NCBI GenBank assembly: GCA_013140485.1
Contig: JABFSS010000117.1
Coordinates: forward strand, 1 to 35,547
DNA from: Candidatus Peribacteraceae bacterium
GTDB taxonomy: Bacteria; Patescibacteriota; Gracilibacteria; Peribacterales; Peribacteraceae
Length of the DNA: 35,547 bases
Direction: 5' to 3'
In this document: piece by piece, positions 1 through 35,547 of the stretch
Layout: each line of letters starts with the position of its first letter
Numbering within the stretch: position 1 is the first letter of the stretch
Notes under the pieces: model-generated
Told to the model about the DNA's origin: nothing
The model's database searches: none
The model's input: only the letters and a program-made list of their open reading frames with translations
Translations under genes and position numbers: made by a program

Positions 1-1171
1 CAGCCTTGCCCGCGTTGCCCGAGATTGTGCCGTCATCAATCGCGGTGACGAGGTCCAGGAGATTGTTCACCGACGGCGCGTCTGCCGGCGACTTGCCGTT
101 CGCATTCAGGAATCCGATCAGCTGCGTCAGCACGAAACTCGACGCGCGTTTAGCGTCATTCGTTTTTGCGAAGACCGCATCGAAAATCGAACGGATGCGG
201 ACGTCTTCGAGCAGCGAGCTCGCTTCGGCGTTATTGAGGCCCAATCCGACGTATTTCTTCTTCAATTCACGCGGCAGAATGGGAATATCTTTTTGAATGC
301 CTGCGAGCATCGTTTGGTCGATCGCAAGCGGCGGAATGTCCGGCTCCGGGAAGTAGCGGTAGTCGTCGGCGCTCTCTTTATCACGGAGCAAGCGCGTCTT
401 GCCTTCGTCGTCTTGCCATCCGACGGTGATGTCTCGCTTGAGCGGACCGCCCGTTTCCTCCCAGGATTTCCGCAGGCGCGCCTCCTCATACTGTAATGCG
501 CGCTCCAGCGCCTTGAACGAGTTCAGGTTCTTGATCTCACTGCGGGGATTGAGCTTCTTCGTCCCTTTCTCGCGCAGGGAAATGGACGCGTCAAAGCGCA
601 TCATGCCTTTGAACATGTCGGCTTCGGAGGCGTTGACCGTGATCAGCATCCTGCGGAGTTCTTCGGCGAACGCGACTGCTTCATCAGAACTTCTCAAATC
701 CGGTTCTGTCACGATTTCCATCAGTGGCGTTCCCGCGCGGTTGTAGTCGCAGAGCGTCACCGATCCTCTGTGCGTCAGTTTTCCCGCGTCGTTCTCCATG
801 TGCAGTCTCGTGATGCCGCACGCCATCTCTTTCTCTCCCAGGTCATAGGTCACCGCTCCTTTCGATGCGAGCGGGAAATCATACTGGGAAATTTGAAATC
901 CCGAGGGGAGATCAGGATAAAAGTAATGCTTCCGGTCGAAGTGACTGCTCGGGTTCACGGTGCAGTTGAGCGCGAGCGACATCTTCACCGCTTTGATAAT
1001 CGCTTCCTTATTGGGGACCGGCAGCGTTCCCGGGTGGCCCATGCAGACCTCGCACACCGTCGTGTTTGCCTCCTTTTCGAACGCGTCGTTATCGCACCCG
1101 CAGAACATCTTCGTCTTCGTGTTCATTTGGGCGTGGACCTCCAGGCCGATGATGGCTTCTAATTCAGGCAT
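1..1171 (-). CDS. gatB: Aspartyl/glutamyl-tRNA amidotransferase subunit B, C-terminus truncated by window edge
   Basis: Reverse-strand translation from ATG at 1171 reads MPELEAIIGLEVHAQMNTKTKMFCGCDNDAFEKEANTTVCEVCMGHPGTLPVPN..., the GatB N-terminal signature. Missing from the ORF track because it runs off the edge. Confidence 0.95.
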   Translation of the reverse strand, partial: MPELEAIIGLEVHAQMNTKTKMFCGCDNDAFEKEANTTVCEVCMGHPGTLPVPNKEAIIKAVKMSLALNCTVNPSSHFDRKHYFYPDLPSGFQISQYDFPLASKGAVTYDLGEKEMACGITRLHMENDAGKLTHRGSVTLCDYNRAGTPLMEIVTEPDLRSSDEAVAFAEELRRMLITVNASEADMFKGMMRFDASISLREKGTKKLNPRSEIKNLNSFKALERALQYEEARLRKSWEETGGPLKRDITVGWQDDEGKTRLLRDKESADDYRYFPEPDIPPLAIDQTMLAGIQKDIPILPRELKKKYVGLGLNNAEASSLLEDVRIRSIFDAVFAKTNDAKRASSFVLTQLIGFLNANGKSPADAPSVNNLLDLVTAIDDGTISGNAGKA

Positions 1172-1175
1172 ATTG

Positions 1176-1200
1176 TCATTCTGAGCGTAGCGAAGAATGA
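1176..1200. repeat. Dispersed hairpin, copy 1
   Basis: TCATTCTGAGCGTAGCGAAGAATGA; related copies at 11274-11298 and 26397-26426 (reverse complement). Confidence 0.7.
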
Positions 1201-1637
1201 GGATAGTCCACAATCAGCACTCCCTCCAAGTGATCCACTTCATGCTGCACGACGCGCGCGTCGAAGTGCATGAGCTTGCGCTGCTGCTTCTTCCCCTGGA
1301 GATCAACGTAATCCAGTTTGATTTCGATGGAGCGAGGGATCATGAGCCAGACGTTCGGCAGACTCAGGCAGCCCTCCTGGTCGATGTCGGTCTCTTTGCT
1401 CTTCGAGGTGATCTTCGGATTGATCAATGGCGTGATCTTGCCGCCGATGACGGCGATGCAGATACGCTCGGTCCGGTTGACCTGCGGCGATGCCAGCCCC
1501 ACGCCGCTTGCTTCGTGCATGGTTTCGATCATGTCTTTGATCAATTGTTTGATCTCCTTTGTGACTTTTGGAACCTTCTTCGTTTTTGTCCGAAGAATCG
1601 GATTATCTGGACCAATGACAATAGGGAGGATGGCCAT
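1176..1637 (-). CDS. def: Peptide deformylase
   Basis: Motifs GVGLASPQV, EGCLSLP and QHEVDHLEG in the ORF translation. Confidence 0.95.
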   Translation of the reverse strand: MAILPIVIGPDNPILRTKTKKVPKVTKEIKQLIKDMIETMHEASGVGLASPQVNRTERICIAVIGGKITPLINPKITSKSKETDIDQEGCLSLPNVWLMIPRSIEIKLDYVDLQGKKQQRKLMHFDARVVQHEVDHLEGVLIVDYPHSSLRSE

Positions 1638-1640
1638 TCG

Positions 1641-1714
1641 GAATGGAAAATTGAAAATGGAAAATTGCTAATTTCATTTTCCATTATCCATTTACAATTT
1701 TCAATCCTCAATTG
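1641..1714. repeat. 7-nt-word hairpin repeat between def and the dnaQ-like gene
   Basis: ATGGAAA|ATTGAAA|ATGGAAA|ATTG ... TTTCATT|TTCCATT|ATCCATT|TACAATT|TTCAATC|CTCAATT. Confidence 0.8.
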
Positions 1715-2286
1715 CTCTTTGCCAGCGTTTTCACTCCTGCCCTCTTCTTCAACTCCTCAAACGACAGAATCTTCCCCGAGTCGAGCATTTTTTGTAGCGC
1801 TTGCGTCGTCAGAAGAACATCGGCCAGGGCACGGTGGCGGTCGACCGGCACCTCAAGATTGAAACGTTTGCAGAGAACGTCGAGCGAATGACGAAATTCC
1901 GCCGGGTAGAGGTTGCGGCTCAGGATCATCGTGCAGAGGCATTCAGGTAGGTCGACGAAGCCCCAGCAGTACTGCTTCTCGGATTCCAGGAATCCATAAT
2001 CGAACTGCGCATTGTGCGCGATCAAGGTCGACCCGTTCGCGAATTCCAGAAATTGCGGCAGCACGAGGTCGATGGTCGGCGCGTTCTTCACGTCCTCGTC
2101 GGAAATCTTGTTCACTTGCCGCGCGTCCCACGGAATATCGCGCTCGGGATTCACGAACGTCACAAAATGCTCGTCCAGAATCTTCCCGTTCTCCAGCCGC
2201 ACCGCTGCAATCTCCACAATCCGGTGTCCCCGCTGGGGATCGAGACCGGTCGTCTCAATGTCGAAAATGGTCAGAGGCGGCAGCAC
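1708..2286 (-). CDS. DnaQ/pol III epsilon-like 3'-5' exonuclease
   Basis: DEDDh exonuclease pattern: FDIETTGLDPQRGHRIVEIAAV, LIAHNAQFDYGFL, HRALADVLLT. Confidence 0.88.
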   Translation of the reverse strand: MLPPLTIFDIETTGLDPQRGHRIVEIAAVRLENGKILDEHFVTFVNPERDIPWDARQVNKISDEDVKNAPTIDLVLPQFLEFANGSTLIAHNAQFDYGFLESEKQYCWGFVDLPECLCTMILSRNLYPAEFRHSLDVLCKRFNLEVPVDRHRALADVLLTTQALQKMLDSGKILSFEELKKRAGVKTLAKSN

Positions 2287-2320
2287 AAGGTCGACAGAAT
2301 AGTGGAAGTCTCCGGATAGA

Positions 2321-2390
2321 GGAAATGGTCAGATGGGCAAATGGTCCGGTGGTAGAATCATGAGCCCATCTGCCCATCCGACCACATGCC
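2321..2390. repeat. 8-nt-word hairpin repeat in the dnaQ-like/nth divergent spacer
   Basis: AAATGGTC|AGATGGGC|AAATGGTC|CGGTGG ... GCCCATCT|GCCCATCC|GACCACAT; 16/18 pairing between 2327-2344 and 2366-2383. Confidence 0.8.
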
Positions 2391-3039
2391 ATTCGATGCT
2401 TCCACCGTCCTCAGCACGCTGGAAAAACTCCACGAGCCCCCGCGCACGTTCCTCGATTTCGATTCGCCTTTCCATCTGCTTGTGGCGACGATCCTCAGCG
2501 CGCAGTGCACCGATAAGCGCGTGAACATGGTCACGCCGGCGTTATTCAAAAAGTATCCGTTGCCGCAGGATTTTCTTGCCGTGCCGGAAGAAGAACTGCG
2601 CCGCGACATCTTCACATGCGGGCATTACAACAATAAAGCGAAGTACCTGCGTGAAACGTCCCGCATCCTCGTAGAGAAGTTCAATAGCGAAGTGCCCCAA
2701 ACGATGGAAGAACTGCTGACGCTCCTCGGCGTGGGACGCAAAACGGCGACGGTCGTTCTGTATGCGGCTTTTCAGCGGCAGGAGGGGATTGCGGTGGATA
2801 CACATGTATGGCGCGTCAGCAAACGTCTCGGCCTCACGAAAGCGAACAGTCAGGGAAAAATCGAACTCGATCTCATGCGGCAGACGCCGCGGGCGAAGTG
2901 GGGGCTGTTCCATACACTTCTTATCACTCACGGACGAACCGTCTGCACGGCGAGGAATCGGCAGTGTGAGAAATGTCCGTTTAAGAATGACTGCCCCTCG
3001 TCACTCGTGACCGGAAAAATTGACTTGGCGAAAAAGTAG
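2386..3039 (+). CDS. nth: Endonuclease III (HhH-GPD DNA glycosylase/AP lyase with 4Fe-4S cluster)
   Basis: LLVATILSAQCTDKRVN, LLGVGRKTATVV, VDTHVWRVSKRLGL, C-terminal Cys cluster CTARNRQCEKCPFKNDC. Confidence 0.95.
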   Translation: MPFDASTVLSTLEKLHEPPRTFLDFDSPFHLLVATILSAQCTDKRVNMVTPALFKKYPLPQDFLAVPEEELRRDIFTCGHYNNKAKYLRETSRILVEKFNSEVPQTMEELLTLLGVGRKTATVVLYAAFQRQEGIAVDTHVWRVSKRLGLTKANSQGKIELDLMRQTPRAKWGLFHTLLITHGRTVCTARNRQCEKCPFKNDCPSSLVTGKIDLAKK

Positions 3040-3054
3040 ATAATAATCATAGGC

Positions 3055-3276
3055 ATGACGAAATCTATTGAGTCGTATCGCACGGAGAGAATTCTCATAC
3101 AACCGGCAGATATTCCTCCAAATAAAGTCCGGTTGGTTCAGTCTTTATTGGATCTTATAGAATCGCAATCCTGGGAAAAAGTTCGGGGAACGGTGATGGG
3201 AACCTTGGACCTCTTTAATATTCCGTATACTGCCATTGAACAAGAGCGTGAAGGATATGTGCATGACGAGCAGTAG
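3055..3276 (+). CDS. Hypothetical small protein (73 aa)
   Basis: Intact ORF between nth and the DipZ-like gene, same strand, tight spacing. Confidence 0.5.
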   Translation: MTKSIESYRTERILIQPADIPPNKVRLVQSLLDLIESQSWEKVRGTVMGTLDLFNIPYTAIEQEREGYVHDEQ

Positions 3277-3290
3277 GTATACTGGCTTGG

Positions 3291-5108
3291 ATGATCTCTG
3301 TCTTTTTGACGCTCTTCGCGGCCGGCCTCGTCACGATCCTGCTGCCGTGCATCCTCCCGCTCATCCCGGTCGTTTTGGGCGTGAGCATCGTTGGGAAAAG
3401 CAGGCTGCGGCCGCTCGTGACGATTGGGGGAATGGTGATTTCGTTTGTCGCGTTCACATTCATCTTGCAGGTACTCCTGAGCAATTTCGTCACGTTCGCC
3501 GATGTGATCCAAACGTCGACGTATTACGTTCTTCTCCTCTTCGGCATCTGCTTCCTTACCAACAACAGACTCATCCAGCTTCTGGTTGCCGCGGTCGGCG
3601 GATTCTTCTACTGGAAGTTCGGTTGGGTCGTCATGACGGTTGCAGAAGTCGGCGGGTGGCTCGCGATTGAAATCGGCGGACGGGTGGCGTCAAAGATTCA
3701 ACAGCTCGGATCGGACGTGCAGCAGTCCGCGCGGTCGGGTCTGGGGTCCGATTCCCTCCTCACCGCCTTCATCGTCGGCCTCACGCTTGGTCTTGTATGG
3801 GTTCCCTGCGCGGGGCCCGCTCTGGGGTTCGCGCTCGCGCTGGTCCGCGAAGAACCCGGCGCGATGGCACTCGGAGCACTCGCAGCCTACGGACTCGGCG
3901 CGGCAGTTCCTCTCCTGATCGTTGCGTATGGAGGACAGTGGGCGGTGCACTCCGTCAGAGCCTTGAGTCAATACACGGGTCGCATCAAGCAGTTCGCCGG
4001 CGCCATTCTCATTATCACCGCGATCGGATTCCAGTACGGCTGGCTGATGACTTTTCAGGCATGGCTCACCGACGTGACGGGCTTTGGCAATCTTGGATCT
4101 CGGATCGAAGAGCAGTTATTTGCTACGAATGAAAATTCCTCTGTCGCCTCTGTTCCTTCTGTACTCTCCTCTATGACTTTGCCAAAACTTCCAAAAATCA
4201 CGAGAGCTCCGGAATTCACCGGCCTTGGTCCGTGGCATAACTCGCCGCCGTTTACACTCGCGTCGCTGAAAGGCAAAATCGTCCTCGTCGACTTCTGGAC
4301 GTACAGCTGCATCAACTGCATCCGGACGCTGCCGTATATGGAGGGATACTGGAATAAATTTAAAGACCAGCCATTTCTCCTCCTCGGCGTCCACACGCCT
4401 GAGTTCGTTTTTGAAAAGAGCGAGCGCAACGTCGCCGATGCCATCAAGCGCCACGGACTCACGTATCCCACGGCGCAGGATAACGACTTCGGAACGTGGA
4501 ATGCGTTCGCCAACCGCTACTGGCCGGCGAAATATTTGATCGATGCCGACGGCTACATTCGCTACACGCACTTCGGCGAGGGGGGATACGAAGAGACGGA
4601 TCTTGCGATCCAAAGTCTCCTCAAAGAAATCGGCGCGACGGCGAAAGGGCCGATGATCGGCGGGGATCAACAGCCGCAGGAGTACCGTGACCGTTCGCCG
4701 GAGACATACCTGGGCGAACGCAGTTGGCCTGCGTTCTTCAACAGCCTCGGCGATCCCGATGATGCAGTGCATACGTACACCGCGCCGTCTTCGCTTCCGC
4801 TCAATCGCTATGCCTTGGTCGGTGATTGGCAACTGAGCGGGGATGGAGAGCATCAGATTCTTCGCAGTAGCGAAGGGGAGATCCGGTATCAGGCGCTGGC
4901 TGCGGAAGTGAATCTGGTGCTGGGACTTGAAGAGGGAATCTCTTCCGTAAACGCAGACGTCTTTGTCGATGGCAAAAAAACGAAGAGCATCACCATCGTT
5001 CCGAATGATCTCTACAGTCTCTTCACGGGAGACTATGGCGAGCATGAGATTATCCTGAAGATTCATGGAAAGGGTGTGGCGGGATATGCGTATACGTTCG
5101 GGTCGTAA
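3291..5108 (+). CDS. DipZ-like fusion: CcdA/DsbD transmembrane domain + TlpA-like thioredoxin (CINC) + C-terminal domain
   Basis: Multi-TM N-terminus (GLVTILLPCILPLIPVVLG, LGLVWVPCAGPALG) followed by VDFWTYSCINCIRTLPYMEGYW thioredoxin motif and a C-terminal beta-rich region. Confidence 0.88.
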   Translation: MISVFLTLFAAGLVTILLPCILPLIPVVLGVSIVGKSRLRPLVTIGGMVISFVAFTFILQVLLSNFVTFADVIQTSTYYVLLLFGICFLTNNRLIQLLVAAVGGFFYWKFGWVVMTVAEVGGWLAIEIGGRVASKIQQLGSDVQQSARSGLGSDSLLTAFIVGLTLGLVWVPCAGPALGFALALVREEPGAMALGALAAYGLGAAVPLLIVAYGGQWAVHSVRALSQYTGRIKQFAGAILIITAIGFQYGWLMTFQAWLTDVTGFGNLGSRIEEQLFATNENSSVASVPSVLSSMTLPKLPKITRAPEFTGLGPWHNSPPFTLASLKGKIVLVDFWTYSCINCIRTLPYMEGYWNKFKDQPFLLLGVHTPEFVFEKSERNVADAIKRHGLTYPTAQDNDFGTWNAFANRYWPAKYLIDADGYIRYTHFGEGGYEETDLAIQSLLKEIGATAKGPMIGGDQQPQEYRDRSPETYLGERSWPAFFNSLGDPDDAVHTYTAPSSLPLNRYALVGDWQLSGDGEHQILRSSEGEIRYQALAAEVNLVLGLEEGISSVNADVFVDGKKTKSITIVPNDLYSLFTGDYGEHEIILKIHGKGVAGYAYTFGS

Positions 5109-5213
5109 TCACGCTGTTTTCCTCATGTGAAAGCCTAAAAGAAGGATTTGTATTTCCCATTCTTTCTTTTCTAAAAAAGAAAGGTAGCATGCTGCACTTC
5201 TAACATTTTCCCA

Positions 5214-5636
5214 TTGAACATGCCTATCGACGGTTTACTACAAGCACTTGAGCAGCTCGGGGCAGAGAACGCCGCCACCGAAGCAGAGCGCATTGATGAG
5301 ACCATAGAGTGTGAGATGGCCATCAATGACATTCAGGGGCCCGTCACGCGGTATCTTGGAGGTGAATCTCTGTCCAAGGGTCTCATCCTGCGGCAGCTTT
5401 TTCAGATTTTGGATGTGCAGTTCCCAGAAAGATTCTCCGAAGTCACCGCGAAGTTGGCGTTTGGAAAACTCAGACTTTCCGAACGGGATATCGCGCTTGC
5501 CTTCGCGGAGCTTCGCGTTGCCCCCGTGGCAGTCCAGGACGCCATCGCACAGGCATGTAGAGCGATCTCTGAGGGTAGGCCTAACGATTCGCTTGAAGAA
5601 TGGCTCGCGACAATCGGAATTCCGTCGGCGGAGTAA
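5214..5636 (+). CDS. Hypothetical protein
   Basis: 140 aa ORF with balanced composition; no family recognised. Confidence 0.5.
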   Translation: MNMPIDGLLQALEQLGAENAATEAERIDETIECEMAINDIQGPVTRYLGGESLSKGLILRQLFQILDVQFPERFSEVTAKLAFGKLRLSERDIALAFAELRVAPVAVQDAIAQACRAISEGRPNDSLEEWLATIGIPSAE

Positions 5637-5658
5637 CGTCCCTTTCGTCATAAAAAGT

Positions 5659-5916
5659 ATGGATAAGCGCAATGCCTTCCGCGAGAGATCTCCAGTCTCC
5701 AGTACTAAATCCAACATGGATGAGGCTCAGATTTTGGCGACTGCTCTTTGTAAGGTCAACGTCACGGATATTTTAGGCGCCCTGAAGAAAATTAGGGCAG
5801 TCGAATTATGTGTTCGTCTGGCGCTACTGGCCGCAGCAGAACGAGTGAATCGAGGCGTGGAAGCCGGAGGCAGGTTCAAAGATCTTCTTGCGGCGGAAGC
5901 GGGGGTACAGTTTTAA
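5659..5916 (+). CDS. Hypothetical small protein
   Basis: In-frame sub-ORF of the 5311-5916 track entry starting at ATG 5659 (MDKRNAFRERSPVSS...), downstream of 5636 with plausible spacing. Confidence 0.4.
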   Translation: MDKRNAFRERSPVSSTKSNMDEAQILATALCKVNVTDILGALKKIRAVELCVRLALLAAAERVNRGVEAGGRFKDLLAAEAGVQF

Positions 5917-5961
5917 AGAAGAAAGAGTGGAAGCAAATGCAGGCATGGTTCGCATCGTCGT

Positions 5962-7464
5962 TCACATCGCCGACGGATACAGGAAGAATGTGAAGAGCAA
6001 TCCCGCGATCCCTCCGCACAAGGAGAGCATTGCCCAGACGGGGCATTCTTTGAGCCATGCATTCGTTGAGAACTTCAGTCGGTGATTGATGCTCAGACTT
6101 TGCAGACATCCAAACGGCGTCAGTCCGCCAGCCCATGTGAGGAGAACAAGAAGCAGACGAATCTGCCATATCGCCAGGGGGTGAGAGAGAATGATGGAGG
6201 CCTGCATGGCCGCCAGAGCGACGTTGTCGGTCACGGCTGAGCAAAGTGAGAGGACAATCAGCAGTGTGAACTGGAATGCCGGCGGCAGCAGGAAGAAGAA
6301 GCCGAACATGCCGCTGCCGCTCAGGCCGTGTTCGATGAACCACAGGAGCGAGAAAATAACCATGAGCTTGAACCAAATGGGTATCTGCTCGCGCAGGTGA
6401 TGATGAATGACGTGACCGACGCCCGACGAAGAAAGATGCACGACTGCGGCGATGCCCGCCGGCAGCAGCAAGATCCACAGCGGAACGGATATGGACGTTC
6501 CGATTGTGTCCATAATGGCATGCGCGACAATGCCGGCAGCGAGGAGTGTCACCGTACAGACTCCCAATCCGGAATTGAAGATCCCCGTCACATGCCGTTT
6601 CGTATCGCCGGGAATATGCATCGTCTGCGGTTCATGGGGTTTCCATTCCACGCCGCTCCGTGCCATGAGTATTCCCAACCACGCGGCGGGAACAAGAATG
6701 CCAAAGAGACATATTGGCCAATTCGTAAGCCAGAAGGAGGGGGTCACCGTATGGAGAAGAGGACCGAGAGTTTCATGAAACTTGATGTTGGTCGGTTCCG
6801 CCGCAACGGTGACGAGATTGGAAATCAATCCGCCGAAGAGTAACGCGAAGAGCGCGCGCGTTGCCCAGGCAGATGGAAGCAAATTGAAGAGCAGTACGCA
6901 GGAAATGATGACGATGGAGACGCCGTCAAGAATATTGCCGAGAAGTCCCATCACGACGACATAGAGCGGGATGAGAATGAAGGGCTTCAGTCCTATTTTC
7001 TGACAGAAGTGATACAGGGCATTGGGCAGTGGAGAATGTTCGAAAGAAATGCCCGTCAACACAATCGAGATGTATGCCGCCCATACGGCGGGACTGAAGG
7101 CCTGCAGCGACGTGGGCCTGCCGTTCACCGGCGCAAGCAATGGAAGCAGCAGCAGAAACGTCCCTGCGGCAACTCCCGGAAAGAGCGCGGTGCCCAGCCG
7201 CTGCATCCACGACAATCGCGCGGGAAGTTCCCCGAAGAGCGAAAAAATGATGAGAACGATGCCGACGACGGGGCCAGCCGCTCCGAAGAGGTTTTGGACC
7301 GCAGGCGGAGCCCACACGGTTCCTACCGTGAGCGCAATGCCCAGCGACATGATCCACAGAGTCCGGAGTTTCAGCCGGTACACACTTCGTCGCGCATTCC
7401 ACCGCCAAACAACCTTGGGAGAGAGTGACTCCCCGAAGGTTGTTGAAGGGGCGGAAAGAGTCAT
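5962..7464 (-). CDS. NhaD-like Na+/H+ antiporter (ion transporter superfamily); true start may be downstream of 7408
   Basis: About 12 hydrophobic segments; motifs LLGNILDGVSIVIIS and SAVTDNVALAAMQ reminiscent of NhaD. Confidence 0.65.
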   Translation of the reverse strand: MTLSAPSTTFGESLSPKVVWRWNARRSVYRLKLRTLWIMSLGIALTVGTVWAPPAVQNLFGAAGPVVGIVLIIFSLFGELPARLSWMQRLGTALFPGVAAGTFLLLLPLLAPVNGRPTSLQAFSPAVWAAYISIVLTGISFEHSPLPNALYHFCQKIGLKPFILIPLYVVVMGLLGNILDGVSIVIISCVLLFNLLPSAWATRALFALLFGGLISNLVTVAAEPTNIKFHETLGPLLHTVTPSFWLTNWPICLFGILVPAAWLGILMARSGVEWKPHEPQTMHIPGDTKRHVTGIFNSGLGVCTVTLLAAGIVAHAIMDTIGTSISVPLWILLLPAGIAAVVHLSSSGVGHVIHHHLREQIPIWFKLMVIFSLLWFIEHGLSGSGMFGFFFLLPPAFQFTLLIVLSLCSAVTDNVALAAMQASIILSHPLAIWQIRLLLVLLTWAGGLTPFGCLQSLSINHRLKFSTNAWLKECPVWAMLSLCGGIAGLLFTFFLYPSAM

Positions 7465-7467
7465 TGC

Positions 7468-8749
7468 CTAAAGGTCATCGAAAACATATGCCGGCATCCC
7501 ATGCTCACCGACGTCCAAGCCTTCCTTTTCTTCCGCCGTTCCGACGCGCAGACCGATCACGGCTTTGATGACGAGCCACGCAATAGAGGAGGCGATGACG
7601 ACGAACGCGCCGACCGCGACGACACCCACTGCCTGCGACGTCAAAAGCGTCAGACCCCCGCCGTAGAGCAGGCCGTTGGCGCCCGTGAAGACGGAACCAT
7701 CAATAGTCGCGAAGAGACCGACGGCGAGGGTTCCCCACACACCGTTGATCAAGTGGACGGAGAGTGCGCCGACGGGATCATCGATCCGCAGCTTCTCGAA
7801 TCCGAAGACTGCCAGGACCGCCAGGACCCCGGCAATGCCGCCGATCACCACGGCACCCGCCATGGAGACGGCATCGCATCCCGCGGTAACCGCCACGAGG
7901 CCGCCGAGCGTTCCGTTGATGATCATGCTCAAGTCCGGCTTCTTCTGGAGATACCACGAGGCCAGAAGAGCCGTGAGCGTACCCGCTGCTGCCGCGAGGT
8001 TTGTCGTCAGAGCGATGTGCGCAATCGAGCGTGCGTCGACCGCCATGGTGCTTCCCGGATTGAAGCCGAACCAGCCCAGCCAGAGGATCAATCCTCCCAG
8101 CGTGACGTTCGTCATGTTGTGTCCCCGGATGGTTTGAGCCTTTCCCTGGGCGTCAAACCTCCCCAGACGCGGGCCGAGGATGATGGCGCCCATCAGAGCA
8201 GCCCATCCTCCGATACTGTGGACCACGGAGGATCCGGCGAAATCATGGAAGGGCGTCGCAAGCGTTGAGAGGAAGCCGCCGCCCCAAATCCAGTGGCCGG
8301 CGATGGGGTAGATAACGGCGGTCAAGGCGGCCGCAAACACGATGAAGGAGCCGAATTTTATGCGCTCGGCAACGGCGCCCGAGACGATCGTGGCGGCGGT
8401 GCCGGCGAAGACCAGCTGGAAAAAGAATTTGGCCGCCATCGGGACGGAGGTCCAGTCGAGCGCGCTGAATGACGCTGAACCGTTGATCAGCGACGGCAAG
8501 AAGCCCGTGAGACCGATGTACGGATTGCCGTTCCCGAACATCAGCGCAAAGCCAATGGTCCAGAAGGCGATGCTGGAGACCGCGAAGACGACGTAATTTT
8601 TGGCGAGGATGTTCACGCAGTTCTTGGCGCGGCAGAGGCCGGATTCCACCAATGCGAAGCCCGCGTTCATGAAGAACACGAGGAAGGCGGTCATGAGGAC
8701 CCACGACGTGTCGAGGGCGATCTTGAGGTCGGGGAGTGTGAGTTCCATG
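7468..8749 (-). CDS. amtB: Ammonium transporter
   Basis: MELTLPDLKIALDTSWVLMTAFLVFFMNAGFALVESGLCRAKNCVNILAKN, DFAGSSVVHSIGGWAALMGA, GFNPGS. Start placed at ATG 8749 rather than the track's 8853. Confidence 0.95.
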
Positions 8750-8800
8750 GGGAAGGGGGGGGCGGGAAAGGGACAGAGGAAACAAAAGAGACAAAAGGGT

Positions 8801-10306
8801 TCAGACGTCGTAGTAGCGGAAGAATTCAGACGCCGTGGGTCTCTTCGACTCATCGGCTGCCTCGGCGCGCTTACCGGCGATGAAGTTGTCGATCAATGCC
8901 TGGCTGAAGACGCCGCCCTGGAGGAGGAATTCGTTATCCTGCTCGAGCGCGTCCAATGCTTCCGAGAGTGAGGCCGGAGCGCGCTTGATCTTGGCCAGTT
9001 GTTCGGGAGCCATGTCGTACAAGTTGCCGTCGGTGTGATCGCCCGGGAGCAAGCCTTTCGCGATGCCATCGAGTCCGGCGAGCATCAGCGCGGAGAAGGC
9101 GAGGTACGGGTTGCAGGCGGGGTCCGGCATGCGGAATTCGACACGCTTGGCCTTGGGGTTGTTGCTGTACATCGGGATGCGGATCGCGGCGCTACGGTTG
9201 CGGGCCGAGTAGATCAAGTTCACCGGGGCTTCGAAGCCCGGAACGAGACGCTTGTAGCTGTTGGTCGTCGGGTTGCAGATTGCGCAGAGAGCCTTGGCGT
9301 GGTGAATCAATCCCGCAATGTAGTGCAGCGCCATCTTGCTCAGTCCCGCATATTCTTCGCCGGCGAAGAGCGGCTTGCCCTGCTTCCACAAGCTCATGTG
9401 GACGTGCATCCCCGAACCGTTGTCGCCGAAGAGAGGCTTCGGCATGAAGGTCGCCGTTTTTCCATAGCGGTATGCGACGTTGCGGACGATGTACTTGTAG
9501 CGCATCAATTTATCCGCCATCACCAGCAGTTCATCACGCTCCATGTCGATCTCCGCCTGGCCGGCGGTGGCGACTTCGTGGTGGAAGGTTTCGATCTTGA
9601 TGCCGGCGCGCTCCATTTCGCGGACCATCGTCGAGCGGAGGTCCTGCTGCTGGTCCATCGGCGATGTCGGGAAGTAGCCTTCTTTGTGGCGGATCTTGTA
9701 GCCGAGGTTGCCCGCCATGCCGTCTTCTCCCTTGCCCGTGTTCCAGATGCCTTCGGTGGAATCAACGTCGTACATCGCGCCGTGGGCGCTCGTGTCGTAC
9801 TTCACGGAATCAAAAATGAAGAACTCCGCTTCCGGTCCGAAGTAGGCCATATCGGCGACGTTGCTGTTCTTCAAGTACTCCATCGCGCGCATCGCGACCG
9901 TGCGGGGGCTGCTGTCATACCACTCGCCCGTGATCGGATCCTTGACGTTGCAGAGGACTGAGAGCGTCTGTTCAGTCTTAAACGTGTCAAGAATGGCGGT
10001 TGTGGGATCGGGAACCAGCAACATGTCGGACTCCTGGATCATGCGGAAGCCGCGGATCGAACTTCCGTCGAAGCCCGCCGAGCCCTTCAGCACGTCTTCC
10101 ATCTCGTGGATCGGTTTGCTCGTGTGCTGGAGCGTGCCGGGAACGTCGACGAACGTGAGGTCGAGCACGGTGCATTCATGCTTCTTGGCGAACGCGATGG
10201 CGTCGTCGGCCGTCTTGATCTTCGGCGTGAACGACAGGTCGTCGCCCGCATGCGTGCGGGGGATCTTCATGAGTTCCTTTTCGAGTGCTCCGGCGACGGG
10301 ATTCAT
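8801..10306 (-). CDS. glnA: Glutamine synthetase type I
   Basis: VDVPGTLQHTSKP, GFDGSSIRGF, GPEAEFFIFD, NPTTNSYKRLVPGFEAPVN, RMPDPACNPYLAFSALMLAGLDGI. Start placed at ATG 10306. Confidence 0.96.
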   Translation of the reverse strand: MNPVAGALEKELMKIPRTHAGDDLSFTPKIKTADDAIAFAKKHECTVLDLTFVDVPGTLQHTSKPIHEMEDVLKGSAGFDGSSIRGFRMIQESDMLLVPDPTTAILDTFKTEQTLSVLCNVKDPITGEWYDSSPRTVAMRAMEYLKNSNVADMAYFGPEAEFFIFDSVKYDTSAHGAMYDVDSTEGIWNTGKGEDGMAGNLGYKIRHKEGYFPTSPMDQQQDLRSTMVREMERAGIKIETFHHEVATAGQAEIDMERDELLVMADKLMRYKYIVRNVAYRYGKTATFMPKPLFGDNGSGMHVHMSLWKQGKPLFAGEEYAGLSKMALHYIAGLIHHAKALCAICNPTTNSYKRLVPGFEAPVNLIYSARNRSAAIRIPMYSNNPKAKRVEFRMPDPACNPYLAFSALMLAGLDGIAKGLLPGDHTDGNLYDMAPEQLAKIKRAPASLSEALDALEQDNEFLLQGGVFSQALIDNFIAGKRAEAADESKRPTASEFFRYYDV

Positions 10307-10523
10307 AAGAAAATGGGGAAGAAATGAAAGTGGTCGCGTATGTTTTACGGGCTGACGGAAGGGAATCCAACGGGGTGTCCGAACACAATTTGTCGTTCTG
10401 TTCATTTTTTTTACAACACGGTTGCTTTACACTGATGCCCCTACGAGACGGTGTCAGCCCTGAATTTTCTTCATCCTTCTCGTCAGTGTTTGAGACAATT
10501 ACACGTTGCGACCCCTCTCATCT

Positions 10524-11270
10524 ATGGCAAAAGACTTACTGCGCATTTTGGAGTCCGTCGGTCTGAGTGATGCACAGGCCGCGCTCTACGTTGCGGGCTT
10601 GCAACTGAGCTCGGCTCCGGCCTCCGAATATGCCAAGGCAACAGGAATCAACCGGATTACGGCCTACAACACACTGGAGGAGATGGTGCATCAGGGGCGG
10701 TTCACACTTGTCAAGAAAGTGCGCGGCAAGTGGTACGCGCCGGTCGCGCCCGAATACCTCGCGGTCGATGCCCGTAAGAATGCCGATGCGCTGGACCGAT
10801 CGCTTCCGGAATTGCGGTCGTTGCAAGGCACCAAGGAGCGGAAGCCGCATGTGCGCTTTTTCGAAGGCTGGGACGGCGTCCGCCGCATTTACGACGACAC
10901 ACTCGCGGCGCGCAGCGAAATCCTCAACTTCGCCAACTCCGCCGTCGTGCGCAAATACTGGCCGAATTATGACGAAGCGTACGTCGCCGAACGCGTGAAG
11001 CGGGGGATCCACTTGCGCGGCATCGCCCCCGATGACGTCATGGGACGGCGGGTCCACGGCGAAGACAAGAAAAAGCTGCGTGAGATCCGTCTCGTCCCTG
11101 CCAAAGATTTCGACTTCACGAACGAGATCAACATTTACGATCATAAAGTCGCGATCTGTTCCTTCGCCAGTTCGCCGCAAATGTTCGGCGTGATCATCGA
11201 GAGCAAAGAAGTGGCGGAGACGCAGAGGCAGATCTTCGAGATGGCGTGGAGGTACGCAGGCAGGAAATGA
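10524..11270 (+). CDS. TrmB-family-like transcriptional regulator
   Basis: N-terminal wHTH (LRILESVGLSDAQAALYVAGLQLSSAPASEYAKATGINRITAYNTLEEMVHQG) and a TrmB-like C-terminal sensor region; divergent from glnA. Confidence 0.8.
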   Translation: MAKDLLRILESVGLSDAQAALYVAGLQLSSAPASEYAKATGINRITAYNTLEEMVHQGRFTLVKKVRGKWYAPVAPEYLAVDARKNADALDRSLPELRSLQGTKERKPHVRFFEGWDGVRRIYDDTLAARSEILNFANSAVVRKYWPNYDEAYVAERVKRGIHLRGIAPDDVMGRRVHGEDKKKLREIRLVPAKDFDFTNEINIYDHKVAICSFASSPQMFGVIIESKEVAETQRQIFEMAWRYAGRK

Positions 11271-11273
11271 TTG

Positions 11274-11320
11274 TCACTCTGAGCGGAGCGAAGAGTGGCT
11301 TGGCGGTACACAGCCAAGCC
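11274..11320. repeat. Dispersed hairpin, copy 2 (TCACTCTGAGCGGAGCGAAGAGTGG) abutting a second hairpin GGCTTGGC-ggtacaca-GCCAAGCC
   Basis: Direct inspection; lies in the convergent spacer after the TrmB-like gene and may act as terminator. Confidence 0.7.
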
Positions 11321-11345
11321 TAACCGCTAAATCCGGAGCTTGTCT

Positions 11346-11729
11346 TCAATCATTTACAGCACTCGCTTGTCGCCATGGCATCTGAGTTACGGACGACGGC
11401 ACGGGACGCATGGCATCTGGATTGATCTTGGACAGAACAGAGTTTTTGTGAGCGGCAATTTCAGAACCGATGCGGGCGCGCTCGTCAACAAGTATAAAAC
11501 TCGGACGGGCTCCCAGCCCATCGAGAACACTATCCATTTGACCTGCCTTATTCATGGCGTCGTACAATTTTTGCAGAAAGTCATAGACATACTCCCGCTG
11601 TTTTTTTGCAGGAAGATTTTCGACGATAGTCGCAAGCGCGTTTGGATGGCCGAGATCCAATTCGCCGGATAGTCTTTCCATCGCCGAGGGGTCATCCTGA
11701 ATGCCGTAGCGCTTGGCTTTGTTTGCCAT
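11346..11729 (-). CDS. Hypothetical protein
   Basis: 127 aa ORF with coding-like composition, convergent with the TrmB-like gene. Confidence 0.5.
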   Translation of the reverse strand: MANKAKRYGIQDDPSAMERLSGELDLGHPNALATIVENLPAKKQREYVYDFLQKLYDAMNKAGQMDSVLDGLGARPSFILVDERARIGSEIAAHKNSVLSKINPDAMRPVPSSVTQMPWRQASAVND

Positions 11730-11889
11730 ACGTATTTTGGGAGAGAAGTCTTAAGTGTATATTAATAATATATTTGTAAATAAAAAGCAACTTTCTCCTG
11801 ACAATACGCATCTTTTGGATGACCTCACGCATCTATGACAACGCGAGACAGTTTGCTCTTTCTGAAGTTTCTCCTGCTATTCTTGCCGC

Positions 11890-12750
11890 ATGCGCGCATA
11901 TCTTCATTTACTTCAACATATCCTCGATCACGGCGTCAAAAAAGACGACCGCACGGGCGTGGGAACGCTCAGCACATTCGGCAACCAGATGCGGTTCAAT
12001 CTGCAGGAAGGTTTTCCTCTGCTAACCACAAAGAAGCTCTCGACCCGTTCGATCTTCCAGGAACTTCTCTGGTTTCTGAAAGGCGATACCAACGTGAAAT
12101 CTCTGCAGGCGGTGGGCGTGAGTATTTGGGACGAATGGGCGACGGCGGAGCAGTGCGCCAAATTCGGGCGGCAAGAAGGCGAACTGGGTCCGGTGTACGG
12201 GCATCAGTGGCGCAACTTCGGTGCGACGATGAAGCCGGATGGGACGTATGAGAAAAATGGCGTGGATCAGATCGCGCAGCTGATCGAAGGCATCAAGAAG
12301 AATCCCAATAGCCGTCGGCACATCGTCACCGGATGGAATCCGAAGGAGGCAGATCAAGTGGCACTGCCGCCCTGCCACACCTTGTTTCAGTTCTACGTGA
12401 CATCAGGGATCGCGGGCAGAATGCCCGCGCTAAGTTGCCAGCTCTATCAGCGCAGCGCCGATACATTCCTGGGCGTGCCGTTCAACATCGCCAGCTATGC
12501 CCTGCTCACGCACATGATTGCGCAAGTCTGCGGTCTCCAGGTCGGCGAGTTCGTCCACACGCTCGGCGATACGCATTTGTATCTGAATCATCTCGATCAA
12601 GCGAAGGAACAACTCAGCCGTGAGCCAAGGAAGATTCCACAATTGAAGCTGAATCCGGCGGTCAAAAACATCGATGACTTCAAGTATGAAGATATTGAGA
12701 TCATCGGATATGACGCCCATCCGAGTATAAAAGCGCCGATTGCGGTATAA
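11890..12750 (+). CDS. thyA: Thymidylate synthase
   Basis: [67 protein letters not shown]. Confidence 0.97.
12411..12429. repeat. Perfect palindrome inside thyA
   Basis: CGCGGGCA-GAA-TGCCCGCG. Confidence 0.85.
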
Positions 12751-12848
12751 ATCCTAAACTCTAACTTCAAAATCCTAAGCAAATCCTAATTCCTAACACC
12801 TTGTTTCTTGAAAATTGTTTAGGATTTAGGGTTTAGGGTTTAGGATTT
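12749..12848. repeat. 7-nt-word inverted repeat between thyA and folA
   Basis: AAATCCTAAAC...AATCCTAA...TCCTAA on the left, TTTAGGA|TTTAGGG|TTTAGGG|TTTAGGA|TTT on the right; 11-nt perfect complement AAATCCTAAAC/GTTTAGGATTT. Confidence 0.85.
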
Positions 12849-12852
12849 CCGC

Positions 12853-13344
12853 ATGATTCTCTCCATCATCGCCGCCGCGTCCGACAACAACGTCATCGGG
12901 AACAAAGGGCAGCTTCCCTGGAAGCTTGCCGAGGATTTCAAACGCATGAAAGAACTGACGATGGGTCATCCGCTCATCATGGGACGCAAGACGCACGAGT
13001 CCATCGGAAGGGCGCTCCCCGGCCGCCGCAACATCGTCATCACGCATCAGAAAATGACATTTCCCGGCTGCGAAGTGGTCACATCACTTGATGGGGCTCT
13101 CCAGTCCGTCACGGATGAAACAGAAGCATTCATCTTCGGCGGAGGCGAGATTTACAAGCAGGGGATGGAGAAGGCGCAGAAGATTTACCTGACACGCGTG
13201 CAAGCGTCAGTAGAGGGGGATGCATTTTTTCCGGAGATTGATCCGAAACACTGGAAAGAAGTTGCACGCGAAGACCATCCTGCGGATACGGAGAATCAGT
13301 ATCCGTATTCGTTTATCACGTACGAGCGGAAAACTGAGTTATGA
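12853..13344 (+). CDS. folA: Dihydrofolate reductase
   Basis: AASDNNVIGNKGQLPWKLAEDFKRMKELTMGHPLIMGRKTHESIGRALPGRRNIVIT, FIFGGGEIY. Confidence 0.96.
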   Translation: MILSIIAAASDNNVIGNKGQLPWKLAEDFKRMKELTMGHPLIMGRKTHESIGRALPGRRNIVITHQKMTFPGCEVVTSLDGALQSVTDETEAFIFGGGEIYKQGMEKAQKIYLTRVQASVEGDAFFPEIDPKHWKEVAREDHPADTENQYPYSFITYERKTEL

Positions 13345-13614
13345 AAGTTTTTGCTCGGCACGATCCAGCAATTGTCTTTCTTGAACTTCATCAAGAAAAA
13401 CAGCCATTGGAATGATATCGGGAGTATTTTCGCCATTAAGACAAATAGTGACGTCTTGATTGGTAAGCGCCAGAATCGTACCGAACGTATTATCAGGAAA
13501 ATGTACGAGGCTTTTTTCTCTGTACACTACGTGATTGATCTCCACAGAGGGAATGGACTTCATTGTGCACAGGGGAAAGAGAAGGCATTGTGCACGAAGC
13601 GTTTTTCCGGTCAA
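13339..13614 (-). CDS. Hypothetical protein (start uncertain)
   Basis: ORF overlapping the folA stop on the opposite strand; a plausible internal start is MKSIPSVEINHVVY. Confidence 0.4.
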   Translation of the reverse strand: MTGKTLRAQCLLFPLCTMKSIPSVEINHVVYREKSLVHFPDNTFGTILALTNQDVTICLNGENTPDIIPMAVFLDEVQERQLLDRAEQKLS

Positions 13615-13728
13615 TGTTGCACATCTACCATATCGACTTTTCCTCTTCCATTAGCCATGAATCTGCAGTCATGAATTTTCTCGGCAATCTCTGCGGGCGA
13701 GTGCCAATGGACGTGGGAGACTAGTGGC

Positions 13729-14496
13729 ATGTACGGACTCGCACTCGCACAGGACATGTACAGAGACACCGCCCGGAAAACTCGCGGGCAGAAATTCAGC
13801 ACGGTGGCCAAGAATTTAAAAAGCAAAGCCGATGCGTTGGAATCAAGAGTCGGCGATGAGCAGGACGTGCAAAATGATGTGGCCGATACTCTCGGCGATC
13901 TTTCCGGTGACACGCGTGAACAAGTCGATCAAGTGTTCGAAGGAGATCCGGCTGCGGTGAAGACCATCAAGGAAACCGTCACGCATCTTCGCCAAGGTGC
14001 GGAGGATATTCTGGCGACAACGGAGCATGCAGACATGGAGAACAAGGAACACGGAGGCGAGACTCTGGCGGAGGCGCAATTGGAAGTCACGGGATCGGAG
14101 ACGGGAGATGCGGAGAAAATGGCAGGCAAGAATACGGTCGTCGATAAAGATGTGGGCGTAGGAGCGGCTGCACATGAGACAGAGCACGCAGAGAAACAGG
14201 CGGTACAGACCGTTGACCGCGTATCAGCTACTCCCAACGCCGTCGAGCAGACTACCGTTTCCAATACACTCGACGAAGCACCCAAGAAGGATGAGATGAC
14301 CTCAACACAGTTGACCGAAGCGGGAGCGGTTGCGGTGCAGATTCAAGCAGCACCCGGAAGCAAAGAGACCCTCGATACAATTTACAAAGACACGTATGAA
14401 CATGTTCGTAGCGTCGTCGGCAGTGATCAGCGAGTTATTGAACTTGCACGACAGAAAGACGGATTGGAGCAGGTGGGGGAGATGATGGCTGTCTGA
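13729..14496 (+). CDS. Hypothetical acidic, Glu/Thr-rich protein (255 aa)
   Basis: Long ORF, low-complexity helical composition, no recognised family. Confidence 0.6.
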   Translation: MYGLALAQDMYRDTARKTRGQKFSTVAKNLKSKADALESRVGDEQDVQNDVADTLGDLSGDTREQVDQVFEGDPAAVKTIKETVTHLRQGAEDILATTEHADMENKEHGGETLAEAQLEVTGSETGDAEKMAGKNTVVDKDVGVGAAAHETEHAEKQAVQTVDRVSATPNAVEQTTVSNTLDEAPKKDEMTSTQLTEAGAVAVQIQAAPGSKETLDTIYKDTYEHVRSVVGSDQRVIELARQKDGLEQVGEMMAV

Positions 14497-14505
14497 ATGC
14501 CGGGA

Positions 14506-14535
14506 GTCAGCTCAGACGTCGGCGTCTGAGCTGAC
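14506..14535. terminator. Perfect hairpin between convergent genes
   Basis: GTCAGCTCAGACG-TCGG-CGTCTGAGCTGAC, 13-bp perfect stem between a + strand stop (14496) and the folE stop (14537). Confidence 0.55.
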
Positions 14536-14536
14536 C

Positions 14537-15079
14537 TTAACGATGAATCAATGTCATAAACTCCTCCCGCGTCTTCGGATCTTCTTTAAACAACCCCTTC
14601 ACACAGCTCGTCACGGCCGTGGAATGCTGCTTCTGCACACCGCGCATCATCATGCAGAGGTGACTGCACTCGATCACCACGCCGATGCCTTTGGGCTTGA
14701 GAATTTTCTCAAGCGCGTCACAGATCTGTTGGCCCATGCGCTCCTGCACCTGGAGCCGTCGCGCGTACATGTCGACGATCCGCGGAATTTTGCTCAGGCC
14801 GATGACATGCTTCTTGGGGATGTAGCCGACATGCACTTTGCCGAAGAAAGGGAGCAAGTGGTGCTCGCAGAGGGAATACACTTCGATGTCCTTCACGATG
14901 ACCATGCCCTCGGTATCCACCGGCATCAGCGCATTGTTCACGATCTTGTCGACGTTCTGATCGTAGCCGGAGGTCATGAACTCGTACGCTTCGCGGACGC
15001 GGCGGGGTGTTCCCTTCAGGCCGGGGCGGGATGGATCTTCGCCGAGAGCTTCGATGAGCTTCTGGATGAGGTCTTCCAT
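14537..15079 (-). CDS. folE: GTP cyclohydrolase I
   Basis: [50 protein letters not shown]. Confidence 0.97.
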
Positions 15080-15262
15080 GGGTGGGGAGTATGCCGAGAT
15101 TTGTTAATAATGGCCACCTCCCCTGTGACGGAGAGGAGGTGACCGGGAGGTCGTTCTTGTGAGGAGAACGGCCCGGGTTGCCCACCATAACGCGTATGAC
15201 GGGTTGCCCTTCTCCTCCCCCGCAGGGGAAGATCGCGGCGATAGTAATGTTAATTTTACTTA

Positions 15263-15790
15263 CTACAAGATAATCCTGACTTTTTCGACCTCCTGATCGA
15301 GCGTTCCTTCCAGCAATTCCTCCCATGTCTTCTCGAGCACGGGATGTTTCCCCAATGGATCCATGAGTTCGCTCAGCGGTTCCAGGACGAAGCGGCGTTC
15401 GTGCATGCGGGGGTGCGGGATGATCAGAGGGCCGTCAGATTCTTTTGCTTGATGGGAGGCGTGCCAGGTCTCTGCATCGGGATGAATGCCGGTACCGTGC
15501 AGCAGGAGATCGAGGTCAATGGTCCGCGGACCGAAACGAAACGGGGGATTTTTTCCCAGGTGCCGCTCGATGTGGCTCAGGAATTCGTAGATTTCATCGG
15601 GAGAGTGATCGGCATCGAGCATGGCGACCGCATTCAAGAAGTCTTCCTGCCTCTCGTGGTGCATGGGCGCGCTGCGGTAGACCGACGAGAAGCGGATGGC
15701 TGGGTGACGGTCGCGAAGCAGCGTGACCGCAGCTTTGATGTTGTCTTCGGGGTCGATGTTGCTGCCGAGGGCGATGTAGATCGAAGGCAC
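15263..15790 (-). CDS. folK: 2-amino-4-hydroxy-6-hydroxymethyldihydropteridine pyrophosphokinase (HPPK); likely GTG start at 15790
   Basis: YIALGSNIDPEDNIKAAV, RFGPRTIDLDLLLHG, IIPHPRMHERRFVLEPL. The region upstream of 15790 is repeat-derived. Confidence 0.93.
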   Translation of the reverse strand: MPSIYIALGSNIDPEDNIKAAVTLLRDRHPAIRFSSVYRSAPMHHERQEDFLNAVAMLDADHSPDEIYEFLSHIERHLGKNPPFRFGPRTIDLDLLLHGTGIHPDAETWHASHQAKESDGPLIIPHPRMHERRFVLEPLSELMDPLGKHPVLEKTWEELLEGTLDQEVEKVRIIL

Positions 15791-15827
15791 AGAGGCGACA
15801 AAGGGAACAGAGGGGACAAAGGCGATA

Positions 15828-16175
15828 TCACTTGGTTCGGATAATCGTGAGTGTAACGTGACGAGCTCCGGGAATCGCAAATTTCTTCACCGTCACCGTC
15901 ACTGCGGTCGTTTTATACTTCTTGAGAATCATCTGCGCGACGTCTTCGGCAAAGCGCTCGATGGTTTTGCGTTCTTTCTTTGCGAGTTCCTTCAAATCAT
16001 TCGTCACGTCGGAATAATTGACCGATTTCTTCACGTCGTCGGATTTTGCGGCCGCTTTGGCGTCAATTTCCATCTCCACGGTCACCAAGATGCGCTGCTC
16101 GGTTTCGCGTTCTTCCTTGGGGACGCCGATGTGCGTCCAGAGTTCGAGGTCGGTGATGGTAAGCAAATCGGACAT
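15828..16175 (-). CDS. folB: Dihydroneopterin aldolase
   Basis: LTITDLELWTHIGVPKEERETEQRILVTVEM, VNYSDVTNDLKEL, TIERFAEDVA. Confidence 0.88.
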   Translation of the reverse strand: MSDLLTITDLELWTHIGVPKEERETEQRILVTVEMEIDAKAAAKSDDVKKSVNYSDVTNDLKELAKKERKTIERFAEDVAQMILKKYKTTAVTVTVKKFAIPGARHVTLTIIRTK

Positions 16176-16250
16176 GAATCAAGAATAAAGAATCATGAAT
16201 CAAGAATGAAGTTTTTCATGACTCATGCTTCATGATTCGTTATTCAGCGT
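16173..16250. repeat. 7-nt-word hairpin repeat between folB and secD
   Basis: CATGAAT|CAAGAAT|AAAGAAT|CATGAAT|CAAGAAT ... TTTCATG|ACTCATG|CTTCATG|ATTCGTT|ATTC; 16/17 pairing between 16183-16199 and 16229-16245. Confidence 0.85.
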
Positions 16251-18736
16251 TTTACGCCGAACAACTCAGGCCTTTCGGCCAGTTTTGTTTCCGCAAGGCG
16301 GCGCAACAACCATCGAGTGACGGTGACGGCCGTGAACATGGAGAGAAGCGTTCCCATGCCGAGCGTTACGGCGAATCCGCGGATGATGGAGGTGCCTGCG
16401 GAGAAGAGAATCAAGCACGTGATCAATGCGGTGATGTTGCCGTCGCGGATGGCGGGCCAAGAGTGCTTAAAGCTGGACTCGATCGCCGATTTCACCAGTT
16501 TCCCTTTTCGCAGTTCTTCCTTCATGCGCTCGAAGACGAGCACGTTGGCGTCCACCGCCATTCCGATGCTCAAGATGGTTCCCGCCATGCCCGCGAGCGT
16601 CAGTACGATGTAATTGCTGCTGAAGAGCAGGAGAGGGAGCTTGAAGATCGCGAAGAGGAGCACGGCGTAGAAGAGCAGAGCGATATCGGCCATCAAGCCC
16701 AGGATCCTGTACGCGACGATCATGTAGAGCATGAGAATCACGGTGCCGATGAGCGCGGCCATCAAGGAGGTGCGCAGGGCCGCTTTGCCGAGGGTCGCTT
16801 CCACTGTGTACTGGCCCACTAAATGGATGGGGGCGGGGATCGCACCCGTATTGAGGTCCTGGGCGAGTTGCCTGGCTTCATCAAAGTTGCCGTTGCCGGT
16901 GATCACCGCCATGCCGCCGGCGATTTCCTCGTTGACGCGCGGCGCCGAGATCAGTTCGCCGCCGACGAAGATCGCGATTTGCTTGCCCGTGTTCCGCTTG
17001 GTCAACTCTTGGAACATCTTGCCGCCCTCGGCGTCAAAGGCGATCTGCACCACGGGAATGTTCGTCACGCCGTCGAGCGAGACGGTGGCGGAACGGAAGT
17101 GCTTGCCGTCGAGCGCGGTGTCCTTCCATCCCGTCGGTTCGAGCGAGAAGAAGAGCAGACTCAAAGTCACCGCGGGCTCGGTGCTCTTCACGGCGCCCTG
17201 TTGCAATTTTGCCGCGAGGGCTTCGGTGCGAGCTTGTGCGTCCGTGCCGGAAATCACCAGTTCGTCGTACGTGGCGATGTCCGGAGTCACGCTAAGAGCC
17301 TTATCGAGACGAATGACGTGATAGCCGAACTGCGTTTCGACCGGTTCGGTCAGGTCGCCGACTTTCGTCAGCGCGAAGGCGGCTTCTTCAAACGTCGGCG
17401 CCATGATTCCGCGCCCGAAGGAGCCGAGCTTGCCACCGTCCTTGCGCGATTCTCCATCGGATTGTGTCGCAGCCAACTGGGTGAAATTCGCCCCGGAGCG
17501 CGCTTGTCCCAGGAGCTGCGTCGCGCGGGCGAGCGCTTGCTCTTTGGTGCGCGTCACGTCCGCTCCCGCTCCCGACGCTCCGGCGTACGAGACGAGAATG
17601 TGGCTCGCGGAGATCTGCTCGCCGCCGTGCTGGAAATTGCTCAGGAAGAGAATTCGGCCGACGGCATCGGTCTGTACCTGCTTGAGAGAGCCGGGCGTGA
17701 CGCTCCGGAGGGCAGCCGCGACGCGCGCGTCGATCTTGGCGTCGAGCGGAGTCTTCTCATGGTGGACGGTGCTCGCTCCCGGTTCCGTCTTCGCGAGATA
17801 TGCGAAGGCTTTGTTCGCTTCGACGATCGTCCGGCCGGTGGCCGTGGGGCCGCGGAGAACTTCGGCGAGGAAGATGCCGGCGACTTCCTGCTCCGTAACC
17901 GAGCCGTCAGCGTTCTGCTTTGGTTGCTTGACGCTGCCGTCGCGTAAGACGACTTTGCCCCCAAAGGGGGCCCCTTTGGGGCTCGGCGCCGCTGCCCAGA
18001 GTCCGTCCAGTCCTTTCGGAATCTGATCGCGGAAAAACGTCTTGCCGGGCTGGTAGGCCATACCCAATTGGCTGCCCAGATCCTGTCCTTCCTTCGTCAG
18101 CGTCGAACCGCTCTCGGTGATCCTCCGGAGCGCGTTTTCTGCGCGCGAGCGGACTTCTCCTTTGTACTCCGCAGTCGCTTCGAGCATCGGTTCTTTGAAT
18201 TCCAGCTGGATGGTTTTCCCGACGACTTTAATGCACTCCTGCACGTCCACGAGTCCGGGACACTCGACGAGCAAATGGCGTTCATCTCCGAAATACGACG
18301 GCGTGATGGTGGCTTCGCTCACGCCGAGCGAGTTAATGCGTCGTTCGAGGACGGCGCGGATCGCTTCCACAAGGTTGCTCCGTTGGTCCACGATGCTCTG
18401 TCGTTGCGCTTGGGCGAGATTGATCTCCTCCACTTGTCCGCCGCTCTTCTGCAGGCGGTCGATTTCGGCGTCGACGTCGGCAAGCTGTTTGCGGATTTCT
18501 TCCTCCGAGATACGAAAATCGAGCTGCGTGCCTCCGGCGAGATCAAGACCCAAGTGCAAGCCCGGCCACGAAATCTGCGGCAGGCCCGGCGGCAACTGTT
18601 TCCAGTCCGCCGGAAGGGCGATCAGCAGTGCCGACACGCCGAGGGCGGCGGTCACAAGAGGCCAGAGGAGGGTGCGGCGGGAAGCCATGGGTCCGAGGCA
18701 GGATAGCAACCTCGCGAGGCAGGAGCCAGGGCTCAA
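16244..18736 (-). CDS. secD: Protein translocase subunit SecD with an internal parvulin-type PPIase domain (start may be ATG near 18689)
   Basis: GLHLGLDLAGGTQLDFRI, INSLGVSEATITP, C-terminal TM block with GMAVDANVLVFERMKEEL. Central ASHILVSYAG...GANFTQLAATQSDGESRKDGGKLGSFGRGIMAPTFEEAAFAL...VETQFGYHVIRLDK is a parvulin domain. Confidence 0.93.
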   Translation of the reverse strand: MSPGSCLARLLSCLGPMASRRTLLWPLVTAALGVSALLIALPADWKQLPPGLPQISWPGLHLGLDLAGGTQLDFRISEEEIRKQLADVDAEIDRLQKSGGQVEEINLAQAQRQSIVDQRSNLVEAIRAVLERRINSLGVSEATITPSYFGDERHLLVECPGLVDVQECIKVVGKTIQLEFKEPMLEATAEYKGEVRSRAENALRRITESGSTLTKEGQDLGSQLGMAYQPGKTFFRDQIPKGLDGLWAAAPSPKGAPFGGKVVLRDGSVKQPKQNADGSVTEQEVAGIFLAEVLRGPTATGRTIVEANKAFAYLAKTEPGASTVHHEKTPLDAKIDARVAAALRSVTPGSLKQVQTDAVGRILFLSNFQHGGEQISASHILVSYAGASGAGADVTRTKEQALARATQLLGQARSGANFTQLAATQSDGESRKDGGKLGSFGRGIMAPTFEEAAFALTKVGDLTEPVETQFGYHVIRLDKALSVTPDIATYDELVISGTDAQARTEALAAKLQQGAVKSTEPAVTLSLLFFSLEPTGWKDTALDGKHFRSATVSLDGVTNIPVVQIAFDAEGGKMFQELTKRNTGKQIAIFVGGELISAPRVNEEIAGGMAVITGNGNFDEARQLAQDLNTGAIPAPIHLVGQYTVEATLGKAALRTSLMAALIGTVILMLYMIVAYRILGLMADIALLFYAVLLFAIFKLPLLLFSSNYIVLTLAGMAGTILSIGMAVDANVLVFERMKEELRKGKLVKSAIESSFKHSWPAIRDGNITALITCLILFSAGTSIIRGFAVTLGMGTLLSMFTAVTVTRWLLRRLAETKLAERPELFGVKR
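17959..17981. repeat. Nested palindrome inside secD
   Basis: CCCCAAAGGGG-G-CCCCTTTGGGG: 11-bp arms, each arm itself palindromic. Confidence 0.85.
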
Positions 18737-18801
18737 ATATCAGGTTTCAGGAAAACATGAGCACCACTGAATCCTGTGTTCTGAACCATGAATCCTCCGT
18801 G

Positions 18802-19467
18802 TCACTGAGCCGCCGTAAATGTCACATGCAAGCCCACATTAACGTCATCCGCGAACGCATTTGCCAGGTCCGCACTCGGGATGCCGTCTATTTGGATGGC
18901 ATCTTGCTTGTCCTTGGCGTCAATGAGCTTCTTGCTCATCAATTGACCCCGTACGAAGACGCCGATCACGCTGCCGCGGTTCTTTGCGAACATCTCTTTC
19001 AGCAGGGTTTGTCCTTCGGGTGTGAACTTGAGCACGACGGATCCCTGGCTCGCCCCGGCCTCGGTCACGAGCAGGGTGGGTGCCACCCAGTCGAAATGCT
19101 TCGTCTCGATGCCGGTCTCTTTAAATTCTCCGAATTTCTCGCTGATGATGTCGCCCAGGCCCGCCTCCACTTGCTTCATGATCGACATGGTAAACGGCGT
19201 CGTGAGCCCGTCACTCAAGACCTGTGCCCCGTCGGCGTCGGACACGGTCACGGTGAGTGTCGTCGCGTCGTCTTTCGTGACGAGTGCCTGTTTGGTCACT
19301 TTCTTTCCCTTCGATTCCATTCTTCCGACGACCACGCGTTCCAACGAAGCCTTCAGCTGGTCCAGTCGCACGGGATCCTGCGAATCGAACGCGACGTTGA
19401 GCGTCACGGTCTTGGAACAGGCAACAAGAAGGAAGGTGAGTGCGAGGGCGGGGAGGAGGCGTTTCAT
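18802..19467 (-). CDS. Lipoprotein resembling the SecD P1 head domain
   Basis: MKRLLPALALTFLLVACSK lipobox, then VVLKFTPEGQTLLKEMFAKNRGSVIGVFVRGQLMSKKLID, similar to the SecD VQIAFDAEGGKMFQELTKRNTGKQIAIFVGGELISAP segment. Confidence 0.65.
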   Translation of the reverse strand: MKRLLPALALTFLLVACSKTVTLNVAFDSQDPVRLDQLKASLERVVVGRMESKGKKVTKQALVTKDDATTLTVTVSDADGAQVLSDGLTTPFTMSIMKQVEAGLGDIISEKFGEFKETGIETKHFDWVAPTLLVTEAGASQGSVVLKFTPEGQTLLKEMFAKNRGSVIGVFVRGQLMSKKLIDAKDKQDAIQIDGIPSADLANAFADDVNVGLHVTFTAAQ

Positions 19468-19519
19468 AGTTGTACTAGTGCAGGTCTTCGACCTGCGTAG
19501 GTGAGAGTATGCCTGGCCT

Positions 19520-20470
19520 TCACCGTACAATCAATTTCGTCCCCGTCCGCAGCATCTGCTTCTGCAAATCTATTCCTTCCAGCACGCAGCCGTCATCGAT
19601 CACGCAGTTCTTGAGCGTGCAGTTCCGGATGGTCACATTGTCGAAAATCATACAGTCAGTGAGCTCACTTCCTTCTATTGAACAGTTCTTGCCGATCGTG
19701 ACGCTGCCCCGGCACTCTGTCTCCTTCACAGTGGCCGTCGGATCAATCAGCGCTCGCTCGCCGATCAGTTCGCGGTGAGCATCGAGGTACGAATGGAACG
19801 ATCCGATGTCCATCCAGGGTTCAGTGAACGTGAAGTATTCGACGGCAAGATTCTTTCGTAAGAATTCCTCGAAAATGCCGCCGAGGTTATCCGGTTTCAC
19901 TTTCGCATAGTCTTTCACGACGGAGAGCGTGCTCTTGGGGAACACGACGCAGCCGGTGCTTACCAACGTCGATGAGGGCGACTTCGGTTTTTCTTCGAAT
20001 GCCTTCACGCGCACTCCTTCTCCCGGAACAACAACGCCGAACGCCTTCGCTCGTTCAAGATCCCCGATGTCGTGCGCGGCAAGCAGGGGATTACCGTGGA
20101 AGGCTTTCAGAAATTTCTCCAGAGAAAATCCCAAGTAGTTATCTCCCGTCAGAATTAGCAGGTCATCATCAATCTTCTCGGCTTCCACCCACTGTGCGAT
20201 GGAACCGAGCGCGCCGAGTTTCTGGTCATCGCGCAGCGTTCCTTCGACGACGAGTTCCATTCCCTTCCGGTCCAATCCATCCATCCACTTCTTAAATCCA
20301 TCCGCGAAAGCTCCGTTTGTGCTCACCGTCACGGGCATGCCGTCCGGAATCTTTTCCACCAGATGCGTGATGATGGGTTTGCCCGCGAGCGGCAGAAGCG
20401 GCTTGGCCCGTTTTTCGGTCAACGGCCATAGTCTGGTCGCGAAGCCGCCGGCTAAAATAAAGGCTCTCAT
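19520..20470 (-). CDS. Sugar-1-phosphate nucleotidyltransferase with left-handed beta-helix tail
   Basis: MRAFILAGGFATRLWPLTEKRAKPLLPLAGKPII, LTGDNYLG, C-terminal hexapeptide-like repeats. Confidence 0.9.
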   Translation of the reverse strand: MRAFILAGGFATRLWPLTEKRAKPLLPLAGKPIITHLVEKIPDGMPVTVSTNGAFADGFKKWMDGLDRKGMELVVEGTLRDDQKLGALGSIAQWVEAEKIDDDLLILTGDNYLGFSLEKFLKAFHGNPLLAAHDIGDLERAKAFGVVVPGEGVRVKAFEEKPKSPSSTLVSTGCVVFPKSTLSVVKDYAKVKPDNLGGIFEEFLRKNLAVEYFTFTEPWMDIGSFHSYLDAHRELIGERALIDPTATVKETECRGSVTIGKNCSIEGSELTDCMIFDNVTIRNCTLKNCVIDDGCVLEGIDLQKQMLRTGTKLIVR

Positions 20471-20473
20471 GAG

Positions 20474-20560
20474 GTAAACGAAGAAAACAACGAAAACAAA
20501 GTAAACGAGGAAATCGTGCGAATTATACTCCTCGTTTCCTTCGTTTGCGTTGTTTGCCTC
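20474..20560. repeat. 9-nt-word hairpin repeat, same word family as 24288-24371
   Basis: GTAAACGAA|GAAAACAAC|GAAAACAAA|GTAAACGAG ... CCTCGTTTC|CTTCGTTTG|CGTTGTTTG|CCTC. Confidence 0.85.
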
Positions 20561-21364
20561 TCACCTGAAGAACCAACTCCACCACCCGGCATCCGGACTC
20601 ACCACCGTCACCGCTTTGCCCTCCAGGCTCTCCACCCGTTCATCCTGTTCCACGATCCCGAGCACGGAGGGCAGGAGCATGTAGGTGATGCCGTGCGCGC
20701 GGCACGCACCGAGCAGATTGATGGATTGTTCGAGGTCGCTGCACTGCAGGACGTGCGTGATGCCGAAGTCGCGCAACGTCTCCTCCAGCTTGTCGAGCTT
20801 GCCTTTCACCGGCACGCCTTCGATTTCTTTCTCTTTCACTCCCGAGGCATCGAGGATCGCGACGGGCACGAGAACGCTGCGGCGCTCGCGCAGATGCTTG
20901 AGGAGCGTCCGCGTTTCGCGCGTGACTCCGACGATGAGTGTCGGATATACGGGGTGCCCGCTAATGAGGACCGCACGCATGATGAATCCCATCGCCATGT
21001 GCCATGTCCATGTCGTCACCGCGCTCAGGACCGCTGCTTCAATGACGAGCATCCGGCTGAAGATGCCTTGGAAGAGGAAGAAATAGACAAGCGTGACGAA
21101 GGCAATGCCCAGCACCGATGCGTATGCGATATACGCGGCATTGCGCGGAGACCGTTGGTTCCGTGTCAGCCCGAACGTCCGTGTCGTTGCGAGGAATGCG
21201 AGCCAGGGGATGCCGCTGATCGCGACTGCCGTCATGTAGTCATGAAAAGGGAGGTCACTGGAGAAAATCCAGCCCACGCGGAAGAAATATGCAAAGGCGT
21301 ACGCTGCCAGAAAGAGGGCGTAGTCGGTCGCAAGCCAAAGGAAGAGGATCAAAGGTCTGCGCAT
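20561..21364 (-). CDS. N-terminal half of a polyprenyl glycosylphosphotransferase-like protein (TM + CoA-binding-like fold), lacking the catalytic sugar transferase domain
   Basis: TM segments then TLIVGVTRETRTLLKHLRER...VPVAILDASG..IEGVPVKGKLDKLEETLRDFGITHVLQC; stops before a bacterial sugar transferase domain. Confidence 0.7.
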   Translation of the reverse strand: MRRPLILFLWLATDYALFLAAYAFAYFFRVGWIFSSDLPFHDYMTAVAISGIPWLAFLATTRTFGLTRNQRSPRNAAYIAYASVLGIAFVTLVYFFLFQGIFSRMLVIEAAVLSAVTTWTWHMAMGFIMRAVLISGHPVYPTLIVGVTRETRTLLKHLRERRSVLVPVAILDASGVKEKEIEGVPVKGKLDKLEETLRDFGITHVLQCSDLEQSINLLGACRAHGITYMLLPSVLGIVEQDERVESLEGKAVTVVSPDAGWWSWFFR

Positions 21365-21378
21365 TGTTCAAGAATACA

Positions 21379-21903
21379 TTATTTCTTCGCCAATACCCCT
21401 GTTATCTTCGCGAGGATAAATGCAACCAATGCTTCCTGCACGGCTTCCTGGTGATCTATGGCTTCCCCTTCATCTATCCACTCAGGAAGCCCGTCCCGAT
21501 CGAACAATGCCTCGCTCTCTGTCTGCATTTTCTCCTGCAGAAGACCTGCGATGCGGATTTCCCATAGATCCTTCGCTTTGCCGATGGCAGCTTCATAGTC
21601 GGTCGCAATGTGTTTGTCCGGCTCCTCTTTGACCATTTCTTTGTGCATCGTGAGGAGTGCGCGGTAGCAGTCAGCGTATGTTTTCAGTGTTTTTGTGAGC
21701 CGCTGATATTTTGCTCTCAATCGCCGGGTTACTTCCCGATCGCCGATGTCCTGGAGCGTGCGCAGCTCCTTGGGAGTACCGATTGCCTTCTCGCGCACCT
21801 TCCGCATGGATGCATTTGCGACGGGAATGAATGCATCAGCATTGCACGGCTGTGCAATCACTTCCTTGAGCGCCGTCAGCAGTGTCTTGTCCAATGACAT
21901 CAT
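21379..21903 (-). CDS. Hypothetical protein
   Basis: 174 aa ORF with coding-like helical composition. Confidence 0.6.
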   Translation of the reverse strand: MMSLDKTLLTALKEVIAQPCNADAFIPVANASMRKVREKAIGTPKELRTLQDIGDREVTRRLRAKYQRLTKTLKTYADCYRALLTMHKEMVKEEPDKHIATDYEAAIGKAKDLWEIRIAGLLQEKMQTESEALFDRDGLPEWIDEGEAIDHQEAVQEALVAFILAKITGVLAKK

Positions 21904-21918
21904 GAAGAAAAATAGGAA

Positions 21919-22830
21919 TTAATCATTGCGTACCCACGTGAACGGCAACTTCGTCGCATCCCACGCGATCTCCTCATTCCATTCCGCATCGCTCTCCGCG
22001 ATGTCCTTCGTCTTCGGCATATACGTCTCCAGCCACAGGAGCTTTTGTGCGAGGACGGCATTGTCCGCGGCGCGTGCGCGGAATTTTTTCTCCTGAGTCA
22101 TATAATAGGTGACGCTCTCGGCGAGATCTTCGAAATTATCTCCTTGATATGCATATCCCGTCACGAAGTCTTCGCGCTCGGCGTCCCTGCGCCGGGTCTT
22201 CACGTTCTCCCACGAGAGCCGGTAAAAATATGCGCTCGGGTCGTCGTTATAGATGGCGTCGTCTCCGTCCGTGAACGCGCTCGCTCCGCTTTCCGGCAAG
22301 CCGGTGATGCACGTGATGTCGCGGAAATGGCCGAGCCCTTCGTGCAAGAGCAGTCCGGCGAGTTCTTGATCGCCCACATTGCCGCTCACAAGAATCACGC
22401 CCTTGCCGGCGAGCCCGCGGCTCTCCGGGTTGTCGTAGAGGATGGCGAAGGTTTGCAGTTTCTCCAGACATGCGGGCTTCAATTGACTGAGAACGGTCGC
22501 GACGATCGTGCGCTGCTCGTCCTTCACTCCGGACGCGTCGAGTATTTTTTCGAGGAGAGGCTTCTCGGGAATCTCCAGAACCAACACAGGAGTGGGAGAG
22601 GGGACTTCGGCGACCGTAGAACTCGACGACGAGCGGGAAGACGTCGTCACCGGCCTCTGTCGGACTTGGTGCGGGCGCGGACCGGCTATCTGTTTCGTCG
22701 CGACAATGGTCGACGTGTCCGGAATTACTGTTGCCGCAGCCTTCAACTCTGCTACACTTGGGTATAGATGCACTGCGAGCGTGAAGATCGCTAGGAGGGT
22801 CGCCAATGGCAGGAAAGCGTTCTTCGGCAC
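21919..22830 (-). CDS. Membrane-anchored putative metallopeptidase-like protein
   Basis: N-terminal hydrophobic anchor, Ser-rich linker, LLLHEGLGHFRD and downstream FEDLAESVTYYM pattern. Confidence 0.5.
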   Translation of the reverse strand: MPKNAFLPLATLLAIFTLAVHLYPSVAELKAAATVIPDTSTIVATKQIAGPRPHQVRQRPVTTSSRSSSSSTVAEVPSPTPVLVLEIPEKPLLEKILDASGVKDEQRTIVATVLSQLKPACLEKLQTFAILYDNPESRGLAGKGVILVSGNVGDQELAGLLLHEGLGHFRDITCITGLPESGASAFTDGDDAIYNDDPSAYFYRLSWENVKTRRRDAEREDFVTGYAYQGDNFEDLAESVTYYMTQEKKFRARAADNAVLAQKLLWLETYMPKTKDIAESDAEWNEEIAWDATKLPFTWVRND

Positions 22831-22873
22831 GGGTTTCCCAAAAAAGGATACTTTATATCATATTTATAGATAG

Positions 22874-24295
22874 ATGTCAATACACACGGTAACCATCGAA
22901 AAGCTCACTTTTGGCGGTGCGGGATTGACGCATGTGGACGGTCTCGCCGTCTTCGTCCCCGACACCATTCCCGGACAGCAGGTGGAGATCGAGCTGACCA
23001 AACAGAAGGAGACGTTCGCGGAAGCAAAAGTCCTCAAGGTCATACGCCGCGCGAAGGACGAAATCCCGGCCCGCTGCTCGCACTTTCACGACTGCGGAGG
23101 ATGCATCTGGCAGAACCTCCCGTACGACAAACAGATCGCTTATAAGGAGGACATCGTTCGCGAAACGCTCAGCCACCTGACTCCCGTCGACGATGCCGTC
23201 CGCAAGCAACTCGTGGGCCGTGTCCTCAATATCGTTCCCAGCCCGCAGATCTATCACTATCGCAACAAGTTGGAGTTCAGTTTCGGTTATCAGGCAATGA
23301 GATCGGAGGAGCGCGCGGGGAAGCGATTGTACTTCGACGAAGGTCCCTCGGTCGGATTCCACCAGCCCGGCCAGTGGTCCACCATCCTGCCCATCACCGA
23401 ATGCCATCTGTACGACGAACAAGTCGGCGTCTTGCTGGCTGACGTGAAGCGTTTCATGGAACAGACGAAGCTGCCGGTCTTCAATCCCAAAACCAACCGC
23501 GGCATGCTCCGCAATCTGCTCCTGCGCCGCGGAGTCCACACAGGCGAGCAGATGATCTGCTTCCTGCTCCATGCGCGAAAGAAAGAACTCGAGCCGCTCT
23601 TCCAGCAGTTCCTGCGCGCGTTTGGCGGCCGCCCGCATCTCGCGTCACTCCTGATCGTCGAGCATATGGGCCTGCACGAGAAGCCCGAGTTCCCCAAAGT
23701 CCACACGCTCATCGGCAAACCCACCGTCACCGAGCGGCTGTTCGATCTCAGCTTTGAAATCTCCCCATTCTCCTTCTTCCAGACGAACACGCTCGCCGCA
23801 GAGAAACTCTATCAATGCATCGCACAGGCCGCGCAGCTCACGCAGCGCGACACCGTCCTCGACGCCTACTGCGGCATGGGCACGATCGGCCAGTACTTGG
23901 CGCGGTTCTGTTCCCGCGTCGTGGGTGTCGAGAGCCATCCTTCCGCGATCGATGATGCGCTCAAGAGCGCGGGTCGCAACCGGATCGGCAATATCAGCTT
24001 CTATAAAGGACGGACCGAACAGGTCCTCTTCGACCAGATGAAGCCCGGCGGCAAGTACCAGTTCACCACCATCATTCTCGATCCTCCGCGCGCCGGTCTC
24101 CATCCCAAAGCATGCGAAGCGGTCATCGCACACGCGCCCGAAAAGATTGTCTACGTCTCGTGCAACACGGCCACGTTTGCCCGCGACCTCGGCGCGTTCC
24201 TCAAGGCCGGCTACGATCTGCGAACGGTCCAGCCTGTCGATCTTTTTCCGCATACGGCGCATATTGAGACGGTGGCGTTACTTCAACGAAAGTAA
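22874..24295 (+). CDS. 23S rRNA (uracil-5-)-methyltransferase, RumA/RlmD type with TRAM domain
   Basis: TRAM-like N-terminus, CSHFHDCGGCIWQNLPYDKQIAYK Fe-S motif, VLDAYCGMGTIGQYLA, ILDPPRAGLHPK, IVYVSCNTATFARDL. Confidence 0.93.
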   Translation: MSIHTVTIEKLTFGGAGLTHVDGLAVFVPDTIPGQQVEIELTKQKETFAEAKVLKVIRRAKDEIPARCSHFHDCGGCIWQNLPYDKQIAYKEDIVRETLSHLTPVDDAVRKQLVGRVLNIVPSPQIYHYRNKLEFSFGYQAMRSEERAGKRLYFDEGPSVGFHQPGQWSTILPITECHLYDEQVGVLLADVKRFMEQTKLPVFNPKTNRGMLRNLLLRRGVHTGEQMICFLLHARKKELEPLFQQFLRAFGGRPHLASLLIVEHMGLHEKPEFPKVHTLIGKPTVTERLFDLSFEISPFSFFQTNTLAAEKLYQCIAQAAQLTQRDTVLDAYCGMGTIGQYLARFCSRVVGVESHPSAIDDALKSAGRNRIGNISFYKGRTEQVLFDQMKPGGKYQFTTIILDPPRAGLHPKACEAVIAHAPEKIVYVSCNTATFARDLGAFLKAGYDLRTVQPVDLFPHTAHIETVALLQRK

Positions 24296-24371
24296 ACGAA
24301 GGAAACGAAACAAACGACGTAAACAAGGATCCTCGTTTTCCTCGTTTACTTCGGTTGCCTCGTTTGCTTTC
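24288..24371. repeat. 9-nt-word hairpin repeat, about 41-bp imperfect arms
   Basis: Left arm GTAAACGAA|GGAAACGAA|ACAAACGAC|GTAAACAAG; right arm CCTCGTTTT|CCTCGTTTA|CTTCGGTTG|CCTCGTTTG; 32/41 complementary without gaps, 2-nt loop. Confidence 0.85.
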
Positions 24372-24379
24372 ATCTCTCT

Positions 24380-24844
24380 GTGCAGCACATCACCCTCCTC
24401 ACCGTCGGCCGAGTGAAATCTTCATGGATCAACGAGGGTTGTCAGGAATATCTCGACCGCCTCCGCCCCTCCGTCAAATTTACCATCACCGAAATCCCAC
24501 CCAGTCGTCAAAAGGATACGGAGAAGCAGCGGCAGGAGGAGAGCGAGCAGATTCTGCATGCTTTAGAGAAGCAGCGCGGTGACATCTTCCTCCTTGACGA
24601 AGCTGGAGAGCGAATGGCATCGAAGCAATTCAGTGTCTTCCTCAGCAAGGCCGAGGATATGGGCATTCCGCTCACATTCATCATCGGAGGCGCATACGGC
24701 GTCAGTGATCATGTGAGGAGCATTGTCCGGGGGTCTATCCGCTTGAGCGATATGACGCTCACGCACGAAATGAGCAGGTTGTTCTTCCTCGAGCAGCTCT
24801 ATCGGGCAATGGAGATCAAGAAGGGGGGCGGGTATCATCATTGA
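24380..24844 (+). CDS. rlmH: 23S rRNA pseudouridine1915 N3-methyltransferase
   Basis: LLTVGRVKSSWINEGCQEYLDRL, LLDEAGERMASKQFS, FIIGGAYGVSD, LSDMTLTHEMSRLFFLEQLYRAMEIKKGGGYHH. Confidence 0.96.
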   Translation: MQHITLLTVGRVKSSWINEGCQEYLDRLRPSVKFTITEIPPSRQKDTEKQRQEESEQILHALEKQRGDIFLLDEAGERMASKQFSVFLSKAEDMGIPLTFIIGGAYGVSDHVRSIVRGSIRLSDMTLTHEMSRLFFLEQLYRAMEIKKGGGYHH

Positions 24845-24852
24845 TTACCACT

Positions 24853-25083
24853 TCACTGTTGCAGTTCATCGTCATAACCCGGCTGCTCAACAGGATGCAA
24901 AGAGCCGTCTTCCTGGACCTCAAGATGAATACGGTCACCTGTGACCTCTTTCATCGTTTCTTGCAAAATCAACCGGGTCACCTGAAACATTACCAGTAAA
25001 TAGACATAGATACTGACAACCATGAGGACGGCGAGGGTGATGATCGAGGCCAGGATGATCCAGATGATCTTTTTCTTTTGCAT
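24853..25083 (-). CDS. Small single-pass membrane protein
   Basis: KKKIIWIILASIITLAVLMVVSIYVYLLVMF hydrophobic segment. Confidence 0.5.
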   Translation of the reverse strand: MQKKKIIWIILASIITLAVLMVVSIYVYLLVMFQVTRLILQETMKEVTGDRIHLEVQEDGSLHPVEQPGYDDELQQ

Positions 25084-25104
25084 GCGTGAAGATTAGCATG
25101 TTTT

Positions 25105-25127
25105 CAAATGAAAATTAGTTGCATTTG
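25105..25127. promoter_or_regulatory. Candidate Fur/Zur operator
   Basis: CAAATG-aaaattagttg-CATTTG inverted repeat directly upstream of the Fur-family gene. Confidence 0.35.
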
Positions 25128-25149
25128 TAATTTACTATCATTAAAATGT

Positions 25150-25572
25150 ATGTGCATGGATTTCTCCGCATCTGTTCTTCTCCGTCAACGAGGCCTGAAA
25201 GAGACGCTCCCACGACTGTCCGTTCTTCGCGTGCTCGCAGCGAGCGCCAAGCCACTGCTCGTCAAAGATATTCTCCATCTTGTGCGGCGGAAGGAAGGTT
25301 CTATCGGACTTGTCACCGTCTACCGGGTCATCGAAGCATTGGCACAGACGGGTTTGCTGCACCGTCACCCCATCGACGGTGGCTATTCCCTCTGCGCGAT
25401 CCCCGATATTGATGGACATCACGTTCTCCTCCGCTGCACCGCCTGCGGCAGGTCGGAAGAAGCCCATGACCATGATCTTTGTCGTAGAGAAGACGCGGTT
25501 GCACGGCGGGTTGGTTTTCGCACGTCCCACCATTTAACCGAAATGCTCGGCACCTGTTCCCATTGCCACTGA
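25150..25572 (+). CDS. Fur-family metalloregulator (possibly Zur)
   Basis: LPRLSVLRVLAASAKPLLVKDILHLVRRKEGSIGLVTVYRVIEALAQTGLLHR, HHVLLRCTACG, CSHCH; immediately followed by a ZIP transporter. Confidence 0.88.
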   Translation: MCMDFSASVLLRQRGLKETLPRLSVLRVLAASAKPLLVKDILHLVRRKEGSIGLVTVYRVIEALAQTGLLHRHPIDGGYSLCAIPDIDGHHVLLRCTACGRSEEAHDHDLCRREDAVARRVGFRTSHHLTEMLGTCSHCH

Positions 25573-25575
25573 TCC

Positions 25576-26328
25576 ATGTTTACTACATCCCTCTACACCA
25601 TCGGCAGCGTGCTGCTTGTGAGTATCGTGTCGTTCTCCGGCATCGCCGTGCTCGGGATGCGGCACGCGTTCGTGAACCGCATTCTGTCCGTCCTCATCAG
25701 CTTCGCCGTCGGAGGTCTGCTCGGCGATGTCTTCATTCATATTCTCCCGGAAATGACGGAGGGGCACCCGGAATTTTTCCCAACCGCGTCGCTGATCATC
25801 TTGGGCGGCGTTCTCCTCTCGTTTCTCCTCGAAAAAATCATCCACTGGCATCACTGTCATCATGTCGATTGTGAAGATCACCGCCAGCCGCTTGGGATCA
25901 TCAGCCTCGTGGGAGACGCCGCGCATAACATGACCGACGGCCTCCTGATCGCCACGAGCTTCCTGGTCGACGTGCCCACGGGCATCGCAACCACCATCGC
26001 CGTGATTCTGCACGAGATTCCCCAGGAGATCGGCGATTATGCGATTCTCCTGCACAGCGGATACACGCGGGGACGCGCGCTCTTTCTCAACTTCGTCACT
26101 GCTCTCACGTCTGTCGTGGGAGCGGCCATCGTGTTGGTTCTCCAGAGCTCACTCCCCAATCTCGAAAAATACCTCTTGCCGCTTGTTGCCGGCAACTTCC
26201 TCTATATCGCAATCGCAGATCTTCTTCCTGAACTGCACAAACAGACGCGCGTTTCCCAGTCCATGCTGCAGCTACTCGGCGTGCTGGCGGGTATTGTGAT
26301 CATGTTCGGATTGACGCTTCTGGAATGA
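25576..26328 (+). CDS. ZIP-family metal transporter
   Basis: GGLLGDVFIHILPE, LVGDAAHNMTDGLLIATSFL, ILHEIPQEIGDYAILLHSG. Confidence 0.93.
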   Translation: MFTTSLYTIGSVLLVSIVSFSGIAVLGMRHAFVNRILSVLISFAVGGLLGDVFIHILPEMTEGHPEFFPTASLIILGGVLLSFLLEKIIHWHHCHHVDCEDHRQPLGIISLVGDAAHNMTDGLLIATSFLVDVPTGIATTIAVILHEIPQEIGDYAILLHSGYTRGRALFLNFVTALTSVVGAAIVLVLQSSLPNLEKYLLPLVAGNFLYIAIADLLPELHKQTRVSQSMLQLLGVLAGIVIMFGLTLLE

Positions 26329-26396
26329 TCAGCAAGCCTCTGGAGATCCTGTTTTGATTCGCTATACTTCGCGGGCGCTATTTAATTGCACGGCCT

Positions 26397-26426
26397 CATC
26401 GTCCTTCGTCAAAGCTCAGGACGATG
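26397..26426. repeat. Dispersed hairpin, copy 3
   Basis: CATCGTCCT-tcgtcaaagctc-AGGACGATG, 9-bp perfect stem. Confidence 0.7.
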
Positions 26427-26471
26427 TCGCAGATAATTCTTCTCTGGTTCTTTCGTTCCTTTTTCTCACAC

Positions 26472-26546
26472 GGCCTCATCGTCTAACGGTTAGGACAGCA
26501 GGTTCTCATCCTGCAAATCGGGGTTCGATTCCCCGTGGGGCTGCCA
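26472..26546 (+). tRNA. tRNA-Glu(CUC), CCA encoded
   Basis: Cloverleaf: acceptor GGCCTCA/TGGGGCT, anticodon stem GCAGG-TTCTCAT-CCTGC (anticodon CTC), T arm CGGGG-TTCGATT-CCCCG, discriminator G + CCA. Confidence 0.95.
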
Positions 26547-26604
26547 TTCAACTTGCAAAAGGACTATGAACACCCTCCTGCTCCGCTAGAATCGCGCAGT
26601 GATT

Positions 26605-27333
26605 ATGAAGGAGTCACGGAATCGGCTTATTACTAATCTTATCATTGCAGGATGCCTCATGCTTTGGGCATTTTTTTTATGGACCTCTGGTTTGCTGCTC
26701 GGGTATTGGGCAGTGCCATTTGCTGTCGCATCTTTATTGCTCGCTCATTTTCCAGTGGAATGGAAACATTGGGTCTTTGTAGTAGTTACGGTTTTAATGA
26801 TAATCGGGATGTTTTTCTTCCCTCTTGAATACCTCTCGGATCCGCAATTGGGAACGCTTCATTGGACCTGTAGGAAGAGCATGGTCTTCTCTTTATATGA
26901 CAAAGAAAAAAGACAAGACTCCGATCATGATTCTTTCTCGGTCGATTGTGAGGAGCAAGAACAAGGTGACGACAATGATGCGACAAAAATCCCCAATCTT
27001 CCTAGCCTTGTGTACAACATTGCTCCCTCTTTTAACTCTCAATATATGAGGACATGCAAGATTGCTAAAGATGCGACCGCTTTTGAGTTTTATCACGCGG
27101 GATTGATCGCAAAGAGTGCTGAGTCATACCGCTTTACCATCCAAGGGGCTACTCTTGTTTGCCCAATCGGAGAGGATGACCGGAAGGATGCAAAAATGAG
27201 ATGCCCTTTTTCCCCCGACTTTCTTGAAGCTTTTAGCATGATCAAAGAACATTCTTTCTTTATGACTGTCTACGTGACAGTCGCAAACCAATCCGCGCCC
27301 GAAGAATTTCCCATGGACTGCGCAAAGCTATGA
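26605..27333 (+). CDS. Hypothetical membrane protein (island cargo)
   Basis: N-terminal hydrophobic segments, AT-richer than flanks; its stop overlaps the next ORF start. Confidence 0.6.
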   Translation: MKESRNRLITNLIIAGCLMLWAFFLWTSGLLLGYWAVPFAVASLLLAHFPVEWKHWVFVVVTVLMIIGMFFFPLEYLSDPQLGTLHWTCRKSMVFSLYDKEKRQDSDHDSFSVDCEEQEQGDDNDATKIPNLPSLVYNIAPSFNSQYMRTCKIAKDATAFEFYHAGLIAKSAESYRFTIQGATLVCPIGEDDRKDAKMRCPFSPDFLEAFSMIKEHSFFMTVYVTVANQSAPEEFPMDCAKL

Positions 27334-28289
27334 AGCGAAAACTACTCTTCAGTGGCATTACGATCATCATGCTCTGTATGATAGGTATCTTGTCAGTTCT
27401 TTTTTTGCACGATTTTGATGGTGACGATGTAAGCTATATCGGAGGTGATTGTCGTCCCTTCGAATCGAATATTTATCCTAATGCAGTAGAGAAAAGCTTC
27501 GATGGAACGGATCAGAATTGCGACGGCAAGGACTATATCGAAAGCGATACCTCGGATAATGACAACGACGGATTCACAAAACTCTCGGGAGACTGTGACG
27601 ATTTTGCTTTCACTGTACATATTGGTGCAGAGGAACTTATTGATGAGAAGGATAATGACTGTGACGGTAGGATTGACGAAAAGACAATGAGCCTTCCAAT
27701 AATTGCCTCACCCTTTGTTCCGAGTGTTGGCGCGAAGCAAGGACTTATCGGGGTGCAATTCCTTAGAGCTATGTCTGCAGTTACGATCAAAACTTCAGGT
27801 TTGCTCTACGATGGCTACCTTGATGTTACTGCTACAACAAAAAGTGCAATACCTCCTAACGATGGCTCAAAGACAGTGGCAGTCAAAATTTACTTGGGCA
27901 TCGGTACAAAGGATTTTTTCCATGTCCTGGATGAACGTTACTTGGATGCATCTTGGGCAGGAAAGGGCAACAACAGTCTTTTTGTGGGTACAGGTAATGA
28001 AAAGGGCAGCAATGCCCCTAACAATGATGATGCTCGAGAAAGAGGGGGAGTGTTTTTTGCTGGGCAGACGAGACATTTGCGACTTAACCTACGTTCGTTG
28101 CCTGTGAGTGCTAAATCTCAGTGGAATTCGACAAAAGAATCGCTGAATATCATTGATCTGCTCAGCAAATACAATGATCAACTCATTATCGGTCTATATA
28201 CGAGTGCGCCAGGCTTTGGAGTTATTAATTCTGCAACATTAGAGTTGGAGATGGAGAAAGACGCAGAGGCGGTACTGCAAAAATTGTAA
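27330..28289 (+). CDS. Membrane-anchored protein with MopE-like putative metal-binding motifs (island cargo)
   Basis: Repeats such as DNDNDGFTKLSGDCDDFAFTVHIGAEELIDEKDNDCDGRIDE match the MopE-type GDCDD...HPGAxE..DxxDNDCDGxxDE pattern. Confidence 0.7.
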   Translation: MKRKLLFSGITIIMLCMIGILSVLFLHDFDGDDVSYIGGDCRPFESNIYPNAVEKSFDGTDQNCDGKDYIESDTSDNDNDGFTKLSGDCDDFAFTVHIGAEELIDEKDNDCDGRIDEKTMSLPIIASPFVPSVGAKQGLIGVQFLRAMSAVTIKTSGLLYDGYLDVTATTKSAIPPNDGSKTVAVKIYLGIGTKDFFHVLDERYLDASWAGKGNNSLFVGTGNEKGSNAPNNDDARERGGVFFAGQTRHLRLNLRSLPVSAKSQWNSTKESLNIIDLLSKYNDQLIIGLYTSAPGFGVINSATLELEMEKDAEAVLQKL

Positions 28290-28307
28290 AATTTGTCGAA
28301 TATAAAT

Positions 28308-28358
28308 GAGCGGGTTTTCAATCCGTTAAGCGGAGTTCGGCTCTCTGTGTGACTGCCA
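28308..28358 (+). pseudogene. tRNA 3'-half remnant (tRNA-Glu-like)
   Basis: GAGCGGGTTTTCAATCCGTTAAGCGGAGTTCGGCTCTCTGTGTGACTGCCA aligns ungapped to the last 51 nt of tRNA-Glu (35/51 identical by hand count). It retains an anticodon loop (TTC), T arm and CCA; no D arm or 5' acceptor strand is visible. Confidence 0.65.
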
Positions 28359-28387
28359 AATTGTTTATCTAAGAGTATGGTTTAAGC

Positions 28388-29080
28388 ATGACGAAAGATG
28401 GGGACAAAAAAAGCAAGGCAGAGCTGGTTGTCCAATCAATACAGGAAAAAATTAAAACCAATCCTGGCTTACAGCGTCATTTAACGGTTTTCAAAGCACT
28501 CCTCTCTGAAATTCCCGGCGGAGGTGCATTTATTTATTTATTGGACGATCATATTGCTGCAAAGAAAGAAGAGCGGATTATTAAGTTTATGGAAGAGACT
28601 GTGCAAGCAATTGCACAAGTGAATGACCGAATCGATCAAGAAAAGTTAAAAACAGATCACTATGCATTTATTTTCGAAGAATGTTTACGAGGAGTGGCAA
28701 GGCATCCCCAAAAAGAGAAGATCGATAGCTATAAGGCTATTCTCATTAACGCCGCAGTTCCAAGTACCATTTCTGATGACGAGCAAGAATACTTCTTAAA
28801 TCTCGTTAATACGCTTTCTCCAGTTCACATAAGGTTGATCGCTGCATTGAATGAAGCCAGAAAAATACCACAGGGGGGTGGTCGAGAATCTGGTTTTAAA
28901 CTCAGAACACATTTAGGAAATACGAGCAGCGAGATTCTAATGTCAGCTGCTGCCGAACTTTATCAATTACAATTCACTAATACAGAACCAAGAAGCATTC
29001 CATTCGACGCTGATATGAGTAGAGTAGGCGGAAGACTCACGCCGATTGCTATGAAATTTATCGAATTTTGTACTTTATAA
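28388..29080 (+). CDS. Hypothetical protein (island cargo)
   Basis: 230 aa intact ORF, AT-richer than flanks, flanked by tRNA-derived ends. Confidence 0.65.
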   Translation: MTKDGDKKSKAELVVQSIQEKIKTNPGLQRHLTVFKALLSEIPGGGAFIYLLDDHIAAKKEERIIKFMEETVQAIAQVNDRIDQEKLKTDHYAFIFEECLRGVARHPQKEKIDSYKAILINAAVPSTISDDEQEYFLNLVNTLSPVHIRLIAALNEARKIPQGGGRESGFKLRTHLGNTSSEILMSAAAELYQLQFTNTEPRSIPFDADMSRVGGRLTPIAMKFIEFCTL

Positions 29081-29154
29081 AAGTGGCAGGCCAGTTTCAT
29101 TTTTAATATAAAAAGTTCGAATCATCTCTACTAGGGGCTGCCAGTTCTGAAAAA

Positions 29155-29170
29155 GCCGCCCTCAGGCGGC
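29155..29170. terminator. GC hairpin with A-rich 5' and T-rich 3' flanks
   Basis: GAAAAAGCCGCC-CTCA-GGCGGCCTTTCC. Confidence 0.65.
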
Positions 29171-29195
29171 CTTTCCAGTACGTAGGAAGAACTTC

Positions 29196-29465
29196 TTAGT
29201 ATGCTGAGCTGCTGCTCATGTGCCTGGTCGTGGCCCGGGGCAAAGCGTCCGGAACCGACGATGCGGAAGCCGATACCGTCTCGCGAACCATCCCTGCCGC
29301 ATTCCAACTGGAGGAGGCAACGGAACTGGAGCTCGATGTCGCCGCCTGGTGCTGAATGCGCCACGGAGTCATCCAGGGAATACTGGCAAGGACGTTCGTG
29401 CTGACCAGGGTGACACCGACGATCAATACCACGGCGATCACGAGAAACGGGAGGTATTTCTTCAT
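29196..29465 (-). CDS. Small exported Ser-rich protein
   Basis: MKKYLPFLVIAVVLIVGVTLVS signal/anchor followed by Ser/Ala-rich segment. Confidence 0.5.
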   Translation of the reverse strand: MKKYLPFLVIAVVLIVGVTLVSTNVLASIPWMTPWRIQHQAATSSSSSVASSSWNAAGMVRETVSASASSVPDALPRATTRHMSSSSAY

Positions 29466-29555
29466 GAAATAAGGGGGAAGAGATTGCGTGGGATCGTACC
29501 AGAAAAAGTTTGAATGGTAAGTTGATGGTTTTGGAAAAGAGGATATTTGAATCTT

Positions 29556-30929
29556 TCACGATTGCGGAAATAATCTTCGTTCGAATGGAACAAACCTGTA
29601 CTCCTCTCCTAACGAAAAACGAATTTCCGTCCCCGAAGCGCTGCGGACGTCCGATCTCCAACTAAAAGGTACGCCGCTGAGCTGCGCCGCGAGACGGGCG
29701 GAGGACGGACTTCCGCCTCGGACATTCAGGAACGACAGCATGTCCAGCGACTCGGGCCCCTTTTCCGCCTTCGCAACTGTGAAGCCGTAACGGAGCAATT
29801 CATTGCGCAAACGCTGCGCCTGGATTTTTGCCTTGGGAGCATGCGTAATGGTCACCGTCGGCCGGGTCAGGTACAGATCGCGGTGAGAAAAGAGGAGTGA
29901 CGCGAGCGAGCGAATTTGTCCCCAATCCGAGACGTCATCCGTCAGCGACACGGGCAACAGCACTGATCCACTCCCCGCAACGCCCGGCGGCGGGGGATAG
30001 ACCAATCCTCCCGGCGCGGCTTCGCTTCGGTCTCCGCCGGTCTTGGTCGAGAGGTGCATCGTGATGATCCGGTCGCGGTCGATGCCGGCGGCGGTTCCGG
30101 CGAGTCCCCACAGATCGGACGGCAGGAACGTCCATTCGACGTGGCCGCGGAGAGCGTCGAGTATCCCGTCGAAAAGATGCACGCTTTCCATGACGTCGCG
30201 GGGACGCGTCTTCGCCATCAGCGCGCTCAAAATCTGCTGCTGACGGGCGGACCGGTCAAAGTCCGACGTCGAATGCCGGCTCCGCGCGTACCGCAGTGCC
30301 GTTTTGCCATCCAGATGTTGCTGTCCAGCCTCAATTGCAAACACGCCCAGCTCGCCTTCTTCCACGGGGTACGTGTCGTCGGTGATCGTCTTCGGCACCG
30401 TCACGTCGACGCCTCCCACCATATCGATCATCCGCTCAAAGCCGATGAAATCCATTTTCATGACGCCGTGAATGGGAATATCCAGCCGCTCTTCAAGTTC
30501 ATCCGCAAAATCGCGCATCGCGAGCAGAGATGCCCCCGTCGCAGTGAGTCCTTCCTTCCGGTGCGCACGTTTGCGGATGGAATAGAGCCCGTTGATTTTC
30601 CCCGGCGCCATCCTCGTCGAATCCGTCAGGTAGAGATCGCGCGGAATCGAGAACAGAACGAGACTCCGGCTCGTGGGTTCCATGCTCGCGACGACAATTG
30701 CGTCCGTCAGGTCGGCGGCCGTATGTTCGCTGTCTCCGACGCCCAAAAGCAGGACGTTCGTCCGGCCGTCCGCGTCGCGCGGGGCAAGCGTCCCCGTGAT
30801 GCTTGCGAATAATTCACCGGCAAGCGAACTCACCGCGCCCGTGGCCCCCACCGCCGCGATGGGCAGCGCAAAGGCGCACGCGAGCGTGACGAGCCAGACG
30901 GCCGTCATTCGAATCCATTCCCGGGGCAT
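29556..30929 (-). CDS. LytR-CpsA-Psr family protein with C-terminal LytR_C-like domain
   Basis: NVLLLGVGDSEHTAADLTDAIVVASM, FSIPRDLYL, GKINGLYS, LDGKTALRYARSRHSTSDFDRSARQQQIL. Confidence 0.9.
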   Translation of the reverse strand: MPREWIRMTAVWLVTLACAFALPIAAVGATGAVSSLAGELFASITGTLAPRDADGRTNVLLLGVGDSEHTAADLTDAIVVASMEPTSRSLVLFSIPRDLYLTDSTRMAPGKINGLYSIRKRAHRKEGLTATGASLLAMRDFADELEERLDIPIHGVMKMDFIGFERMIDMVGGVDVTVPKTITDDTYPVEEGELGVFAIEAGQQHLDGKTALRYARSRHSTSDFDRSARQQQILSALMAKTRPRDVMESVHLFDGILDALRGHVEWTFLPSDLWGLAGTAAGIDRDRIITMHLSTKTGGDRSEAAPGGLVYPPPPGVAGSGSVLLPVSLTDDVSDWGQIRSLASLLFSHRDLYLTRPTVTITHAPKAKIQAQRLRNELLRYGFTVAKAEKGPESLDMLSFLNVRGGSPSSARLAAQLSGVPFSWRSDVRSASGTEIRFSLGEEYRFVPFERRLFPQS

Positions 30930-31027
30930 GATGATCAAGACGTGCAAGGGTCGAAAACCTTACTCCGCAAAAACTTGTATTTCCACTCGGGAGCGGGATA
31001 ATAACGGCGATTTTCCCCCTCTCATTC

Positions 31028-31534
31028 ATGCGCATCCGCACCACAACGGCCGTCACCATCGCATCCGCTCTTCTGCTTCTTCCCGCCTGTGGACGAAAGG
31101 CAGCGGAGAACGCGATGGAACAGCAGATCAGACAAGAAACAGGAGGGGACGCCGATGTCGATATGAATGCCGACGGTTCGATGCAGGTGACAACGAAGGA
31201 CGGAACATACAACGCCGGCAATAACCAACTTCCTGAAGACTGGCCCACGGATGCTCCCATCTACGCGGGCGCCAAAATCCAGTTCTCCGGCTCGGCAAAC
31301 GGCACCACGGGCAAGCCCGGTTCCGCGGCGGTTCTCACGACGAGCGACAGCGCGGCGGATGTCGTCACGTATTACAAAGCCGAACTCGCCAAGCAGGGCT
31401 GGACGATCTCGTCGACGATGGAAGCTCAGGGCACGAGCATCTTCGGCGCCACCAAAGGCACCCGCGCACTTTCGCTTTTGATCGGATCTGCCGAGGGGCA
31501 GACGAGCATCACGATCGGGATAGGGGAGCAGTAA
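31028..31534 (+). CDS. Putative lipoprotein
   Basis: Signal peptide with LLLLPAC lipobox; YYKAELAKQGWTISS pattern common in small exported proteins. Confidence 0.65.
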   Translation: MRIRTTTAVTIASALLLLPACGRKAAENAMEQQIRQETGGDADVDMNADGSMQVTTKDGTYNAGNNQLPEDWPTDAPIYAGAKIQFSGSANGTTGKPGSAAVLTTSDSAADVVTYYKAELAKQGWTISSTMEAQGTSIFGATKGTRALSLLIGSAEGQTSITIGIGEQ

Positions 31535-31548
31535 GGTATAATCATCAT

Positions 31549-31713
31549 ATGAAATATTCAAAGAGCTACATTGCAACGCTCGAAAAAGAAGCCGCTGCAT
31601 TGAGAAAGGCATATCGGGAAGGAAAGATAAAAGGGTATAGCTCCGCAAAAGAACTTTTTGATGACATTCTAGGACGAAAGCCGACAAAGCAAACGAGGTC
31701 GAAGAAGAAATAA
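31549..31713 (+). CDS. Small basic protein (54 aa), antitoxin-like in size and composition
   Basis: MKYSKSYIATLEKEAAALRKAYREGKIKGYSSAKELFDDILGRKPTKQTRSKKK; below the ORF-track length cutoff. Confidence 0.5.
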   Translation: MKYSKSYIATLEKEAAALRKAYREGKIKGYSSAKELFDDILGRKPTKQTRSKKK

Positions 31714-31721
31714 TGCTGGTT

Positions 31722-32060
31722 TTATCTCAAAAGCAGCGTCAGCTTTTCAAGAACCTGATCAAGAGTGTTCTCTGAGGCACGCTCTACAAATTTTACCTGT
31801 CGCTCCCGCCAGTCGAGACTTTTCACGTGATCGGCGAGAATCACGCCATGTGTGCGGAGACCCGAAGGAAGCAGTACTTCAAACGGATAACCTTTGGCTT
31901 TACTGGTAATGGGACACGCGATCATCAATCCGACGCTCTCGTTATATTTTTCGTTTGTGAGAACAAGTGCAGGCCGCATTCCCGCCTGCTCACGTCCTTT
32001 CTGAGGATTGAACTGAAGAAAGACAATATCTCCCTGTGCTGGTACCCATCTTTTCACCAT
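31722..32060 (-). CDS. mazF: MazF/PemK-type endoribonuclease toxin
   Basis: WVPAQGDIVFLQFNPQKGREQAGMRPALVLTNEKYNESVGLMIACPITSKAKGYPFEV. Confidence 0.93.
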   Translation of the reverse strand: MVKRWVPAQGDIVFLQFNPQKGREQAGMRPALVLTNEKYNESVGLMIACPITSKAKGYPFEVLLPSGLRTHGVILADHVKSLDWRERQVKFVERASENTLDQVLEKLTLLLR

Positions 32061-32284
32061 ATCTCTTTGCCAACAGGTTTTCCCGTGTCGATTTCAGCAT
32101 GTACATTTTCCGGCGTAATGCGCTCAAGTAAAGCGTCCAGAGTATCCACGGGAGAAACGACGAGTGCATTCTTTCGTAATTCCAAATCCACTTCTTCTCC
32201 CATGCGCAGTCCCATTTGGACCGCAAAAACTTTCGGCAATCGGATGCCGAGACTGTTGCCCCATTTGGTTAAGCGGATGCGCAT
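32054..32284 (-). CDS. mazE: MazE-type AbrB-fold antitoxin
   Basis: MRIRLTKWGNSLGIRLPKVFAVQMGLRMGEEVDLEL; overlaps the mazF start. Start placed at ATG 32284 rather than 32428. Confidence 0.92.
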   Translation of the reverse strand: MRIRLTKWGNSLGIRLPKVFAVQMGLRMGEEVDLELRKNALVVSPVDTLDALLERITPENVHAEIDTGKPVGKEIW

Positions 32285-32290
32285 GTGATA

Positions 32291-32319
32291 ATTATACATT
32301 GTATATCCATCGGTTGCAA
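32291..32319 (-). promoter_or_regulatory. mazEF promoter: TTGCAA - 17 nt - TGTATAAT
   Basis: Reverse strand reads TTGCAACCGATGGATATACAATGTATAATTATCACATG. The -10 box overlaps palindrome TATACATTGTATA (32293-32305). Confidence 0.7.
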
Positions 32320-32333
32320 GCCGAAAATGACCT

Positions 32334-33512
32334 ATGATTGCGACAATGTCCCCCCGCCGCAACATTCGGCTGCTTTCCTGGTTCAACTTCTTCGTGAACT
32401 TCGAGCCGCTCGCGCCCGTCGCCATCATTTATTTTTCCCATGTGACGGGGTCATTCACGCTTGGTATGAGTGTTTTTTCGATCAGCATGCTCGCGTCCGC
32501 CGTCTTCGAAGTCCCGACGGGCGTCTTTTCGGACATGATCGGCAGAAAGTACACGATGACGCTCGGAGGGATTGCCGGAACACTCTCCATTCTCTGTTAC
32601 GCACTGGCGACGTCGTTTCCTCTGCTTGCGGTGGGCTCCGTTTTTGAAGGATTGATGATGGCGCTCTACAGCGGCAACAACAACGCGTTTCTCCATGACA
32701 CGCTCAAAGAAGCCCGACAGGAGGAGCAGTATGCGCACTTTCTCGGACGCACGAGTTCGTTGTTCCAGGCGGGCTTGGGAATATCCGCGCTGCTCGGCGG
32801 CGTGATTGCGGAATATTCGTTGCCGCTCGTGCTCTGGATCGGCGTCTTGCCCCGGTTTATGTGCGTTCTTCTGAGTCTGTTCATGCGTGAACCGAAGATC
32901 CATGAGAAGAGTGACGGCAATATCTTCGCCCATCTCGCGGAAGCGCTGCGGAACTTTAAGAAGAACGCGAGGCTCCGCACATTGAGTATGGCGTCAATTC
33001 TGGATTTCGGCGTCGGTCAGGCGGAATGGCGGTTCACGCCCGCATTTTTCCAGATGTTCTGGCCACTCTGGGCGATCGGACTTGGGCGCATGCTCGCGAA
33101 TCTACTGGCATGTCTCAGTTATTGGTTCTCCGGGAGAATCATCAAGAGGTTCAAGGCTCTTCCTGTGCTCCTCACCGGGAAAATCACCAGCCACACCGTC
33201 GCGTTTATTGCTTGCGGATTCCCCACTGTCCTGTCGCCGCTGATGATTTCGTGCACGTCAATCATCTACGGCATGAAGAGCGTTGCGGAGAATTCGCTTC
33301 TTCAACGGGAGTTCACCGACCGGCAGCGCGCGACCATGGGTTCGCTCAATACCTTCGCGGGCAGTCTGCTCCATGCGGTCTTTGCTGTCTGCTTCGGGTT
33401 AGTTGCTGACTCGCTGGGCCCCGCGAAGCCACTTCTGATTGTCGAATGCATTCTCTTCTCCGGCGTCTTCCTCTATTGGAGCGTGTTCAGGAAGGAGCGA
33501 GCGAGAGCGTAG
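32334..33512 (+). CDS. Major facilitator superfamily transporter (start may be ATG 32346)
   Basis: Approximately 12 TM segments, EVPTGVFSDMIGRKYTMTLGG MFS loop motif. Confidence 0.85.
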   Translation: MIATMSPRRNIRLLSWFNFFVNFEPLAPVAIIYFSHVTGSFTLGMSVFSISMLASAVFEVPTGVFSDMIGRKYTMTLGGIAGTLSILCYALATSFPLLAVGSVFEGLMMALYSGNNNAFLHDTLKEARQEEQYAHFLGRTSSLFQAGLGISALLGGVIAEYSLPLVLWIGVLPRFMCVLLSLFMREPKIHEKSDGNIFAHLAEALRNFKKNARLRTLSMASILDFGVGQAEWRFTPAFFQMFWPLWAIGLGRMLANLLACLSYWFSGRIIKRFKALPVLLTGKITSHTVAFIACGFPTVLSPLMISCTSIIYGMKSVAENSLLQREFTDRQRATMGSLNTFAGSLLHAVFAVCFGLVADSLGPAKPLLIVECILFSGVFLYWSVFRKERARA

Positions 33513-33571
33513 CTGAAAAATACTCTCTCCTTCTGTTGCATTCCCTCTCTCGGTGCCGTCACACTATTTTT

Positions 33572-34699
33572 ATGCGTCTTCCCTCAGTCGCGACCGGCAT
33601 TCTGTCGTTCATGATCGTGAGCGCATGCGCGCCCACAGCTTCATCACCGCTGACACAGCAATCGTCATCAAGCGTAGGCAGTTCGTCAGTATCGTCTGCA
33701 GTGAGTGACCAACATGAGCCAGAAGTCATCGCCGATCATCTGAATATTCCGTGGGACATCGCCTTCCTTCCCGGTGGTGATCTGCTTGTGACCGAGCGGC
33801 CGGGGACACTTCTCAGGATTGGAGCCGATAAAAAGACATATTCCATCGACGGAGTCCGGCACGTAGGTGAAGGTGGACTTCTCGGTATCGCACTGCATCC
33901 GAATTTTGCGGACAATCATTTTCTGTATCTCTACATGACCACCCGCAGCGGCGAGAATCTCGTCAATCGTATCGAGCGGTATCGTTTTGAAAATGATGAA
34001 CTGACCGACCGGGTGGAAATTCTGACGGGAATTCCGGGTGCGCAAAATCACGACGGCGGGCGCATCGAGTTCGGACCGGTGGATGAAAAGTTATACATCA
34101 CGACGGGAGATGCGGGGCAGAGCAATCTTGCCCAGGATAAGAACTCTCTTGCAGGGAAAATTCTCCGGATCAACGACGATGGTTCCATTCCCGGCGATAA
34201 TCCTTTCGGCAATGCCGTCTGGTCCTATGGCCACCGCAATTCGCAAGGGATCGCGTGGGACGCCAATCGCCGGCTCTGGAGCACCGAGCACGGACGCAGC
34301 GGCGTGCAGTCGGGGTACGACGAACTCAATCTGATTGATAAGGGAGGCAACTATGGCTGGCCGCACACAGAAGGCCCCACAACCCGCGATGGCGTGCGCT
34401 CGCCCATGCTCCAGTCCGGTGCCGACTCCACATGGGCGCCGGCCTCCGCGGCGTACTTCGACGGCAGCATCTACTTCGGCGGGCTGCGCGGCGAGGCGCT
34501 CTACGAGGCAGTCATCCGGCCGGACGGGGGCCAGCCTCTGCTGAAGACGCACTTCCACGGAGAGTTCGGTCGCGTCCGCACAGTCCGTACCGGCCCCGAC
34601 GGACTGCTCTACCTCACCACGAGTAACCGAGACGGGCGGGGGAGTCCTGCGGCGGACGATGATAAGATCATCCGCGTGAATCCCGCATCACTTCCATGA
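33572..34699 (+). CDS. PQQ-dependent sugar dehydrogenase / glucose-sorbosone dehydrogenase family lipoprotein
   Basis: LNIPWDIAFLPGGDLLVTERPGTLLRI, GGLLGIALHPNFADNHFLYLY, YGHRNSQGIAWD, NYGWPHTEGP; lipobox MIVSAC. Start placed at ATG 33572. Confidence 0.9.
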   Translation: MRLPSVATGILSFMIVSACAPTASSPLTQQSSSSVGSSSVSSAVSDQHEPEVIADHLNIPWDIAFLPGGDLLVTERPGTLLRIGADKKTYSIDGVRHVGEGGLLGIALHPNFADNHFLYLYMTTRSGENLVNRIERYRFENDELTDRVEILTGIPGAQNHDGGRIEFGPVDEKLYITTGDAGQSNLAQDKNSLAGKILRINDDGSIPGDNPFGNAVWSYGHRNSQGIAWDANRRLWSTEHGRSGVQSGYDELNLIDKGGNYGWPHTEGPTTRDGVRSPMLQSGADSTWAPASAAYFDGSIYFGGLRGEALYEAVIRPDGGQPLLKTHFHGEFGRVRTVRTGPDGLLYLTTSNRDGRGSPAADDDKIIRVNPASLP

Positions 34700-35547
34700 C
34701 GCTTCAACATCTTCTGTCTGTCTTCTTCATTTCTCTTCTGGTGACCGGATGCACCTCTGCAGTACCTCAAAAAGAGGCGCACGGTACCGGAAATTCGTCG
34801 GCATCTTTGGCATCCTCAACATCCTCGGTTTCCTCCGCACGCGCACTTGAATCTCTGCCGTCCGAACTCAGCATCCCGTACTTCTCGCAAATGAATCTGA
34901 CGGGCACAGGTTTGACGCTGACAAAAGTTCTTCGCCGGACGGATGAGTATGTGCAGCACGAGATCCGGTACCTGAGCAACGGCCTGGCGATCAGCGGCAT
35001 CCTGAATATTCCGACGGGAGACGGGCCGTTTCCGCTGGTCATCTTCAATCACGGGCATATTTCCCCCTCCATCTACACCGTGGGCAGAGGGCTGAGGCGC
35101 GAGCAGGATTATCTCGCAAAAGCGGGCTTCGCCGTTCTGCATACCGATTACCGCGGACATGGCGAGTCCGATGAAAGTCCGATGGTGGAGAAGACGTACG
35201 ACGGCAATCTGGAATATGCGATGGACAGCATCAACGCGATTCTCGCTATCCGCGCGGCGAACCTTGCGCGCGTCGACGCCTCGCGAGTCGGTATGCTCGG
35301 TCACTCGCTCGGCGGGGGAGTCACTCTGGCCGTCCTTACCTCGCATCCGGAGCTCGTCACCGCCGCAGTGCTCTACGCGCCGGTGAACGCCGACGTTTGG
35401 GAGAATTTCTCCCGCTGGAGGAAGGAGCGCGAGAAAGATGACCGCACCGAAGAGCTCAGCGGCACGCGCGAATCGAATCCGGATTTCTGGTCTCAGCTCT
35501 CTCCGCAGACATTCCTTGGCGACATCACCGCGCCGATTCTTCTGTTC
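34696..35547 (+). CDS. Alpha/beta hydrolase (prolyl oligopeptidase-like) lipoprotein, truncated by window edge
   Basis: MTLQHLLSVFFISLLVTGCTS lipobox, FPLVIFNHGHIS, VLHTDYRGHGES, VGMLGHSLGGGVTLAV; start overlaps the previous stop (ATGA). Absent from the ORF track because it runs off the edge. Confidence 0.88.
   Translation, partial: MTLQHLLSVFFISLLVTGCTSAVPQKEAHGTGNSSASLASSTSSVSSARALESLPSELSIPYFSQMNLTGTGLTLTKVLRRTDEYVQHEIRYLSNGLAISGILNIPTGDGPFPLVIFNHGHISPSIYTVGRGLRREQDYLAKAGFAVLHTDYRGHGESDESPMVEKTYDGNLEYAMDSINAILAIRAANLARVDASRVGMLGHSLGGGVTLAVLTSHPELVTAAVLYAPVNADVWENFSRWRKEREKDDRTEELSGTRESNPDFWSQLSPQTFLGDITAPILLF

Follow-up and report, generated by a model that had tools for sequence, protein, structure and literature searches.

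Tandem-Word Fold-Back Elements at Gene Boundaries in Candidatus Peribacteria

The intergenic spacers of a Candidatus Peribacteria (CPR) genome contain a class of fold-back elements of defined architecture. Both arms are tandem arrays of short words, the outermost word can abut the stop codon of a neighboring gene to the nucleotide, and the word family that occupies a spacer in one species is replaced by a different family in a related species. As a tentative explanation, we favor high-turnover gene-boundary elements that may act as hairpins at RNA 3' ends. The starting point was the window, a stretch of 35,547 nucleotides (contig JABFSS010000117.1) from a metagenome-assembled genome (MAG) of 1.52 Mb in 130 contigs, below called G000. 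Relatives of the RlmD protein encoded in the window come from MAGs of Candidatus Peribacteria and Peregrinibacteria.

Word elements of the window

A fold-back element of approximately 80 bp (24290-24369) fills the spacer between the gene for an RlmD-type 23S rRNA (uracil-5-)-methyltransferase (22874..24295, plus strand; an ORF with Pfam matches to tRNA_U5-meth_tr, E 3.6e-22, and TRAM) and rlmH, encoding a SPOUT methyltransferase (24380..24844, plus strand, GTG start; Pfam SPOUT_MTase, E 9.5e-43). Its plan is AR-(GNAAACRAR)x4-GA/TC-(reverse complement)x4-YT. The outer end AA (24290..24291, plus strand) is followed by the left arm of four 9-nt words, GTAAACGAA, GGAAACGAA, ACAAACGAC, and GTAAACAAG (24292..24327, plus strand; consensus GNAA[A/T/C]C[G/A]A[R/N]), the palindromic center GATC (24328..24331, no strand), the right arm of reverse-complement words, CTCGTTTTC, CTCGTTTAC, TTCGGTTGC, and CTCGTTTGC (24332..24367, minus strand), and the outer end TT (24368..24369, minus strand).

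The word positions given for 24288-24371 in the first-pass annotation, made from the sequence alone, agree with this reading. The 32/41 pairing with a 2-nt loop reported there is the same structure as the arms obtained by repeat search (24288-24329 and 24330-24371), which are 42 nt each, 79% complementary, and have a loop of 0. The arms had also been described as four-unit tandem repeats; indeed, TRF assigns a period of 9 to both, and an unbiased scan reads exactly four words, GATC, and four words, with core mismatches at 1/40 sites. The TAA stop codon of the RlmD gene (24293-24295) is part of the first word, so that the element starts within the last codons of the upstream gene, as had been noted. 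The folding energy of the element as RNA is -30.1 kcal/mol (z -4.5) and the z-score of its DNA fold is -3.4, both better than all shuffles. In an Rfam search of the window at the gathering threshold only a tRNA was matched, and none of the families matched the element. The GTG start of rlmH is 12 nt past the last word (24368-24380) and has no visible Shine-Dalgarno sequence; its translation may need no leader, may be coupled across the folded hairpin, or may start in another way.

The same plan, which the annotation had claimed for further spacers, was recovered at 1643-1705, 12749-12848, 16183-16245, and 20476-20560, and weakly at 2326-2384, none of these elements being assigned a strand. The element at 20476..20560 is a second one with the 9-nt AAACGA word; its center is interrupted by about 17 nt, it begins at the stop of the minus-strand CoA_binding_3 gene, and the sister species G002 carries an AACCGA element at this position. 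Words of 7 nt form the elements at 1643..1705 (AATTGAA/ATGGAAA), 12749..12848 (TTTAGGA/TTTAGGG, beginning at a stop codon), and 16183..16245 (GAATCAT). The 8-nt element at 2326..2384 (GGTCAGAT/GGGCAAAT words) has a weaker inverted-repeat score of 14 and is near the limit of the class. In the right arm of the 12749-12848 element (12818-12848), TTTAGGG/TTTAGGA heptamers form an array resembling a telomere, here within a bacterial spacer. Elsewhere in the window, 27330-28289 encodes a protein with two MopE-type Cu-binding motifs.

Distribution, architecture, and turnover of the class

We read 1.10 of the 1.52 Mb of G000 (73%), plus 0.57 Mb of the same-genus G002. Genes were called for this analysis by means of a simple codon model, and each spacer received one score for tandem periodicity (5-12 nt) and another for inverted arms. 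With both the tandem and the inverted-repeat scores at 10 or more, 105 spacers were found in 1.10 Mb, compared to 0.33 in dinucleotide-preserving shuffles; with both scores at 12, the numbers are 74 and 0. This comparison with shuffled spacers had been proposed in the first-pass annotation, and the distinct repeat class suggested there, combining tandem words with inverted arms, stands far above the null. Nearly all periods are 9 (44 elements), 7 (41), or 8 (13). The elements fall into about a dozen word families, each at 2 to approximately 30 loci of G000. The word of the rlmH spacer had been considered locus-specific, but the same AAACGA-type 9-nt word recurs at about 30 genome loci, including 20476-20560, and is therefore family-specific.

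Around rlmD in 59 other Peribacteria genomes (667 kb), 60 elements were found versus 3 in a simulated set of equal size, which took in Bacteroidota loci as well. One Prevotella locus contains three elements by the same kind of scan, suggesting that the class extends beyond Peribacteria and CPR. These elements of the Prevotella MAG, at L117:6690-6772, 5006-5051, and 9212-9334, are inverted tandem arrays of CATTGACC, GACACAGAG, and AATCCGTG words. The same kind of scan detected no element in 50 kb of E. coli K-12, and blastn of the word arrays against plasmids gave no match. No account of tandem-word fold-backs turned up in a search of open papers, although this does not demonstrate their absence from the literature.

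The 9-nt family was scanned for four plus four words around any 4-nt center. This yielded 28 elements that deviate at 0-2 of their 40 core sites (15/1120 mismatches in total, or 1.3%) and none that deviates at 3-8, the background starting near 14. The center is GATC in 26 of these 28 exact elements, and four words per arm are present in 30 of 45 anchored 9-nt elements. Within a word, the near-invariant positions are 1, 3, 4, 6, and 8 and the semi-free ones 5 and 7; the letters at 2 and 9 are close to random. Position 1 is outside the detection rule of the positional profile, yet it is 99% G, so that conservation is not a detection artefact. The outer ends of 45 elements are A-R and Y-T, with A and then R at about 90% on either side, and conservation does not extend into the flank; sides that face a gene start carry the AR end too, which makes it intrinsic to the element.

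The GATC center provides an anchor independent of pairing, the expectation being taken from partners in other elements. With this anchor, the opposite letters of the two arms pair in 38/180 cases at position 2 (55.5 expected) and in 49 at position 9 (77.6 expected). Register 0 alone shows the depletion (z -3.1 and -5.0); once the register is moved by one to three words, z stays between -1.3 and 1.6. As pairing of variable sites is avoided only in the own register of the GATC-centered fold, the two arms probably meet in vivo as a fold-back, and either long perfect pairing is disfavored or interrupted pairing is favored; the pattern is hard to explain otherwise. The pairing statistics are solid only for the GATC-centered 9-nt family, the 7- and 8-nt registers having no independent anchor. 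A coupling estimate based on pairing-chosen registers was rejected as inflated by selection (0.59 for the 9-nt family versus about 0.24, or 87/360 at positions 2 and 9, with the anchor).

In codirectional spacers, the element edge lies at the upstream stop (median -1 nt), with a median of 36 nt between the element and the downstream start. The edge is at most 5 nt from the upstream stop in 73% of codirectional cases, compared to 32% under random placement. For exact 9-nt elements, the first word begins 0 or 1 nt past the stop codon at 21 of 41 gene 3' ends, and where it abuts the stop, the A of the stop codon is the terminal A of the element. Some elements finish 0-6 nt ahead of the next start codon. 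Strong inverted repeats of all kinds occur in 0.42 of convergent, 0.38 of codirectional, and 0.22 of divergent spacers.

About 20% of divergent spacers hold elements, and both neighbors are confirmed by Pfam in most cases. For instance, elements lie between the divergent pairs FtsH / PMT, PBP / T2SSE, T4SS pilin / Bax1-I, UDPG dehydrogenase / PfkB, CN hydrolase / DS, epimerase / GT2, and NUDIX / AhpC. Gene-calling error as the source of the divergent spacers is ruled out by the Pfam matches on both sides. A conserved TAATTATAGCAGAAA is found between divergent genes at L161:5627-5669 and L151:2963-3020; its reverse complement, TTTCTGCTATAATTA, is an extended -10-like promoter adjoining the element.

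Comparison of orthologous spacers, also proposed in the annotation, revealed replacement of one word by another between species. In 136 orthologous spacers of G000 and G002 (median protein identity 74%), the sister species underlying most of our between-species comparisons, elements are present in both genomes in 16 cases, in one in 30, and in none in 90 (odds ratio 6.4); when both spacers are at least 60 nt long, the odds ratio is 6.2 (p 0.0014). Many doubly occupied spacers contain unrelated words, such as TTAGTGA versus AGAATAAT, or AATTGAA, AAACGA, and GAATCAT, each versus AGCTTTTT. The spacer of the element at 24290-24369 has AAACGA in G000 and AACCGA in G002, and in other Peribacteria the RlmD-RlmH spacer shows the same plan with at least six other words, or the element is missing. 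The free letters of three out of four aligned orthologous 9-nt pairs are as different as those of random elements.

A second dispersed palindrome is GC-rich (CCTCGATACGCTCG...CTACTCGG...CCGAGTAG...CGTATCGAGG), with copies at L163:5681-5777, L148:9809-9905, L159:9323-9420, L165:18494-18591, and L028:1907-1999; CTACTCGG is the most over-represented 8-mer outside word elements. At L028:1863 and L033:1477, the counterpart of a word element of the sister species is a GC-rich CCTCG...CTACTCGG palindrome, consistent with a hairpin slot that both kinds can use.

Possible origin and function

We tentatively suggest that the transcript of the upstream gene would end in an interrupted hairpin and, the element being symmetric, that the transcript of an opposing gene would be served in the same way. 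The hairpin could label the 3' end of the RNA and shield it, or aid the release of RNA polymerase. Word cores and broken pairing would be kept by purifying selection, and the site would be refilled by whichever word family is active. For the element at 24290-24369, termination and 3'-end protection had already been listed as candidate roles, and both look plausible.

The RNA 3'-end role is the best single explanation given the stop-codon position, the lack of a detectable Rho, and the rarity of terminators. In a profile search of 15 relatives no Rho scored over the cut-off, the weak matches being most likely other RecA-fold ATPases, and strict terminators, a hairpin with a T-tract, occur at 10/246 gene ends here versus 5/21 in E. 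coli by the same rule. The arms are not followed by a U-tract (the T fraction of the adjoining 8 nt is 0.36 across 70 elements), and the 3' arms of the 8-nt families are A-rich. Elements also lie between Pfam-confirmed divergent genes, where no transcript ends, so that termination is not the whole story; these cases and the missing U-tract keep our confidence in the 3'-end role limited.

Rather unlikely, though possible, is that the elements are selfish or neutral dispersed palindromes (non-autonomous, REP- or MITE-like), spread by a putative enzyme, with gene ends as the sites of least harm. The families are indeed dispersed, and their loads are patchy and lineage-specific: AGCTTTTT occupies about 25 loci in G002, 6 in G000, 8 in G015, and almost none elsewhere. 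The fixed architecture with intrinsic AR ends on both sides in any gene context, the presence in convergent, codirectional, and divergent spacers, and the replacement of entire elements between species would all be expected of such palindromes. However, no two elements are recent copies: among 9-nt elements the best match at variable sites equals the shuffled maximum, with a mild excess of moderately similar pairs (at least 10/16 matches in 44 observed versus 26 expected). The signal of target-site duplication is absent, and the only Y1 transposase match in the genome is weak and unrelated to load. The contrast between 1.3% core mismatches and near-random variable sites requires selection or degenerate birth, and random insertion does not predict abutment to stop codons at single-nucleotide precision.

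It is doubtful that the arrays are sites for sequence-specific DNA- or RNA-binding proteins, acting at boundaries of transcription units or in chromosome organisation, with the hairpin as a by-product of inverted site order. The profile of five near-invariant, two semi-free, and two free sites is motif-like, the fixed word number would suit such a role, and so would the divergent spacers. Yet a dozen unrelated words of three periods would need as many factors, the rest of the genome shows no enrichment of the words, and the preference for mismatches in register reflects an interaction of the arms that would not be expected of binding sites alone.

Marginally less probable still is a dedicated template-directed activity that writes arrays anew exactly at stop codons, with an invariant core, programmed free positions, and four words per arm, overwriting an old array by another word in the same spacer. 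In-place replacement and the lack of similar copies would follow directly. The gap between 0-2 and 3-8 core mismatches is in line with this, as are variable sites without memory between paralogues or at three out of four orthologous 9-nt spacers, and the joint change of word class and variable letters at replaced sites. Against it, at L188:17159 both species have AACCGA and the left-arm variable letters are kept except for one inserted word (by eye), so that this element was inherited; the 7-nt AGTGAAA family has a slot-specific variant common to several loci, which looks like common descent; and G002 has a tail of decayed 9-nt elements. Moreover, reverse transcriptases were detected in only 5 of 20 relatives searched, although the class is nearly ubiquitous, and the enzyme was rejected as array writer since its presence does not correlate with the elements. 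A reverse transcriptase of G000 (RVT_1, E 4.7e-43) lies in a 447-aa frame at G000:C41:2297-2929 (L259).

Slippage and template switching commonly generate tandem words and inverted arms, but replication slippage with quasi-palindrome correction of local sequence, a possible source named in the first-pass annotation, is very improbable here, given the recurrence of the same words at tens of unrelated loci, the fixed 4+4 words with a GATC center and 40 near-invariant sites, the almost exclusive periods of 7, 8, and 9, the absence of decaying intermediates in this genome, and arms that are not copies of each other and are mismatched beyond chance at free sites.

If the elements do act at RNA 3' ends or gene boundaries, they would be a clue to how transcripts end in CPR bacteria with no detectable Rho and few canonical terminators. 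Whatever their function, the fixed word number, the near-invariant cores, the free letters that shun pairing in no other fold than the true one, the many word families per genome, and the swapping of words in one spacer make a puzzle, and the scan for tandem words with inverted arms is simple enough to be applied to all genomes.

Comparison with known systems

Similar to intrinsic (rho-independent) terminators, the elements form a hairpin directly past the stop codon, as seen from their positions and from the RNA fold of the 24290-24369 element. They differ in a stem of 70-110 nt that is regularly interrupted, in having no U-tract, and in their occurrence between divergent genes. The cyanobacteria are a lineage reported to lack Rho (PMC13289151), in which they resemble the Peribacteria without detectable Rho.

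REP, BIME, and REPIN sequences are short palindromes dispersed between genes in many copies, often at the 3' ends of genes (PMC3733652, PMC3116915). The elements described here share these features, but their arms are tandem words of 7-9 nt and many unrelated families coexist in one genome. The palindrome ends are A-R / Y-T rather than GTAG or CGTC tags, and a RAYT-driven origin is ruled out because the single RAYT (Y1_Tnp) match in G000 is weak and partial and its count is unrelated to element load. On present evidence the elements are not MITEs flanked by target-site duplications, as the best of 175 offsets has z 2.9, about chance for so many trials. Like the families of a systematic stem-loop survey (PMC2267715), they are intergenic and dispersed; tandem-word arms are not described in the text that was searched.

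DNA uptake sequences (DUS/USS) are words of 9-12 nt that form inverted pairs at gene ends and have species-specific dialects (PMC3630211). Short words, inverted order at gene ends, and differences between species are common to both systems, whereas 4+4 arrays and many dialects in one genome are peculiar to the present elements. A reading as uptake sequences is rejected, since the words are not over-represented outside elements (457 AAACGA observed versus 477 expected, most other family words being near expectation).

Finally, degenerate 7-nt tandem words in spacers are known from several lineages as cyanobacterial STRR and TAACTGA repeats (PMC4679880). The TAACTGA repeats of Beggiatoaceae and Cyanobacteria are direct, with one inverted case in 170 sets, and lie mostly just upstream of starts (PMC4679880). 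The element at 24290-24369, with period 9 and inverted arms, is not a heptanucleotide direct repeat of the STRR type, and unlike both these repeat types, the elements of this class are inverted, have periods of 7, 8, and 9, and are positioned at stop codons.
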